Assembly (NCBI RefSeq): GCF_000349845.1
Contig: NC_020829.1
Coordinates: forward strand, 1,116,001-1,180,000
Source: Pseudomonas sp. ATCC 13867
GTDB lineage: Bacteria > Pseudomonadota > Gammaproteobacteria > Pseudomonadales > Pseudomonadaceae
Length of the DNA: 64,000 bases
Direction: 5' to 3'
The notes under the pieces were generated by a model. The model was not told where the DNA came from. It saw only the letters and a list, made by a program, of their open reading frames with translations, and made no database searches. The position numbers and the translations under genes were made by a program. This document shows positions 1-64,000 of the stretch, piece by piece. How positions within the stretch are numbered: position 1 is the stretch's first letter; the number at the start of each line of letters is the position of its first letter.

Positions 1-450
1 CTGGAAACCTACGCCGAAGAGATCATCCGCTTCCTCAAGGAAGACTTCGGTGACGAACTGCCGGAAATCATCCTCGAGCCGGGCCGTTCGCTGATCGCCA
101 ACGCCGGCATCCTGGTCAGCGAAGTGGTGCTGGTGGCGCGCAAGTCGCGCACTGCCGTGGAGCGCTGGGTGTTCACCGACGTGGGCAAGTTCTCCGGCCT
201 GATCGAAACCATGGACGAGTCCATCAAGTTCCCGATCCACGTGGAGAAGCAGGGCGAGCTGGAAGAAGTGGTGATCGCCGGCCCGACCTGCGACAGCGCC
301 GATATCATGTACGAGCACTACAAGTACGGCCTGCCGCTGAACCTGGCCGCCGGCGACCGCCTGTACTGGCTGTCCACCGGTGCCTACACCACCAGCTACA
401 GCGCGGTGGAGTTCAACGGCTTCCCGCCGCTGAAGGCGTTCTACCTGTAG
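1..450 (+). CDS. speC: Ornithine decarboxylase, 3' part (PLP fold III)
   Basis: The last 149 residues of a fold-III, alanine-racemase-like PLP decarboxylase that converts ornithine to putrescine in cytosolic polyamine synthesis. The open frame runs in from the window edge, so the start and the PLP lysine are missing. Visible family motifs are EPGRS (PLP phosphate contact region), GPTCDSAD with the Cys-Asp pair that completes the active site across the dimer, and the C-terminal YTTSYSAVEFNGF block. These match eukaryotic-type ornithine decarboxylases of about 390 residues, such as P. aeruginosa SpeC (PA4519). A lysine/ornithine dual-specificity enzyme cannot be excluded from this fragment. A perfect hairpin terminator follows directly. 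Confidence 0.9.
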   Translation: METYAEEIIRFLKEDFGDELPEIILEPGRSLIANAGILVSEVVLVARKSRTAVERWVFTDVGKFSGLIETMDESIKFPIHVEKQGELEEVVIAGPTCDSADIMYEHYKYGLPLNLAAGDRLYWLSTGAYTTSYSAVEFNGFPPLKAFYL

Positions 451-464
451 GTTCAGGCTCGAAT

Positions 465-497
465 GAAGAGGCCCCGCGATGCGGGGCCTCTTCGTTT
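465..497 (+). terminator. Rho-independent terminator after speC
   Basis: A perfect 13-bp stem (465-477 with 481-493) with a 3-base loop, then GTTT. It starts 15 bases after the speC stop codon. Confidence 0.85.
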
Positions 498-540
498 CTG
501 GCAGCGCGCTTTTGGTCCACGAATGAACCCGGCATCCCTG

Positions 541-621
541 TAGGAGCGAGGGGAACGCCATCGTTATTGCTCGCGAACCAGACTCGCAGCGGGGGCTGTT
601 CGCGAGCAAGCTCGCTCCTAC
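541..621. repeat. Degenerate REP element
   Basis: The right arm (598-621) is the standard REP half of this genome, with core TCGCGAGCAAGCTCGCTCC. The left arm starts with TAGGAGCGAG but has drifted afterwards. It lies between convergent speC and the phosphoethanolamine transferase gene, flanked by two terminators. Confidence 0.75.
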
Positions 622-644
622 GAAGAGCCTTCGTGCGCCGTGAA

Positions 645-677
645 ATGAAAACGCCCCGCAGTGCGGGGCGTTTTCAT
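645..677 (-). terminator. Bidirectional terminator serving the phosphoethanolamine transferase gene
   Basis: A perfect 15-bp stem (645-659 with 663-677) around a 3-base loop. The GC-rich centre is flanked by A and T runs on both sides, so it can act in either direction. It lies 14 bases beyond the stop of the minus-strand gene. Confidence 0.8.
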
Positions 678-690
678 GGTCAGGTTCGAC

Positions 691-2517
691 TCAACCCTCG
701 TTGGGCTTCGTCGCAGCCGGCACCTGCGCGGTGGCCGGTGACCTGAGGTCCTTGACGATCTCCTGCTGCGGCGCGGCCTGGGTCGGCGGCAGCTTGTCGA
801 AATCGTGCAGGCCGCCCTTCTTGTACGGATCGCCGATCCAGCGCGGCGCCACGGCGAATTGCGGGCTGACCAGGCTCTTCACCGGCTCGAAGCGGTCGTA
901 GCTCAGGCCCGCGAGGTCCGACAGGGTGTGGATCAGGTGCGAGCTGCTGTACGGACGCTTGGCGGCCGCCTGCAGGTCGCGCGGGTGCGCCGCCTGCCAG
1001 CTGGACGAGGTCCAGAGCATGAACGGGATGGTGTACATCGGCCGGGTCGGGGCGCCTTCGTTGCGGCCCAGGCGGTCATGGTTGCCCGAGCTGTAGACAT
1101 CCTCGCCGTGGTCGGAGAGGTACAGCAGGAAACCGTTCGGATCGGTCGCGGCGTAGCGCTTGATCAGGCTGGAGACCACGAAGTCGTTGTACAGCACAGC
1201 GTTGTCGTAGAAGTTGTAGGTTTCCACCTGGTCATCCGACAGCGCCGAGGGTACGCCCTGGCGGTCGTTGAAGTGGGCGTACTGCTCCGGATAGCGGTAG
1301 CGGTAGTCCATGTGCGTGCCGAGCAGGTGGATGACGATGAACTTCTTCTGCGCCGGGTCCTGCAGGGCCTTCTCGAAGGGCTCGAGCACCACGCCGTCGT
1401 ACTGGCTGGCGTTCTGGTTGCGCTGGTTGTTCAGGTAGAACTGCGCGTCCGTCTGCTGCGAGAAGGTGGTCAGCATGGTGTTGCGCTTGGTCATCGTCTG
1501 CTGGTTGGTGATCCAGAAGGTCTTGTAGCCCGCCTGTTTCATCAGGTTGATCAGCGACGGATCGGTGAGGAACCTGTCGGGGTTCTGCTCGTCGCCGAAG
1601 GTGAGGATCTGCTGCATCACCTCGATGGTGTAGGGACGCGGCGAGACAACGTTCTGGAACACCGTCAGGTTGTGGCCTTCGGCGGCCAGCGCGTCGAGGT
1701 TCGGCGTGGTTTCGCGCGGGTAGCCATACAGGTGCATGTGCTCGCGGGTGGTGGATTCGCCCAGCACCAGCACCAGGGTGCGTGGCGCTTCGCCGCTGCT
1801 GTCCTGGAGGTTCCGCAGCGGCGGCAGGGAGGCGTTCTGCTCCAGCAGCTTCTGCATGTTGTCCAGTTGCTGGCGGTACTGGGCGTAACCCACGACCAGT
1901 TGCCAAGGCACGGCCGGCTCCATGCGCTGCTGCACCTTCTCCAGCGCTTCGGCGAAGCTGCGCTCCTGGGTGACCATCTGCTTGTAGAAGGGGTAGACCA
2001 GATTCAGCGCCACCAGCAGCACGGCCACCGGCACTCGGGTAGAGAGCGGCAGGCTGACCGGGCGGATGCGCCGCCACAACAGGATTGCGACCACCGTGTA
2101 GGCCAGCAGCGCCAGGCCCAGCCAGAGGCTGAAGTACTGGCTGAAATACTCGCCCGCCTCGGCGGTGTTCGACTCGAACATGACGAAGATGACGCTCTGC
2201 GAGAACTCCTGGCGGTAGATGCCGAAGTAGCTCAGGCCCACCAGCGAGGCGCCCCACAGCACCAGACCGATGACGGCGGAAATCCCGCGGGTGAAGCGCG
2301 GCAGCAGCAGGACCGGAGCGAGCCACAGGCTGCTGAGGAAGAAGGCGTCGCGGAAGCCGGCGAAACCGGTGGTTCCGGTGAGCAGAATCAGCAGCTGGGT
2401 GACGCCGGAGAAGTACCAGAAGAACAGCAGCAGCCAGCCCAGGCCGGCCCAGTCGACGCCTTTGCGGGCGGAAGGGGAAGTAGTGGTAGACACACACGCC
2501 TCATCGAATAGGGACAA
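691..2517 (-). CDS. Phosphoethanolamine transferase, EptA/CptA type
   Basis: An inner-membrane enzyme of the alkaline-phosphatase superfamily that moves phosphoethanolamine from phosphatidylethanolamine to lipid A or core sugar. About five hydrophobic helices occupy residues 27-175. The periplasmic catalytic domain starts near 245 with LGESTTREH (metal-binding Glu254). It continues with SPRPYTIEV, where Thr297 is the likely nucleophile, and LSDHGEDVY (Asp/His metal ligands). The RPYTIEV context resembles CptA (core heptose) more than EptA/MCR, which have a GTATA block there. The 1827-base frame starts at TTG 2517. A GTG nine codons in, with GAGG just upstream, is an equally good start. Corresponds to PA4517. 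Substrate preference is inference. Confidence 0.82.
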   Translation of the reverse strand: MSLFDEACVSTTTSPSARKGVDWAGLGWLLLFFWYFSGVTQLLILLTGTTGFAGFRDAFFLSSLWLAPVLLLPRFTRGISAVIGLVLWGASLVGLSYFGIYRQEFSQSVIFVMFESNTAEAGEYFSQYFSLWLGLALLAYTVVAILLWRRIRPVSLPLSTRVPVAVLLVALNLVYPFYKQMVTQERSFAEALEKVQQRMEPAVPWQLVVGYAQYRQQLDNMQKLLEQNASLPPLRNLQDSSGEAPRTLVLVLGESTTREHMHLYGYPRETTPNLDALAAEGHNLTVFQNVVSPRPYTIEVMQQILTFGDEQNPDRFLTDPSLINLMKQAGYKTFWITNQQTMTKRNTMLTTFSQQTDAQFYLNNQRNQNASQYDGVVLEPFEKALQDPAQKKFIVIHLLGTHMDYRYRYPEQYAHFNDRQGVPSALSDDQVETYNFYDNAVLYNDFVVSSLIKRYAATDPNGFLLYLSDHGEDVYSSGNHDRLGRNEGAPTRPMYTIPFMLWTSSSWQAAHPRDLQAAAKRPYSSSHLIHTLSDLAGLSYDRFEPVKSLVSPQFAVAPRWIGDPYKKGGLHDFDKLPPTQAAPQQEIVKDLRSPATAQVPAATKPNEG

Positions 2518-2556
2518 ACGGCTGCACTCCAGCAGCCGCAGGGGGCGGGGAGGCTA

Positions 2557-3387
2557 TCAGGAATGACGTGAAAAATGCGTTAAATGACAACAATCCTGTG
2601 GGAGACGCAGTGAACTCAGGCGATTCCGGTCGGACTCATCGCCCAACTCGGCTGCGCGCTGGCAATAGGCGTGCGCCAGCCGGCGCAAGGCCTCCAGCGG
2701 GGAGCGGGCCAACTGTTCGCGGGCGACCCGCAGGAAGTTCAGGTTGCCGCCTTCCAGCGCTCGGTGCAGCCAGGGCAGGGCGCCTTCCAGGTCGCCGGCC
2801 TCGGCCAGGACCGTGGCGTGGCTGAACTGGCCGCGAAAATCGCCGGCTTCGGCGGAACGCCGATACCAGCGATGGGCTGTCTCGGTATCGCGGGCGACCA
2901 CCAGGCCTTCCTCGTGGAAACGGCCGACCAGGTTCATCGACTTGGCGTGTCCCAGTTCCGCCGCCCGGCGGTACAACGCCAGGGCGTGCGCTTCGTCGCG
3001 CGCCACCCCGCGTCCGGTGGCCAGCAGGTTGGCCAGGTTGTACATCGCCCAGTCCAGGTCCGCCCCGGCGGCGAGCGCATAGTGCCCGGCGGCCGCGGCG
3101 GGGTCGGCAAGGCAGCCCCAGCCGTGTTCCAGGCAGCGGCCGAGCATGTTGCGCGCCATCGCATGGCCGCGCTCGGCGGCGATGCCGAACCAGGTCAGGG
3201 CCAGCGCCGGATCGCGCTCGATGCCGTGGCCGTCGAGGAGGATCTGGCCGAGCAGCGCCTGGGCTTCCAGCTCGCCGTCGCGGGCCGCGGCGAGGATCAG
3301 CCGGGCCGCCTGGCGCGGGTTGTCGGCGAGCTGGCCGCTGAGGTCGTCAACGGCGATTTCTTCGGTACGACGCAGGACGAAACTCAT
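2557..3387 (-). CDS. Sel1-repeat protein
   Basis: 276 residues made mostly of Sel1-like (TPR-related) helix pairs between about 30 and 210. Characteristic units are ALLGQILLDGHGIERDP, ARNMLGRCLEHGWG, YNLANLLATGRGVARDE and MNLVGRFHEEGLVV. No signal peptide or membrane segment is seen, so a cytosolic adaptor is likely. It starts 6 bases after the piuC stop on the same strand, so the two are probably cotranscribed from the Fur-box promoter. P. aeruginosa has the same pair (PA4516-PA4515). Its role in iron uptake is unknown. Confidence 0.85.
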   Translation of the reverse strand: MSFVLRRTEEIAVDDLSGQLADNPRQAARLILAAARDGELEAQALLGQILLDGHGIERDPALALTWFGIAAERGHAMARNMLGRCLEHGWGCLADPAAAAGHYALAAGADLDWAMYNLANLLATGRGVARDEAHALALYRRAAELGHAKSMNLVGRFHEEGLVVARDTETAHRWYRRSAEAGDFRGQFSHATVLAEAGDLEGALPWLHRALEGGNLNFLRVAREQLARSPLEALRRLAHAYCQRAAELGDESDRNRLSSLRLPQDCCHLTHFSRHS

Positions 3388-3393
3388 GGGCGG

Positions 3394-4074
3394 TCAGACA
3401 TCCACCCAGCGGCGCAGCAGGTTGTGGTAGGTGCCGGTCAGTTCCACCAGCGCGGGGTGGTCGGGCACGTCGCGGGTCAGCGCCTGGATCGACTGGTCCA
3501 TCTGGAACAGCAGGGCGCGCTGGCTGTCCTCGCGCACCAGGCTCTGGGTCCAGAAGAACGAGGCGATGCGCGCGCCACGGGTCACCGGGTTGACCTTGTG
3601 CAGGCTGGTGGCGGGGTAGAGCACCAGGTCGCCCGCCGGCAGCTTCACCTGCTGGGTGCCGTAGGTGTCCTGGATCACCAGTTCGCCGCCGTCGTAGTCC
3701 TCGGGGTCGCTGAAGAACAGTGTCGAGGACACGTCGGTGCGCACCCGTTCGCGGCCGCCGTGGGTGTCGCGCACGGTGTTGTCGATATGGAAGTCGAACG
3801 AGCCGCCGCCGGTGTAGCAGTTGAACAGCGGCGGGAAGACCTTGTTCGGCAGCGCGGCGGACTGGAACAGCGGGTTGCTCCACAGGCGCTGCAGCATGGC
3901 TTCGCCGATCTCGCGGGCCAGCGGGTGGTCCAGCGGCAGTTGCAGGTTGTGCTTGGCGCGGGCCGACTGGTAGCCGGCGGTGGCCTTGCCGTCGGCCCAT
4001 TCGGCCTGTTCCAGGGCGGCGCGGATGCGCGCCACTTCCTCGCGGGTAAAGATGCCGGGAATGTGCAGCAGCAT
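3394..4074 (-). CDS. piuC: Iron-regulated Fe(II)/2-oxoglutarate hydroxylase PiuC
   Basis: A PKHD-type dioxygenase of 226 residues, the normal family length. The 2-His-1-carboxylate iron site is visible as His96-x-Asp98 (FHIDNTV) and His159 (TSLHKVNP), followed by Arg169, the likely 2-oxoglutarate salt-bridge residue. The family is linked to TonB-dependent siderophore receptors and is induced by iron starvation. The substrate is not established. It is divergent from piuA with about 200 bases between the two starts, and a Fur-box-like sequence lies 32 bases upstream of its ATG. Confidence 0.93.
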
Positions 4075-4105
4075 GGGACGGTTCCGTCGGTGCCTGGGGA
4101 AGTGC

Positions 4106-4124
4106 CAATGATAATGATTTGCAA
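4106..4124 (-). promoter_or_regulatory. Fur box upstream of piuC
   Basis: The sequence AATGATAATGATTTGCA closely resembles the Fur consensus of repeated GATAAT-type hexamers. It sits in the divergent piuC-piuA intergenic region, 32 bases from the piuC start and about 150 bases from piuA. Iron repression of the locus is known in P. aeruginosa. The exact site is inferred. Confidence 0.75.
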
Positions 4125-4275
4125 CAGACGGCTACAACTGTCCGTTTTGTCGCGGAGCGGTCACAAAGTGTAAATCTTGTAAATCATCTGCGTTTGAGAA
4201 TATCTGGTAATTGATACAAATTCTTAATTGCACTAGATTGCGCGGCCTTCATGAGCCCCTGGGGAGGGATTTGCA

Positions 4276-6573
4276 ATGTCGCGCCAATCGTCCGATCTCG
4301 CCGGCAACACGCCGCGCCTTCTGGCATCCGCCGTCGGTGTCGCCATCACCGCCATGTCCGGCAGCCACCTGGCCCATGCCGCCGATTCCTCGGAAAAGAA
4401 ACCAAGCCAGGACGTGCTGTCCCTGGACGCCGATACCGTCGTCGGCACCCAGCAGGACCCGACCACCTACAACGTCGAGAAGTCCGCGTCGAAGAAATAC
4501 ACCGCCCCGCTGCTGGATACGCCGCGTTCGGTGACCGTGGTGCCGCAGCAGGTGATCAAGGACACCGGCGCGCTGACCCTGCAGGACGCCCTGCGCACCG
4601 TGCCGGGCATCACCTTCGGCGCCGGCGAGGGCGGCAACCCGACTGGCGACCGTCCGTTCATCCGTGGCTTCGACGCGCAGAGCGACACCTACGTCGATGG
4701 CGTCCGCGATACTGGCGCGCAATCCCGCGAGGTCTTCAACCTCGAGCAGATCGAAGTCAGCAAGGGCCCGAACTCGGCCTTCGGCGGCCGTGGTTCGGCC
4801 GGCGGCAGCCTGAACCTGATCAGCAAGCAGGCCAAGGCCGGCAACTTCACCGACGGCAGCTTCACCTACGGTTCCGACCAGACCCGCCGCTACACCCTGG
4901 ACACCAATCAAGAGTTCCTCGACGGCAACGCCGCCTTCCGCCTGAACCTGATGACCCACGACCAGAACGTTGCCGGCCGTCAGGCGGTGGACGCCAGCCG
5001 CTGGGGCATCGCGCCGTCCGTGACCTTCGGCCTCAATGGCCCGACTCGCGTCACCGTCAGTCACTACCACCTGGAAAGCGACGACACCCCGGACTCGGGC
5101 ATCCCGTACGCCAAGAGCGCCGACCGCAGCAAGCACAACCCGGACAAGCCGGTGAACGTCGACCGCGACAACTACTACGGCCTGGAAGACCGCGACTTCT
5201 CCAAGAGCCGCGTGGACACCAGCACCATCACCGTCGAGCACGACTTCAACGACAATCTGAGCCTGCGCAACACCACGCGCTACGGCACCAGCCACATCGA
5301 CTACATCTGGACCCAGCCGGACGACAGCCAGGGCAACATCAACAACGGCAGCGTGTGGCGGCGCAACAACAACCGCGTCGGGACCACCACCACCGCGACC
5401 AACCAGACCGACCTGTTCGGCGAGTTCTACCTGGCAGGCTTCAAGAACAGCTTCACCACCGGCCTCGAGTTCACCCGTGAGGACAGCAAGCGCGACGGCT
5501 ACACGGTCGACACCAACACCGGCCTGAACAACAACAAGTGCAACCCGTCGATCATCGGCGCGCCCAGCGGCTACAACTGCACCAGCCTGGAAAACCCGAA
5601 CCCGCACGATCCGTGGAACGGCAGCATCACCCGCAACTACAAGCCGCTGAACACCGTCGGCACCACCAAGGCCATCTACGGTTTCGACACCATCGACCTG
5701 AACGAGCAATGGCAGGTCAACCTCGGCGTGCGCTTCGACAGCTTCGAGACCACCGCGAAGAACCACAACGCATCGCCCGCCAGCAAGCTCGAAGACAGCT
5801 CCAACTTCTGGAACTGGCAGGCCGGCGTGGTCTACAAGCCGGCGCCCAACGGCAGCATCTACGCCTCCTACGCCACCTCGGCGACGCCGCCGGGCAGCAT
5901 GCTGGACAACGGCGACAGTTCCAACGCGGTCGACGCCTTTGCGGTGAAGAACAGCCTCGAGCCGGAAGAGACCACTAACTACGAGATCGGCACCAAGTGG
6001 AACTTCCTCGACGAGCGCCTGGAACTGACTGCCGCGATCTTCCGCACCGACAAGGACAACGCGCGCATCCTGGTGGCGCCGCAGACCTACGACAACGCCG
6101 GTGAGTCCCGCGTCGACGGCCTGGAACTGAGCGCCAGCGGCAAGCTGACCGACAAGTGGAAGGTCTTCGCCGGCTACAGCTACCTCGACAGCGAACTGGT
6201 GAAAGCCGGTCGCGCCGGCCGTAACGGCAACATCAACGCCAGCGCGCCGTCCAACAACGGCAACCAGATGCCCAACACGCCGAAGAACAGCTTCAGCCTG
6301 TGGACCACCTACGACATCCTGCCCAACGCCACCATTGGCGGCGGCACCTTCTATGTCGACAAGGTCTACGGCGACGTGGCCAACACCATGTACGTCCCGG
6401 ACTACTGGCGCTACGACGCGATGGCCGCCTACAAGCTGACCAAGAACGTCGACTTCCAGCTCAACGTGCAGAACGTCTTCGACAAGAAGTACTTCGACAA
6501 GGCCTACGCCTCGCACTACGCGAACCAGGCGGCCGGCCGCACCGTGCTGCTGTCCACCAACTTCCACTTCTAA
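4276..6573 (+). CDS. piuA: TonB-dependent siderophore receptor PiuA
   Basis: An outer-membrane receptor of 765 residues. A signal peptide ends near residue 36 (SHLAHA-AD). The plug domain follows (LLDTPRSVTVVPQQVIKDTG, then PFIRGFDAQSDTYVDGVRD). The beta-barrel ends in the typical aromatic C-terminus (LLSTNFHF). PiuA imports catecholate siderophores with TonB and is a known entry route for catechol-bearing siderophore antibiotics in P. aeruginosa. It is flanked by piuC (divergent) and piuB (downstream), the classic piu cluster. Regulation is probably by Fur through the shared intergenic region. The barrel is full length with no frameshift. Confidence 0.93.
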   Translation: MSRQSSDLAGNTPRLLASAVGVAITAMSGSHLAHAADSSEKKPSQDVLSLDADTVVGTQQDPTTYNVEKSASKKYTAPLLDTPRSVTVVPQQVIKDTGALTLQDALRTVPGITFGAGEGGNPTGDRPFIRGFDAQSDTYVDGVRDTGAQSREVFNLEQIEVSKGPNSAFGGRGSAGGSLNLISKQAKAGNFTDGSFTYGSDQTRRYTLDTNQEFLDGNAAFRLNLMTHDQNVAGRQAVDASRWGIAPSVTFGLNGPTRVTVSHYHLESDDTPDSGIPYAKSADRSKHNPDKPVNVDRDNYYGLEDRDFSKSRVDTSTITVEHDFNDNLSLRNTTRYGTSHIDYIWTQPDDSQGNINNGSVWRRNNNRVGTTTTATNQTDLFGEFYLAGFKNSFTTGLEFTREDSKRDGYTVDTNTGLNNNKCNPSIIGAPSGYNCTSLENPNPHDPWNGSITRNYKPLNTVGTTKAIYGFDTIDLNEQWQVNLGVRFDSFETTAKNHNASPASKLEDSSNFWNWQAGVVYKPAPNGSIYASYATSATPPGSMLDNGDSSNAVDAFAVKNSLEPEETTNYEIGTKWNFLDERLELTAAIFRTDKDNARILVAPQTYDNAGESRVDGLELSASGKLTDKWKVFAGYSYLDSELVKAGRAGRNGNINASAPSNNGNQMPNTPKNSFSLWTTYDILPNATIGGGTFYVDKVYGDVANTMYVPDYWRYDAMAAYKLTKNVDFQLNVQNVFDKKYFDKAYASHYANQAAGRTVLLSTNFHF

Positions 6574-6594
6574 GGCTCGCCTGCTGGCGAACCA

Positions 6595-6630
6595 CCCCGG
6601 CCGACGCTCCTCGGCCGGGGTTTTTGTTTG
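6595..6630 (+). terminator. Terminator after piuA
   Basis: A perfect 10-bp stem CCCCGGCCGA/TCGGCCGGGG (6595-6604, 6611-6620) with a 6-base loop and a TTTTTGTTTG tail. Confidence 0.92.
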
Positions 6631-6734
6631 TTGGCCGCCAGGTTTGGGTAAAGGTTGTAAAAATCGGCTGCATTTGCGAGCTGTTCTCAATAAAATTCCG
6701 CCCCGCGCGAAGGGCGGCATGACGTGAGGCCACG

Positions 6735-9281
6735 GTGTTGAAGAAAGTCTGGTTCCAGTTGCATTGGCTGTTCGGCATCAGCGCCGGTTTGGTGCTGGCG
6801 CTGATGGGCCTGAGCGGGGCGATGCTGTCGTTCCAGGACGAAATCCTGCGCGCCGTGAATCCCGCCAGCCTCACCGTGGAAAAGCGCGCCGAGGGCACGT
6901 TGCCGATGGACGAACTGATCCATCGGGTGGAGAGCGCCGAGCCGGGCAAGAAAGTCGCCTTCGTCTGGGTGACCCTCGACGGCGACCAGGCCAGCCGCCT
7001 CTTCTACACGCCCAAGCCGGGCCAGCGCCGGGGCGAATCGCGCTACGTCGACCCGTACACCGCCCAGTTCCTGCCGGCGCCCAGGGGCGAAGGCTTCTTC
7101 AACTTCGTCATGCAGCTGCACCGCTTCCTCGCCGCGGGCGAGCTGGGCAAACAGGTCACCGCCGCCAGTACGCTGATCCTGCTCTACCTGTGCCTCTCCG
7201 GCCTGTACCTGCGCTGGCCGCGCAAGGCCCTGAACTGGCGCGCCTGGCTGACCTTCGACTGGGCCAAGAAGGGCCGGGCGTTCAACTGGGACCTGCATGC
7301 CGTGGCCGGTACCTGGTGCCTGGCGTTCTACCTCCTGGCAGCCCTGAGCGGCCTGTACTGGTCCTACGACTGGTACCGAGGCGGCCTGTTCAAGCTGCTC
7401 GACGACACCCCGGCCGGCCAGCCCAAGGGGCTGCGTGGCGGCAAGCGCGGCCCGGCGCCCAAGGGCCCGCCGCCGGAGGTCGATGCAAGCGCCGTCTGGG
7501 CCACCATCGAGCAGACCGGCGGCGCCGCGATGACCGCCTACAACCTGCGCCTGCCGCCGGTGAAAGGCCAGCCGGCAACCGTCTTCTACCTCCTCGACGA
7601 CGCCGCCCACGAGCGCGCCTTCAACGAAATGACCATCGACCCGGCCAGCGGCAAGCTCCTGGCCGACAAGCGCTACACCGACAGTTCCTTCGGCAAGCAA
7701 CTGCTGACCAGCGTCTATGCCCTGCACGTGGGCAGCTATTTCGGCCTCGCCGGGCGCATCCTGATGATGCTGGCGAGCCTGTCGATGCCGCTGTTCTTCA
7801 TCACCGGCTGGCTGCTCTACCTCGACCGCCGCCGCAAGCAGCGCGCGGCCCAGGCCGCCCGTGGCGAGCTCGACACGCGTACGCTCGTCGGCGACGCCTG
7901 GCTGGTGGGCTACGCCAGCCAGAGCGGCCTCGCCGAGCAACTGGCCTGGCAGAGCGCCGGGCAATTGCAGGCCGCCGGCCTGCCGGTGCGCGTCGAGCCG
8001 CTGGCGAAGCTGGACCGCGCGCAACTGGAGCAGACCCGCAACGCGCTGTTCGTGGTCAGCACCTTCGGCGACGGCGAGGCCCCGGACAACGCCCGTGGCT
8101 TCGAGCGCCACCTGCTGGGCCAGAGCCTGGGGCTGGGCGACCTGCGCTATGCCGTCCTTGCCCTCGGCGATCGCCAGTACGAGCACTTCTGTGGCTTCGC
8201 CCGTCGCCTGCAAGGCTGGCTGCAAGGACAGGGCGCGCGGGCGCTGTTCGATGGCGTCGAGGTGGACAATGGCGATGCCGCCGCGCTGCACGACTGGCAG
8301 CGGCGCCTTGCCGAACTTTCCGGCGCCGCGCCGCAGGCCGCGTTCAGCGCGCCGGCCTTCGAAGTCTGGACGCTGGCTGGCCGCGAGCACCTCAATCCGG
8401 GCAGCCAGGGCGAACCCACCTGGCTGCTGCGCCTGGCCGCGCCGAACGATTCGCGGATCGACTGGAGCGCCGGCGACCTGGTGGAGATCGCCCCGCGCCA
8501 ACCGGCGTTCCTGGTCGAGGCCTGGCTGGATCGCCTCGGCCTGGACGGCGGTTCGACCATCCAGGCCGAGGGGATCGCCACCTCGCTGAAGATCGCCCTG
8601 GCCGGCTGCCTGCTGCCGGGTAACCTCGAACACCTGGTAGGCCTGCATGGCCAGGCGGTGTACGACGCGTTGATCAAGCTGTCCGTGCGCCAGTACTCCA
8701 TCGCCTCGTTGCGCAGCGATGGCGCGCTGGAGCTGATCGTGCGCCAGGAACAGCACGCCGACGGCTCGCTGGGCATCTGCTCCGGCTGGCTCACCGCGTA
8801 CCTGCCGGAGGGCGGCAACCTGCTGCTGCGCCTGCGGCGCAACCGCAGCTTCCACCTGTGCGAGGCGGATCGCCCGCTGATCCTGATCGGCAACGGCACG
8901 GGCCTGGCCGGGCTGCGCAGCCTGCTGCGCGCCAGCATCGCCGAAGGCCGCCGGCGCAATTGGCTGCTGTTCGGCGAGCGCAACCTCGCCCACGACTTCT
9001 ACTGCCGCGAGGAACTGGAAAGCGCGCTGGCACGGGGCGAACTGCAGCGCCTGGACGTCGCCTTCTCCCGCGACCAGGCCGAGAAGGTCTACGTGCAGGA
9101 CCGCCTGCGCGCCAGCGGTGAAGTGCTCGCCCAATGGCTGGACGAGGGTGCGCTGATCTACGTCTGCGGCAGCCTGCAGGGCATGGCCGAAGGCGTCGAC
9201 CGCGCGCTGCGCGAGATGCTTGGCGATGCCCAGGTCGAGGAGTTGCTGGAGACCGGGCGCTACCGGCGCGACGTTTATTGA
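6735..9281 (+). CDS. piuB: PepSY / flavodoxin / ferredoxin-reductase fusion, PiuB type
   Basis: An inner-membrane reductase of 848 residues. The N-terminal half (about 1-370) is a PepSY-type module with four membrane helices. Residues near 385-525 form a flavodoxin-like FMN domain (SQSGLAEQLAWQ, STFGDGEAPDN, LALGDRQYEHF). The rest is a CysJ-like FAD/NADPH reductase (RQYSIAS, IGNGTGLAGLRSLLR, YVCGSLQGMAEGVDR). It probably reduces ferric siderophore or iron at the inner membrane after PiuA uptake. The start is GTG 6735, preceded by GTGAGG. The piuA terminator precedes it, so it likely has its own promoter. A weak Fur-like patch near 6675-6695 is not convincing. Confidence 0.85.
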   Translation: MLKKVWFQLHWLFGISAGLVLALMGLSGAMLSFQDEILRAVNPASLTVEKRAEGTLPMDELIHRVESAEPGKKVAFVWVTLDGDQASRLFYTPKPGQRRGESRYVDPYTAQFLPAPRGEGFFNFVMQLHRFLAAGELGKQVTAASTLILLYLCLSGLYLRWPRKALNWRAWLTFDWAKKGRAFNWDLHAVAGTWCLAFYLLAALSGLYWSYDWYRGGLFKLLDDTPAGQPKGLRGGKRGPAPKGPPPEVDASAVWATIEQTGGAAMTAYNLRLPPVKGQPATVFYLLDDAAHERAFNEMTIDPASGKLLADKRYTDSSFGKQLLTSVYALHVGSYFGLAGRILMMLASLSMPLFFITGWLLYLDRRRKQRAAQAARGELDTRTLVGDAWLVGYASQSGLAEQLAWQSAGQLQAAGLPVRVEPLAKLDRAQLEQTRNALFVVSTFGDGEAPDNARGFERHLLGQSLGLGDLRYAVLALGDRQYEHFCGFARRLQGWLQGQGARALFDGVEVDNGDAAALHDWQRRLAELSGAAPQAAFSAPAFEVWTLAGREHLNPGSQGEPTWLLRLAAPNDSRIDWSAGDLVEIAPRQPAFLVEAWLDRLGLDGGSTIQAEGIATSLKIALAGCLLPGNLEHLVGLHGQAVYDALIKLSVRQYSIASLRSDGALELIVRQEQHADGSLGICSGWLTAYLPEGGNLLLRLRRNRSFHLCEADRPLILIGNGTGLAGLRSLLRASIAEGRRRNWLLFGERNLAHDFYCREELESALARGELQRLDVAFSRDQAEKVYVQDRLRASGEVLAQWLDEGALIYVCGSLQGMAEGVDRALREMLGDAQVEELLETGRYRRDVY

Positions 9282-9328
9282 TCCGGCGTCGAGCGTAGCC
9301 AGTCGCGACGACGTGACGAGCTTTTTTA

Positions 9329-9404
9329 TAGGAGCGAGCTTGCTCGCGAACAGATATCCCGGCAGCTCCGGAGCTGGGTCGGTTCGCGAGCAAGCTCGCT
9401 CCTA
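9329..9404. repeat. REP element (complete pair)
   Basis: Inverted arms at 9329-9351 and 9382-9404 match for 23 bases (core GAGCGAGCTTGCTCGCGA). They are separated by a 30-base spacer with its own small palindrome (CAGCTCCGGAGCTG). It lies between convergent piuB and lpxO. Confidence 0.9.
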
Positions 9405-9445
9405 CAGGGAAAGACCGCACTGCGTTCCAGGCGGTGCAAAGCAAG

Positions 9446-9475
9446 AGGCCCCCGCCTAAGCGGAGGCCTTTTTGA
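9446..9475. terminator. Terminator between piuB and lpxO
   Basis: Stem AGGCC-CCCGC / GCGG-AGGCCT (9446-9455 with 9460-9469), one mismatch and a 4-base loop, with a TTTTT tail on the plus strand. Confidence 0.75.
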
Positions 9476-9506
9476 TTTCAGGGCCTGGCTCGGATCCTGC
9501 GTCGAC

Positions 9507-10409
9507 TCATATCCACAGGAACAGCGCCAGCACCGCCGCGAAGAACCCCCACTTCTGCAGGTAGTACAGCTTGCGGTTGCGCTTCTTCAGCGCCTTGCCG
9601 TGCAGGCGGATCCTGTACAGCGAGGCAAAGGCGCGGTTGATGCCGCCGGTCTTGTCGCCCGCGTCGTTCGGCGAGGCGGCGGCGGCCATCACGTTGCGGC
9701 TGAACCAGCGGTTGAACGCCGTGGCCCAGCGGTACTTCAGCGGCCGCTCGATGTCGCAGAAGAGGATCACCCGGTCATGCCCGGTGGTGTTCTCGGCATA
9801 GTGGATGTAGGTCTCGTCGAACACCACCGCTTCGCCGTCGCGCCAGTGGTAGCGCTCGCCGTCCACCTCGATGAAGCAGCCCGGATCGTTCGGCGTCATC
9901 AGCCCCAGGTGGTAGCGCACGGAACCGGCGTAAGGGTCGCGGTGGCGCACCAGGCGCGAGCCCGGCGGCAGTTCGGCGAACATCGCCGCCTTGACCGAGG
10001 GAATCCGCCGCAGCAGCTCGGTGGTCTTCGGGCACAGCGCATCGGCGGACGGATGGCTGTCGTCGTACCACTTCAGGTAGAAGCGCTTCCAGCCGGTCTT
10101 GAAGAAGGAGTTGAAGCCCACGTCGTTGAGCTGTTCGGAACGCTTGATGCTGCCGGCGTCGCGCAGGTGCAGGGCTTCGCTGCGGATGGTTTCCCAGTTC
10201 TCGGTCAGCAGGCGCATCTCGGGAAAATCGTCGGTCGCCAGGTACGGGCGGCTCGGTACCCTGGAGAACAGGTACATGATGCAGTTGATCGGTGCCAGGA
10301 AGCTGGAGTGGTCGGTCAACTGGCGCGTGAACTTGTGACGCACCCGTCCGCGCAGGTGGACATAAACGATGCTCAGGCCGAAGGCGGCCAGGATGGCGGC
10401 TTTGATCAT
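9507..10409 (-). CDS. lpxO: Lipid A 2-hydroxylase LpxO
   Basis: An Fe(II)/2-oxoglutarate dioxygenase of the aspartyl/asparaginyl beta-hydroxylase family that 2-hydroxylates a secondary acyl chain of lipid A on the cytosolic side of the inner membrane. Residues 1-18 form an N-terminal anchor helix and a hydrophobic C-terminal tail follows the catalytic domain. Iron ligands are His156-x-Asp158 (VRHRDPYAG) and His203 (DETYIHYAEN). ATG 10409 gives 300 residues, the usual LpxO size. The frame stays open about 80 codons further but that part has no homology-like content. No good Shine-Dalgarno precedes this ATG. Corresponds to LpxO1 (PA4512). Confidence 0.92.
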   Translation of the reverse strand: MIKAAILAAFGLSIVYVHLRGRVRHKFTRQLTDHSSFLAPINCIMYLFSRVPSRPYLATDDFPEMRLLTENWETIRSEALHLRDAGSIKRSEQLNDVGFNSFFKTGWKRFYLKWYDDSHPSADALCPKTTELLRRIPSVKAAMFAELPPGSRLVRHRDPYAGSVRYHLGLMTPNDPGCFIEVDGERYHWRDGEAVVFDETYIHYAENTTGHDRVILFCDIERPLKYRWATAFNRWFSRNVMAAAASPNDAGDKTGGINRAFASLYRIRLHGKALKKRNRKLYYLQKWGFFAAVLALFLWI

Positions 10410-10536
10410 TCGGAGAAGGTATCCGCGGATAGAGACCGTGAATGGTACTCCTCCTAATCGTGAGTGAGTATTCTCCGAAGGCCAAAGGCCAGTGTCTGTT
10501 TTAACCTGTAGGAAATTTCGAAGGATGGTGAGGCCG

Positions 10537-11292
10537 ATGACCGAGCGCACGACGCGGATCCTGCTCAACTGCGACATGGGCGAAAGTTTCGGTGCCTGGA
10601 GCATGGGCGACGACACCCATGCCATGCCGCTGATCGACCAGGCCAACCTGGCCTGCGGCTACCATGCGGGCGACCCGCTGACCATGCAGCGCACCGTTCG
10701 CCTGGCGGTAGAGCAGGGCGTCAGCATTGGCGCACACCCGGCCTACCCGGACCTGGCCGGCTTCGGCCGCCGGCACCTGAGCTGCTCGCCCGAGGAAGTG
10801 CGGGCGCTGGTGCTCTACCAGATCGGCGCCCTGGACGCCTTCTGCCGCGCCGCCGGCACCCGCGTCGATTACGTGAAGCCCCACGGCGCGCTGTACAACG
10901 ACCTGGTGCGGGACGACGCGCTGCTCAGTGCCGTGCTCGACGCCTGCGCCGCCTACCGCAAGGGCCTGCCGCTGATGGTACTGGCCCTGGCCGACAACCG
11001 CCGCGAACTGCAACTGGCCGATGCCGCCGACGTACCGCTGATGTTCGAGGCCTTCGCCGACCGCGCCTACCTGCCCGACGGTCAGCTCGCCCCGCGCCGC
11101 CTGCCCGATGCCGTGCACCACGAACCACAGCGCATCCTCGACCAGGCCCTGGCGATTGCCCGTGGCGAGCCCTTCCCGGACATCGACGGCAACCCGCTGC
11201 GCCTGCGCGCCGACAGCCTCTGCGTGCACGGCGACAACCCCGAATCCCTGGCGGTGCTACGGCGCCTGCGTGGCCTGCTGGACCAGGCATGA
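10537..11292 (+). CDS. pxpA: 5-oxoprolinase subunit A (LamB/YcsF family)
   Basis: A 251-residue LamB/YcsF-family protein with the signature N-terminus [11 protein letters not shown], the motif [12 protein letters not shown] and the later HGALYNDL block. With PxpB and PxpC it forms the ATP-dependent prokaryotic 5-oxoprolinase that opens pyroglutamate to glutamate. The chosen ATG has GGTGAGG four bases upstream. An in-frame ATG at 10525 would add four residues. It is the first gene of a tight pxpABC operon (ATGA overlaps) and is divergent from lpxO. Confidence 0.93.
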
Positions 11293-11966
11293 TCCGTGTC
11301 GAAGCCTTCGGCGCCACGGCGCTGCTGATCACCCTCGCCGAGCAGCCCGACGAAGCGCTGCCGCTTCGCATCGCTTGCCTTGCCGAGCGACTGCGCGCCG
11401 AGTTGGGCGCGGCATTGACGGATTGTGTGCCCGGCTGGACCACCCTGTTGCTGCACTATGACCTGCTGCGTATCGACCTGCCGCAACTGCAGGGCCGCGT
11501 CCGGGCGGCGCTGGCGGACTGGCCGGGCGAACCGCAGGCGAGTAGCCCCGGCCGCCTGCATGAAATTGCCGTGTGGTATGCCGGTGAGGACCTGGCTGAA
11601 GTCGGCCGGCTGTGTGGGCTCACGTCCACTCAGGTCATCTCCCTGCACGCCGGCCGTGACTATCGCGTCGGCGCGATCGGCTTTTCCCCCGGCTTCGCTT
11701 ACCTCGGTGAGCTGGACGAACGACTCGCCCTGCCACGCCGGGCCACGCCGCGCACGCACGTGCCCGCCGGCAGCCTGGCAATCGCCGAGCGGCAGACGGC
11801 GGTTTATCCAAAGGCCTCGCCCGGCGGCTGGCATCTGCTCGGTCGCACCGCGCAGCGATTGTTCGATCCGTGGCGGGAGCCGCCCTGTCCGCTGGCGGTG
11901 GGCGACCGGGTACGCTTCGTACCCATCGACGAAGCGGCCTACCATGCCGCCGGTGGCGAGCCATGA
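11289..11966 (+). CDS. pxpB: 5-oxoprolinase subunit B (KipI-like)
   Basis: 225 residues of the KipI/allophanate hydrolase subunit 1 family. The diagnostic block [17 protein letters not shown] and the region [19 protein letters not shown] are present. Its ATG overlaps the pxpA stop (ATGA), as its own stop does with pxpC, which indicates translational coupling and a stoichiometric complex. Cytosolic; no signal peptide. Confidence 0.93.
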
Positions 11967-12880
11967 GCCTGACGGTGATCGCCTGCGGCCCGCTGTGCCT
12001 GTTGCAGGATGGTGGGCGCCACGGCTGGCAGGGACTGGGCGTATCGCCCGGCGGCCCCGTGGATCGGCACGCGGCGGCCTGGGCGAATCGATTGCTTGGC
12101 AATGGCCGCGATACGCCGCTGCTGGAGATAGCCCTGGGCGGCGTGGAGCTGGATGCGCGGTCGGACACCTGGCTGGCGCTGACGGGCGCCGAGCTGCCGG
12201 CCTGTCTCGACGGCGAGCCGCTACCGGCCTGGTCACGTTTTCGCGTGCGGGCGGGACAGCGCCTGAAACTGGGTTTTGCCCGTGCCGGGCAGCGGGCCTG
12301 TCTCGCCGTTGCCGGAGGCTTCCGGGTCCGAGCGGTGCTGGGCAGCGTCTCGACCCATGCGCGGGAAAAACTCGGCGGCCTGTCCGGCGATGGCCAGCCG
12401 CTCGCCGTGGGCGACGTGCTGGAGTGCGCCGACGAGGGAGCGCGTTTCACGCAGGGGGCGAGTGTGCCCTGGTCCTATCGGCCGGATTATCGCGAGCCCC
12501 CCGCCTTGCGCGTGCTGCCGGGCCCGGATGCGTTCACGGCCGCACAACGGCAAGCCTTCTTCCGCCAGCCCTGGCGGATCAGCCCGCAATCCGACCGCAT
12601 GGGTGTGCGCCTGCGCGGCGAGGCGCTGGAGGCGCCGCGCCGGCAATGGTCGCTGGGCGTGGTGGACGGCGCCATCCAGGTACCGCCGGACGGCCAGCCG
12701 ATCATCCTGCTGGCCGACCGTCAGAGCATGGGCGGCTACTCCGTACTCGGCGTGCTGCACCCGCTGGACATCGGTCGCCTGGCGCAATGCCCGGCGCACA
12801 GCGAGGTGCGCTTCGCCCCGGCGAGCGTGGAACAGGCGCAAGCGGACCTGCGCGCATTCCTGCGCTTCTTCGCTACTTAG
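11963..12880 (+). CDS. pxpC: 5-oxoprolinase subunit C (KipA-like)
   Basis: 305 residues of the KipA/allophanate hydrolase subunit 2 family, with the start block CGPLCLLQDGGRHGWQGLG, the GVSPGGPVDRHAA motif, QSDRMGVRL and the C-terminal IILLADRQSMGGYSVLG. It completes the PxpABC pyroglutamate-cleaving enzyme. ATG 11963 overlaps the pxpB stop. A longer in-frame reading of this region would intrude into pxpB and is not used. Confidence 0.93.
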   Translation: MSLTVIACGPLCLLQDGGRHGWQGLGVSPGGPVDRHAAAWANRLLGNGRDTPLLEIALGGVELDARSDTWLALTGAELPACLDGEPLPAWSRFRVRAGQRLKLGFARAGQRACLAVAGGFRVRAVLGSVSTHAREKLGGLSGDGQPLAVGDVLECADEGARFTQGASVPWSYRPDYREPPALRVLPGPDAFTAAQRQAFFRQPWRISPQSDRMGVRLRGEALEAPRRQWSLGVVDGAIQVPPDGQPIILLADRQSMGGYSVLGVLHPLDIGRLAQCPAHSEVRFAPASVEQAQADLRAFLRFFAT

Positions 12881-12926
12881 TGGCCTGTGTGGCTAATTCG
12901 ACTAATCAATTTCGGCGCTAGGCTTC

Positions 12927-12990
12927 GCCATACTGCGTTGCCGCTCCTCACCGTAGCCTTGCTACGACTCGTCGCGGCGCCTTGTCTGGC
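12927..12990. repeat. Long imperfect hairpin between pxpC and the Lrp-type gene
   Basis: A nested imperfect palindrome with core CGTAGC-CTT-GCTACG (12952-12957 and 12961-12966), mid-stem GCCGC/GCGGC and outer GCCA/TGGC. It looks like a dispersed intergenic repeat and lies between convergent genes, where it may help stop transcription. No U tract follows. Confidence 0.55.
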
Positions 12991-13021
12991 AAACCCTGGC
13001 ACTCGAACTTCAATTGCCGAA

Positions 13022-13516
13022 TCAGCCGTACAGGCCACTAGGCAGGTGCCGCAGCGGCAGAGGCGCCGACTCCTTCACCGTCTGGATCGCGAAATTGCTA
13101 CGGATGTCGCTGACGCCCGGCAGCTTGAGCAGGGTGCCGGTGAGGAACTGCTCGTAGGCGCGCAGGTCGGGCAGCACGACCTGCAACAGGAAGTCCGACT
13201 CGCCGCTGACCAGGTGCACCGAGATCACTTCCGGCAGGTCGATCACCGCCTGGCGAAAGGCGGCGGCACTGGTGTCGCTGTGGCGCTCGACCTTCACCCC
13301 GACGAAGACCGTCAGTCCCAGTCCGACTTCGTCGCGGCCCAGTTCGGCGTGGTAGCCGCGGATCATCCCGGCTTCCTCCAGCAGGCGCACCCGGCGCAGG
13401 CAGGGGGAGGGCGAGAGGCCGATTTCCTCGGCCAGTTCCACGTTGCTCAGGCGGCCGTCGCGTTGCAGGGCGGCGAGGATGCGGTGGTCGTAGGCGTCCA
13501 GCTTGGGGATTGGCAT
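13022..13516 (-). CDS. Lrp/AsnC-family transcriptional regulator
   Basis: 164 residues. An N-terminal winged helix-turn-helix (ILAALQRDGRLSNVELAEEI, then LSPSPCLRRVRLLEEAG) is followed by a RAM ligand-binding domain from about 65 to 145 (VHLVSGESDFLLQVVLPDL). The family senses amino acids and acts as dimers to octamers. It is divergent from a LysE-type exporter with 134 bases between starts and two palindromes in the gap, so it likely controls the exporter and itself. The amino acid sensed is unknown. The ATG at 13516 gives the standard family length. Confidence 0.9.
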   Translation of the reverse strand: MPIPKLDAYDHRILAALQRDGRLSNVELAEEIGLSPSPCLRRVRLLEEAGMIRGYHAELGRDEVGLGLTVFVGVKVERHSDTSAAAFRQAVIDLPEVISVHLVSGESDFLLQVVLPDLRAYEQFLTGTLLKLPGVSDIRSNFAIQTVKESAPLPLRHLPSGLYG

Positions 13517-13541
13517 AAGCGGATACTCGTTGGCTTTCTGC

Positions 13542-13574
13542 TTGGCAGAATATGCCAAACAGCATCGTGATGCT
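13542..13574. promoter_or_regulatory. Two palindromes, candidate Lrp-type operators
   Basis: TTGGCA-GAATA-TGCCAA (13542-13558) and AGCATC-GT-GATGCT (13561-13574) stand side by side in the divergent regulator-exporter gap. Both arms are perfect. Their function as operators is inferred from position. Confidence 0.5.
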
Positions 13575-13650
13575 GGCCGAATACGCAAGCACCTGCCTCG
13601 GCTTTCGGACATAGAATCCCTATCCGCAATGACTGTTTCGGAGCGGATTG

Positions 13651-14277
13651 ATGGATATCGGTGTGTTCCTGCTGGCCCTGGCGATGGTCTACCTGCTGCC
13701 GGGGCCGGACATGATTCTCCTGTTGCACACCGGTGCCCGCGACGGCTGCCGTGCCGCGCTGGCCACGGCGCTCGGCCTTGGCCTGGCGCGCGCCTGTCAT
13801 GTGGCGCTGGCGGCAACCGGCCTGGCGCTGCTGTTCCGCAGCGCGCCCTGGACCTTCGATGCGGTGCGCGTTGGCGGCGGCCTCTACCTGGCCTGGATCG
13901 GCCTGCAACTGCTGCGTGCGCCGGTCGGTCCGGCCGTGGACAGCGCCGAACGCGCGAAAGCCCCGGCGAGCTATCGACGGGCCTTGCGCCGCGGTGTGCT
14001 GACCAACCTGCTCAACCCCAAGGCGCTGCTGTTCTGTTCGGTGCTGCTGCCGCAATTCATCCAGCCGCAGAACGGCCCGCTGGCCGTGCAGTTCGCGCTG
14101 CTGGGCGGCGTGCTGGTGCTGGTGGGACTGGGCTTCGACAGCTTCTACGCGGTCAGCGGTGAGCGCATGGGGCGCTGGCTGGCGCGGCACAGGACGATGC
14201 AACGAGTGCAGCAGTGGGGCTTCGGCGGCATCCTGCTGGGCTTCGGCGTACGCCTGGCGCTGATCCGCGACCTTTGA
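13651..14277 (+). CDS. LysE/RhtB-family amino acid exporter
   Basis: 208 residues with about six membrane helices. It has the LysE-family N-terminal motif YLLPGPDMILLLHTGARDG and the cytosolic-loop motif RRGVLTNLLNPKALLF. It probably exports an amino acid or small amine under control of the divergent Lrp-type regulator. ATG 13651 has GGAG at a suitable distance. A TTG one codon earlier is also open. The substrate cannot be read from the sequence. Confidence 0.9.
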   Translation: MDIGVFLLALAMVYLLPGPDMILLLHTGARDGCRAALATALGLGLARACHVALAATGLALLFRSAPWTFDAVRVGGGLYLAWIGLQLLRAPVGPAVDSAERAKAPASYRRALRRGVLTNLLNPKALLFCSVLLPQFIQPQNGPLAVQFALLGGVLVLVGLGFDSFYAVSGERMGRWLARHRTMQRVQQWGFGGILLGFGVRLALIRDL

Positions 14278-14291
14278 ACTGGGGCTTTTCA

Positions 14292-14356
14292 TAGGAGCGA
14301 GCTTGCTCGCGAACGGCCCCAGCTCCGCTGCCAGGAGGTTCGCGAGCAAGCTCCTA
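14292..14356. repeat. REP element, right arm shortened
   Basis: Left arm 14292-14314 is canonical. The right arm (14338-14356) reads GCAAGCTCCTAC, lacking four bases (CGCT) of the usual GCAAGCTCGCTCCTAC. It lies between convergent lysE and the gene ending at 14370. Confidence 0.88.
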
Positions 14357-14369
14357 CAGGGTGTTTCCC

Positions 14370-15020
14370 TCAGAGGTCTTCCGGCTGGATTTTCCACAGG
14401 CGCGCTACGGAGGGCCTATGCGGATTGCGCGCGACGACCAGCAACCCGAGGTCGCCGCCGCGCAGTTCCTTCAGAAGTTGCTCGCCCGTGCGTTGCTGCA
14501 TGCTTTCGGCCAGATGCCCCAGGGCGATGGCGGCCGCCGCCGGATGAGTGGCGACGGGCACGTAGCTTCCGCCGTCCATGTCCAGCACGAGGTGCTTCTC
14601 GCCCGGCTCCGGGGTGGGGATGTGCAGGTTGGCCTTGAGCAATTGGGCCATCGCCTCGTTGCGCTGTGCGGCGGTGAGTTGGCCCTGCGGCAAGGCGCGT
14701 TCCAGTGGATAGAACTCGTCCGTCGGCTCCGCTTCCGGTTTCGCTGCGCAAGGTGTGGCGGGCGTCTTCACGGAGGTTGGCGCGGGCGATGCCACTGGCG
14801 CTGCCGGGGGCGCGGCGAAGTCCGGCTCTTCCTGGCCAAGGCCGTCCCAGTCGATCCCGTCGAGATCGATCTCCGGCTGGGCCTTCTTCCTCGGAGCCGC
14901 CTTCTTCCGCGAATTCACGGCCGCGCGAATGTCCAGTCGCCGCTGGCGCTTCCACTTGTGGATCTGGACATTGGCGACGATGGCGGCAGCGAGGATGAGC
15001 AAGAGGAAGAACAGCAGCAT
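14370..15020 (-). CDS. Uncharacterised membrane-anchored protein
   Basis: 216 residues from ATG 15020. A GTG ten codons earlier (15050) is also open. The N-terminus is a single membrane helix (LLFFLLLILAAAIVANVQI) followed by a very basic stretch (HKWKRQRRL), which predicts a cytosolic C-terminus. An acidic, proline/alanine-rich linker spans about 50-95. A compact C-terminal part follows (LVLDMDGGSYVPVATH, then LLKELRGGDLGLLVVAR). I recognise no named domain. It lies just downstream of the dpp operon on the same strand but is separated by a hairpin, so cotranscription is uncertain. Confidence 0.65.
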   Translation of the reverse strand: MLLFFLLLILAAAIVANVQIHKWKRQRRLDIRAAVNSRKKAAPRKKAQPEIDLDGIDWDGLGQEEPDFAAPPAAPVASPAPTSVKTPATPCAAKPEAEPTDEFYPLERALPQGQLTAAQRNEAMAQLLKANLHIPTPEPGEKHLVLDMDGGSYVPVATHPAAAAIALGHLAESMQQRTGEQLLKELRGGDLGLLVVARNPHRPSVARLWKIQPEDL

Positions 15021-15137
15021 GAATGGCCCGGTCCTGTGGATGACGGCCACTGCGGTGGGACAGCGGCGGGGCGCCCCCCTGGCGGGACAGGGCGGATCAG
15101 GCGGTCAGCCTGTTCCGGCTCAGTTGTATCCGAAAGG

Positions 15138-15166
15138 ATGGGCCGGCCTAAGACCGGCCCATTTCG
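15138..15166. terminator. Hairpin after dppF
   Basis: A 9-bp stem ATGGGCCGG/CCGGCCCAT (15138-15146, 15154-15162), 7-base loop. It follows the minus-strand dppF stop within 10 bases. The T-rich side is better on the plus strand, so efficiency for dppF is uncertain. Confidence 0.6.
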
Positions 15167-15168
15167 TT

Positions 15169-16140
15169 TCAGTTCAGGAATTGCTCCGCGTGGTGGCACG
15201 CGACCTGGCGCTCATCCAGCAAGCGAAGCTCCGGCACTTCGCTCCTGCAACGCTCGGTGGCATACGGGCAGCGCTTGTGGAAGGCGCAGCCACTGGGCGG
15301 GTTGAGCGGGTTGGGCAGCTCGCCCTGGATCTTGATCTTGGGCTTGTCCGGATCGGGATGGATGGCCGGGGTCGCCGAGAGCAGGGCCTGGGTGTAGGGG
15401 TGCAACGGGCGTTCATAGAGCTTTTCCGCCGGCCCCATTTCCGCCGGGCGGCCGAGGTACATCACCAGCACGTCGTCGGCCACGTGGCGGACCACGGCGA
15501 GGTTGTGCGAGATGAACACGTAGGCGGTGCCGTACTCCTCCTGCAGGTCCATGAACAGGTTGAGCACCTGGGCCTGGATCGACACGTCCAGTGCCGAGGT
15601 CGGCTCGTCCGCCACCAGCACTTTCGGCCGCAGCATCATGGCGCGGGCCAGGGCGATGCGCTGGCGCTGGCCGCCGGAGAACATGTGCGGGTAGCGCTGG
15701 TAGTGCTCGGGGCGCAGGCCGACCTGCTTCATCATCGCCTGCACCCGCTCGCGGCGTTCGGTGCGCGACAGGTTGGTGTTGATCAGCAGCGGCTCGGCCA
15801 GCTGGTCGCCGATCTTCTGCCGCGGGTTGAGCGAGGCGTAGGGGTTCTGGAAGACCATCTGCACGTCGCGGCGCAGTTGCTTGCGCGTCTCGTGGTTGGC
15901 GCCCTTCACCTCGTGGCCGGCGATCTGCAGGGAGCCTGCGGTGGGTTCCTCGATCAGGGTCAGCGCCCGGGCGAGCGTGGACTTGCCGCAGCCGGATTCG
16001 CCGACCACGGCCAGCGTCTTGCCGGCCTGCAGCTCGAAGGATACGCCGTTGAGCGCGCGGACCAGGGCGTGCGGCTTGAACAGGCCCTGGGAGATTTCGT
16101 AGTGACGGGTCAGGTCGCGGGCGGTCAGGACGGCGTTCAT
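15169..16140 (-). CDS. dppF: Dipeptide ABC transporter ATP-binding protein DppF
   Basis: 323 residues. Walker [10 protein letters not shown], signature [13 protein letters not shown] and Walker [13 protein letters not shown] are intact. The oligopeptide-type C-terminal region with a [10 protein letters not shown] cysteine motif follows, as in OppF/DppF proteins, which may bind an Fe-S cluster. It powers DppBC peptide import from the cytosolic face. Its ATG overlaps the dppD stop (ATGA). Last gene of the dppBCDF set. Confidence 0.95.
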
Positions 16141-17114
16141 CGGGCCACCTCGGTGTTCAGGTTGAGCGGGTAGAAGCAGCGCACGGCGCCGCGCTCATGG
16201 GGTTCCAGGGCCGGGCGCACGGCGCGGCAGTTGTCCTGCGCGTAGGGGCAACGCGGCGACAGCAGGCAGCCCTGCGGCCGGTCGTACTTGCCGGGGACGA
16301 TGCCGGGCAGGGTGGCCAGGCGTTCCTCGCCGGCGCTGTGCTCGGGGATGGCCTTGAGCAGTGCCTCGGTGTAGGGGTGGGTCGGCAGGTCGAACAGCGC
16401 CGGTACCTCGCCGATCTCCACCGCCTGCCCCGCGTACATCACGCAGACGCGCTGGGCGGTTTCGGCTACCACGGCCAGATCGTGGGTGATCAGGATCAGT
16501 GCCATGCCCTGGTCGCGTTGCAGGTTCAGCAACAGTTCCATGATCTGCGCCTGGATGGTCACGTCCAGCGCGGTGGTCGGTTCGTCGGCGATCAGCAGCT
16601 TGGGTTCGCCGGCGATCGCCATGGCGATCGCCACGCGCTGGCTCATGCCGCCGGAGAGCTGGTGCGGGTAAGCCTCCAGGCGCTGGGCGGCGCCGGGGAT
16701 TTCCACCCGTTCGAGCAGTTCCAGGGCGCGCTGGCGCAGCGCCTTGCCGCGCAGGCCGAGGTGCAGCTTGAGCACTTCCTCGATCTGGTAGCCGACGGTG
16801 AAGCTGGGGTTGAGCGCGGTCATCGGGTCCTGGAAGACCATGGCGATGTCCTTGCCGACGATGCGCCGCCGCTCGCGGCCCTTCAGGCGCAGCATGTCGG
16901 TGTCGTCGAACTGCATGGTGTCGGCGGTGATGATGCCGGGGGCGTCGATCAGGCCCATCAGGGCCATCATGGTCACGGATTTGCCGGAGCCGGATTCGCC
17001 GACGATGGCCAGGACTTCGCCCTTGTCCACGGCGAGGTCGAGGCCGTCCACCACCGGGACGGCGTTGCGGTCGCCGAAGCGTACCGAGAGATTGCGCAGG
17101 TCGAGGAGGCTCAT
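16137..17114 (-). CDS. dppD: Dipeptide ABC transporter ATP-binding protein DppD
   Basis: 325 residues with Walker [10 protein letters not shown], signature [13 protein letters not shown], Walker [13 protein letters not shown] and the C-terminal [12 protein letters not shown] motif. It pairs with DppF as an ATPase heterodimer. ATG 17114 has GGAG 8 bases upstream. The frame remains open for 36 more codons, but those encode the translated REP element between dppC and dppD and are not protein. Confidence 0.95.
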
Positions 17115-17147
17115 ACGGCGCTCTCCATCAGGCTTCTGTTCTTCTTG

Positions 17148-17214
17148 TAGGAGCGAGCTTGCTCGCGAACGGGGAGCGCGGAGGACGGCAGGTTCGCGAG
17201 CAAGCTCGCTCCTA
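17148..17214. repeat. REP element inside the dpp operon
   Basis: Perfect inverted arms at 17148-17170 and 17192-17214 (core GAGCGAGCTTGCTCGCGA), 21-base spacer. It lies between dppC and dppD, both transcribed leftward. It is the only REP in the window between co-directional genes and may set the ratio of permease to ATPase mRNA. Confidence 0.92.
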
Positions 17215-17247
17215 CAGCACATGCGAAAGTCATCATTGGTGTCTTCC

Positions 17248-18159
17248 TCACGCCGCGTTCTTCAGCTTCGGATCCAGCGCGTCGCGCAGGCCGTCGCCCA
17301 TCAGGTTGATCGCCAGCACGCTGAGCAGGATGGTCAGGCCGGGCAGCGAGACGACCCACCAGGCGCGCTCGATGTAGTCGCGCGCGGAGGCCAGCATGGT
17401 GCCCCACTCGGGTGTCGGCGGCTGCACGCCGAGGCCGAGGAAGCCCAGGGCGGCGGCGTCGAGGATCGCCGAGGAGAAGCTCAGGGTGGCCTGCACGATC
17501 AGCGGCGCCATGCAGTTGGGCAGCACGGTGACGAACATCAGGCGCAGGGTGCCGGCGCCGGCCAGGCGCGAGGCGGTGACGTAGTCGCGGTTCAGCTCGC
17601 CCATCACGGCGGCGCGGGTCAGGCGCACGTAGGCCGGCAGCGAGACGATGGCGATGGCGATCACGGTGTTGATCAGGCCCGGGCCGAGGATGGCAACGAT
17701 GGCCACCGCCAGCAGCAGCGAGGGCAGGGCCAGCATGATGTCCATCAGGCGCATGATCACCGGGCCCAGACGGTTGGGCGAGAAGCCGGCGAACAGGCCG
17801 AGGATGATGCCGGGGATCATCGAGATCACCACCGAGGCCAGGCCGATCTTCAATGACAGTCGCGCGCCGTGCATCAGGCGCGAAAGCAGGTCGCGGCCCA
17901 GTTCGTCGGTGCCTAGCAGGAAGCGCATCTGCCCGCCTTCCTGCCACGCCGGCGGGGTCAGCAGGTACTCGCGGAACTGCCAGCTCGGATCATGGGGCGC
18001 CACCCAGGGGGCGAACAGCGCGCAGAACACGATGACCAGCATGAACAGCAGGCCGCCGACCGCGCCCTTGTTGCGCGAGAAGGCTTGCCAGAATTCTTTC
18101 AGCGGGGAGGGGTAGACCAGGCTCGGGTCGCTGGCGGGAGCTTTGGCGTTGGCATTCAT
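17248..18159 (-). CDS. dppC: Dipeptide ABC transporter permease DppC
   Basis: 303 residues, an inner-membrane permease with about six helices. The EAA loop that docks on the ATPase reads [19 protein letters not shown]. The OppC-type N-terminal cytosolic tail (residues 1-35) precedes the first helix. GAGGAG lies 8 bases upstream of its ATG. It forms the channel with DppB, which ends 12 bases upstream. Confidence 0.95.
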
Positions 18160-18171
18160 GGCGTGGGCTCC

Positions 18172-19182
18172 TCAGCGTTGGTGGCGGATGCGTGGGTTGG
18201 CCAGACCGTAGAGGATGTCCACGGTGAAGTTGACCAGGATCACCAGGGTCGCCACCAGGAGGATGCCGTTCTGCACCACCGGGTAGTCGCGGCGGCTGAT
18301 CGCGTCGATCAGCCATTTGCCGATGCCCGGCCAGGAGAAGATGGTCTCGGTGAGCACGGCACCGGCGAGCAGCGTGCCGACCTGCAGGCCGAACACCGTG
18401 AGCACCGGGATCATGGCGTTGCGCAGGGCGTGGATGAATACCACGCGGGCCGGCGACAGGCCCTTGGCGCGGGCGGTACGCACGTAGTCCTCGCGCAGCA
18501 CTTCGAGCATCGCCGAGCGGGTCATCCGGGCGATTACCGCCAGCGGGATGGTGCCCAGCACGATGGCCGGCAGGATCAGGTGGCGCACGGCGTCCACGAA
18601 CGCGCCTTCCTCGCCGGAGAGCAGGGTGTCGATGAGCATGAAGCCGGTCACAGGCGGAATGTCGTAGAGCAGGTCCAGGCGTCCGGACACCGGCGTCCAG
18701 CCCAGGCTCACGGAGAACAGCATGATCAGGATCAGGCCCCACCAGAAGATCGGCATCGAGTAGCCGGCCAGGGAGATCGTCATCACCCCGTGATCGAACA
18801 GTGAGCCTCGCTTCAGCGCTGCGATCACCCCGGCCAGCAGGCCGAAGGTGCCGGCGAACAGCAGGGCCGCCAGCGACAGTTCGAGGGTGGCGGGGAACAG
18901 GGTGAGGAACTCGTGCCAGACACTGTCGCGGGTGGTCAGCGATTCGCCGAGATCGCCCTGGGCGAGGTTGCCGATGTAGTCCAGGTACTGCTGGTAGAGC
19001 GGCTTGTCGAGGCCGAGACGGTGCATGGCTTCGGCGTGCATCTGCGGATCGACGCGGCGCTCACCCATCATCACTTCCACCGGGTCGCCGGGGATCAGGC
19101 GGATCAGCGCGAAGGTCAGCAGGGTGACGCCGAAGAAGGTCGGGATCAGCAACCCGAAGCGGCGGGCAATGAAACTGAGCAT
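18172..19182 (-). CDS. dppB: Dipeptide ABC transporter permease DppB
   Basis: 336 residues with an N-terminal helix, the family motif LIPGDPVEVMMGERR, and five more helices. The EAA loop reads YVRTARAKGLSPARVVFIHA. It is the first permease gene after the dppA4-like binding protein, and a small hairpin lies between them. It serves several binding proteins encoded further up the same region. Confidence 0.95.
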   Translation of the reverse strand: MLSFIARRFGLLIPTFFGVTLLTFALIRLIPGDPVEVMMGERRVDPQMHAEAMHRLGLDKPLYQQYLDYIGNLAQGDLGESLTTRDSVWHEFLTLFPATLELSLAALLFAGTFGLLAGVIAALKRGSLFDHGVMTISLAGYSMPIFWWGLILIMLFSVSLGWTPVSGRLDLLYDIPPVTGFMLIDTLLSGEEGAFVDAVRHLILPAIVLGTIPLAVIARMTRSAMLEVLREDYVRTARAKGLSPARVVFIHALRNAMIPVLTVFGLQVGTLLAGAVLTETIFSWPGIGKWLIDAISRRDYPVVQNGILLVATLVILVNFTVDILYGLANPRIRHQR

Positions 19183-19211
19183 GGTGGCGGAGGACTCCTC
19201 ATCGCGCGGCT

Positions 19212-19233
19212 GCCCGCCGGAATGCTGGCGGGC
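19212..19233 (-). terminator. Hairpin between dppA4 and dppB
   Basis: GCCCGCC/GGCGGGC stem (19212-19218, 19227-19233), 8-base loop, in the 64-base gap. There is no clear U tract in the minus-strand direction. It more likely stabilises dppA4 mRNA or attenuates read-through than stops it fully. Confidence 0.5.
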
Positions 19234-19246
19234 GCCGCTTTTCTTG

Positions 19247-20842
19247 TCACTTCACCCGGGTTTCGGAAACCCGCACGTCGGCGAAGTTGTTATTGCTTAG
19301 CGGGCTGATGGTGTAGCCCTCGATGTCGCTGCGGCGCACATTGAACAGCTTAGGATGCGCCAGGGGAATCCACGGCGCTTGCTCGTGGAATATCTTTGTC
19401 GCCTTTTCATAAAGTTCCTGCCGTTTCGATCGTTCGTCGGTGCGCCGGGCCTGCTGGATCAACGATTCGAAGGCTGCGTCGCACCAGCGCGCCTGGTTTT
19501 CCCCGGACTTCGCCGCGGCGCAGCTGAGGTTGGGGCTGAGGAAGTTGTCCGGATCGCCGTTGTCGCCGGCCCAGCCGAGCAGCGAGAGGTCGTGTTCGCC
19601 GGCCTTGGAGCGCTTGAGCAGCTCGCCCCATTCCAGCGCGCGGATCTGCAGTTCGATACCAACCTTGGCGAGATCCGCCTGCATCATCTGTGCCGCCAGC
19701 GCCGGATTGGGAATGGTCGGCGAGCTGCCGTTGCGGATGAACAGCGTCAGCTTCGCGCCCTCCGCCCCGGCCTCCTTCAGCAGGGCCCGGGCGCGCGCGG
19801 GGTCGTGCGGCCAGTCCTGGAGCCGCTCGTTGTAGCCGAGCAGCGTCGAGGGGTAGGGGTTGACCGCCGGCGTCGCCGCGCCGGGGCCGAACACCGCGTC
19901 CAGCAGCGCCTGCTTGTCGATCGCCAGGTTGATGGCCTGGCGCACGCGCGCGTCGTCCAGCGGCTTGTGTTGGGTATTGAGGGCGACGTAGGTGGTCAGC
20001 AGGGCGTCGGTGCTGTCCACCGCCAGGCCCGCTTCCTTCTGCAACTGCGGCACGTCGGTCGGCTTGGGGTAGAGCGCGACCTGGCACTCGCCGCGGCGCA
20101 GTTTCTGCATGCGCACGTTGGGGTCGAGGGTGATGGCGAACACCAGGTTGTCGATCGCCGGCTTGCCGCCGAAGTAGTCCGGATTGGCCTTGTAGCGGAC
20201 CTGTGCGTCGCGGGCGTAGCGGCTGAAGACGAAGGGGCCGGTGCCGATCGGCTGGGCGTTGAGCCGGTCCTGCCGGCCGGCCTCGAGCAACTGGTCGCCG
20301 TACTCGGCCGAGTAGATGGAGGCGAAGCTCATGGCCATGTCGGCGAGGAAGGGCGCCTCCGGGTGGTTCAGGGTGAAGCGCACGGTCAGGTCGTCGAGCT
20401 TGTCCACCGACTTGATCAGCTCGCCCATGTTCATCGCTTCGAAGTAGGCGTAGCCGCGTGGCGCCGAATCGTGCCAGGGATGCTGCGGGTCCAGCGCGCG
20501 CCGGAAGCTCCAGAGCACGTCGTCGGCGTTGAAGTCGCGGTCGGGCTTGAAGTACGCGGTGCTGTGGAACTTCACCCCCGGGCGCAGGTGGAAGGTGTAG
20601 GCCAGCCCGTCGGGGCTGACCTCCCAGCTCTGCGCCAGGGACGGGACGATCTCCGTGGTGCCCAGGCGGAACGCCACCAGGCGGCTGAACACCGTCTCGG
20701 CGGCGGCGTCGGCGGTGACCGCGCCGGTGTACTGGACGATGTCGAAGCCTTCCGGGCTGGCTTCGGTGCAGACCACCAGGTTCTGCGCCAGCGCGGGGCC
20801 GGCGCCGAGCGCCAGGAGCAGGGGCAGGTAGCGCGGGTTCAT
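19247..20842 (-). CDS. dppA4: Peptide-binding protein DppA4
   Basis: A family-5 periplasmic solute-binding protein of 531 residues. The signal peptide ends near residue 19 (GPALA-QN). The mature start LVVCTEASPEGFDIVQYTG and the C-terminal PLSNNNFADV are very similar to the dppA2 product, so these two form one subfamily. The motif GWAGDNGDPDNFLSPNLSC, a Gly-Asp-Asn-Gly-Asp core, is shared by all four binding proteins here. It captures di/tripeptides for DppBCDF. Directly upstream of dppB. Confidence 0.92.
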   Translation of the reverse strand: MNPRYLPLLLALGAGPALAQNLVVCTEASPEGFDIVQYTGAVTADAAAETVFSRLVAFRLGTTEIVPSLAQSWEVSPDGLAYTFHLRPGVKFHSTAYFKPDRDFNADDVLWSFRRALDPQHPWHDSAPRGYAYFEAMNMGELIKSVDKLDDLTVRFTLNHPEAPFLADMAMSFASIYSAEYGDQLLEAGRQDRLNAQPIGTGPFVFSRYARDAQVRYKANPDYFGGKPAIDNLVFAITLDPNVRMQKLRRGECQVALYPKPTDVPQLQKEAGLAVDSTDALLTTYVALNTQHKPLDDARVRQAINLAIDKQALLDAVFGPGAATPAVNPYPSTLLGYNERLQDWPHDPARARALLKEAGAEGAKLTLFIRNGSSPTIPNPALAAQMMQADLAKVGIELQIRALEWGELLKRSKAGEHDLSLLGWAGDNGDPDNFLSPNLSCAAAKSGENQARWCDAAFESLIQQARRTDERSKRQELYEKATKIFHEQAPWIPLAHPKLFNVRRSDIEGYTISPLSNNNFADVRVSETRVK

Positions 20843-20852
20843 GCCGGTTCTC

Positions 20853-22232
20853 CTACAGCAGGGCGAAGGGGAAGGTGCTGACCAGGCGGATTTCGTCGAC
20901 GCTGCCGTCGACCTGGTTCTGGCTGGCCAGGTGCTTCATGTACATCAGGCGGAACCTGGTACTCCGGAGCGGCCCGTCCTGGATCACGTAGGTGCCCATC
21001 AGGCCCAGTTCGTGGTGCTTTTCGCCATCCTGGGCGCGGACCTCGGCGTAGTTGCCGAAGGCGCCATTGCGGTCCCCGTCGTAATGGGTGCCGTCGATGT
21101 CCCAGCCCTTGGCGTACCACACCGCGGTGGTCAGGCCGGGCACGCCGTAGGGCGCGAAGTCAGTGCCGTAGCGCAACTGCACGGACTTCTCGTTGGGTCC
21201 GTTGTAGTCCGACAGCAGCGAGTTGGCCAGGTAGATGGCCGAGGTCTCGTGCACGTAGTCGAAATACTCGTTGCCGTCGACCTGCTGCCAGCCGAGCATC
21301 AGCGAGTGGGCGCCGTGGCCGAGGGTGAAGGCCAGGCTCCAGGTGTCGTTGTCGATGTAGCCCGCCTCGCGGTTGCCGGTGTCGCGGGTGCTGTAGAGGT
21401 TGAAGCTGGTGTTCAGCAGCAGCCTCTGCGCATCGCCCAGGTCGTGGGAGAGGCCGAGGTAGTACTGATTCCAGATGTTCTCGAAGTGGCCGCCGTAGGC
21501 CATCACCGACAGGTTCCCGGCGACCTTGTAGCTGCCGCCGATGTAGCTGTAGCGGTCGCCCTTGACCTGGCGCGTGCCGTACTCGGTGGTGAAGTCCTCG
21601 TCGCCCGCCCCGGTGCGCGGGCTGGCGCGGGTGAAGCTGCCGGCCTGCAGCGGGAGGCCGGCCAGTTCCTCGCTGAGCAGCGCCACGCCGTTGAAGCTCG
21701 ACGGCAGGGCGCGGTTGTCGATGCTGTTGAACACCGGTGTCTCGACCTGGAAACGCCCGGCCTTGAGTTCGGTGTTGGAAACGCGCAGGCGCAGGTTGGC
21801 GATGCCCATCTTCGACCACTCGTCCACGGCCTCGCCATCGCTGTGGGTGAGGGTGCGGTTGCCGCCACCGCCGATCACACCCTTGCCACGCTCCAGGTTG
21901 ATGGCGTTGAAACCGGCCACGTCGAGGCCGAAGCCCACGGTGCCCTGGGTGTAGCCGGAGCTGTACTGGAGGATGGTGCCCTGCACCCAGGTGCGGCGGC
22001 TGTGGGTGAATTCCGAACCGCCGTCCTTGGGAATGCGGAAGCCGAAGCTGTCGTGCATCTGCTCGCGGGAGGCGAAGTTGCGCGTGGTCAGGGTCAGGCT
22101 CTGGCCCTCGACGAAGCCTGTGGCGCCGGCCTGGCCCCTGTTCGCATCGTCCTCGGCGGCCCAGGCCTGGCCGAGCAGCCCGGCGCCGATCGCCAGGCCC
22201 AGTACGGCGGGTTTGAAATACGGACACTGCAT
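20853..22232 (-). CDS. opdP: OprD-family outer-membrane porin OpdP
   Basis: 459 residues. The signal peptide is about 24 residues (GLLGQAWA-AE). OprD-family features include the opening SLTLTTRNF, RRTWVQGTILQYSSGYT, the plug/loop region ETPVFNSIDNRALPSSFNGV and amphipathic strands to the end. In P. aeruginosa OpdP (OpdD) passes glycine-glutamate type dipeptides and supports peptide growth. ATG 22232 has AAGGAGC 8 bases upstream. The barrel ends FPFALL rather than in an aromatic residue, a minor oddity. Its stop is 10 bases from dppA4, so it likely belongs to the same transcript. Confidence 0.92.
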   Translation of the reverse strand: MQCPYFKPAVLGLAIGAGLLGQAWAAEDDANRGQAGATGFVEGQSLTLTTRNFASREQMHDSFGFRIPKDGGSEFTHSRRTWVQGTILQYSSGYTQGTVGFGLDVAGFNAINLERGKGVIGGGGNRTLTHSDGEAVDEWSKMGIANLRLRVSNTELKAGRFQVETPVFNSIDNRALPSSFNGVALLSEELAGLPLQAGSFTRASPRTGAGDEDFTTEYGTRQVKGDRYSYIGGSYKVAGNLSVMAYGGHFENIWNQYYLGLSHDLGDAQRLLLNTSFNLYSTRDTGNREAGYIDNDTWSLAFTLGHGAHSLMLGWQQVDGNEYFDYVHETSAIYLANSLLSDYNGPNEKSVQLRYGTDFAPYGVPGLTTAVWYAKGWDIDGTHYDGDRNGAFGNYAEVRAQDGEKHHELGLMGTYVIQDGPLRSTRFRLMYMKHLASQNQVDGSVDEIRLVSTFPFALL

Positions 22233-22332
22233 GGGATTGCTCCTTCTTCTTCGTTGTTGTTTTCCAGACGGCAAACGCATCCCGCCGCGCCTGCCGGGGC
22301 GGGCGCGCTGGGAATAGGCAGTGGCGAAACGA

Positions 22333-22361
22333 AGGGCCGCCCGGTCTGCGCCGGGCCGGCC
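22333..22361 (-). terminator. Terminator after dppA3
   Basis: A 10-bp GC stem with one bulged base (22335-22344 with 22351-22361), followed on the minus strand by CTTCGTTTC. It lies about 30 bases beyond the dppA3 stop and separates it from opdP. Confidence 0.65.
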
Positions 22362-22389
22362 TGCCTGCGGCGGACGCCGCGGGCTTCGG

Positions 22390-23997
22390 CTAGGGCTGGT
22401 TGCTCACGCCGTAGAACGAGTTGCGCCCGAAGGGGCTGATGAGGAAGCCGTGCACCGACTTGTGCATGGGCTGGTACACGGTGGAGTGGGCGATGGGGCT
22501 GATGGGCAACTGCCGGGCGAGCAGTTGCTGGGCCTGCTGGTAGAGGGCGACGCGCTGGGCGTGGTCATTGGTCGCCTTGGCCTGCTTCACCAGCTTGTCG
22601 TAGGCCGGGTCGCACCACTTGGAGACGTTGTTGCCGTTGACCGAATCGCAGCCGTAGAGAGTGCCCAGCCAGTTGTCCGGGTCGCCGTTGTCGCCGGTCC
22701 AGCCGAACAGGATGGCGTCGTGCTCGCCGGCGTGGGCGCGCTTGATGTACTCGCCCCACTCGTAGCTGACGATCTTCGCCTTGATGCCCACCTTGGCCCA
22801 GTCGGCCTGGATCATCTCGGCCATCAGCTTGGCGTTGGGGTTGTAGGGGCGCTGCACCGGCATGGCCCACAGGGTGATTTCGGTGCCTTCGGCGATGCCG
22901 GCCTGCTTCAGCAGGGCGCGGGCCTTGTCCGGGTCGTAGGCCTGGCCCTTGATCGATTCGTCATAGGACCACTGGGTCGGCGGCATGGCGTTGACCGCCA
23001 GTTGGCCGGCGCCCTGGTAGATGGCCTCGATGATCGCCTGCTTGTTCACCGCCATGTCCAGCGCCTGGCGCACCTCGACGCGGTCCAGCGGCTGGTGGGT
23101 GACGTTGTAGGCCAGGTAGCCGAGGTTGAAGCCCGGCTGCGACGGCATGTCCAGGTTGGTGTCCTGCTTCAGCGAGTCGAGATCCGCCGGGCGCGGGTTG
23201 AGGCTGATCTGGCATTCGCCGGCCTTGAGCTTCTGCATGCGCACCGAGGCGTCGGTGTTGATGGCGAAGATCAGGTTGTCCAGACGCACGTCCTCGGGTT
23301 TCCAGTAATCCTTGTTGGCCTTGAAGCGGATCAGCGCGTCCTTCTGGTAGCGGCTGAGCACGAAGGGCCCGGTGCCGATGGGCTTCTGGTTGATCTCGCT
23401 GGCCTTGCCCTGGCTGAGCAACTGGTCGGCGTACTCGGCGGACTGGATCGCGGCGAAGCTCATCGCCAGGTTCTGGATGAAGGCGGCGTCGACCTCGTTG
23501 AGGGTGAAGCGGACGGTATGGTCGTCGAGCTTCTCCACCCTGGCGATGTTGCGGTCCAGCCCCATGTCGGTGAAGTAGGGGAACTCGGTGGGGTAGGCCT
23601 TGCGGAAGGGGTGGTCCTTGTCGAGCATGCGCTGGAAGGTGAAGACCACGTCGTCGGCGTTGAACTCGCGGGTCGGCTTGAAATAGCCGGTGCTGTGGAA
23701 CTTCACGCCGCGGCGCAACTGGAAGGTCCAGGTCTTGCCGTCGGCACTGGTTTCCCAGCTTTCGGCCAGGGCCGGCACGGCCTCGGTGCCGCCGCGCTCG
23801 AACTGCACCAGGCGGTTGAACAGGGTTTCCGAGGTGGCGTCGTAGTCGGTGCCGGTCGTGTACTGGCCCGGGTCGAAGCCGGCCGGGCTGCCTTCGGAGC
23901 AGAACACCAGATTGCTGGCGGCGAAGCTCGCCGAGCTGGCCAGCAGCAGGCTGCCGGCGACCAGAGAATGCATGGAGATACGACGCTTCATACGCAT
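22390..23997 (-). CDS. dppA3: Peptide-binding protein DppA3
   Basis: A family-5 solute-binding protein of 535 residues. ATG 23997 is preceded by GAGG at 6 bases. The signal peptide ends in SASFA-AS. The mature start LVFCSEGSPAGFDPGQYT and the C-terminus PFGRNSFYGVS group it with DppA1, not with DppA2/A4. The GWTGDNGDPDNW core motif is present. PsdR-type operator candidates lie upstream, in agreement with known PsdR repression of dppA3 in P. aeruginosa. Confidence 0.92.
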   Translation of the reverse strand: MRMKRRISMHSLVAGSLLLASSASFAASNLVFCSEGSPAGFDPGQYTTGTDYDATSETLFNRLVQFERGGTEAVPALAESWETSADGKTWTFQLRRGVKFHSTGYFKPTREFNADDVVFTFQRMLDKDHPFRKAYPTEFPYFTDMGLDRNIARVEKLDDHTVRFTLNEVDAAFIQNLAMSFAAIQSAEYADQLLSQGKASEINQKPIGTGPFVLSRYQKDALIRFKANKDYWKPEDVRLDNLIFAINTDASVRMQKLKAGECQISLNPRPADLDSLKQDTNLDMPSQPGFNLGYLAYNVTHQPLDRVEVRQALDMAVNKQAIIEAIYQGAGQLAVNAMPPTQWSYDESIKGQAYDPDKARALLKQAGIAEGTEITLWAMPVQRPYNPNAKLMAEMIQADWAKVGIKAKIVSYEWGEYIKRAHAGEHDAILFGWTGDNGDPDNWLGTLYGCDSVNGNNVSKWCDPAYDKLVKQAKATNDHAQRVALYQQAQQLLARQLPISPIAHSTVYQPMHKSVHGFLISPFGRNSFYGVSNQP

Positions 23998-24131
23998 GCC
24001 TAACCTCGTTGTTCTTTTTCTGAGGGAGCCTGGCATGGGCGTTGTGGGCCTGCGCCGGCTCGGGCGCCATCGCTCCTCCGTGGGCGATGGCCGGATGTCG
24101 CCGGGGGCGCCGGCGAATGTCGAACGCGAAG

Positions 24132-24166
24132 TTAAGTCAGGGTGAAATTAAGGTCAACTTAAATTC
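24132..24166. promoter_or_regulatory. Candidate PsdR operator upstream of dppA3
   Basis: TTAAG at 24132-24136, then TTAAG-GTCAA-CTTAA (24148-24162) running into ACTTAAATTC (24157-24166). The same words recur in the psdR-mdpA gap. This fits a repressor dimer site. Assignment to PsdR is inferred. Confidence 0.55.
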
Positions 24167-24216
24167 AGTGCCACTGCAAAAATCGGAAGCGTCCTTCCAC
24201 ACTCGGGGAATATCTT

Positions 24217-24780
24217 TCAGGTGCCCGGATGCTCGCCGAACAGCGGCATGGTAGTGACGGTCAGCACTTCGGCGGTTTCCTCGCCGGCATTGCGCAGGCA
24301 GTGCGGCTTGCCGGCATCGAAGTGCACCGAGTCGCCGGGGCCCAGGGGGTAGCTGCGGCCGTCGATGGTGTAGACGATGTTGCCGCTGAGCACGTAGGCG
24401 AATTCCGCGCCCTCGTGGGCGATCAACTCGGACTGGTAGCCGGCCGGCATGTTCATCTTCACCGCGTTGAGCTGGTTGCCGGGGAAGGCCGTGGTCAGGC
24501 GTTCGTAGCCCAGCGGCTGGCCCTCGATGGTGTAGCGCACGCGCTCGCCCTGGTGGGAGTCCGGCTGGGCCTGCTGCGGCTGGTCGAACAGCTCGTTGAG
24601 CGGCACCCCGAGGGACCTGGCGATGCTGGCCAGGGAAGAGATGGAAACTCCGGTGAGGTTGCGCTCGGCCTGGGACAGGAAGCTGGCGGTCAGGCCGGAC
24701 TCGCTGGCCACCTGGCTGAGGGTCTTCTTCGCGGCGCGCCGGTAGCGGCGCAGGCGCTCTCCGATTCGATCGACGGTCAT
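24217..24780 (-). CDS. psdR: Peptide-utilisation repressor PsdR (XRE-cupin)
   Basis: 187 residues. An XRE helix-turn-helix at about 8-65 (KTLSQVASESGLTASFLSQA) is followed by a cupin sensor domain at about 110-180 (AYVLSGNIVYTIDGRSYPLG, then DSVHFDAGKPHCLRN). PsdR represses dppA3 and mdpA in P. aeruginosa, and loss-of-function mutants are selected during growth on protein. ATG 24780 gives the usual length. It is divergent from mdpA with 172 bases between starts and probably controls both sides. Confidence 0.93.
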   Translation of the reverse strand: MTVDRIGERLRRYRRAAKKTLSQVASESGLTASFLSQAERNLTGVSISSLASIARSLGVPLNELFDQPQQAQPDSHQGERVRYTIEGQPLGYERLTTAFPGNQLNAVKMNMPAGYQSELIAHEGAEFAYVLSGNIVYTIDGRSYPLGPGDSVHFDAGKPHCLRNAGEETAEVLTVTTMPLFGEHPGT

Positions 24781-24878
24781 GGGTTGAGCTCTTGGGGAAT
24801 GCCGGCAGTATACCGGCGAAGGATCACCGTGGGAGCGCACGATGGGAGGATTCCTCCTCTCAATGATTTTTCAGTTCT

Positions 24879-24922
24879 ACTTAAATTCTGTTTGGTGAGC
24901 TTTTTAAGCTGTGCTTAAATTT
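24879..24922. promoter_or_regulatory. Candidate PsdR operator in the psdR-mdpA gap
   Basis: ACTTAAATTC (24879-24888) and a perfect palindrome TTTAAGC-TGT-GCTTAAA (24903-24919) 31 bases before the mdpA start. This is the same TTAAG/CTTAA vocabulary as upstream of dppA3. Confidence 0.6.
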
Positions 24923-24952
24923 TCGCAGACTTTTCACCAGGAGAACTGGGCG

Positions 24953-26170
24953 ATGACAATGGGTGTTGGGGGGCGTACTCCCGAGCAGGCGTTGGCGGAT
25001 CTACGCGACATGAGCGGCGGCGTCGAGCCGATCGGGCTGGCCGAATACCGCGCCCGCGTGGCCGGCCTGCAGGCGCGCTTGAGCGAGCAGGGCATGGCGG
25101 CGGCGTTCATCGATGCCGGCAGCTACCTGCGCTATTTCAGCGGGGTGAAGTGGAACCCCAGCGAACGCCTGGTCGGCCTGCTGGTGCCCGCCGACGGCGA
25201 GCCGCTGTACCTCGCCCCGGCCTTCGAGGAGGGCACGGTGCGCGATTTCCAGGTGCTGCCCGGGGCGATCCGCACCTGGCAGGAGCACGAGAGCCCCTAT
25301 CGCCTGCTGGCGGATATGCTGGTGGAACTGGGCGTGCCGGCCGACGCCTGTCTTGGCCTATGCCCGAGCCTGCCGTTCGGCATGGTCGAGCGTCTGCGCC
25401 AGGCCGCCGGTTCGCTGCGCCTGGTGGATGCGAGCGCCGTGGTCGACCAGGGCCGGCAGCGCAAGTCGGCGGCCGAGCTGGCGCTGATGCAGCGCGCCAA
25501 GGACATGACCCTGGAAGTGCACAAGGCCGCCGCCAGCATCCTCCGCGAAGGCATCAGCGCCACCGAGATGGTGCGCTTCATCGAGGCGGCGCACCGCTGC
25601 GTCGGCGCCCCCGGCTCGACCTTCTGCATCGTGCTGTTCGGCGAGGACAGCGCTTTTCCCCACGGCGTGCGCGAGCCGCGCCCGCTGCGCGAGGGCGACA
25701 TGGTGCTGATCGACACCGGCTGCCAGCTGCACGGCTACCAGTCGGACATCACCCGCAGCTACGTCTTCGGCACGCCCAGCGACCGCCAGCGCGCCCTCTG
25801 GAACCTGGAAAAGGCCGCCCAGCTGGCGGCCTTCGATGCCGCCATGCCGGGCCAGCCCTGCCAGGCGGTGGACGCCGCCGCGCGGCGCTGCCTGGAAGCC
25901 GGCGGCCTGGGCCCGGACTACGCCTTGCCCGGCCTGCCGCACCGCACCGGCCACGGCATCGGCCTGGACGTGCATGAGGGCCCCTATCTGGTCCGCGGCG
26001 ACGAAACCCCGCTGGAAGCCGGCATGTGCTTCAGCAACGAGCCGATGATCTGCGTGCCGGGGGAGTTCGGTATCCGCCTGGAAGACCACTTCTACATGAC
26101 GGCCGAAGGGCCGCGCTGGTTCACCCAGCCGAGCCACTCGGTGGACGATCCGTTCGGCCTGGAAGCTTGA
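24953..26170 (+). CDS. mdpA: Metallo-dipeptidase MdpA (M24 family)
   Basis: 405 residues. An N-terminal creatinase-like domain (about 1-170) is followed by a pita-bread M24 domain. All five metal ligands are present: Asp254 (IDTGCQ), Asp265 (QSDITRS), His334 (HGIGLDVHEGP), Glu363 (FSNEP) and Glu377 (RLEDHF). It cleaves imported dipeptides in the cytosol and complements the dpp uptake genes around it. ATG 24953 follows CAGGAGAACTGGGCG. Repression by PsdR is known in P. aeruginosa, and candidate sites are visible upstream. Confidence 0.93.
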   Translation: MTMGVGGRTPEQALADLRDMSGGVEPIGLAEYRARVAGLQARLSEQGMAAAFIDAGSYLRYFSGVKWNPSERLVGLLVPADGEPLYLAPAFEEGTVRDFQVLPGAIRTWQEHESPYRLLADMLVELGVPADACLGLCPSLPFGMVERLRQAAGSLRLVDASAVVDQGRQRKSAAELALMQRAKDMTLEVHKAAASILREGISATEMVRFIEAAHRCVGAPGSTFCIVLFGEDSAFPHGVREPRPLREGDMVLIDTGCQLHGYQSDITRSYVFGTPSDRQRALWNLEKAAQLAAFDAAMPGQPCQAVDAAARRCLEAGGLGPDYALPGLPHRTGHGIGLDVHEGPYLVRGDETPLEAGMCFSNEPMICVPGEFGIRLEDHFYMTAEGPRWFTQPSHSVDDPFGLEA

Positions 26171-26186
26171 GGCTGGCGGCTCTTCG

Positions 26187-26251
26187 TAGGAGCGAGCTTG
26201 CTCGCGAATCGCTTTACTGCGGGGTTTTGTTCGCGAGCAAGCTCGCTCCTA
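26187..26251. repeat. REP element (complete pair)
   Basis: Arms at 26187-26208 and 26229-26251 with core GAGCGAGCTTGCTCGCGA and a 20-base AT-richer spacer. It lies between convergent mdpA and dppA2, ending 11 bases from the dppA2 stop. Confidence 0.92.
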
Positions 26252-26261
26252 CAGCAAAGGC

Positions 26262-27854
26262 TCAGGGCGTGAGTTCAACCCGCGAAAAGTTGTTCGAGCC
26301 CAGGGGGCTGAGGGTGAAGCCCTTCACCTCCGGGCGCACCACCGCGAACTGCTTCGGATAGGCCAGGGCGATCCACGGCGCCTCGCGCTGGAAGATCGCC
26401 AGGGCCTGGCGGTACAGCCCGGCGCGGGTCGGCTGGTCGGTGCTGGCGCGGGCGAGGCGCAGCAGTTCGTCGAATTCGGCGTTGCACCAGCCGGCCTGGT
26501 TCTCGCCGCTCTTCGCCGCCGCGCAGGACAGGTTCGGCGTGAGGAAGTTGTCCGGGTCGCCGTTGTCGCCGACCCAGCCCATGAAGATCAGGTCGTGCTC
26601 GCCCTGCTTGGCGCGCTTGATCAGCTCGCCCCATTCGTACACGCGGATGTCGGCCTGGATGCCGATCCTGCCCAGGTCGTCCTGGAGCATCTGCGCGCCG
26701 ATACCGGGGTTGGGATTGGTCGGGCCGCCGCCGGGGCGGGTCCAGATCGACAGCTTCAGGCCGGGCTTGATGCCGGCTTCTTCCAGCAGTTGCTTCGCCC
26801 GCGCCGGATCGTGCGGCCAGCCCTTGAGCTGCGGGTCCGAGCCCCAGAGCGTCGGCGGGTAGGGCGCGACCGCCGGGGTGGCGGCACCTTCGCCGAACTG
26901 CGCCTTGAGGTAGGCGGCACGGTCGAAGGCGAGGTTGATCGCCTGGCGCACGCGCACGTCGTCCAGCGGCTTGTGCCGGGTATTGAGGGCCACGTAGGCC
27001 ACCAGCAGGGAATCCAGTTCCTCCACCTTCAGGTTCGGCGCCTGGCGTAGTGCGGGGATGTCCGTGGGCTTGGGGTAGAGGGCAATCTGGCAGTCGCCGG
27101 CCTTGATCTTCTGGATGCGCACGTTCGGATCGGGGGTGATCGCCAGCAGCAGGCGGTCGATCTTCGGCTTGCCGCCCCAGTAGTCCGGGTTGGCGTTGAA
27201 GCGTACCTGGGCGTCCTTCTGGTAGCGCTGGAAGACGAAGGGGCCGGTGCCGATGGGCAGGTTGTTCAACTGCCCGGCCTTGTCGGCGGCCAGCAGCAGG
27301 TCGCCGTACTCGGCGGAATAGATGGAGGCGAACCCCATCGCCAGGTCGGCGAGGAAGGGCGCCTCGGGATGCTTGAGGGTGAAGCGCACGTGCTGGTCGT
27401 CGAGCTTTTCCACCGCGCTGATCAGGCTGGGCAGGCCCATCGCCTCGGCATAGGGGAAGCCGCGCGGAGCCAGCTTGTTCCACGGGTGTTGCGGGTCGAG
27501 CTGGCGCTGGAAGCTCCAGAGCACGTCGTCGGCGTTGAGCGCGCGGGTGGGCTTGAAGTAGTCGGTGCTGTGGAACTTCACGCCCTGGCGCAGGGCGAAG
27601 GTGTATTGCAGGCCGTCGTCACTGATCGTCCAGCTTTCCGCCAGCGCCGGCACCACGCGGGCGCTGCCGGGGGCGAACTGCACCAGGCGCTCGAACACCG
27701 TCTCGGCCGAGGCGTCGGCGGTGGTGGCGGCGGTGTACTGGGTGATGTCGAACCCTTCCGGGCTGGCCTCGGTGCAGACCACCAGGGATTGGCCGAACGC
27801 CGGCGCGCAGCCAAGCAGGCTGACGAGGGTCAGGCGGATGAGCGCGTTGCGCAC
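26262..27854 (-). CDS. dppA2: Peptide-binding protein DppA2
   Basis: A family-5 solute-binding protein of 530 residues, close to DppA4 (mature start LVVCTEASPEGFDITQYT, C-terminus PLGSNNFSRV). The signal peptide can be read two ways: a lipobox-like LLGC at residues 13-16, or a type I site after APAFG. The paralogues have plain type I sites, so a soluble periplasmic protein is more likely. It is downstream of dppA1 in a two-gene unit with a strong hairpin between the genes. Confidence 0.91.
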   Translation of the reverse strand: MRNALIRLTLVSLLGCAPAFGQSLVVCTEASPEGFDITQYTAATTADASAETVFERLVQFAPGSARVVPALAESWTISDDGLQYTFALRQGVKFHSTDYFKPTRALNADDVLWSFQRQLDPQHPWNKLAPRGFPYAEAMGLPSLISAVEKLDDQHVRFTLKHPEAPFLADLAMGFASIYSAEYGDLLLAADKAGQLNNLPIGTGPFVFQRYQKDAQVRFNANPDYWGGKPKIDRLLLAITPDPNVRIQKIKAGDCQIALYPKPTDIPALRQAPNLKVEELDSLLVAYVALNTRHKPLDDVRVRQAINLAFDRAAYLKAQFGEGAATPAVAPYPPTLWGSDPQLKGWPHDPARAKQLLEEAGIKPGLKLSIWTRPGGGPTNPNPGIGAQMLQDDLGRIGIQADIRVYEWGELIKRAKQGEHDLIFMGWVGDNGDPDNFLTPNLSCAAAKSGENQAGWCNAEFDELLRLARASTDQPTRAGLYRQALAIFQREAPWIALAYPKQFAVVRPEVKGFTLSPLGSNNFSRVELTP

Positions 27855-27873
27855 GGCGGCTGCCGCAACAAAG

Positions 27874-27896
27874 GGCCGCCGGGAAGCCCGGCGGCC
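27874..27896 (-). terminator. Strong hairpin between dppA1 and dppA2
   Basis: A perfect 10-bp stem GGCCGCCGGG/CCCGGCGGCC (27874-27883, 27887-27896) with a 3-base loop, then CTTTG on the minus strand. It fills most of the 49-base gap. The weak U tract suggests partial termination or mRNA 3'-end protection. Confidence 0.7.
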
Positions 27897-27903
27897 GCTG
27901 GCC

Positions 27904-29505
27904 TTACTTGTCGACGCTGACGCCGTAGAACGAGTTCAGCGCGAACGGGCTGATCTTGAAGTCCTGCACCGTCTTGCGCATCGGCTGGTACACGGTGGAG
28001 TGGGCGATCGGGGTGATCGGCACCTGCTCCTTGAGGATATGCTGGGCCTGCTTGTACAGCTCGGTGCGCTTGGCCTGGTCCGGCGTGCGCTTGGCATCCT
28101 TGATCAGCTTGTCGTAGGCCGGGTCGCACCATTTGGAGAAGTTGTTGCCGTCCACGGCATCGCAGCCGTAGAGGGTGCCCAGCCAGTTGTCCGGGTCGCC
28201 GTTGTCGCCGCTCCAGCCGATCAGCATGGCGTCGTGCTCGCCGCCCTTGGCGCGCTTGATGTACTCGCCCCACTCGTAGGTGACGATCTTCGCCTTGATG
28301 CCGACCTTGGCCCAGTCGGCCTGGAGCATTTCGGCCATCAGCTTGGCGTTGGGGTTGTAGGGGCGCTGCACCGGCATGGCCCAGAGGGTGATCTCGGTGC
28401 CTTCGGGCACGCCGGCCTTCTTCAGCAGTTCCTTGGCCTTTTCCGGGTTGTAGCCGGCATCCTTGATGCTGTCGTCGTAGGACCACTGGGTCGGCGGCAT
28501 GCCGTTCACGGCCAGTTGGCCGGCGCCCTGGTAGACGGCGTCGATGATCGCCTTCTTGTTCACCGCCATGTCCAGCGCCTCGCGCACTTCGAGCTTGTCG
28601 AACGGCTTGTGCAGGACGTTGTAGGCGATGTAGCCGAGGTTGAAACCCGGCTGCGACGGCATGTTCAGGTTCGCATCCTTCTTCAGCGATTCCAGGTCGG
28701 CCGGGCGCGGGAAGAGGGTGATCTGGCACTCGTTGGCCTTGAGCTTCTGCATGCGCACCGAGGCGTCGGTGTTGATGGCGAAGATCAGGTTGTCGATCTT
28801 CACCTCGCCCTTGTTCCAGTAGTCCGGGTTGGCCTTGAAGCGGATCATCGCGTCCTTCTGGTAACGGCTGAACACGAAGGGGCCGGTGCCGATGGGCTTC
28901 TGGTTGATGTCGGCGGCCTTGCCCTGCTTGAGCAACTGGTCGGCGTATTCGGCGGACTGGATCGAGGCGAAGCTCATCGCCAGGTTCTGGATGAACGCGG
29001 CGTCGACGTCGTTGAGGGAGAACTTGACGGTGTGCTCGTCGACCTTCTCCACCTTGGCGATGTTGGTGTCCATGCCCATGTCGGTGAAGTAGGGGAACTC
29101 GGTCGGGTAGGCTTTGCGGAACGGATGGTTCTTGTCGAGCATGCGGTTGAAGGTGAACAGCACGTCGTCGGCGTTGAACTCGCGGGTCGGCTTGAAGTAG
29201 TCGGTGGTGTGGAACTTCACGCCGGAACGCAGGTGGAAGGTGTAGGTCTTGCCGTCATCGGATACATCCCACTTTTCCGCCAGCCCCGGAATAACCTGGG
29301 TGCCGCCGCGCTCGAACTGGGTGAGGCGGTTGAAGACCGTCTCGGCCGAGGCGTCGAAGTCGGTGCCGGTGGTGTACTGGCCGGGGTCGAAGCCCGCGGG
29401 GCTGCCTTCGGAGCAGTAGACCAGGTTGTTGGCGGCGTGGGCGAGCGGGGCGCTGGCGATCAACCCAGCGGCAATCATGGAGCGGATGACGGCGTTCTTA
29501 CGCAT
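27904..29505 (-). CDS. dppA1: Peptide-binding protein DppA1
   Basis: A family-5 solute-binding protein of 533 residues. The signal peptide ends near residue 24 (APLAHA-AN). The mature start LVYCSEGSPAGFDPGQYT and GWSGDNGDPDNW core place it with DppA3. ATG 29505 has AGAGG at about 5 bases. Lead gene of the dppA1-dppA2 unit; it supplies peptides to the shared DppBCDF channel. In P. aeruginosa DppA1 is one of five binding proteins with overlapping peptide ranges. Confidence 0.93.
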   Translation of the reverse strand: MRKNAVIRSMIAAGLIASAPLAHAANNLVYCSEGSPAGFDPGQYTTGTDFDASAETVFNRLTQFERGGTQVIPGLAEKWDVSDDGKTYTFHLRSGVKFHTTDYFKPTREFNADDVLFTFNRMLDKNHPFRKAYPTEFPYFTDMGMDTNIAKVEKVDEHTVKFSLNDVDAAFIQNLAMSFASIQSAEYADQLLKQGKAADINQKPIGTGPFVFSRYQKDAMIRFKANPDYWNKGEVKIDNLIFAINTDASVRMQKLKANECQITLFPRPADLESLKKDANLNMPSQPGFNLGYIAYNVLHKPFDKLEVREALDMAVNKKAIIDAVYQGAGQLAVNGMPPTQWSYDDSIKDAGYNPEKAKELLKKAGVPEGTEITLWAMPVQRPYNPNAKLMAEMLQADWAKVGIKAKIVTYEWGEYIKRAKGGEHDAMLIGWSGDNGDPDNWLGTLYGCDAVDGNNFSKWCDPAYDKLIKDAKRTPDQAKRTELYKQAQHILKEQVPITPIAHSTVYQPMRKTVQDFKISPFALNSFYGVSVDK

Positions 29506-29641
29506 ACGGACCTCTGGTTATTCTGGTTGTCATCGAGGAACAGCCTTGTGGGCTGCGTTGCGTGAAACTATGCACGGCGCATGCCGGGCGCAAGCGGCTG
29601 ACCGGGATGAGTGTAGAAGTTGTAACGCCGGTGCACGTGAA

Positions 29642-29657
29642 TGTCGCAATTTCGACA
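29642..29657. promoter_or_regulatory. Palindrome upstream of dppA1
   Basis: TGTCG-CAATTT-CGACA, perfect arms, in the 221-base gap between the SIMPL gene and dppA1. This is about 137 bases before the dppA1 start. Which factor binds, if any, is unknown. No PsdR-like TTAAG word occurs in this gap. Confidence 0.35.
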
Positions 29658-29726
29658 ATGAGAGCCGTGCCGCCCCGGACGGCGCCTCGATTGCCGGAGG
29701 CGCCGCGCGGGAGGAGGTCGCCTGCG

Positions 29727-30443
29727 TTACGGCATCTGCACTTCGATCGTGCCGTCGGCGCTGATGGTGACCTGGCTGGTGCCGGCCTCGATTTCCTGGG
29801 CCGGGGCGCCGCCATAGCTGTCGGCCTTCATCGCCGCCATGCGCATCATCGGCATCGGACGCGGCGCGCCGGAGGTGTTCAGGTTCAGGCTGACCAGCTT
29901 GTAGCCCTTGCCGCCAAGGGCGTCGGTCAGCACCTGGGCGCGGGCTTTGAAAGCGCTCACGGCGTCCTGCATCAGCGCGTCCTCGTTCTTCACGCGGGTC
30001 GCGTCGGCGATGCTGAAGTTCATGCTGCCCATCTTCAGCTTGCCCAGCAGGTCGGCGGTGAGCTGGGAGAGGCTGGCGAAGTCGGCGCTTTCCAGACGGA
30101 TCTCCGCGCGCTCGCGCCAGGCGGTGATCTTCTGGCCCTTGTCGTCATACACCGGGTAGCTGTTGCGGCTGCCCAGGCTGACGGTCACGCCTTTCACCTT
30201 GCGCGCCTGTTCCACCGCCGCGTTCAGCGCCGTGGTGGTCTCGGCGGCCAGCTTGGCCGGATCGCCAGCCTGGCCTTCGCTGTAGAGGGTCACGTGCATC
30301 AGGTCGTGGGCGACTTCCTGGCTGACCTCGGCGCGCAGCGAAACCTGGTTGTAGCGCGGTTCGTCTGCCAGCGCACCGAGGCTGGTGGCGCACAGGGCGA
30401 TGGCGGCGGCGAGGGCGGTGAAGGGTTTCTTCAGTACAGACAT
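29727..30443 (-). CDS. Periplasmic SIMPL-domain (DUF541) protein
   Basis: 238 residues with a signal peptide (about 26 residues, SLGALA-DE) and one SIMPL/DUF541 domain (EVSQEVAHDLMHVTLYSEGQ, then VKGVTVSLGSRNSYPVYDD, LVSLNLNTSGAPRP). E. coli YggE is the best-known relative and affects oxidative stress tolerance. The biochemical role is unknown. AAGGAG lies 7 bases before its ATG. It is divergent from roxS. Corresponds to PA4495. Confidence 0.88.
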   Translation of the reverse strand: MSVLKKPFTALAAAIALCATSLGALADEPRYNQVSLRAEVSQEVAHDLMHVTLYSEGQAGDPAKLAAETTTALNAAVEQARKVKGVTVSLGSRNSYPVYDDKGQKITAWRERAEIRLESADFASLSQLTADLLGKLKMGSMNFSIADATRVKNEDALMQDAVSAFKARAQVLTDALGGKGYKLVSLNLNTSGAPRPMPMMRMAAMKADSYGGAPAQEIEAGTSQVTISADGTIEVQMP

Positions 30444-30664
30444 GGATGACTCCTTGCTCCAGAAAAGGTCCCGGCCACAGCGTAGTAGACTCGGTGGCGG
30501 GGAGTGTCGGACTCTCTGACGGAGATTCGTTCCGGGACGGGTTAACGCTGGATGTCACCAATTGTTTCCGACCGCCGCGGCCTGCGCTGGAGTATGCTGT
30601 GGCGCTATGCCGCATAAGTTGGAGGGGGCTCTTGGCTATACTCGCGCAAATTCCGGAATTCATC

Positions 30665-31921
30665 ATGCGCACACCGGTTTTCCAGCTTTCCGCCAGTCGT
30701 CAGAACCTCCTGCATCTGACGCTCATCCGCATTCTCGTGCTTGCCGCCCAGACAGGTTCCGTCGGGCTCGCCTACAAGGCCCAACTGATCCAGCTGCCTT
30801 GGCTGGCGCTGGGCGTGACCCTCGGCGTTTCCCTCGTGCTGTGCCTGGGTACTGCGCTGCGCCTGCGCGGTCCGTGGCCGGTGACCGAACTGGAATACGC
30901 CGTTCAACTGGCCTGCGACCTGCTCATCCACAGCGTGCTGCTGTATTTCTCCGGTGGTTCCAGCAATCCCTTCGTTTCCTATTACCTGGTGCCGCTGACC
31001 ATCGCCGCGGCCACCTTGCCCTGGCTCTACACCATCGTCCTGGCAGGCCTGGCGCTGGCCAGCTACACCGTGCTGCTGGTGTGGTTCCACCCGCTGGAGA
31101 TGGCGGCAGGGCAACGGGACAACCTGCTGGTCTATGGCATGTGGTTGAGCTTCGCCCTGGCCGCCGCGCTGATCACCTTCTTCGTCGCGCGCATGTCCGA
31201 ATCGCTGCGCCGGCAGGAGCAACTGCAGGCCCAGCGCCGCGAGGAGCTCATGCGCGACCAGCAACTGCTCGCCGTGGCCACCCAGGCCGCCGGCGCCGCC
31301 CACGAGCTGGGGACGCCGCTGGCGACCATGAGCGTGCTGCTCAAGGAACTGCGCCAGACCAACGCCGACCAGCCACTGCTGCAGGAAGACCTGGCGCTGC
31401 TGCAGGAACAGGTGAAACTCTGCAAGGACACCCTGCAGCACCTGGTGCGCGCCGCCGAGGCGGACCGCCGCCAGACGGTGGTGGAGCAGGGCGCCAACGA
31501 GTGGGTCGAGTCGGTCCTGCACCGTTGGCACCTGATGCGCCCGGAGGCCAGTTATCGTTACCAGACCCTCGGCAAGGGCAAGGCGCCGCGGATGGTGCCG
31601 CCCACCGACCTGAGCCAGGCCTTGCTCAACCTGCTGAACAACGCCACCGATGCCTGTCCGGATGACCTGGATATCCGCCTGGACTGGGATGCCGGGGAAG
31701 TCTGCCTGAGCATCCGCGACCAGGGGCCGGGCGTTCCCCTGGCCATTGCCGAACAGCTCGGCAAGCCTTTCTTCACCACCAAGGGCAAGGGTTTCGGCCT
31801 CGGCCTGTTCCTCAGCCAGGCCAGCGTGACGCGGGCAGGTGGCACGGTGAAGTTGTACAACCATGAAGATGGCGGCACTCTGACGGAGTTGCGTCTGCCA
31901 AGAAGCTATGGCGTGGCTTGA
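30665..31921 (+). CDS. roxS: Redox sensor histidine kinase RoxS (RegB/PrrB family)
   Basis: 418 residues from ATG 30665. Six membrane helices occupy about 10-175. The dimerisation box AAHELGTPLATM has phospho-acceptor His213. N-box LLNLLNNATDA, G1 RDQGPGVP and G2 KGKGFGLGLFL complete the ATPase domain. RoxS senses the redox state of the respiratory chain and phosphorylates RoxR; in P. aeruginosa the pair controls the cyanide-insensitive oxidase. An in-frame TTG at 30632 with GGAGGGGG just upstream is a serious alternative start that would add 11 residues. It runs into roxR with 24 bases between. Confidence 0.93.
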   Translation: MRTPVFQLSASRQNLLHLTLIRILVLAAQTGSVGLAYKAQLIQLPWLALGVTLGVSLVLCLGTALRLRGPWPVTELEYAVQLACDLLIHSVLLYFSGGSSNPFVSYYLVPLTIAAATLPWLYTIVLAGLALASYTVLLVWFHPLEMAAGQRDNLLVYGMWLSFALAAALITFFVARMSESLRRQEQLQAQRREELMRDQQLLAVATQAAGAAHELGTPLATMSVLLKELRQTNADQPLLQEDLALLQEQVKLCKDTLQHLVRAAEADRRQTVVEQGANEWVESVLHRWHLMRPEASYRYQTLGKGKAPRMVPPTDLSQALLNLLNNATDACPDDLDIRLDWDAGEVCLSIRDQGPGVPLAIAEQLGKPFFTTKGKGFGLGLFLSQASVTRAGGTVKLYNHEDGGTLTELRLPRSYGVA

Positions 31922-31945
31922 GGGCCACGTTTGCGAGGAAGTCCC

Positions 31946-32506
31946 ATGAGCGAAGAGATCCAGTTCGAAGGCGAAGAGCAGCCCCACCTGTTGCTGGTGG
32001 ACGACGACGCCACCTTTACCCGCGTCATGGCCCGCGCCATGACCCGCCGTGGGCTGCGGGTATCGATCGCCGGCTCCGCCGAGGAGGGCCTGGTCATGGC
32101 CAGGGAGGACCTGCCTGACTACGCCGTGCTCGACCTGAAGATGGATGGCGACTCCGGCCTGGTGCTGCTGCCCAAGCTGCTGGAGCTGGACCCGGAGATG
32201 CGGGTGGTGATCCTCACCGGCTATTCCAGCATCGCCACCGCGGTGGAAGCCATCAAGCGCGGCGCCACCAACTACCTGTGCAAGCCGGCCGACGCCGACG
32301 ACGTGCTGACCGCGCTGCTGTCGCAGCATGCGAACCTGGAAACCCTGGTGCCGGAAAACCCCATGTCGGTGGACCGCCTGCAGTGGGAGCATATCCAGCG
32401 CGTGCTGGCCGAGCACGATGGCAACATTTCCGCTACCGCCCGTGCCCTGGGTATGCACCGGCGAACCTTGCAGCGTAAGCTGCAGAAGCGCCCGGTGAGG
32501 CGTTAA
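31946..32506 (+). CDS. roxR: Redox response regulator RoxR (RegA/PrrA family)
   Basis: 186 residues. The receiver domain has the acidic pocket LLLVDDDATF and phospho-acceptor Asp63 (AVLDLKMDG). A short linker leads to a Fis-type helix-turn-helix at the end (NISATARALGMHRRTLQRKL). This matches RegA/PrrA/ActR proteins exactly in size. ATG 31946 has GAGG about 8 bases before. Terminator follows within 15 bases, so roxSR is a two-gene operon. Confidence 0.95.
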   Translation: MSEEIQFEGEEQPHLLLVDDDATFTRVMARAMTRRGLRVSIAGSAEEGLVMAREDLPDYAVLDLKMDGDSGLVLLPKLLELDPEMRVVILTGYSSIATAVEAIKRGATNYLCKPADADDVLTALLSQHANLETLVPENPMSVDRLQWEHIQRVLAEHDGNISATARALGMHRRTLQRKLQKRPVRR

Positions 32507-32520
32507 GCGATCGATAACAC

Positions 32521-32548
32521 AAGGAGCGCCAACTGAGCGCTCCTTTTA
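32521..32548 (+). terminator. Terminator after roxR
   Basis: A perfect 9-bp stem AAGGAGCGC/GCGCTCCTT (32521-32529, 32537-32545), 7-base loop, tail TTTTATTTT. Confidence 0.9.
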
Positions 32549-32573
32549 TTTTCAGCCGTGCGAGCAAGACCCC

Positions 32574-34307
32574 ATGACCGACAGCGCCGAATACCGCGCG
32601 GCGAACGACGCCGTGCGCAGCCGTTTCTTCCACCGAGTCTGGCAGCTCACCGCGCCCTACTGGCGCAGCGAAGAAAAAGGCATGGCCTGGCTGCTGCTGA
32701 TCGTGGTGATCGCGCTGTCGCTGGTGGGCGTGGCCCTGAACGTCTGGCTCAACAGCTGGTACCGGGACTTCTACAACGCCCTGCAGAACAAGGATCTGAA
32801 AAGCTTCATCCACCTGATGCTGGTGTTCTGCGGCATCGCCGCGGTGTTCATCCTGACGGCCGTATACCGGCTGTATCTCACCCAGATGCTGACGATCCGC
32901 TGGCGCCGCTGGCTGACCGAAAAGCACTTCGCCACGTGGCTCCAGCACAAGAGCTACTTCAACCTGGAGCAGGGCGGCTATACCGACAACCCTGACCAGC
33001 GCCTGACCGACGACCTGAAGAGCTTCACCACCACGACCCTCGGCCTGAGCCTGGGCCTGCTGAGCAACGTGGTCAGCCTGGTGTCCTTCTCGGTGATTCT
33101 CTGGGGCGTTTCCGGCAGCATCGAAGTCCTGGGCATCGCGATCCCCGGCTACATGTTCTGGGCCGCGCTCATCTATGCCCTGGTCGGCAGTTGGCTGACC
33201 CACCTGATCGCCCGCCGCCTGATCGGTCTGAACAACCGCCAGCAGCGTTACGAGGCCGACCTGCGCTTCGGCCTGGTGCGGGTGCGCGAGAACGCCGAGA
33301 GCATCGCCCTGTACAACGGCGAGGCCAACGAGAACGAGCGGCTGATGACCCGCTTCCGCAATGTCTGGAGCAACTTCTGGGAGCTGATGAAGGTGCAGAA
33401 GCGCCTGACCTTCTTCTCCGCCGGCTACGGACAGATCGCCACCGTCTTCCCCTTCATCGTCGCCGCGCCCCGCTACTTCGCCGGACAGATCCAGCTGGGC
33501 GAGCTCATGCAGATCAACTCGGCCTTCGGCAACGTGCAGTCGGCGATGAGCTGGTTCATCGATGCCTATGCCGACCTCGCCAGTTGGCGCGCCACCTGCG
33601 ACCGCCTGCTGAGCTTCCGCTCGGCGATGGCCGAAACCGCCCGGGAGTCCGCCAACATCGACGTGCGCAAGGACGGCGACCTGCTGCACCTGCAGAACCT
33701 CAGCCTGCAGTTGAGCGGCAATCGCGAACTGCTCGAACCCACCAGCCTGACCGTCCGCTGCGGCGAACACGTGCTGATCGGCGGCCCTTCCGGCGGCGGC
33801 AAGAGCACGCTGCTACGGGCCATGAGCGGCCTGTGGCGCTATGGCAGCGGCGTAGTGCAGATGCCCGAGGCGCGCAGCCTGTTCCTGCCGCAGAAGCCCT
33901 ATCTGCCCATCGGTACCCTGGCGCAGGCGCTCAGCTACCCGGAACAGCCCGGCCAGCACAGCGTCGAGCGTCTGCAGGAGGTCTTGCGCCTGTGCCGCCT
34001 GGAAGCGCTGATCTCGCGCCTGGACGAGGCCGATCACTGGCAGCGGGTGCTGTCGCCCGGCGAGCAGCAACGCCTGGCGATCGCCCGAGCCTTGCTCTAT
34101 GCGCCGCGCTGGCTGTTCCTCGACGAGGCTACCTCGGCGCTGGACGAAACCGACGAGGCGGCGCTCTACCAGGTACTGCTGGAGCAACTGCCGGGCGTCA
34201 CCCTGGTCAGCATCGGCCACCGTGCCAGCCTCAAGCGTTATCACCCGAGGCAGTTGCGTCTGGAAGACCGCCGGCTCCGGGAAATGGAGACGGTATTGCC
34301 GGCCTGA
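32574..34307 (+). CDS. SbmA/BacA-like ABC transporter (permease-ATPase fusion)
   Basis: 577 residues. The N-terminal membrane domain (about 30-330) is of the SbmA/BacA and ABCD/YddA type, with the marker GGYTDNPDQRLTDDLKSF. The ATPase domain carries Walker A GGPSGGGKST (Lys410), signature LSPGEQQRLAIARA and Walker B WLFLDEATSALD. Family members move peptides, cobalamin or very-long-chain fatty acids across the inner membrane. The substrate here is unknown. The roxR terminator precedes it and a 190-base AT-rich gap follows, so it is probably transcribed alone. Confidence 0.85.
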   Translation: MTDSAEYRAANDAVRSRFFHRVWQLTAPYWRSEEKGMAWLLLIVVIALSLVGVALNVWLNSWYRDFYNALQNKDLKSFIHLMLVFCGIAAVFILTAVYRLYLTQMLTIRWRRWLTEKHFATWLQHKSYFNLEQGGYTDNPDQRLTDDLKSFTTTTLGLSLGLLSNVVSLVSFSVILWGVSGSIEVLGIAIPGYMFWAALIYALVGSWLTHLIARRLIGLNNRQQRYEADLRFGLVRVRENAESIALYNGEANENERLMTRFRNVWSNFWELMKVQKRLTFFSAGYGQIATVFPFIVAAPRYFAGQIQLGELMQINSAFGNVQSAMSWFIDAYADLASWRATCDRLLSFRSAMAETARESANIDVRKDGDLLHLQNLSLQLSGNRELLEPTSLTVRCGEHVLIGGPSGGGKSTLLRAMSGLWRYGSGVVQMPEARSLFLPQKPYLPIGTLAQALSYPEQPGQHSVERLQEVLRLCRLEALISRLDEADHWQRVLSPGEQQRLAIARALLYAPRWLFLDEATSALDETDEAALYQVLLEQLPGVTLVSIGHRASLKRYHPRQLRLEDRRLREMETVLPA

Positions 34308-34498
34308 TGGCAGTTTGATTCCCTGTCAAAGTGTGAGCTGGTTAGTGGAGAACGTCTGAAAGTCATCGCATATGGGATGAAATCTTCTTAATTTCTTACA
34401 TTTTCCAGTGTTTAACCGCTGCGAAATTTTCAATAACAGGTACCCTGTGCACCCCGACCGGCCATCGCCCGGCTCCAAGGCAGTTCAACGGTACCGTT

Positions 34499-35476
34499 AT
34501 GAAGCCTCTTTCCCCGTCACGGCAGGCCCTGACCCGCTCGGATCTGCGTCTGGTCGATCCGCGCCGACTCATGCTGGGCACGGCCTGTGTGTCGCTGGTG
34601 CTGGCCGTCGCGGCCTTTGCCGGCGGCATCTGGGTGGGACGTGCCCATGTCGAGCCTGTCTTCGTGCCGGTCGCGCACACCGAGGACAGTGCGCGTGAAC
34701 CGCAGGAACGTTTCGCCGCCGAACGCATCGGCGAGCTGTCCGGACGCCTCCAGGTACTGGAAAAGGACGCCGCCTATCTGCTGAAAGCCGTCGACAGCCA
34801 CGAAGAGATCGCTCGCAAGCTGTCCAGGCTCGATCCTGAACTGGCCCCGCAGGCCAGGGCCACGCCCTCGCCGGCCCGGAAGTCGTCCGTCAATGGCGAG
34901 GGCGGCATTCTGCTGCCGCCGCGTCCGTGCGCCGATCCGCTGCCGTCGGCCGACATCGACCAGAACGAGCGCTCGGCCCGCTGTCTGCGCCGCGTCTTCG
35001 ACCAGTTGATGGACCAGGTTGCGCGGCGCAGCGCCGATTTCATGGCCATTCCGGCCCGTCGGCCGATGGAGGCTGCGCGCCTGGGCTCGCCCTTCGGCAA
35101 TCGTGTCGACCCCTTCAACCGCCGTCTGGCCTTCCATTCCGGCCAGGACTTCTCGGCGCCCACCGGCAGCCCGATTCATGCGGCGGCCGGCGGGCGGGTG
35201 ATCGTCGCCGGCCGGAGTCCGTCCTACGGCAACCGCGTTGAAATCGACCACGGCAACGGCCTGGTGACGCGCTACGCCCATGCATCGAAGCTGCTGGTGA
35301 AGGTGGGCGACGTGGTGCTGCCGGGGCGGGAGATCGCCAAGGTGGGCTCCACGGGCCGTTCCACCGGACCCCACCTGCACTTCGAGGTGCTCTACCACGG
35401 CGAGTTCGTCGACCCTCAGAACTTCCTGTCTCTGGGCGGCATGGAGATCGACAGCGATGGCATGGCCTCGGACTAG
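34499..35476 (+). CDS. Membrane-anchored M23 (LytM) endopeptidase
   Basis: 325 residues with one membrane helix (about 24-46), a predicted coiled region (70-110), a charged linker and a C-terminal M23 domain. All zinc/catalytic residues are present: His213 and Asp217 (HSGQDFSAPTG), His261 (RYAHAS) and His294 (PHLHFEVLYHG). It should cut peptidoglycan cross-links from the periplasmic side. Its end overlaps the next small gene by 20 bases and a bactofilin follows, the same pairing seen in bactofilin-guided wall remodelling systems. No Shine-Dalgarno is visible before ATG 34499; instead the perfect palindrome AACGGTACCGTT abuts it. Confidence 0.88.
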   Translation: MKPLSPSRQALTRSDLRLVDPRRLMLGTACVSLVLAVAAFAGGIWVGRAHVEPVFVPVAHTEDSAREPQERFAAERIGELSGRLQVLEKDAAYLLKAVDSHEEIARKLSRLDPELAPQARATPSPARKSSVNGEGGILLPPRPCADPLPSADIDQNERSARCLRRVFDQLMDQVARRSADFMAIPARRPMEAARLGSPFGNRVDPFNRRLAFHSGQDFSAPTGSPIHAAAGGRVIVAGRSPSYGNRVEIDHGNGLVTRYAHASKLLVKVGDVVLPGREIAKVGSTGRSTGPHLHFEVLYHGEFVDPQNFLSLGGMEIDSDGMASD

Positions 35477-35825
35477 GAAACCCTCCACCCGCGATCTGCT
35501 ACGCGCCGAGCACCGCCCCCATGTCCCTGGCCGTCATGCCCGCACGGGGTGGGCCGTATTGCTGCTGTGCCTGGTCCTGTCCGCGGTGCTGGCAGGCGCT
35601 TGTCTGTTGCGCGCAGAGGATGACGGACAGGTGCGCCAGCGCATCGAAACGCTGCAGGCGGAAAACGCCCGCCTGGCGGCGGCGCTGGAGGAGCGGCGCC
35701 TGCAAGGCGACCAGGACCGCGCCAACCGCGAGCAACTGATGCGCCGGATCGACGCGATGTCCGCCGAAATCAAGAAACTGAAGACCGAGCTGGCCTTCTT
35801 CCGCCAGCAGAAACCCGGCAAGTAG
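35457..35825 (+). CDS. Small single-helix membrane protein with coiled coil
   Basis: 122 residues with a basic N-terminus, one membrane helix (about 32-52, AVLLLCLVLSAVLAGACLL) and a long coiled coil from about 58 to 115 (IETLQAENARLAAALEERR, then LMRRIDAMSAEIKKLKTEL). It begins inside the end of the M23 gene (20-base overlap) and ends 18 bases before the bactofilin, so it is translated as part of a three-gene unit. I know no named family. A role bridging the cytosolic bactofilin and the periplasmic M23 enzyme is plausible but unproved. Confidence 0.75.
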   Translation: MAWPRTRKPSTRDLLRAEHRPHVPGRHARTGWAVLLLCLVLSAVLAGACLLRAEDDGQVRQRIETLQAENARLAAALEERRLQGDQDRANREQLMRRIDAMSAEIKKLKTELAFFRQQKPGK

Positions 35826-35843
35826 TCCGTCGTAGGAGGACAG

Positions 35844-36263
35844 ATGTTCAGCAACAGCAAGAAAAAGGCGCCGCAGGTGTCCGTGGACAAGTTCTCCAGC
35901 CTGCTCTCTGGCAACGTCTCCCTGGTGGGCGACATGCAGTTCGAGGACGGCCTGAAGATCCTCGGCGCGGTGAAGGGCAACATCTGCCACAAGCCCGGTG
36001 CGGCGAGCCTCCTGGCGCTCAGTGCCGAAGGACATATCGAGGGCAACGTGAGCAGCTACGATGCGTTGATCGACGGCACCATCATCGGCGACCTCTACGT
36101 CGAGCACCTGCTGGAGCTGCACTCCAACGCCCGCATCGTCGGCAACATCCAGTACCGCCAGCTGAGCATGGAGAACGGTGCCACAGTGGACGGCAAGCTG
36201 ACCCGCCTGGCCGATGGCGAAGCGCCGAAACCACTGGAGCTGCCAGCGCCCGCCGAAGCCTGA
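35844..36263 (+). CDS. Bactofilin
   Basis: 139 residues, bactofilin/DUF583 family. A short basic N-terminal tail (SNSKKKAPQVSVDKFSSLL) is followed by a beta-helix core with repeating hydrophobic-glycine turns (VSLVGDMQFEDGLKILGAVK, then EGHIEGNVSSYDALIDGTII). Bactofilins self-assemble without nucleotide into membrane-bound filaments that localise wall enzymes. AGGAGG lies six bases before its ATG. Its position right after an M23 peptidase gene is the conserved arrangement. Confidence 0.92.
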   Translation: MFSNSKKKAPQVSVDKFSSLLSGNVSLVGDMQFEDGLKILGAVKGNICHKPGAASLLALSAEGHIEGNVSSYDALIDGTIIGDLYVEHLLELHSNARIVGNIQYRQLSMENGATVDGKLTRLADGEAPKPLELPAPAEA

Positions 36264-36331
36264 TTCGGACGCGGCGAGCGGCCCGCGGCTTGCTATGATC
36301 GCCTGTCCCGCCGTCCTGATATCTGCGCCCC

Positions 36332-37273
36332 ATGCTCGCACTCCTGCTCCAGACCTTTGGCATTACCGCCCCCGTGTTCGCCATGCTGTTCCTCGGAGTG
36401 CTGTTGCGGCGCGTGGGCTGGATCGATCCGGTGTTCATCCAGACGGCGTCGGCGCTGGTGTTCAACGCCACCATGCCGGCGATGCTGTTCCTCGGCATCT
36501 ACCACGCCGACCTGCACAGCGCGGCGCGCCCGGAACTGCTGTTGTATTTCTGCGTGGCGACCCTGGTGGGCTTCCTGCTGGCCTGGGGCTGGTCGATCTG
36601 GCGGGTGCCCCGCGCGGAGCGCGGCGTCTATACCCAGGGCGCGTTTCGCGGCAACAACGGCATCATCGGCCTGGCCCTGGCCACCAGCCTCTACGGTGAC
36701 CACGGCCTGGCACTGGGCTCGGTCCTCGCGGCTCTGGTGATCCTCTGCTACAACACGCTCTCGTCGGTGGTGCTGGCGATCTACAGCCCGAGCATGAAGT
36801 CCGACCCCTGGAGCATCCTCAAGAGTGTGCTGCGCAACCCGTTGATCATCGGCGTGCTGGCGGCGCTGCCGTTCTCCTGGCTGCAGATCGGGCTGCCGGG
36901 CTGGCTGCTTACTTCTGCCGACTACTTCGCCCAGATGACCTTGCCGCTGGCGCTGATCTGCATCGGCGGCACCCTGTCGCTGGCCTCGCTGCGGGACAGC
37001 GGCGCCCTGGCGCTCAGCGCCAGCCTGATGAAGATGGTCTGGCTGCCGCTGCTCTGCACCTCCGGCGCCTGGCTTTATGGCTTTCGCGGCGCCGAGCTGG
37101 GCGTGCTGTTCCTCTACTTCGCCAGTCCGACGGCGGCGGCCAGCTTCGTGATGGCCCGCGCGGCGAACGGCAACCATGAGCTGGCCGCCTCGATCATCGT
37201 GATCACCACCCTGGCGGCGGCGGTGACCACCAATATCGGTGTCTTCCTGCTGCAGTGGGGCGGCTGGATGTGA
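36332..37273 (+). CDS. AEC-family (auxin efflux carrier-like) transporter
   Basis: 313 residues with about ten hydrophobic helices in two halves. Features are the N-terminal FGITAPVFAMLFLGVLLRR, the mid FRGNNGIIGLALA and the C-terminal FASPTAAASFVMA. Bacterial members carry malonate, malate or similar organic acids. The substrate cannot be told. It starts 68 bases after the bactofilin. A membership in that operon is possible but there is no functional link visible. Confidence 0.87.
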   Translation: MLALLLQTFGITAPVFAMLFLGVLLRRVGWIDPVFIQTASALVFNATMPAMLFLGIYHADLHSAARPELLLYFCVATLVGFLLAWGWSIWRVPRAERGVYTQGAFRGNNGIIGLALATSLYGDHGLALGSVLAALVILCYNTLSSVVLAIYSPSMKSDPWSILKSVLRNPLIIGVLAALPFSWLQIGLPGWLLTSADYFAQMTLPLALICIGGTLSLASLRDSGALALSASLMKMVWLPLLCTSGAWLYGFRGAELGVLFLYFASPTAAASFVMARAANGNHELAASIIVITTLAAAVTTNIGVFLLQWGGWM

Positions 37274-37439
37274 CGGTCGTCGCTTCAGGTTTTCAGATCG
37301 TAGAAGTCAGATAAATATGCAGTACGTTGTAAGACATTGCTGAAAGATTGCGTTGTGCCGGTGGAGGTTTTGAAGTTCATTTCTTCGTTGTACAAGAACC
37401 GTTACATTTGGCATCCGTTTGCACGATCAAGGACTGTTC

Positions 37440-38249
37440 ATGCATCTCACGCGTCGGCCCCTGTATGCCGCTTTCTGTCTTCCAGCCTGCCTGCTGGCGG
37501 CGGTAGTCGCTGCCGAGCCGCGTGCCGAACTGAGCAGCCCGAGCGCCGGCTGGCGCTATTCCGGCCTGACCGATGACCTCAATGCCCCGCGCGTGGCCTA
37601 TCCCACGCCGCCCATCGACCGCGGCGGCGTTCGCGGCCGCAGCCTGATCGAAGGTCACCTGCGCGAACTGTCCGGCGTCGACCGCGCCCAGCGCCTGGTG
37701 GTCAACGGCAATCCACTGCCGCTCTACACCGACGCCGAAGGCCGCTTCGTCCGTCCCTACAACTTCGGCGCGGGCAGTAATAGCGTCGCGGTGAGCAGCG
37801 CCGAGGGCCAATCCCTCAAGCGCATCCAGTTCTACGAAGCCAACCGCAGCCGGTTGCCGCCGAGAATCCGCCTGGCGCTGGGGTGGAACGACCCCAAGGC
37901 CGAGCTCGATCTGCATATCGTCACCCCGGACGGTCAGCATGCCTTCTGGGCACACCCGCGGCTGAGCAATGGCGGCGCCCTCGACCCCGATGGCGTGGAT
38001 GGACCGGGGCCGGAGATGTTCACCATGACGGCTCCTCTGCATGGCACGTACCTGGTCTACGTCAACTACTGGGGCAACCTGAACAGCCAGGGTTACAACT
38101 TCCAGGCCGGCAGCAATGAGCAGGACGTGATCACCGCCGAGATCAACCTGGTGTTCAACGAGAACAGCGTGAACGAGAAGCGCGAGACCTTCGTGGTGCC
38201 CATGCGCACCATCGGCGATCTGGTGCTGGTGAAGACTTTCAACTACTGA
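37440..38249 (+). CDS. magA: MagA, DUF2135 (YfaP-like) secreted protein
   Basis: 269 residues with a signal peptide (about 24 residues) and a C-terminal DUF2135 domain from about 140 (RIRLALGWNDPKAELDLHIV, then GTYLVYVNYWGN, ETFVVPMRTIGDLVLVKTF). The same layout recurs in magF, so the operon is bracketed by two paralogues. AAGGA lies 7 bases before ATG 37440. The preceding 166-base gap is AT-rich and likely holds the mag promoter. In P. aeruginosa magA-F (PA4492-PA4487) is regulated through RetS/GacA/Rsm. The molecular role is unknown. Confidence 0.85.
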   Translation: MHLTRRPLYAAFCLPACLLAAVVAAEPRAELSSPSAGWRYSGLTDDLNAPRVAYPTPPIDRGGVRGRSLIEGHLRELSGVDRAQRLVVNGNPLPLYTDAEGRFVRPYNFGAGSNSVAVSSAEGQSLKRIQFYEANRSRLPPRIRLALGWNDPKAELDLHIVTPDGQHAFWAHPRLSNGGALDPDGVDGPGPEMFTMTAPLHGTYLVYVNYWGNLNSQGYNFQAGSNEQDVITAEINLVFNENSVNEKRETFVVPMRTIGDLVLVKTFNY

Positions 38250-38287
38250 ATCCGCCCCTCGCAGGGATGACACGGGACAAGCGATCC

Positions 38288-40039
38288 ATGAGCGACAACA
38301 CGCCCTCCAGCAGCCAAGACAGTACGCCCACGCCACCCGCCGAACAGGCCCCGCGCCGTGGGCCGCTGATCGCCATCGGCGTGGTTGCCGCCATACTGGT
38401 CGCCGGCGGCCTCGCCCTGGCCTTCGGCCTGATTCCCGCCTTCCACTCGGTACCGGTAGGCACCCTGGAGGCGCCGGAGACTCCGGAGGCGCTGCTCGAC
38501 CTCAAGCGCCCCGACGCCCTGATCGAGAGCGCCTCGCTCAGCCAGTTGCCCAGGGCGGTGCTGGAGGTGCCGCTGCTGCGCGACGTGCTGACCGAGGACT
38601 TCGTCTTCTACTACGAGAACAATGGCGACCGCCTGGGCCTGACCGGCACCCTGCGGCGCATCGTCTACGAGCACGACCTGACCCTGAAGGACAGCCTGAT
38701 CGAGGAACTGCTCGACCAACCGGCCCAGGTCGCCCTGTGGCGCGGCCCCGACGGGCGCCTGCGCGATTTCCTGGTGGTGCTGCGCCGTGGCGGCCTGGCC
38801 AAGCTGCTGGAGCCGCTGGCGAAGGTCGCGGCGGACGATACCCAGTTGAAGCAGGTGGGCGAGATCCAGGTCGGCGGTGCCGCGACCGCCGTCTACCGTC
38901 TGCGCTATGGCGCCGAGAGGAGCGTGCTGTTCGCCTCCCGTGGCGACCAGATGCTGGTGCTGTCGAACCCGAAGATGCTCTTCAGCGATGCCGGCGACGA
39001 AGGCCTGGGCGAGCCGAACGTGGCGGTCGCCAAGGATCTCGCGACGCTGCTGGAGGGACAGCAGGCGTTCGCCAGGCAATTCGGCCTGGAGCCTTCCGCC
39101 GAGCTGAAACAGCGCATTACCCTGGGCGCTGGCGCCCTGGCGATGGGTTACCAGCGCTTCATCCCGAGTTTCGCCGGCGTGCGCTTCGAGCAGGGCAAGG
39201 ATGGCTGGCACAGCTACCTGGCGCTCAATGAAGTCGCCCGCCAGCCGGAACTGGATTTCACCCCGGTATGGCAGGCCATGCCGATGGGCGCCAGCGCCTG
39301 CGTGGCGCTGCCGGTCACGCCCGGCCTGTACGACAGCCTGCTGGTGCGCCTGGGCGCCGAACAGAAGATGGCCACCTCCTTCTCCGAGCACCTGAGCGGC
39401 GCGGCCGGCCTGTGCTGGTACTCCGAATCGCGCCTGCATTCGCCGCTGCTGGTGGTCAAGCTCGACGCCCCGGCCAGCCCCGAACTGGACGAGGAGCTGG
39501 GCAAGCTGTTCGGTAGCCTGGTGGGTTCCTTCGAGGCCAGGGTGGGGGAGGGCGCGTTCCCGGTGGACAGCCGTCCCGAGGGCGACGGTCGCCTGTGGCA
39601 GCGCCAGGTCAGCTCGCGCTTCGGCCAGTATCCGGCGAGCGAGGCGGAGAACCCCGACCAGGTGAGCGGCAACGGTTTCTTCCGCGTCAGCCTGCTGCGC
39701 GACGGCAATACGCTGCTGTTCTCCATCGATGACAAGCTGCTGGACAAGGCGCGCAACACCCTGGCCAAACGCTTCCCGCCGCTGGCCGACGTGCTGCCCA
39801 GGGATGTCCAGGTGCCGGCCTACCTGGCGCCCAATACGCTATCCGACCTGCTGCAGCGCGAGACGATGGACAGCCTGCCGCGTGACATCGAACCGGTGTT
39901 CCGCAACGCCGCCGATACCTTGCTCCTGCCGCGCCTGAAGATCCTCGCCACGCAAGGGGCCTATGCCCTGACGCTGCCGTCCGGCAGCGAGCCCAGCGGC
40001 GACTGGCAGTGGCAGCCGCTGCAGTGGAAGGCGCTGTGA
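38288..40039 (+). CDS. magB: MagB, DUF2138 (YfaA-like) inner-membrane protein
   Basis: 583 residues with a Pro/Ser-rich cytosolic tail, one membrane helix (about 24-48) and a large periplasmic part of the DUF2138 family ([20 protein letters not shown], then [20 protein letters not shown]). The family is found next to bacterial alpha-2-macroglobulins (E. coli yfaA next to yfaS). MagB probably anchors MagD-containing complexes at the inner membrane. The start at 38288 is preferred over an ATG at 38267, whose GGG is too close. Its TGA overlaps the magC GTG. Confidence 0.87.
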
Positions 40040-40668
40040 TCGGACGCTCCCTGATCCTGCTCGCCGGGTTGCTGGCCGTTGCATTGGCCCAGGCCGCCGA
40101 GCCCGCGCTGGATACCCGGCAATCGCAGGTGTTTCGCGCCTGGTTCGTGCGCATCGCCGAGGAACAGTTGCGCCGCGGCCCGAACCCGCGCTGGTACCAG
40201 CAGGACTGCGCCGGCCTGGTGCGCTTCGCCGCCAACGAGGCGCTCAAGGTGCACGACGCCAAGTGGCTGCGCGCCAACGGCATGTCCAACCGTTACCTGC
40301 CGCCGGAAATGAGCCTGAGCGATGACCAGCGGCGTCTGGCGCAGAGCTGGCAGCAGGGCGGCGGCCAGACCGGCCCCTATGTCAATGCGATCAAACTGAT
40401 CCAGTACAACAGCCAGCTCGTCGGCCGCGACCTCAACCAGGCGCGGCCGGGCGATCTGATTTTCTTCGACCAGGGCGATGACCAGCATCTGATGATCTGG
40501 ATGGGCCGCGACATCGCTTATCACACCGGCACTCGTACGGCGACCGACAACGGCATGCGCTCGGTCAGCCTGCAACAACTCATGACATGGAAGGACACCC
40601 GATGGATACCCGACGAATCCAATCCCAACTTTATCGGCGTGTATCGCTTGTCCTTCCTCGCCCGATGA
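40036..40668 (+). CDS. magC: MagC, DUF1175 (YfaT-like), NlpC/P60-like fold candidate
   Basis: 210 residues with a signal peptide (about 20 residues). The start is GTG 40036, overlapping the magB stop. DUF1175 proteins accompany bacterial macroglobulins. The motif [12 protein letters not shown] (Cys58) and the later [17 protein letters not shown] (His151) have the order and spacing of the Cys and His of NlpC/P60 and CHAP amidases. A peptidase-like activity is therefore possible, but it is inferred from two motifs. Its stop overlaps the magD ATG. Confidence 0.85.
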
Positions 40669-43600
40669 GCGCGCTGCGCGGGATTGCCGCTGCCCTGGCC
40701 TGTGCCGGCCTGTTCGCCGGCATGCCCGCCGCCGTGCAGGCGGACGACAACCTGCCGGCGAGCAACTACTCGCCGATGACCGGGGAGTCGTTCTTCCTGC
40801 TCGCCGACTCAAGCTTCGCCTCCGACGAAGTGGCCAAGGTGCGTCTGGAAGCGCCGGGCCGCGATTATCGCCGCTTCCGCATGGAGCCCTACGGTGGCGC
40901 CGATATCCGCGTCTACCGCATCGACCAGCCGCTGGACTTCCTCAAGCGCCAGAAGAACCTGCATCGCGTGGTGTCCGAAGGGCAGTTCAAGGGCGAGGGC
41001 CTGTCCAACACCCTGGCCTATCTGTGGGATAACTGGTATCGCAAGTCGCGCCGGGTGATGCAGCGGGCGTTTTCCTACGAATCGCGCAAGCAGGTCACCG
41101 AAGTGGTGCCCGAGCTGAAGATGGGCGACACCATCGCTGCGCCGACGCCCTATGACGCGCCGCCGCAGTACGCGCCGATCCCCGGCCTGCCGCTGGTCAG
41201 CCAGTTCCGCTACCCGCTGTGGGACGCCAAGCCGATCCAGCCGCCGAAGGACGTGACCCTGATGGGTTCGTCCAGCGAGTTCATCAATGTCGCGCCCGGC
41301 AACGTCTACGTGCCGCTGGGCAAGCTGAAGCCCGGCCTGTACCTGGTGGAAGCGCTGGTCGGCAAGTACCGCGCGACCACCGTGGTGTTCGTCTCCAACA
41401 GCGTCGCGGTGAGCAAGATCGCCGGCAACGAGCTGCTGGTGTGGACCGCGCGCAAGCATGAAGGCACGCCGGTGGGCGGCGCCAAGGTGCTGTGGACCGA
41501 CGGCCTGGGCGTGATGAGCAGCGGCAGCAGCGACGCCGACGGCTTGCTGCGCCTGCAGCACGTCAGCCCCGAGCGCTCCTTCGTGATCGGCGAGGACGAG
41601 GAGGGCGGCGTCTTCGTCTCCGAGAACTTCTATTACGACAGCGAAATCTACGACACCAAGCTCTATGCCTTCACTGACCGCCCGCTCTACCGTCCGGGCG
41701 ACTGGGTGTCGCTGAAGATCGTCGGCCGCGAGTTCAAGAACTCCCGCGAGTCGCAGGCGCCGCAGAGCGCGCCGCTGCGCCTGTCGGTGATCGACGCCGC
41801 CGGAACCACGCTGCAGACCCTTGACCTCGAGTACGACGCCAGGAGCGGCACCAACGGCCGCTTCCAGCTGCCGCCCAACGCCGTCGCCGGCGGCTACGAG
41901 CTGCGCTTCGACTACCGCGGCCAGACCTACAGCAGTGCCTTCCGCGTCGCCGAGTACATCAAGCCGCACTTCGAGATTTCCCTCGACCTCGCCAAGCCGG
42001 ACTTCAAGACCGGCGAGCCGGTAAAGGGCAACCTGATCCTGCTCTACCCGGACGGCAAGCCGGTGGCCAATGCGCGCCTGGAACTGAGCCTGCGCGCCCA
42101 GCAGCTGTCCATGGTGGACAACGAGCTGCAGTACCTCGGCCAGTTCCCCGTGGAGCTGTCCAGTGCGCAGATCACCACCGACGACCAGGGCCGCGCCGCG
42201 CTGGAGCTGCCGGCGGCGGAGAAGCCCAGCCGCTACATGCTCAGCGTGTTCGCCAGCGATGGCGCCGCATACCGCGTGAAGACCAGCAAGGAAATCCTCA
42301 TCGAGCGCGGCGCCGCGCGCTATCGCGTCAGCGCGCCGCAGCGCTTCAGCGCCGCCGGTGACAAGGTCGAGTTCAGCTACGCCGCCGAGCAGCAGACGCA
42401 GATCCAGCCGACCATCTACCGCTGGCTGCGCCTGGAGGACCGCAGCAGCGGCGACGGCGCGGTGCAGGGCGGCACATTCGCCATCACCTTCGACAAGCCC
42501 GGCACCTACAGCGTCGAACTGCGCGACAAGGCCGGCCAACTGCTCGGCGGCACCGGCCACTCGGTCAGCGGCGACGGCGTGAAGGCCGTGCCAGGCACGG
42601 TGGAAATCGTCCTCGACAAGGCCGAGTACCAGGCCGGTGAAGAAGCCCTGGCGCTGATCACCTTCCCGGAACCGGTGGACGATGCGCTGCTGTCGCTGGA
42701 GCGCGACAAGGTCGAGGCCACCGCACTGCTGTCCAAGGGCGGCGACTGGCTGAAGCTGGAGAAGCTCAACCCGACCCAGTACCGCGCGCGCATCCCGGTG
42801 AAGGCCGAGTTCTCGCCTAACCTGACCTTCTCCGTGCTCTACACCCGCAGTGGCGACTACAGCTTCCAGAACGCCGGCATCAAGGTCGCCGTGCCGCAGG
42901 TCGACATCGCTGTCAGCACCGACAAGGAGCGCTACGAACCGGGCGAGACGGTCACCGTCAACCTCGACACCGCCTACGCCGGCAAGCCCGTCTCCAGCCA
43001 CCTCACCGTCAGCGTGGTGGACGAGATGATCTACGCGCTGCAGCCGGAGATCGCCCCGGGCATCGACCAGTTCTTCTACCACCCGCGCCGCAACAACGTG
43101 CGTACCAGCGCCAGCCTGGCGTTCATCAGCTACGACGTGGCACTGCCCGGCACACCCAGCGCACCCGGCCGCGCCAACCGCAGCGAACGTGGCGTGAAGG
43201 TGCTGGAGCGCCCGCGCCGCGAGGAAGTCGACACCGCCGCCTGGGAGCCGGAACTGGTCACCGACGCCAACGGCAAGGCGCAGTTCAAGTTCCGCATGCC
43301 CGACTCCCTGACCCGCTGGCGCATCACCGCCCGCGCGATGGACGACCAGGGACAGGTCGGCCAGAAGAAGCAGTTCATCCGCTCCGAGAAGCCGCTGTAC
43401 CTGAAGTGGAGCGGGCCGAAGCGCTTCCGCACCGGCGATGTGCCCGACCTCGGCCTGTTCGTGTTCAACCAGGGCGAGCAGGACGCCAAGGCCGAGCTGC
43501 TGATCCGCGCCAACGGCGAGGAGAAGACCCAGGCGCTGGAGCTCAAGCGCGGCGTCAACTACATCGCCTTGCCGAAGCAGCCGCTCAGTGATGGCGACTG

Positions 43601-45212
43601 GAACGTCGAACTGCGCCAGGACGGCCAGGTGCGCGACAGCCTCGGCGTGCACTTCAGTCTGGTGGCCGACAGCTGGCAGGTCCTGCAGTCCCGGCCGCTG
43701 CAGGTCAACGCGCAGAACACGCCGCTGCAGCTGCCGGCGGACGCCCGTGATGTCAGCCTGCGCCTGGACGACAGCGCCCAGGCCCTGCTGCGCGGCAACC
43801 TCGATGCGTTGCTCGACTATCCCTGGGGTGGCGTCGAGCAGACCGCCAGCCAGTTGCTGCCGCTGAGCGTCGCCTACCCGATGCTGGCGGGCGGCGAACC
43901 GCGCGTGCGCGATCGCCTGCGCCTGATCATGCAGACCAGCCGCTTGCGCCTGGTGCAGATGGCCGGCCCGGATGCCTACTTCACCTGGTGGGGCGGCGAA
44001 GACAACGACGCCTTCCTCACCGCCTACGCCTACTACGCCGACTGGTACGCCAGCCGCGCGCTGGAAATCCAGCTGCCGGCGGACCACTGGCAGCGTGTGC
44101 TGGAGCTGTACTCCGCGCGCGCCAGCGCCACGCCGCCGTTGCAGCGCGCGCTGATCCTGGCCTTCGCCCGCGACATGCAGTTGCCGGTGCAGACCCTGGT
44201 CAGCGGCCTGCTCACCGACCTGGAGAAGGCTGGCAACGGCGAGGCGGCGAAGTCCGTGAATGATGCCGACGGCAGCCTGGTCATGGGCCAGCCGGACTCC
44301 GAACTGGGGTTGGCAGTGGCCCGCGTGCTGAGCGCCGGTCTCGCCGAGCAGAGCAAGGTCGCGCTGCCGCCGGGCTTCGCCAGGCAACTGGACGCTGCGC
44401 GGGTGAAGCTGAATACCAGCGAGCAGCCCTTTGCCCGCGCGGTGCAGCTCTACAGCGGTTCGCTGGATGCCAACCGCGCCCGCGCGCTCCTGCTGAGCCT
44501 GGCGCCGCAGCAATCCACCGTCGAACGCGCCCTGGCCCTGGCCTGGATGCAGCGCGCCGTGGCCGCGGCACCGGCCGCCGAGCTGCCCAGGCCGGTGGCG
44601 AGCTGGAAGGAGAGCCACAGCACCTCCGGCGATGCCTTCTGGCAGTGGCAGGGCAAAGGTGTGCCGGCGCAGCTGGACCTGAGCGCCGCGCCGTCGCGTC
44701 CGCTCAACGCCTCCGTCACCTTCCGCAGCGCCGAGGCGCCGGCCAGCCAGTTGCCAGTCAGCATCAAGCGCCGCCTGCTGCGCCTGGTGCCGGGTGACGA
44801 GGCGTTCAAGTTCAATGCCGAGGAACTGGGTGACAAGCCGCTGTCCAGCGACGAGCTGTACCTAGACGAGGTGACCCTCACCAGCGAGCAGGCGCAAGCC
44901 CTGCGCTACGGCATGCTGGAAGTGCCGCTGCCGCCGGGCGCGGACGTCGAGCGCACCACCTGGGGCCTGCAGATCAGCGGCCTGGGCGGTGTCGAGGCGA
45001 CCAGCCTGGAGCGTGCGCGCAATGAGCCGGGTGACCTGTTCTACGGCGTGCCGGTGGATACCCTGGCTGGCGAGTTGCGTTTCCGCCATCTGGTCCGCTT
45101 CTCGCAGAAGGGCGAGTTCGTCCTGCCGCCGGCGCGCTACCAGCGCCTCTATGCGCCGCAGGAGCAGGCGCTGGAGCAGAATCCGGCCCTGGCGAAGATC
45201 AAGGTTCAGTAA
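40665..45212 (+). CDS. magD: MagD, bacterial alpha-2-macroglobulin without thioester
   Basis: 1515 residues. ATG 40665 overlaps the magC stop (ATGA) and gives a signal peptide ending AAVQA-DD, with no clean lipobox. Macroglobulin-like (MG) domains fill the first two thirds ([37 protein letters not shown] is the classic A2M-core block). A thioester/complement-like helical domain follows. At the thioester site the sequence is [16 protein letters not shown], where Gly1056 replaces the reactive Cys of C-x-E-Q. It therefore cannot trap proteases covalently, as in type II (YfaS/MagD) proteins. In P. aeruginosa MagD is periplasmic, is processed and binds proteases. Two longer in-frame starts inside magC are less likely. 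Confidence 0.95.
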
Positions 45213-45215
45213 TCG

Positions 45216-46859
45216 ATGCGCGCGCGTCTGGCCGGGCTGATCCTGCTGTTGCCGCTGAGTGCCCTCGCGGTGTCCGGTTCGCAAGAGCAGGCGCAACTGG
45301 CCTGGCGCACGGCGCAGGGTGACCAATTGTTGCGGCTCGGGCCGCAACGGGTGCAGGGGCGTGAGCCATTGCCGGCTGACCTGCGCGCGCCGCTGGGCAG
45401 TCTGTGGAAGCTGTTCGTCTATGCCTGGCTGAACGATACCGGCCAGCAGGAACCGGCCTATCGCTGCCGGGGCGAGGACAAGGAAGAAGTCTATTGCTGC
45501 ACGGCGGGACAGAGCATCGAGCGCGACGCCGCGCTGGTGAAGTCCTGCGGCCTGTACTTCCAGCCGCAGCGCCTGGGTATCGATGGTGCGATCTGGCAGC
45601 AGTACTGGCAGGCGCGGCACGCCCCGGCCTGGATCGCAGAACTGGACAAGCTGGCGCCGCAGACCGAAGTCCCGGTCGCCGAACTGCTCGACCAACTGCA
45701 GCACCTGCCGGCACAGGATCAGGCGCGCAAGGTGCTGCTCGACGTCAGCCTCGCCGCCGACGAGGGGCGCGCGCCGGCCGCGCTGGGTGGACGCCTGCGG
45801 GTGAAGACCTGGAGTTGGGAGGAGGGTGGTCAGCGTGAAGGAGGTTTTGCCGGCTGGCTGGTCGACGGCGCGCCGCTCTGGGCGCGTGGGCCGGGTACCA
45901 GCAAGACGGTGCTGGCCAGGTACGGCAACGCCATCGGTGCCGCGCTGCCGGCTCCGTGGCCCAGCGATCCGGGCCGTTGCGTGGAGGTCAGCCTGTTCCG
46001 CCGCTATCCGCTGAAGGAGGTCTACGACGCGCGCAACCAGCCTGCCGCCGAAGGCGTGCTGGAAGGCCGGCAGAACCTGTTGTTCGCCAATGGCGTTCGG
46101 CTTGACGTGAACAGCAACGGTGATCTGTTCCTTGAACGCGGCACGCAGGGGCCGTACTTGACCGCTCGCCTGTCCCGCGAGGAATACGTCGCCCGCGTGC
46201 TCGACCGCGAGGCTTCCGCCACGCCGCCGGAAGCGGCCAAGGCGCTGGCGGTGACCATCCGCACTTATCTGTTGCAGAACGGCGCGCCGCATGGCGACTG
46301 CCTGAGCATCGATGACAGCAGTCAGCGCCAGCGCGTGGCACCGCGTCCGGCCAGCGAGGCGGCGCGGGGTATCGCGGCCTGGACCGCCGATCTGGTCCTG
46401 GCTGGCGGCAGCGTCACCTACCACTCGGACGAGGCGGGGCCGTCGAAGCTGTCCTGGCGCGACGCCCAGGAACAGGCCGCCAGGGGCCTGCGCTACGACG
46501 CCATCCTCGCCCGTGCCTTCCCGCGCACCAGCCTCAGCCGCTGGGGCAACCCGAGCGCTGCCTGTCAGCCCTTGCCCGAGGCCGAGCGCTGGCTGCAAGC
46601 GCAGCGCCGCAGTTGGCGGCCGCGTCTGGACGGTGAGCCGGGCTACGAGGAAGTGCAGTCCTTCGCCGTGTGCCGTCTGGGCTCCGGCCGGCCTTACGTG
46701 GACCGTGAACGCCAGCGTATCTTCGTTCGCGGCCTGTACTCGCTCCAGGACCGCCTCGACCTGACCCACGAATACCTGCACCTGGCGCTGCAAGCCCACC
46801 CCAATGGACACGACGAGGGCTACGTGGAAAGCCTGGCCCGCCGTCTGATACTGGAATGA
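45216..46859 (+). CDS. magE: MagE, DUF2300 (YfaQ-like) with SxxK and SpoIID-like motifs
   Basis: 547 residues with a signal peptide (about 18). Near the N-terminus PLGSLWKLFVY offers an S-x-x-K pair (Ser62, Lys65) like penicillin-binding proteins. A Ser-Cys-Gly at 110-112 could sit at the second motif. At about 319-355 the block YVARVLDREASATPPEAAKA leading to LAVTIRTYLL resembles SpoIID/LytB. The family is fixed in macroglobulin operons (E. coli yfaQ). It begins three bases after magD and its stop overlaps magF. Enzyme activity is inference; a wall-binding role is equally possible. Confidence 0.85.
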   Translation: MRARLAGLILLLPLSALAVSGSQEQAQLAWRTAQGDQLLRLGPQRVQGREPLPADLRAPLGSLWKLFVYAWLNDTGQQEPAYRCRGEDKEEVYCCTAGQSIERDAALVKSCGLYFQPQRLGIDGAIWQQYWQARHAPAWIAELDKLAPQTEVPVAELLDQLQHLPAQDQARKVLLDVSLAADEGRAPAALGGRLRVKTWSWEEGGQREGGFAGWLVDGAPLWARGPGTSKTVLARYGNAIGAALPAPWPSDPGRCVEVSLFRRYPLKEVYDARNQPAAEGVLEGRQNLLFANGVRLDVNSNGDLFLERGTQGPYLTARLSREEYVARVLDREASATPPEAAKALAVTIRTYLLQNGAPHGDCLSIDDSSQRQRVAPRPASEAARGIAAWTADLVLAGGSVTYHSDEAGPSKLSWRDAQEQAARGLRYDAILARAFPRTSLSRWGNPSAACQPLPEAERWLQAQRRSWRPRLDGEPGYEEVQSFAVCRLGSGRPYVDRERQRIFVRGLYSLQDRLDLTHEYLHLALQAHPNGHDEGYVESLARRLILE

Positions 46860-47680
46860 TCGTCATGAAACTCGCCCACGCCTTTCGCCTGTCCCTGCTC
46901 GCCAGCCTGTTGCCCTGGGGCGTGCAGGCCGCCGAATCCGCGATCCATTTCGACACGCCGGTGGCGGGCTGGCGCGCGGGCGATGGCGACAAGGCCGACT
47001 TCCGGCAGACGGTGAACTACCCGGCTTCGTCGGTGAATAGCCGCGCGGACCAGGCCGGAACCGCACGCATCCGTGGAGAGATTCGCTCGCTGCCCAAGGA
47101 CAACAAGGACCCCGCGCGGCTGGTGGTGAATGGCGTGGCCATGCCGCTGAAGATCGATGCGGAGGGTGGTTTCGACCGGCCCTTCGCGTTCCCGGCGGGC
47201 ACCAACAGTGTCGAGGTGATCTCGCCGGAGGGACAGCAGCGCAAGCGCGTGCAGTTCTACCACGGTGGTGGCGGCGGGGAGGTGCCGGCCAAGCTGCGAG
47301 TATTGCTGTCCTGGGACTCCGACAACACCGACCTGGACCTGCACCTGGTGACGCCCGACGGCGGGCATGTCTGGTATGGCAACCGCTCGCTGCCCAATGG
47401 CGCCGCCCAGGATGTCGACGTGACCACCGGCTACGGCCCGGAAATCATCGCCAGCCCGACCCCGCTCAAGGGCCAGTACCTGGTCTACGTGAACTACTAC
47501 GGCGGTGGCTGGAGTTCGGATGAAAGCTCCGGCGACGTCAACGCGGCCAAGCCGCTGACCACGGCGCAGGTGACTATCGTCACGGAGGAGGGAACGGTGA
47601 ACGAGAAGCAGGAGTCCTTCCTGATCCCGATGCGCCAGCCGGGTGAGCTGACGCTGGTGAAGCGGTTCAGTTATCCGTAA
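46856..47680 (+). CDS. magF: MagF, DUF2135 (YfaP-like) secreted protein
   Basis: 274 residues from the ATG at 46856 that overlaps the magE stop; an ATG three codons later is also possible. A signal peptide (cut near WGVQA-AE) precedes a domain similar to MagA along its whole length: FDTPVAGWRAG versus LSSPSAGWRYSG, SWDSDNTDLDLHLVTPDG versus GWNDPKAELDLHIVTPDG, and a shared GQYLVYVNYYG-type strand. It is the last gene of the mag operon. Function unknown. Confidence 0.87.
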   Translation: MIVMKLAHAFRLSLLASLLPWGVQAAESAIHFDTPVAGWRAGDGDKADFRQTVNYPASSVNSRADQAGTARIRGEIRSLPKDNKDPARLVVNGVAMPLKIDAEGGFDRPFAFPAGTNSVEVISPEGQQRKRVQFYHGGGGGEVPAKLRVLLSWDSDNTDLDLHLVTPDGGHVWYGNRSLPNGAAQDVDVTTGYGPEIIASPTPLKGQYLVYVNYYGGGWSSDESSGDVNAAKPLTTAQVTIVTEEGTVNEKQESFLIPMRQPGELTLVKRFSYP

Positions 47681-48117
47681 GGGCGCAACACCGCTTTTGG
47701 AGGCGTATTGCCTACTTGCTCTTGATCTTGATGACTTCCAGAGAAATCTCCGCGCACTCCGGAGCGCCCCTTCAGGAGGCCGAGTGGAGTCGGAGTTTCA
47801 GGGGTTGAGCGGCATGGATGCCGCGAGAGCCGCGATGGGCCAGGGATGGCCCTTCGCGGCGTGCCCCTGAAACTCCGATGGAACGAGGGAACCCCGACGG
47901 AGTCGGGGCCGGATGCAGGGGCAAGACCTTTGCCTCCTTTGGGGTGTTTGCCAAAGGAGGTCGCCCGAGGGGGCGAAACAAGAAGCCCCAGCGCACGCCG
48001 AAGCGGCGCAGAAGCACCCAAACAAAAGCGAAAAACATCGCGGAGAAGCTCCGCTCCTACGAGAGCTACTCCGAGCTCCGGACCAATGACTACGACTCTC
48101 GCCTATGGGGTGCAGGT
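47681..48117. repeat. 437-base gap with an array of hairpins (dispersed structured element)
   Basis: There is no convincing gene. From 47790 to 48054 the sequence is almost continuous secondary structure. A 14-bp perfect outer stem (47791-47804 with 47864-47877) encloses a 7-bp hairpin (47809-47815/47818-47824) and a 13-bp hairpin with one mismatch (47829-47842/47847-47860). Then follow stems at 47892-47908 (7 bp), 47933-47960 (10 bp, 8-base loop), 47961-47976 (6 bp), 47996-48008 (5 bp) and 48040-48054 (6 bp). The end (GCTCCGCTCCTAC) resembles a REP arm. A minus-strand open frame of 88 codons (47772-48038) just translates these stems. It lies between convergent genes. Confidence 0.7.
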
Positions 48118-48507
48118 TCAGGCCTTCTGGTCCGCCTGCCACGCCTCGATCACTTCCTGCGCCGCGCGGAAGGCGTCGATGGCGGCCGGAACCCCGGCGT
48201 AGACCGCGCAGTGCAGCAGCGCTTCGCGAATTTCCTCCACGGTGCAGCCGTTGTTCAGCGCGCCGCGCACATGGCCTTTCAGCTCCTGCGGGCACTTCAG
48301 CGCGGTCAGCGCGGCCAGGGTGATCAGGCTGCGGGTCTTGCGCGGCAGGCCGTCGCGGTTCCACACACCGCCCCAGGCGTGCTCGTTGACGAAGTCCTGC
48401 AGCGGCTGGGTGAACTCGGTGGCGTTGCCCAGGGCACGGTCGACGAAGGCGTCGCCCATCACTTCGCGGCGAACCTGCTCGCCGGCCTTGCGGTTGTCGG
48501 TGCTCAT
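48118..48507 (-). CDS. Carboxymuconolactone decarboxylase-family protein (PcaC-like)
   Basis: 129 residues, the exact size of PcaC. Family blocks are QVRREVMGDAFVDR, NEHAWGGVWNRDGLPRKTRS and LNNGCTVEEIREALLHCAVY. True PcaC decarboxylates 4-carboxymuconolactone in the beta-ketoadipate pathway, but no other pca gene is near, so the substrate may differ. AGGAGAGGGG precedes ATG 48507 closely. Corresponds to PA4486. Cytosolic. Confidence 0.87.
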   Translation of the reverse strand: MSTDNRKAGEQVRREVMGDAFVDRALGNATEFTQPLQDFVNEHAWGGVWNRDGLPRKTRSLITLAALTALKCPQELKGHVRGALNNGCTVEEIREALLHCAVYAGVPAAIDAFRAAQEVIEAWQADQKA

Positions 48508-48515
48508 CCCCTCTC

Positions 48516-48902
48516 CTAGTCGAGGCTTTCCAGGCGCACCGGCGCGGTGCCGGAGCGCAACATGTTGAGTTGTTCGGCGGCGGCGCGCGATACGTCGATG
48601 ATGCGGCCGCGGTGGAAGGGGCCGCGGTCGTTGATTCGCACCACGACGCTGCGGCCGTTGTTCAGGTTGGTGACCTTCACCCGGGTGCCGAAGGGCAGGG
48701 TGCGATGCGCGGCAGTCAGGGCGTGCTGGTTGAAGCGTTCGCCACTGGCGGTCTTCTTGCCGTGGTGGGCGCGTCCGTAATAGGACGCGGTGCCTTCGGC
48801 GCGGTAGCCGCGGCCGGAGACCTCCGTGTCACGGTCGTAAGACGGGGTGCTACAGCCGGCCAGCAGGGCCAGGCAGCCGGCAAGGGCCAAGGGGCGCAGC
48901 AT
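48516..48902 (-). CDS. RlpA-like septal-ring lipoprotein (DPBB)
   Basis: 128 residues from ATG 48902, which has GGAGG five bases upstream. A lipoprotein signal ends at LLAGC (Cys17). A double-psi beta-barrel follows ([54 protein letters not shown]). RlpA proteins bind or cut stem-peptide-free glycan at the septum. This one lacks the C-terminal SPOR domain of full RlpA, so it is a short paralogue. The Asp of the DRGPF motif and the His of AAHRTLP, linked to lytic transglycosylase activity in RlpA, are present. PA4485-like. Confidence 0.88.
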
Positions 48903-48911
48903 CGAACCTCC

Positions 48912-48941
48912 GAACGAAAAAACGCCGGGCAAGCCCGGCGT
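48912..48941 (-). terminator. Terminator of the gatCAB operon
   Basis: A perfect 9-bp stem ACGCCGGGC/GCCCGGCGT (48922-48930, 48933-48941) followed on the minus strand by TTTTTT. It lies 15 bases past the gatB stop. Confidence 0.9.
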
Positions 48942-48956
48942 CAATGAAGAGTGGGC

Positions 48957-50402
48957 TCAGCTTTCGAGTTTCTTCTTCAGCAATTCGTTCACTTGGCCAG
49001 GGTTGGCCTTGCCTTTCGAGGCTTTCATGGCCTGCCCGACGAAGAAGCCGAACATCTTGCCGCGCTTGGCTTCATCGCTGGCGCGGTACTGTTCGACCTG
49101 CTCGGCGTTGGCGGCCAGCACTTCGTCGAGCATCTTGTCGATGGCGCCGGTGTCGGTGACCTGCTTCAGGCCCTTGGCTTCGATGATCGCATCGGCCGAG
49201 CCTTCGCCGGCGGCCATCGCCTCGAAGACCATCTTGGCGATCTTGCCGGAGATGGTGTTGTCCTTGATGCGCAGGATCATGCCGCCCAGGTGCTCGGCGG
49301 AAACCGGCGACTGCTCGATTTCCAGGCCGTCCTTGTTGAGCAGGCTGGACAGCTCGCCCATCACCCAGTTGGCCGCGAGCTTCGCGTCGCCGCAGATGCC
49401 CTGGACCTGTTCGAAGTAGTCGGCCATTTCGCGGCTGGCGGACAGCACGCTGGCGTCATAGGCGGACAGGCCGTACTGGCTTTCGAAGCGCTCGCGCTTC
49501 TGGTCCGGCAGTTCCGGCAACTGGCCGCGCAGTTCTTCGAGGAAGGCGCGCTCGATCACCACCGGCAGGAGGTCCGGGCAGGGGAAGTAACGGTAGTCGT
49601 TGGCTTCTTCCTTGCTGCGCATGGAGCGCGTTTCGTCCTTGTTCGGGTCGTACAGGCGGGTTTCCTGCACCACCTTGCCGCCGTCCTCGATCAGCTCGAT
49701 CTGGCGCTGCACTTCGTGGTTGATCGCCTTCTCGATGAAGCGGAAGGAGTTCACGTTCTTGATCTCGGCACGGGTGCCGAACTCGGCCTGACCCTTGGGG
49801 CGCACCGAGACGTTGCAGTCGCAGCGCAGCGAGCCTTCGGCCATGTTGCCGTCGCAGATGCCCAGGTAGCGCACCAGCGCGTGGATCGCCTTGACGTAGG
49901 CGACGGCTTCCTTGGCGCTGCGGATGTCCGGCTCGGAGACGATCTCCAGCAGCGGAGTGCCGGCGCGGTTCAGGTCGATGCCGCTCATGCCGTGGAAGTC
50001 TTCGTGCAGGCTCTTGCCGGCGTCTTCTTCCAGGTGCGCGCGGGTGATGCCGACGCGCTTGACGGTGCCGTCTTCCAGGGTGATGTCCAGATGGCCCTTG
50101 CCAACGATGGGGTGGTCCATCTGGCTGGTCTGGTAGCCCTTGGGCAGGTCCGGGTAGAAGTAGTTCTTGCGCGCGAACACGTTGCGCTCGGCGATCTCGG
50201 CGTTGATCGCCAGGCCGAACTGGCAGGCCATGCGCACGGCTTCCTGGTTCAGCACCGGCAGCGTGCCGGGCATGGCCAGGTCGACCAGGCTGGCCTGGGT
50301 GTTCGGGGCGGCGCCGAAGGTGGTGGCGCTACCGGAGAAGATCTTCGATTGGGTGGAGAGCTGTGCGTGGATTTCCAGCCCGATCACGGTTTCCCATTGC
50401 AT
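48957..50402 (-). CDS. gatB: Asp-tRNA(Asn)/Glu-tRNA(Gln) amidotransferase subunit B
   Basis: 481 residues. The signature opening [19 protein letters not shown] and the tRNA-dependent kinase core ([18 protein letters not shown] block [14 protein letters not shown]) are present. The C-terminal YqeY-like tail domain ends [12 protein letters not shown]. GatB activates misacylated tRNA and passes it ammonia from GatA. Last gene of gatC-gatA-gatB, with 11 bases after gatA. Terminator follows. Confidence 0.97.
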
Positions 50403-50413
50403 GTGTGTCGTCC

Positions 50414-51868
50414 TCAGAATCCAGCCGGTGCTTGTTTGTGCCAGTCGCTGACCAGTTGGTACTGGTGCGCGACGTTGAGCAGGCGGCCCTCCTGGAAGTA
50501 CGGCGCGAGCAACTGGACACCCACCGGCAGGCCATCGACGAAGCCAGCGGGCATGGACAGGCCCGGGATGCCGGCGAGGTTGGCGGTGATGGTGTAGATG
50601 TCTTCCAGGTACTGGGCGACCGGGTCGTTGTTCTTCTCGCCCAGTTTCCAGGCCGGGTTCGGCGTGGTCGGGCCGAGGATCACGTCGACTTCGGCGAAGG
50701 CGTTGGTGAAGTCGTTCTTGATCAGGCGGCGAATCTTCTGGGCCTTCAGGTAATACGCGTCGTAGTAGCCCGCGGAAAGCGCGTAGGTGCCGACCATGAT
50801 GCGGTTCTTCACTTCAGCGCCGAAGCCTTCGGCGCGGGAGCGCTTGTACAGGTCCTGCAGGTCCTTCGGGTCTTCGCAGCGGTAGCCGTAGCGTACACCG
50901 TCGAAGCGCGACAGGTTGGAGCTGGCCTCTGCGGGCGCGATCACATAATAGGCAGGGATCGCGTGCTGCATGTTCGGCAGGGAGATCTCCTTGACCACCG
51001 CGCCGAGCTGCTTGAGCTGCTCGACCACCTTCATCACCGCGTCGGCGATGCGGCTGTCCAGGCCGGCGCCGAAGTATTCCTTCGGCAGACCGATGCGCAA
51101 ACCGCTCAGCGGCTTGGCCAGGGCGGCCAGGTAGTCGTCCACCGGCTGGTCGACGCAGGTGGAGTCCTTCGGATCGAAGCCGGCCATGGCGCCGAGCATC
51201 AGCGCGCAGTCCTCGGCGGTGCGGGCCAGCGGGCCGCCCTGGTCGAGGCTGGAGGCGTAGGCGATCATGCCCCAGCGCGATACGCGGCCGTAGGTCGGCT
51301 TGATGCCGGTGAGGTTGGTCAGCGCGGCCGGCTGGCGGATCGAGCCGCCGGTATCGGTGCCGGTGGCGGCCGGGATCAGGCGCGCGGCCACGGCGGCGGC
51401 GGAGCCGCCGGAGGAGCCTCCCGGTACGCGGGAGGTGTCCCAGGGGTTCTTCACCGGGCCGTAGTGGCTGGATTCGTTGGCCGAGCCCATGGCGAACTCG
51501 TCCATGTTCAGCTTGCCCAGGCTCACGGTGCCGGCGTCGGCCAGGCGTTCGACGACGGTGGCGTCGTAGGGCGAGACGAAGGCGTCGAGAATCTTCGAGC
51601 CGCAGCTGGTGCGCACGCCCTGGGTGCAGAACAGGTCCTTGTGGGCGATCGGTGCGCCGAGCAGGGCGCCGGTCTCGCCTTTTGCGCGCCGTTCGTCGGC
51701 GGCCTTGGCCTGGGCCAGGGCGAGTTCTTCGGTGACGGTGATGAAACTGTTCAACTGCGGGTCGAGCTGCTGGATGCGCGCGAGCAGGGCAGTGGCCAGT
51801 TCCTGGGCGGAAAATTGCTTGTCGGCGAGTCCGCGGGCGACTTCGGCGAGGGTCAATTGATGCAACAT
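50414..51868 (-). CDS. gatA: Asp-tRNA(Asn)/Glu-tRNA(Gln) amidotransferase subunit A
   Basis: 484 residues, amidase signature family. The catalytic triad is visible: Lys77 (APIAHKDLF), Ser152 ([12 protein letters not shown]) and Ser176 ([13 protein letters not shown]). It releases ammonia from glutamine and channels it to GatB. It lies 19 bases after gatC and 11 before gatB on the same strand. Confidence 0.97.
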
Positions 51869-51887
51869 ATGTCCGTGTCCTTAGCGC

Positions 51888-52175
51888 TTACTCGATGACT
51901 TTCGGGACGAGGTAAAGGCCGTCTTCCACGGCCGGCGCGATGGCCTGGTAGGCTTCGCGGCGGTTCTCCTCGGTGACTGCGTCGGCGCGCAGGCGCTGCG
52001 TGGCCTCCAGCGGGTGGGCCAGGGGCTCCACGCCGTCGGTGTCGACCGCCTGCATGGCGTCGATCAGGCCGAGGATGTTGTTCAGGGTGTCGGTGGTGCG
52101 CGAAATGTCGGCTTCCTCCAGGCCCAGGCGGGCGAGGTGGGCGATCTTTTCCACGTCGGAGCGTTCAAGCGCCAT
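51888..52175 (-). CDS. gatC: Asp-tRNA(Asn)/Glu-tRNA(Gln) amidotransferase subunit C
   Basis: 95 residues. The typical start [19 protein letters not shown] and the middle [14 protein letters not shown] are present. It clamps GatA to GatB. First gene of the gat operon and divergent from mreB, with a 241-base gap between the starts. Confidence 0.96.
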
Positions 52176-52327
52176 CGGGGTCTCCAGCTAGAGCAGCCAG
52201 GCTCCAACTGGTCCTGGCCGGACAGAATTTTGGGGGCAGGGAACAGAACCCGCGGCAGACGGTCGAAGGCCGCTGGGACGGGCGCTGCAGGCCCGGAAAA
52301 ACGAGGAATCTAGCATAAATTGCCGCC

Positions 52328-53454
<1,127 letters not shown>

Positions 53455-53472
53455 GGTGGGGAGCCCTGTAGA

Positions 53473-53516
53473 GGTCGGTTGACGTTTGCCAGCCCGTGGC
53501 AACACTTCAACCGACC
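53473..53516 (+). other. Large hairpin between mreB and mreC
   Basis: Outer stem GGTCGGTTGA/TCAACCGACC (53473-53482, 53507-53516) and inner stem TTGCCA/TGGCAA (53486-53491, 53497-53502), small internal loop, 5-base apical loop. No U tract follows, so it is probably not a terminator. It ends 21 bases before the likely mreC start. Confidence 0.75.
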
Positions 53517-53537
53517 CCGAACAGCTAGGAGCCGGTC

Positions 53538-54590
53538 ATCAAACCGATATTCTCCAAAGGGCCCTCGCTGGGCGCGCGCCTGTTGGTGCTCGCTGTCCTG
53601 TCGGTCGCCTTGATGGTGGTCGATGCCCGCTTCGATTATCTGAAACCGGTACGCAGCCAGATGGGCCTCGTGCTGAGTCCCTTCTATGGCATCGCCGATT
53701 TCCCGGTTCGTGCCTGGGAAGGCGTGCGTGACCAGTTCACCAGCCGCAGCGAGTTGCTGGCCGAGAACGAGCGCCTGAAGGCCGAGCAACTGCTGATGCA
53801 GCGCCGCCTGCAGAAGCTGGCCACCCTCACCGAGCAGAACGTGCGCCTGCGCGAGTTGCTCAACTCCTCTGCCCTGGTCGACGACAAGGTGCTGGTGGGC
53901 GAGCTGATCGGCGTCGACCCGAACCCCTTCACCCAGCGCATCCTGATCGACAAGGGCGAGAAGGACGGCGTGTTCCAGGGCCAGCCGGTGCTCGATGCCA
54001 GTGGCCTGATGGGCCAGGTGGTCGAGGTGATGCCCTACACCGCCCGCGTGCTGCTGCTGACCGATACCACCCACAGCATCCCGGTACAGGTGAACCGCAA
54101 TGGCCTGCGCGCCATCGCCGTGGGCACCGGCAACCCGGAACGCCTGGAGCTGCGCTACGTCGCCGATACCGCCGACATCAAGGAAGGCGACCTGCTGGTC
54201 AGCTCCGGCCTGGGGCAGCGCTTCCCGGCCGGCTATCCGGTGGCCACCGTCAAGGAAGTGCTGCACGATACCGGGGCGCCATTCGCCACCATTCGTGCGG
54301 TGCCTACCGCGAAGATGAACCGCAGCCGCTACGTGCTGCTGGTGTTCACCGACAGCCGTACGCCCGAGCAGCGCGCCACCGATGCCGCCGAAGCCCAGGC
54401 GGAGGCCGATCGCAAGGCTGCCGAGTCTGGCGCACCGGCTCAACCAGGCGACGCCGCGCCCGCCGCTCCGGCGCAGGACGCCACGCATCCGACCGCTCCG
54501 GCCGCCCAGCCCGAGCATCCGGCGGGCAGCACTGGCGCCGCGCCTGTCGTACCGGCTCCGGCGCATCCTGAAGCAAGGAGTCGCCACTGA
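53538..54590 (+). CDS. mreC: Rod-shape protein MreC, probable AUC start
   Basis: About 350 residues with a cytosolic tail, one membrane helix (LLVLAVLSVALMVVDARF), a periplasmic coiled coil (ENERLKAEQLLMQRRLQKLA) and the MreC beta domains (VDPNPFTQRILIDKGEKDGV). A Pro/Ala-rich tail ends the protein. No ATG, GTG or TTG lies in frame between the upstream TAG (53526) and a TTG at 53583, which would cut the membrane helix. AGGAG lies six bases before an in-frame ATC (53538) that would begin (M)IKPIFSKGPS, a conserved-looking pseudomonad MreC N-terminus. An AUC start is therefore favoured, by inference. Confidence 0.88.
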   Translation: MKPIFSKGPSLGARLLVLAVLSVALMVVDARFDYLKPVRSQMGLVLSPFYGIADFPVRAWEGVRDQFTSRSELLAENERLKAEQLLMQRRLQKLATLTEQNVRLRELLNSSALVDDKVLVGELIGVDPNPFTQRILIDKGEKDGVFQGQPVLDASGLMGQVVEVMPYTARVLLLTDTTHSIPVQVNRNGLRAIAVGTGNPERLELRYVADTADIKEGDLLVSSGLGQRFPAGYPVATVKEVLHDTGAPFATIRAVPTAKMNRSRYVLLVFTDSRTPEQRATDAAEAQAEADRKAAESGAPAQPGDAAPAAPAQDATHPTAPAAQPEHPAGSTGAAPVVPAPAHPEARSRH

Positions 54591-55078
54591 TGGCTGCCCA
54601 AGGCTCGCGAAACGGCTGGGCGATCTGGCTCAGCCTGGTCCTGGGGCTGCTGCTCTCGGTGGCGCCGATGCCCGGCTTCATGGAGATCGGCCGTCCGCTG
54701 TGGCTGGCGATGTTCCTGACCTACTGGGTGCTCTACCTGCCGCACAAGGTCGGCATGCTCAGCGCCTGGGTGCTGGGGCTCGCCGAGGACGTGCTGTACG
54801 GCACCCTGCTGGGGCAGAACGCATTGATCCTCAGCCTGATCATTTTCCTGGTGCTGTCGTTGCATCAGCGCTTGCGGATGTTCCCCATCTGGCAACAGTG
54901 CCTGGTGTTGCTGGTGGTGTTCGGCCTGGCGCAACTGGTCCAGCTATGGATCAGCGCGTTGACCGGCAACCGCCCGCCGACCCTGGTGTTCCTGCTGCCG
55001 GCGCTGGTCAGTGCCTTGCTCTGGCCGTGGGTCTATACGCTGCTCCGGGCCCTGCGTCTGCGCCTGAACATCAACTGA
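54590..55078 (+). CDS. mreD: Rod-shape protein MreD
   Basis: 162 residues, about five membrane helices ([52 protein letters not shown]). Conserved GLAEDVLYG block of the family. Its ATG overlaps the mreC stop by one base (TGATG), so the two are translationally coupled. It works with MreC and RodA/PBP2 in elongation. Confidence 0.95.
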
Positions 55079-55079
55079 G

Positions 55080-55098
55080 GCCCCGCTGCGGGGCGTTT
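55080..55098 (+). terminator. Weak hairpin after mreD
   Basis: GCCCC-GCTGC-GGGGC (55080-55094) then GTTTC, directly at the mreD stop. The stem is short, so it is probably a partial terminator before maf. Confidence 0.5.
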
Positions 55099-55145
55099 CG
55101 TCGGGTCTGGTGCCAACTGCATCGGGCCGGCTTCGGGAGTCTCTG

Positions 55146-55730
55146 ATGTCCCAGCTGTACCTCGCTTCCAGCTCGCCGCGTCGCCGCGAGCTGCTGACCC
55201 AGATCGGTCTGCCGTTCCATATCGTGCCTGCTTCCGTCGACGAAGCGCCCCACGCCGACGAGTCGGCTGTCGCGTATGTCGAGCGGCTGGCGCGTGAAAA
55301 GGCCCAGGCGGGACTGCATTTCCTGGCCCAGCGGGCGGATGTCTGTGTGCTGGGGGCCGATACCGCTGTCGTGCTCGACGGGCGCATCCTCGGCAAACCG
55401 GCCGATCGCGCCGAGGCACTGGCGATGCTCCAGGCGCTGTCCGGCCGTGAACACGAAGTGCTCACCGCGGTGGCCGTGGCCAATCGCGACCGCTGTGAAG
55501 CGCGGGTGGTGAGCAGTCGGGTAACTTTCCGTAGCGTTTCGACGGAAGAGGCCGAACGCTACTGGGACACTGGCGAGCCCCATGACAAAGCCGGTGGCTA
55601 TGCTATCCAGGGGCTCGCGGCGGTCTTCGTCAGCCGCGTGGAGGGCAGCTACAGCGCCGTGGTCGGTCTGCCCCTGTGCGAAACGGCTGCATTGCTGGCT
55701 GACTTCTCCATCCCTTGCTGGCAGTCTTGA
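55146..55730 (+). CDS. maf: Maf-family nucleotide pyrophosphatase (YhdE type)
   Basis: 194 residues. Family motifs [34 protein letters not shown] and the C-terminal [20 protein letters not shown] are present; the latter fits the YhdE group that hydrolyses dTTP/UTP and modified nucleotides. ATG 55146 has GGGAG nearby. It stands between mreD and rng, the conserved order in gammaproteobacteria. Confidence 0.93.
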
Positions 55731-55776
55731 TCACGAAGTAGCGCTGCACGACTCCGGGCGCGATAAGGAAGGGCGC

Positions 55777-57234
55777 ATGAGCGAAGAGATCCTGATCAAT
55801 ATCACGCCGATGGAATCGCGCGTGGCGGTGGTGGAGAACGGCGTCCTGCAGGAGGTTCACGTCGAGCGCACGTTGCGCCGCGGGATCGTCGGCAACATTT
55901 ACAAGGGCAAGGTCGTGCGCGTGCTGCCGGGCATGCAGGCGGCCTTCGTCGACATTGGCCTGGAACGTGCGGCGTTCATTCACGCGGCGGAGATTTCCAC
56001 CCGCGAAGGCAGCGCCGTGGAGAGCATCAGCGCGCTGGTGCACGAGGGCCAGAGCCTGGTGGTGCAAGTCACCAAGGACCCCATTGGCACCAAGGGCGCG
56101 CGCCTGACCACTCATCTGTCGATCCCGTCGCGCTACCTGGTCTACATGCCGCGCACCAGCCACGTTGGCATTTCCCTGAAGATCGAAGACGAAGTCGAGC
56201 GCGAGCGCCTCAAGCAGGTGGTGGCCAACTGCGTGAAGACCGAAGGCATCGTCGAGCAGGGTGGGTTCATCCTGCGCACCGCCGCTGAAGGTGCCGGGGA
56301 GGACGAAATCCTTGCCGATATCCGTTATCTGCGCCGCCTGTGGGACCAGATCGCCGCACAGATCCAGACCGTTGGCGCGCCGACCCTGATCTACGAGGAC
56401 CTGTCCCTGGCCCTGCGCACCCTGCGTGACCTGGTCAATCCGCGCATCGAGAAGATCCGCGTCGATTCCCGGGAGAACTTCCAGAAGATCACGCAGTTCG
56501 TCGAAGAACTGATGCCGGAAATCGCCGACCGCCTGGAGCACTACCCCGGCGAGCGGCCGATCTTCGACCTCTATGGGGTCGAGGACGAGGTGCAGAAGGC
56601 GCTGGAGCGCAAGGTGCTGCTCAAGTCCGGCGGCTACCTGATCATCGACCCGACCGAGGCGATGACCACCATCGACGTGAACACCGGCGCCTTCGTCGGC
56701 CACCGCAACCTCGAAGAGACCATCTTCAAGACCAACCTCGAGGCCGCCACCGCCATCGCCCGCCAACTGCGCCTGCGCAACCTGGGCGGGATCATCATCA
56801 TCGACTTCATCGACATGGAAGACGAGGAGCACCGCCGCCAGGTCCTGCGGACCCTGGAGAAGCAGCTCGAACGTGACCATGCCAAGACCAACATCATCGG
56901 CATCACCGAGCTGGGCCTGGTGCAGATGACCCGCAAGCGTACCCGCGAAAGCCTGGTGCAGGTGCTCTGCGAGCCCTGCCCGAGCTGCCAGGGACGCGGC
57001 ATGCTGAAGACCGCCGAAACCATCTGCTACGAGATCTTCCGCGAGATCCTTCGCGAGGCGCGCGCCTACCAGGCCAATTCCTACCTGGTGCTGGCCAACC
57101 AGAAGGTGGTGGATCGCCTGCTCGACGAGGAGTCGGGCAACGTCGCCGATCTGGAAGTCTTCATCGGCCGCACCATCAAGTTCCAGGTCGAGGCCATGTA
57201 TTCCCAGGAACAGTACGACGTTGTCCTGCTTTGA
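55777..57234 (+). CDS. rng: Ribonuclease G
   Basis: 485 residues. An S1 RNA-binding domain (about 38-128, GNIYKGKVVRVLPGMQAAFV) leads into the RNase E/G catalytic core. Catalytic Asp300 (IDVNTGAFVG) and Asp343 (IIIDFIDME) are present, as is the zinc-link CEPCPSC (Cys398, 401, 404). It matures 16S rRNA 5' ends and turns over mRNA. The short length without the RNase E scaffold tail identifies RNase G (CafA). ATG 55777 follows AAGGAAGGGCGC. Confidence 0.96.
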   Translation: MSEEILINITPMESRVAVVENGVLQEVHVERTLRRGIVGNIYKGKVVRVLPGMQAAFVDIGLERAAFIHAAEISTREGSAVESISALVHEGQSLVVQVTKDPIGTKGARLTTHLSIPSRYLVYMPRTSHVGISLKIEDEVERERLKQVVANCVKTEGIVEQGGFILRTAAEGAGEDEILADIRYLRRLWDQIAAQIQTVGAPTLIYEDLSLALRTLRDLVNPRIEKIRVDSRENFQKITQFVEELMPEIADRLEHYPGERPIFDLYGVEDEVQKALERKVLLKSGGYLIIDPTEAMTTIDVNTGAFVGHRNLEETIFKTNLEAATAIARQLRLRNLGGIIIIDFIDMEDEEHRRQVLRTLEKQLERDHAKTNIIGITELGLVQMTRKRTRESLVQVLCEPCPSCQGRGMLKTAETICYEIFREILREARAYQANSYLVLANQKVVDRLLDEESGNVADLEVFIGRTIKFQVEAMYSQEQYDVVLL

Positions 57235-57247
57235 GAGGCAGGCCCCA

Positions 57248-57391
57248 ATGTCTTGGTTTTACGCAGGAGGCCGCTCTGGAACGGGCGGTTGTGGAGCTTT
57301 CGATGACGCACACTGTCAGACGGGGTTCGCTACTGCATGGCTGGGAGCCAGCACCATGACCGATTACCTTCTGCCAAGAGCGCCGGCCTGA
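57248..57391 (+). CDS. Candidate 47-residue ORF filling the rng-yhdP gap
   Basis: ATG 57248 to TGA 57389-57391, one base before the yhdP ATG. The product would start MSWFYAGGRSGTGGCG and end MTDYLLPRAPA. AGAGG lies about 9 bases before the ATG. Two shorter overlapping ORFs also exist (57303, with TGGAG upstream, and an ATG inside its stop). It is not recognised as any family. It may be only non-coding leader of yhdP; no codon bias argument can be made at this length. Confidence 0.25.
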   Translation: MSWFYAGGRSGTGGCGAFDDAHCQTGFATAWLGASTMTDYLLPRAPA

Positions 57392-57392
57392 C

Positions 57393-60300
57393 ATGGGGCG
57401 CCTGTTCGCGACGTCACTGCGGGTGATCCTGGGGCTGCTGGCCCTGGGACTGGTTCTGCTCGCGCTGTACGTCAGCCTTGGCCGGCAACTGGTACCGTTG
57501 GTGGCCGAGTACCGCGACGATCTGGCGCAGCAGGCCAGTGCCCAGCTCGGTCTGCCGGTGACCATTGGCGGGCTCGAAGGCCACTGGCAGGATTTCGGCC
57601 CGATCATCGTGGTGCGCGATATCCAGCTGGGCGATGGCAACGACGCGCTGCGCCTGGAGCGCGTGCGCCTGACGCCCGACATCCTCGGCAGCCTGATGGC
57701 CCGCCAGCCACGTATCGACAGCCTGGCACTGGAGGGCCTGCAACTCACCCTGCGGGAAGACGGGCAGGGGCAGTGGCAGGTCGATGGCCTGCCCAGCCGT
57801 GGCGGCGACACCGATCCGCGCAAGCTGATCGACCTTCTGCTGGCGCCGCGCCGCCTGTCCCTGATGGACAGCCAACTGACCGTGCTGCCGCAAGGCGCGG
57901 AGCCGCTGTCGCTGAGCTACGTCGGCATGACGCTGCACAGCGGCAGCCGCCAGCACCTCGATGCGCGCCTGACGCTGCCGGGCGGCGAGCCCGTCGCGGC
58001 CCGGCTGGAAACCCGCCTGAATCGCGACGACTGGCGGCAGAGCTCGGCGCAGGCCTACCTGAGCCTGCCGCAGACGGACTGGTCGAAGTGGCTGCCCGAG
58101 CGTCTGACCGGTGCCTGGAAACTCTCCGAACTCAAGGCGGGCGGCGAGTTCTGGGCGACGATCGAGAAGGGCGTAGCGGTGTCGGGTGTTGCGCGTCTCA
58201 ATGCGCCCGCGATCAAGGTCGGGCTGGGCGAGCAGAAGCCAGTCAGCCTGGGCGACTTCGGCGTGAGCCTGTATTACCAGCGCAACGGCGAGGACTTCGA
58301 CCTGCGTGTCGCCGACCTGGCGGCCAACCTGGGGGATACCCGCTGGGGCGAGGTAGAGTTGTCCCTGGCGCGGCGGATGAAGGGCGAGGAACACTGGCAA
58401 CTGCAGGCCGATCGCCTCGACCTGACGCCGCTGGGCCCCATGATCACCGCCCTGGCGCCGCTGCCGGAGAAGGTCGTCGAGTGGCTCGACGGCCTGAAGC
58501 CGAGGGGCGTGCTGCATAACGTCAACTTCGACTACTGGCCCGGGCGCGAAGGCGCGGAGCGCGTGGCCTATGCCGCCAACCTGGAGAAGGTGGGCGTCAG
58601 CGCGTTCCATGAGGTTCCCGCAGTGGCCAACGTCGACGGCACCTTCAGCGGCAACCTCGGTGGCGGCCAGCTGGATGCCTCGGCGCAGGACTTCATGCTG
58701 CACCTGGCGACCCTGTTCCCCGAGCCTTGGCATTACCGCAGCGCCCATGCGCGCCTGTTCTTCCAGCTGAACGACGAGGCCTTCACCCTCGGCAGCCGCC
58801 TGATGAAGGTCGAGGGCGAGGAGGGCAACCTCGCCGGCGACATGCTGGTCCGCCTGATGCGCGACCCGGCCCGGGAAGACTACATGGACCTGCGGGTCGG
58901 CATGAGCAATGGCGACGCGCGCTTCACCAGCAAGTACCTGCCCACCGTCATTCCACAGATGAGCAAGGACCTTGCCGCCTGGCTCAAGGGCTCGATCAAG
59001 GGCGGGCGCATCGAGCAGGGTTACTTCCTCTGGCAGGGCTCGCTGCAGAAGGGTTCGGCGCCCGAGGCGCACGCCATGAGCCTGTACTTCAAGGTCCACG
59101 ACGGCGTGCTCGACTACCAGCCGGGCTGGCCGGGGTTGAGCAAGGCCGAAGGCGAGGTGCGGGTGGAGGACAGCGGCGTGAGCGTCACCGCGCGCTCCGG
59201 CCAGATCCTGCAGAGCCAGGTGCGCAATGTATCGGTGGAGATCCCCCATGTGCCGAGCGGCGAGGTTTCCCACCTGCACGTCGACGGCGACATCGACAGC
59301 AGCCTCGACGATGGCCTGAAGATCCTCCAGGACTCGCCCATCGGCGCCCAGCACACCTTCGAGGGCTGGACCGGCGAAGGCAGCCTTGCGGGGCATCTCA
59401 AGCTGGACATCCCGCTGGCCAAGGAACAGGCCCGGCAGGCGCGGGTGATCGTCGATTTCGCCACCGAGTCCGCGCGGTTGAAGATCGCCAAGCCTGAGCT
59501 TGGTCTCGAACAGCTCAAGGGCAAGTTTCGTTACGACACCGACAGTGGCCTGAGCGCGCAGAATGTCTCGGCCCAGGCGCTGGGGACCCGGATCACCGGC
59601 AGCATCCGTGCCGAAGGGCGCAGTGGCACGCCGCGCACGCGGGTGCTGGTGGGCGGGCAGATGCCGATGAAGACCCTGCTGGACTGGGGCAAGGTGCAGC
59701 AGCAGTTGCCGGTGGACGGTCGCATTCCGTTCCAGATGAACCTGTTGCTGGACGGCAAGGACAGCCAGTTGCAGGTTGCCTCCAACCTGCAGGGCGTCAC
59801 CATCGATTTGCCCGCGCCCTTCGGCAAGACCGCCGCCGAGACTCGGGACAGCGAGTGGCGCATGACCCTCGATGGCGCCGAACGGCGTTACTGGGCAACC
59901 TATGGCGACCGCGCCAGCCTGGCCTATGCCGCCCCGGCGGACAAGCCTCTCGCCGGACGGGGGGTATTGCGCCTGGGCGACGATCCGGCGGTACTGCCGA
60001 ACTGGAATGGCCTGCAGGTGCGCGGTCGCGTCGACACCGTGGACGGCGATGCCTGGCAGGCCGTGCTGAAGAAATACGCCGGTACCGGTGTCCAGGGCGC
60101 TGCCGGCCTGTTGCGCGGCGCCGATCTGCAGATCGATCATTTCAAGGGCTTCGGCCAGTCCCTGGACAATCTCAGCGTCGATCTCGCCCGCGTCGACAGC
60201 AGTTGGCAGCTGGGGCTGGTCAGCTCGCTGGTATCCGGCAAGATCACGGTGCCCGACGGCGGCAGCCGGCCGATCCTGGTCCAGCTCGAACGCATCGACC

Positions 60301-61202
60301 TGCCGAAGGGTGAGGCCATCGATTCACCCGGCGCCGTGGAGGCGCCCGATCCGATGGCCAACATCGATCCGCGTTCGCTGCCGGCGATGGACGTGTCGAT
60401 TCGTCAGGTCATCAAGGCCGGCAAACCGGTTGGTGCCTGGAGCTTCAATCTGCGGCCGACGCCGACCGGCGCGAGCTTCAACAATGTGGCGCTCGACCTG
60501 CGTGGATTGGCGGTCAAGGGGACGTTGCGCTGGGATGGTGCGGCCGGCGCGTCGCGCAGCAACTTCGAGGGGCGACTGGACGGCAAGAACCTCGCCGATG
60601 TACTCACCGCCTGGGACTTCGCGCCCAGTGTCACCAGCGAACGTTTTCATGTCGACATCAACGGGAGCTGGCCGGGATCGCCGGCTGCGCTGAATCTGCG
60701 GCGTTTCGGCGGCACGGTGGATGCCAACATGCGCAAGGGGCAGTTCGTCGAGGTGGAAGGCGGAGCCAACGCCTTGCGCGTGTTCGGTCTGCTCAACTTC
60801 AACGCCATCAACCGCCGCCTGCGCCTGGACTTCTCCGACCTGCTGGGCAAGGGGCTGAGCTACGACCGGGTGAAGGGCGTGCTCACGGCCAGCGATGGCG
60901 TCTACTTCACGCGCGAGCCGCTGCACCTGAGCGGGCCGTCGAGCAACCTGGAGTTGAACGGGACGCTGGACCTGGCCCACGACCAGATCGATGCCAAGCT
61001 GCTGGTGACCCTGCCGGTGACCAACAACCTGCCGCTGGCGGCGCTGATCGTCGGCGCGCCGGCCATCGGTGGCGCCTTGTTCGTGGTGGACAAGCTGCTG
61101 GGCGACAAGGTGGCGCGCTTCGCCAGCGTGCAGTACAGCGTGAAAGGCCCCTGGCAGAGCCCGGCCATCACCTTCGAGAAGCCCTTCGAAAAACCCCATT
61201 GA
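57393..61202 (+). CDS. yhdP: YhdP, AsmA-like phospholipid transport protein
   Basis: 1269 residues, the usual size. One N-terminal membrane helix (about 10-30) anchors a very long periplasmic beta-rich body (DUF3971, about 40-620) that ends in an AsmA-type C-terminal domain (RRFGGTVDANMRKGQFVEVE, LNFNAINRRLRLDFSDLLGK, IDAKLLVTLPVTNNLPLA). YhdP with TamB and YdbH moves phospholipid to the outer membrane through a hydrophobic groove. It is 158 bases downstream of rng. Corresponds to PA4476. Confidence 0.93.
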   Translation: MGRLFATSLRVILGLLALGLVLLALYVSLGRQLVPLVAEYRDDLAQQASAQLGLPVTIGGLEGHWQDFGPIIVVRDIQLGDGNDALRLERVRLTPDILGSLMARQPRIDSLALEGLQLTLREDGQGQWQVDGLPSRGGDTDPRKLIDLLLAPRRLSLMDSQLTVLPQGAEPLSLSYVGMTLHSGSRQHLDARLTLPGGEPVAARLETRLNRDDWRQSSAQAYLSLPQTDWSKWLPERLTGAWKLSELKAGGEFWATIEKGVAVSGVARLNAPAIKVGLGEQKPVSLGDFGVSLYYQRNGEDFDLRVADLAANLGDTRWGEVELSLARRMKGEEHWQLQADRLDLTPLGPMITALAPLPEKVVEWLDGLKPRGVLHNVNFDYWPGREGAERVAYAANLEKVGVSAFHEVPAVANVDGTFSGNLGGGQLDASAQDFMLHLATLFPEPWHYRSAHARLFFQLNDEAFTLGSRLMKVEGEEGNLAGDMLVRLMRDPAREDYMDLRVGMSNGDARFTSKYLPTVIPQMSKDLAAWLKGSIKGGRIEQGYFLWQGSLQKGSAPEAHAMSLYFKVHDGVLDYQPGWPGLSKAEGEVRVEDSGVSVTARSGQILQSQVRNVSVEIPHVPSGEVSHLHVDGDIDSSLDDGLKILQDSPIGAQHTFEGWTGEGSLAGHLKLDIPLAKEQARQARVIVDFATESARLKIAKPELGLEQLKGKFRYDTDSGLSAQNVSAQALGTRITGSIRAEGRSGTPRTRVLVGGQMPMKTLLDWGKVQQQLPVDGRIPFQMNLLLDGKDSQLQVASNLQGVTIDLPAPFGKTAAETRDSEWRMTLDGAERRYWATYGDRASLAYAAPADKPLAGRGVLRLGDDPAVLPNWNGLQVRGRVDTVDGDAWQAVLKKYAGTGVQGAAGLLRGADLQIDHFKGFGQSLDNLSVDLARVDSSWQLGLVSSLVSGKITVPDGGSRPILVQLERIDLPKGEAIDSPGAVEAPDPMANIDPRSLPAMDVSIRQVIKAGKPVGAWSFNLRPTPTGASFNNVALDLRGLAVKGTLRWDGAAGASRSNFEGRLDGKNLADVLTAWDFAPSVTSERFHVDINGSWPGSPAALNLRRFGGTVDANMRKGQFVEVEGGANALRVFGLLNFNAINRRLRLDFSDLLGKGLSYDRVKGVLTASDGVYFTREPLHLSGPSSNLELNGTLDLAHDQIDAKLLVTLPVTNNLPLAALIVGAPAIGGALFVVDKLLGDKVARFASVQYSVKGPWQSPAITFEKPFEKPH

Positions 61203-61257
61203 GCAGAGTCGTCGGGCATCGGTTAGCATGAAACCCATGAGACAGCCGGAGCCCAGC

Positions 61258-62106
61258 ATGTCCATTGCCGTCATTCAGATGGTCAGCCAGGACGATGTCC
61301 TGGCCAATCTCAGCGCCGCTCGTCGCCTGCTGGAGCAGGCGGCGGAGAGTGGCGCGCGCCTTGCCGTCCTGCCGGAAAACTTCGCCGCGATGGGGCGCCG
61401 CGATCTTGCCGATCTCGGCCGCGCAGAGGCGCAAGGGCAGGGACCGATCCTGCCCTGGTTGAAAAGCACTGCCCGCGACCTCAGGTTGTGGATAGTAGCC
61501 GGTACCCTGCCGTTGCCGCCGGCTGGCCAGCCGGACGCCAAGGCCAATGCCTGCTCGCTGCTGGTCGATGACCAGGGCGAGGTGGCGGCGCGCTACGACA
61601 AGTTGCACCTGTTCGACGTGGACGTCGCCGACGCCCGTGGCCGCTATCGCGAGTCGGACGACTACGCCTTCGGCCGGCGCGTGGTGGTGGCCGATACCCC
61701 GGTCGGGCGCCTGGGGCTGACGGTCTGCTACGACCTGCGCTTCCCCGAGCTCTACACCGCGCTGCGCGAGGCCGGCGCGGAGCTGATCACGGCCCCGGCG
61801 GCCTTCACCGCGGTGACCGGTGCGGCACACTGGGAAGTCCTCATCCGGGCCCGCGCCATCGAGACCCAGTGCTACCTGCTGGCGGCCGGGCAGGGCGGTA
61901 CCCATCCCAAAGGCCGGGAGACCTGGGGGCAGTCGGCCATTGTCGATCCCTGGGGGCGTATCCTGGCCGAACAGGCCAAGGGCGAGGCCGTACTGCTGGC
62001 CGAGCGCGACAGCGAGGAACAGGCGGCGGTCCGGCAGCGCATGCCGATTGCCCGGCACAGACGATTTTTCCCGCCGGTCGAACCGCGACCGGCGCGTACG
62101 GAGTAG
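61258..62106 (+). CDS. Nitrilase-superfamily amidohydrolase
   Basis: 282 residues. The catalytic triad is visible: Glu40 (VLPENFA), Lys115 ([12 protein letters not shown]) and Cys157 ([13 protein letters not shown]). The sequence is most like the Nit1/Nit2-type group, whose E. coli and animal members repair deaminated glutathione. That is a likely but unproved role. ATG 61258 has GGAG nearby; two earlier in-frame ATGs lack one. It lies between yhdP and tldD, 2 bases before tldD. Confidence 0.88.
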
Positions 62107-62108
62107 AT

Positions 62109-63551
62109 ATGAGCGAACTGTTGTCATCCGTCAGCCAGCACCTGCTGGCCCCCGGTGGTCTGGATATCGAGCGGTTGTCGCCGGTGCTGCACGAACTCAG
62201 CGGCCCGGGCATCGATGCTGCCGACCTGTACTTCCAGAGCCAGGTCTCCGAGTCCTGGATGCTCGAGGACGGCATCGTCAAGGAAGGCAGCTTCCACATG
62301 GACCAGGGCGTCGGCGTGCGTGCTCAGTCCGGCGAGAAGACCGGCTTCGCCTACAGCAACGCGATCACCCACGAAGCGCTGGTCCAGGCCGCCCACGCGG
62401 CGCGCTCGATTTCCCGGGCCGGTCAGAGTGGCAAGGTGCAGGCCTTCAGCGCCGTGGCGCCGCAGCGTCTGTACGCCGGCGAGAATCCGCTGGATGTGCT
62501 CAGTCGCGCGGAAAAGGTGGAACTGCTGCAGAAGATCGACGCCGCCACCCGCGCCCTCGACCCGCGCATCCAGCAGGTCACCGTGAGTCTCGCCGGCGTC
62601 TGGGACCAGGTACTGGTTGCTGCGACGGATGGTTCGCTGGCGGCGGACATCCGTCCGCTGGTGCGTTTCAACGTCAGCGTCATCGTCGAACAGAACGGCC
62701 GTCGCGAGCGTGGCGGCCACGGCGGCGGCGGACGTACCGACTACAAGTATTTCCTCCAGGAAGACCGTGCCATGAGCTACGCCCGCGAGGCGTTGCGCCA
62801 GGCACTGGTCAACCTCGAAGCCGTTCCCGCGCCGGCCGGCAGCCTGCCGGTGGTGATGGGCGCCGGCTGGTCCGGGGTGCTGCTGCACGAAGCAGTGGGT
62901 CACGGCCTGGAAGGTGATTTCAACCGCAAGGGCAGCTCGGCCTACAGCGGCCGGATGGGCGAGAAGGTCGCTTCCGGCCTGTGCACCATCGTCGACGACG
63001 GCACCCTGGCCGGCCGCCGCGGTTCGCTGTCGGTGGACGACGAAGGCACGCCGACCAACTGCAACGTGCTGATCGAGAACGGCATCCTCAAGGGCTACAT
63101 GCAGGACAAGCTCAACGCCCGCCTGATGGGCGTGGCACGCACCGGCAACGGTCGCCGCGAGTCCTATGCGCACCTGCCGATGCCGCGCATGACCAACACC
63201 TACATGCTGGCCGGGCAGAGCGAACCGGAAGAGATCATCGCCAGCGTCGAGCGCGGTATCTACTGCGCCAACCTCGGCGGCGGCCAGGTGGACATCACCA
63301 GCGGCAAATTCGTCTTCGCCACCAGCGAGGCCTACCTGATCGAGAACGGCAAGATCACCCGCCCGGTGAAGGGCGCGACCCTGATCGGCAACGGTCCGGA
63401 AGTGATGAGCCGGGTGTCCATGGTCGGCAACGACCTGGCGCTGGACAGCGGCGTGGGCACCTGCGGCAAGGACGGCCAGTCCGTGCCGGTCGGTGTCGGT
63501 CAGCCGACCCTGAAGATCGACGCGATCACTGTCGGCGGCACGGGCGCCTGA
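62109..63551 (+). CDS. tldD: Metalloprotease TldD
   Basis: 480 residues. The zinc motif HEAVGH (His260-Glu261 to His265, an HExxxH) sits in [20 protein letters not shown]. The C-terminal [20 protein letters not shown] is typical of TldD. TldD pairs with PmbA (TldE) to trim peptides such as microcin leaders and CcdA. pmbA would lie beyond the window, past darP. Starts 2 bases after the nitrilase stop, so cotranscribed. Confidence 0.96.
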
Positions 63552-63591
63552 GGTCGTTGCCGGTGAGGCAGGAAGGGAAGGGCGCGGCTGC

Positions 63592-64000
63592 TCAACGCAG
63601 GCCGCGTTTGACCTCGTCCAGCTCGCGGATGTACTTGAAGATCTTCCGCGCCGCCGCCGGAGGCTTGTTGTGAGCAGCCTCGTGCTGGGCGTGGCGGATC
63701 AGTTGGAGCAGATGCTGGCGGTCGCTTTCGGGGTATTCGCCGAAGAAAGCGGACAGTGCCGCGTCACCGCCGCTGATCAGGTGGTCGCGCCAGCGCTCCA
63801 GGGCGTGAAAGCGTTCGTTGTACTGGCGGGTCGAGGTGTCTACCTGATCCAGCAGCGCGACGATGGCGTCGATGTCCTGGTCGCGCATCAGCTTGCCGAT
63901 GAACTGCCGGTGGCGCTTCTTGGCGGCGTTGGCCTTGTGCTTGGGTGCTTCGTCCAGTGCGCGGCGCAGCGGATCGGTGAGCGGCATGCGCTCCAGCAGG
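63592..64000 (-). CDS. darP: Ribosome biogenesis protein DarP (YjgA), partial
   Basis: The C-terminal part (about 136 residues) of a DUF615 protein; the coding frame runs off the window edge on its 5' side, past an internal Met at 63987. Family features are the basic [19 protein letters not shown] segment and [19 protein letters not shown]. DarP helps late 50S subunit assembly. Convergent with tldD across a 40-base gap that holds no clear terminator. Confidence 0.92.

Follow-up and report, generated by a model that had tools for sequence, protein, structure and literature searches.

Bacterial alpha-2-macroglobulins (A2M) have been divided into type I proteins, which are paired with the penicillin-binding protein PBP1c and for which a repair role has been proposed, and type II proteins, defined by the lack of a CxEQ motif and by a six-gene operon (PMC5764988; statements from this source, PMC12663445, PMC12282094 and the FEBS Lett article refer to the available parts of these texts). 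The Mag operon of Pseudomonas aeruginosa (PA4492-PA4487), the source of the gene names used here, encodes a MagD that traps a protease in vitro non-covalently; the 100-kDa form of MagD clearly depends on MagB, in the absence of magE forms of MagD with higher mass appear and the amount of MagD is affected, and gel filtration detected no stable MagE-MagD or MagC-MagD complex (PMC5764988). Binding of MagD to MagA, MagB and MagF and interaction of MagC with peptidoglycan have also been published. The solved structure of MagC (7bk8) was reported under a title that terms the protein NlpC/P60-like (FEBS Lett 2021), and a review describes DUF1175, the MagC family, as inactive and peptidoglycan-binding. 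Without magD, P. aeruginosa becomes more sensitive to certain effectors of the type VI secretion system (T6SS) that attack peptidoglycan: the gene confers protection against VgrG3 and limited protection against Tae1, with none against TseH or B. thailandensis, and the single-gene tests in the available text concern magD (PMC12663445). Escherichia coli YfaQ carries a predicted Sec signal, and cells lacking yfaQ are wider, a phenotype that was connected with mepK, mepS, nlpI and further envelope mutants (PMC12282094).

The window analysed here is a 64,000-nt stretch of Pseudomonas sp. ATCC 13867 (contig NC_020829.1), and all coordinates are positions in it. Its ORF list includes six mag ORFs, every one on the + strand:

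magA, 37440..38249, + strand: DUF2135 protein with a hydrophobic N-terminal stretch (ORF; Pfam DUF2135, 53.9 bits)
magB, 38267..40039, + strand: DUF2138 protein with one hydrophobic N-terminal segment (Pfam, 799.5 bits)
magC, 40009..40668, + strand: DUF1175, NlpC/P60-like protein (Pfam; match to 7bk8)
magD, 40665..45212, + strand: alpha-2-macroglobulin (Pfam MG2, bait region, A2M and bMG10)
magE, 45216..46859, + strand: DUF2300 protein with three domains (ORF, Pfam, AlphaFold)
magF, 46856..47680, + strand: DUF2135 protein resembling magA (Pfam, 55.6 bits)

The genes and their order are those of PA4492-PA4487, as the original prediction of a six-gene mag operon known from P. aeruginosa had it, and the order was found again, with some exceptions, in the relatives that we fetched. 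A gap of 17 nt separates magA from magB, and the other junctions are as tight as had been claimed: magC has a GTG (40036) that shares bases with the magB stop (GTGA), ATGA overlaps join magC to magD (40665) and magE to magF (46856), and three bases lie between the magD TAA (45210-45212) and the magE ATG (45216). The longest magC ORF begins upstream, at GTG 40009, and GTG 40036 is the likely start. MagA and MagF both score above the Pfam DUF2135 cut-off of 22 and are indeed a pair of paralogues. The N-terminal segment of MagB suggests membrane anchoring, and the wider claim that all six products are exported or anchored finds support in hydrophobic N-terminal stretches as read by eye. Sequence searches of the PDB returned no match for MagF, nor for MagB at E values up to 1, and no Rfam family was detected in the window at gathering thresholds.

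The association of these genes is more than chance. DUF1175 and DUF2300 score above cut-off in an identical set of 15 of the 398 genomes of the phylum and of 2 of the 229 genomes of the class, where the phylum count leaves out G009 (DUF2300 at E = 7e-4, with five stops) and the class count leaves out G469 (below cut-off). The E. coli operon yfaA-yfaT-yfaS-yfaQ-yfaP follows the order of magB-C-D-E-F but has no magA ahead of the B gene. Its macroglobulin gene, nameless in the record, we take to be yfaS; the encoded site reads GGVINT instead of the PWGGVEQ of MagD in the window. YfaQ carries all the MagE motifs tested.

MagD is the sole PF00207 match within its own genome. It shares macroglobulin and bait domains with the complement C3/A2M superfamily, some relatives carrying the CxEQ thioester, but lacks the thioester Cys:

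43821..43841, + strand: PWGGVEQ thioester-site remnant in MagD, with Gly where relatives have Cys

With no CxEQ and a place in a six-gene mag operon, this MagD, like that of P. aeruginosa, is of type II. The CxEQ Cys is present in 23 of the 78 relatives with a readable motif, entries on the same contig (L028 and L055, L029 and L056, L036 and L106) being counted once; L171 lies on the contig of L057. Thus, absence of the thioester is not a family trait across mag-type operons, and because CxEQ-bearing mag-type macroglobulins are common in lineages other than the well-studied Pseudomonas and enterics, the separation of types I and II by the thioester is questionable.

MagC matches DUF1175 (205.1 bits) and, marginally, NLPC_P60 (23.5 bits, cut-off 23; E. 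coli YfaT scores 21.3, under the cut-off), and a sequence search of the PDB recovered 7bk8 with E = 9.5e-118. Its Cys-His-polar set, numbered from 40009, is invariant (37 of 37):

40207-40209, + strand: MagC Cys67
40486-40488, + strand: MagC His160
40522-40524, + strand: MagC His172

Strict patterns missed the Cys box in 10 and the His box in 3 of 120 MagC matches, and the printed misses retain the Cys and the His. The profile match, the structure and the invariant residues all bear out the prediction of an NlpC/P60-like Cys/His protein. The nature of the operon partners is, however, not undescribed as originally thought, given the publications on MagC (FEBS Lett 2021) and YfaQ (PMC12282094).

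MagE, 68% identical to its P. aeruginosa counterpart, matches DUF2300 (252.2 bits) and SpoIID (29.3 bits, cut-off 23), produced no sequence match in the PDB, and yielded an AlphaFold model with a mean pLDDT of 90.4 and a pTM of 0.86. It looks like a three-part exported protein, in which two domains resembling cell-wall enzymes are joined to a small zinc-protease-like domain:

45273..45953, + strand: MagE 20-246, class D beta-lactamase/BlaR1-sensor-like, with S62-x-x-K65, S110-C-G and K197-T-W
45984..46550, + strand: MagE approximately 257-445 (limits approximate), SpoIID-like, with E332 at the catalytic Glu position
46551..46856, + strand: MagE approximately 446-547, HExxH domain, with H518-E519-x-x-H522 on helix 510-524 and E534/E538 on helix 534-546

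Of a locus sample made up of the top 80 among 330 confirmed loci, the majority from Pseudomonas, 73 show a MagE ORF (truncated by the contig end in L076 and L110). In six of the seven loci without one, the contig ends before magE would be reached; the seventh, L085, has room for the ORF, none was found, and its magD is split into two ORFs. Other deviations are L074 and L088, where no MagF was seen, and L054, with a B-like ORF on the opposite strand. The 73-row MagE alignment, which still includes the same-contig pair L036/L106, amounts to eight clusters at a 60% identity threshold.

Structure search of the predicted model places residues 20-246 in the penicillin-recognising class D/BlaR1 fold; the list of structure matches is filled by this domain and speaks for it alone. 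Comparison with hhalign to ordinary penicillin-binding (PBP) domains of Pseudomonas relatives gave a probability of 13.8% in the right register, higher than 60 of 60 shuffles, and single PBP classes scored lower (0.1-5.5%), so that after this weak profile signal it is the predicted structure that settles the fold. S62 and K65 of the SxxK motif are invariant (73/73 rows), whereas the place of the SxN/SxV box is taken by SCG (73/73) and that of K[ST]G by KTW (71/73) or KTF (2/73), changes that may block transpeptidation. Six cysteines (C84, C94, C95, C111, C450 and C486) are invariant in all 73 rows. No PBP1c-type Pfam match was obtained in MagE; as in type I loci, the macroglobulin gene lies beside one for a protein of penicillin-binding fold, but the partner gene differs and MagE adds the SpoIID-like and HExxH parts.

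In the middle domain the SpoIID match covers residues 317-372, and a match at E values up to 1 was found in 87 of 87 MagE members. By hand count on the printed alignment, E332 corresponds to E101 of Clostridioides difficile SpoIID, a protein whose zinc site includes C140 and H145; E332 is invariant in 73 of 73 rows, and the one locus that a pattern missed, L170, retains it in the alignment. The similarity to SpoIID of endospore formers is above the cut-off but weak (29 bits), and the partner there is SpoIIP instead of an NlpC/P60-like protein. The predicted SxxK and SpoIID features of MagE are thus present, and the fold of MagE 20-246, like that of MagC (7bk8), goes against the outcome that would have refuted the original prediction, the lack of any amidase, PBP or SpoIID fold. 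The general label 'degenerate' is unsupported because the catalytic positions are invariant, alterations being confined to two boxes in the PBP-like domain, SxN and KTG.

DUF2300 was considered as a single repeated domain, with two Pfam matches in MagE, and this was rejected: the halves are unlike (best BLASTP E 0.067, over 18 residues), one match falling within the class D-like part and the other within the HExxH part. Given halves without meaningful similarity in different domains, we take DUF2300 to be a mixed Pfam model. A literature search that most subscription papers lay outside returned nothing on DUF2300.

The C-terminal HExxH of MagE (H518-H522) was overlooked in the original prediction, and in the available text of PMC5764988 P. 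aeruginosa MagE is treated as chaperone-like with no HExxH domain named. The motif is kept in 73 of 73 long MagE rows and in 120 of 120 long and 120 of 120 short matches listed; agreement among these is partly due to selection, the 120 being the best of 1052, 963 and 143 in three protein searches. E534 and E538 are invariant (73 rows) and lie on the helix that follows in the AlphaFold model. We infer zinc binding and a putative metallopeptidase of gluzincin type, in which E538 or E534 may supply the third ligand. H528 was tried as a third metal ligand with metzincin-like spacing and rejected, being Tyr in 4 of 73 rows and Phe in L081.

BlaR1 and MecR1 are sensors that combine a penicillin-binding domain with a metalloprotease. 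MagE differs from them in having no M56 Pfam match (nor is M56 one of the 15 families listed across 87 MagE members) and in its extra SpoIID-like domain, and the mag operon is without BlaI.

In Magnetococcales and others, short MagE proteins consist of the HExxH domain alone, with a hydrophobic N-terminus in 72 of 109 rows by a crude run-length test. On plasmids of Meiothermus and Deinococcus KNUC1210, genes for DUF1175, an A2M with YPYGC[ST]EQT and an HExxH protein of about 200 aa stand side by side; the latter proteins have a hydrophobic N-terminus and the pattern HExxH-x12-EG[LM]A. Alignment of the MagE HExxH domain to this pair with hhalign gave a score of 34.0, which none of 100 column shuffles reached (E = 5.6e-5, single comparison), and placed E538 on the Glu of EG[LM]A. 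Deinococcus D7000 has DUF1175 without an adjoining A2M. By its conservation and distribution, the HExxH domain seems to be the core of MagE, its oldest and most conserved piece.

We propose, with a probability of roughly 0.45, that the mag operon encodes a membrane- and wall-linked macroglobulin trap in which the HExxH domain of MagE licenses MagD. The oldest recognisable core would consist of three exported neighbours, MagC, MagD and the HExxH metallopeptidase; the MagE of Pseudomonas, of enterics and of several further lineages carries the class D/BlaR1-like and SpoIID-like domains as well. MagC would be a peptidoglycan binder of NlpC/P60 fold, MagB would anchor the complex, and MagA and MagF would be MagD-binding partners. 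The wall-like domains would place or sense, binding glycan or stem peptide and perhaps turning it over slowly, and we infer that the HExxH domain of MagE would cut MagD under control of the wall state. MagD so licensed would close on intruding proteins, peptidoglycan hydrolases included, near damaged wall. The originally predicted periplasmic machine linking protease trapping to peptidoglycan stays plausible as to the wall link, from the folds and the role of magD against peptidoglycan-attacking effectors (PMC12663445). Counting against our proposal are the dependence of the 100-kDa MagD form on MagB, the lack of a stable MagE-MagD or MagC-MagD complex in gel filtration, the apparently cytoplasmic MagE of earlier work and the preference of PMC5764988 itself for a chaperone or signal-peptide role, together with the description of DUF1175 as inactive, the SCG and KT[WF] changes, and the lack of protection by magD against TseH or B. 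thailandensis (PMC12663445).

The same invariant catalytic positions in MagC and in the SpoIID-like and SxxK domains would also fit peptidoglycan repair or remodelling, in which MagC and MagE, as active wall enzymes, mend or clear wall damaged by an invader through peptide cleavage, lytic transglycosylase activity and acyl transfer, with MagD trapping proteases independently. The parallel to the type I A2M/PBP1c pairing with its repair idea (PMC5764988), the importance of magD against certain peptidoglycan-targeting effectors (PMC12663445), the widening of cells without YfaQ (PMC12282094) and a Deinococcus plasmid with DUF1175 close to anmK, and with murQ in the neighbourhood, all point this way. 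Yet some operons keep the HExxH domain alone, without a PBP-like or SpoIID-like part, the operon's Pfam matches include no synthetic transglycosylase, and the altered KTG and SxN boxes and the reportedly inactive DUF1175 also speak against catalysis; we regard repair as rather unlikely. Those last two observations favour instead a pseudoenzyme scaffold that merely binds peptidoglycan and holds the protease inhibitor near the inner wall face, as does the non-covalent trapping of a protease by MagD in vitro (PMC5764988). However, the invariance of nucleophiles and metal-type residues across the eight clusters, and of HExxH in 240 of the 240 listed matches, exceeds what a pure scaffold needs, and this explanation appears unlikely.

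The effect of magE deletion on MagD and the earlier placement of MagE in the cytoplasm (PMC5764988) would fit a role of MagE, proposed in 2018, as a chaperone that assists MagD in the cytoplasm or during export, its domains not serving as enzymes. This we consider improbable in view of the hydrophobic N-terminus of MagE in the window (translation, by eye) and of many short forms, the Sec signal predicted for YfaQ (PMC12282094), the six invariant cysteines, which resemble those of many exported proteins, and the predicted secreted-enzyme fold of the N-terminal domain.

A further, distinctly speculative extension of the licensed trap, which we hold to be doubtful, is that mag follows, in bacteria, a logic analogous to that of complement, in which the wall-sensing MagE metallopeptidase, with its BlaR1-like layout, cuts its own macroglobulin upon wall attack. 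Because cutting would be done by MagE, the trap would close on enemies that are not proteases, such as peptidoglycan hydrolases, by thioester in ancestral forms and sterically in Pseudomonas. If true, this would account for the protection that a protease inhibitor gives against VgrG3 and Tae1.

Defence by mag against certain peptidoglycan-targeting T6SS effectors was recently shown (PMC12663445), and MagE is the least understood part of the system. The view of MagE as a wall-enzyme-like protein founded on an apparently ancient HExxH domain, which is encoded next to DUF1175 and a macroglobulin both in Proteobacteria and on two Deinococcota plasmids, points to particular residues for mutagenesis and to a candidate protease for the processing of MagD.

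ORF calling and reading of the junctions placed the six mag genes where the original prediction had put them, all on one strand and as tightly joined as it described:

37440-47680, + strand: magA-F, with Pfam matches, in gene order, to DUF2135, DUF2138, DUF1175 plus NlpC/P60, alpha-2-macroglobulin (A2M), DUF2300 plus SpoIID, and DUF2135
45471-45824 and 46446-46805, within magE: two dissimilar parts matched by DUF2300 (122 and 144 bits)
47760-48020, directly 3' of magF: a dispersed repeat of ~260 bp, overlapped by a spurious-looking ORF

The identities of MagD (94% to Pseudomonas nitroreducens 381H) and MagE (68% to P. aeruginosa MagE) identify the source as Pseudomonas, and magD is the single match to PF00207 (A2M) in its own genome. 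The E. coli array yfaA-yfaT-(A2M)-yfaQ-yfaP is the counterpart of magB-C-D-E-F, and part of magD is matched at the DNA level in 5334 of 5426 E. coli genomes. Among the loci of relatives, L033, L063, L072, L078, L102, L109 and L120 carry the magA-like DUF2135 gene after magE, adjoining magF, and not ahead of magB; in L085, L122 and L170 magD is split into two ORFs, by either real breaks or assembly errors. The repeat may be a small element, either mobile or palindromic; it has 10 near-full-length copies in the genome (this one counted; 76-100% identity) and matches nine further places partially.

The companions of MagD had been described as degenerate wall enzymes, a view that does not fit the key residues of MagE and MagC. 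In 73 rows of long, three-domain MagE (72 once a contig present twice is counted a single time), which form 18 clusters at 80% identity and 8 at 60% and are as little as 35% identical to the window protein, S62, K65, S110, K197, T198, E332, H518, E519, H522, E534 and E538 do not vary; they are also kept in one more MagE, from a Bdellovibrionota sample, and the best 120 database matches agree in every motif tested. C67, H160 and H172 of MagC are constant in 37 of 37 rows, and among its best 120 matches strict patterns recovered the Cys box in 110, the His box in 117 and YHxG in 120, the printed misses differing beside the Cys or His and not at them. What has changed is two boxes of the PBP-like part of MagE, where SxN is SCG in every long row and KTG is KTW in 71 and KTF in 2, so that, judging from sequence, this part may not perform ordinary transpeptidation.

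The C-terminal HExxH domain looks like the core of MagE. In Magnetococcales, as well as MAGs that carry the labels Gammaproteobacteria and Burkholderiales, it stands alone as a short MagE of about 125-160 residues within an otherwise normal B-C-D-E-F operon; database matches named Iodobacter, Competibacteraceae, Serratia microhaemolytica and Schekmanbacteria are short too, in a search that admits only near-query lengths. HExxH-x11-E-x3-E is kept in all 120 short matches listed (best 120 of 143). Plasmids of Meiothermus taiwanensis and Deinococcus KNUC1210 carry a three-gene set, DUF1175, A2M and HExxH protein, in the same order; the last protein has a hydrophobic N-terminus in both, contains HExxH-x12-EG[LM]A and yields sub-threshold Pfam matches only. 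Profile comparison of the MagE end with this third gene scored 34.0 (66% probability; E 5.6e-5 as a single comparison), where none of 100 shuffles exceeded 22.7, which supports their homology. The distribution suggests that the wall-enzyme-like domains are later additions, a polarity that we only infer because long forms occur in two Bdellovibrionota-sample genomes as well and the deepest branching of the MagD tree is uncertain. That the two stretches of MagE hit by DUF2300 are unlike each other suggests that the Pfam model itself mixes two domains.

DUF1175 and DUF2300 exceed the cut-off in identical genomes, 15 of 398 in the phylum set and 2 of 229 in the class set; among 14 named controls, Thermotoga maritima alone has DUF1175 without DUF2300. 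On a Deinococcus D7000 plasmid (L165, 1-10582), a DUF1175 gene without an adjoining A2M gene starts 197 bases past an anhydro-MurNAc kinase gene, with murQ ~9 kb upstream on the opposite strand, both being peptidoglycan-recycling genes.

Type II A2Ms are defined, in the consulted part of PMC5764988, by the absence of the thioester motif CxEQ. With each mag-type locus counted once, the motif could be read in 78: it is PYGCxEQ or PFGCxEQ in 23 and has GG in the other 55; nine more MagD ORFs lack it (six fragments, one PYGGVEE in L113, two PYGGVVN in Enterobacteriaceae). Carriers of the Cys include Ralstonia, Cupriavidus, Rhodanobacter, Methylobacter, Bacteriovorax, Magnetococcales and two named Pseudomonas isolates. 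Because four changes are enough on the 33-row MagD tree and both Deinococcota A2M copies have the Cys motif, thioester loss looks secondary.

The original prediction also held the enzymatic nature of the partners to be undescribed, which was too broad. MagC is the subject of a 2021 FEBS Lett paper, and its structure is in the PDB (7bk8); DUF1175 is described in a review as inactive and able to bind peptidoglycan (PMC10318531); E. coli YfaQ is predicted to carry a Sec signal and to consist of two parts, one like a transpeptidase and one like SpoIID, and delta-yfaQ cells are wider and resemble several envelope mutants including mepS, mepK and nlpI (PMC12282094, in whose main text "macroglobulin" is absent). 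What stands is that the cited literature on MagD, MagC, YfaQ and effector protection, in the sections consulted, nowhere joins these pieces.

We favour a reading in which the MagD trap would be linked to the wall and licensed by the operon's own HExxH domain. According to the consulted sections of PMC5764988, MagD traps TEV non-covalently, binds MagA, MagB and MagF, and is fixed to the membrane by MagB. The place of the HExxH domain in the operon, its invariance, the alteration of MagD to forms of higher mass upon magE deletion (PMC5764988) and protection against peptidoglycan-targeting effectors (PMC12663445) support this reading without proving it. As given in the latter source, P. aeruginosa magD protects chiefly against VgrG3, to a limited extent against Tae1, and not against TseH or B. 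thailandensis. Against a licensed trap, PMC5764988 reports no stable MagE-MagD complex, a 100-kDa cut dominated by MagB, and one assignment of MagE to the cytoplasm; the legend of its Fig. 6 is at odds with its text. Its rivals are wall repair, a scaffold that only binds, and a chaperone, the role proposed for MagE in that paper. The mag operon is a known one in which one partner is misread, and it deserves specialist attention, since simple tests aimed at particular residues are available.
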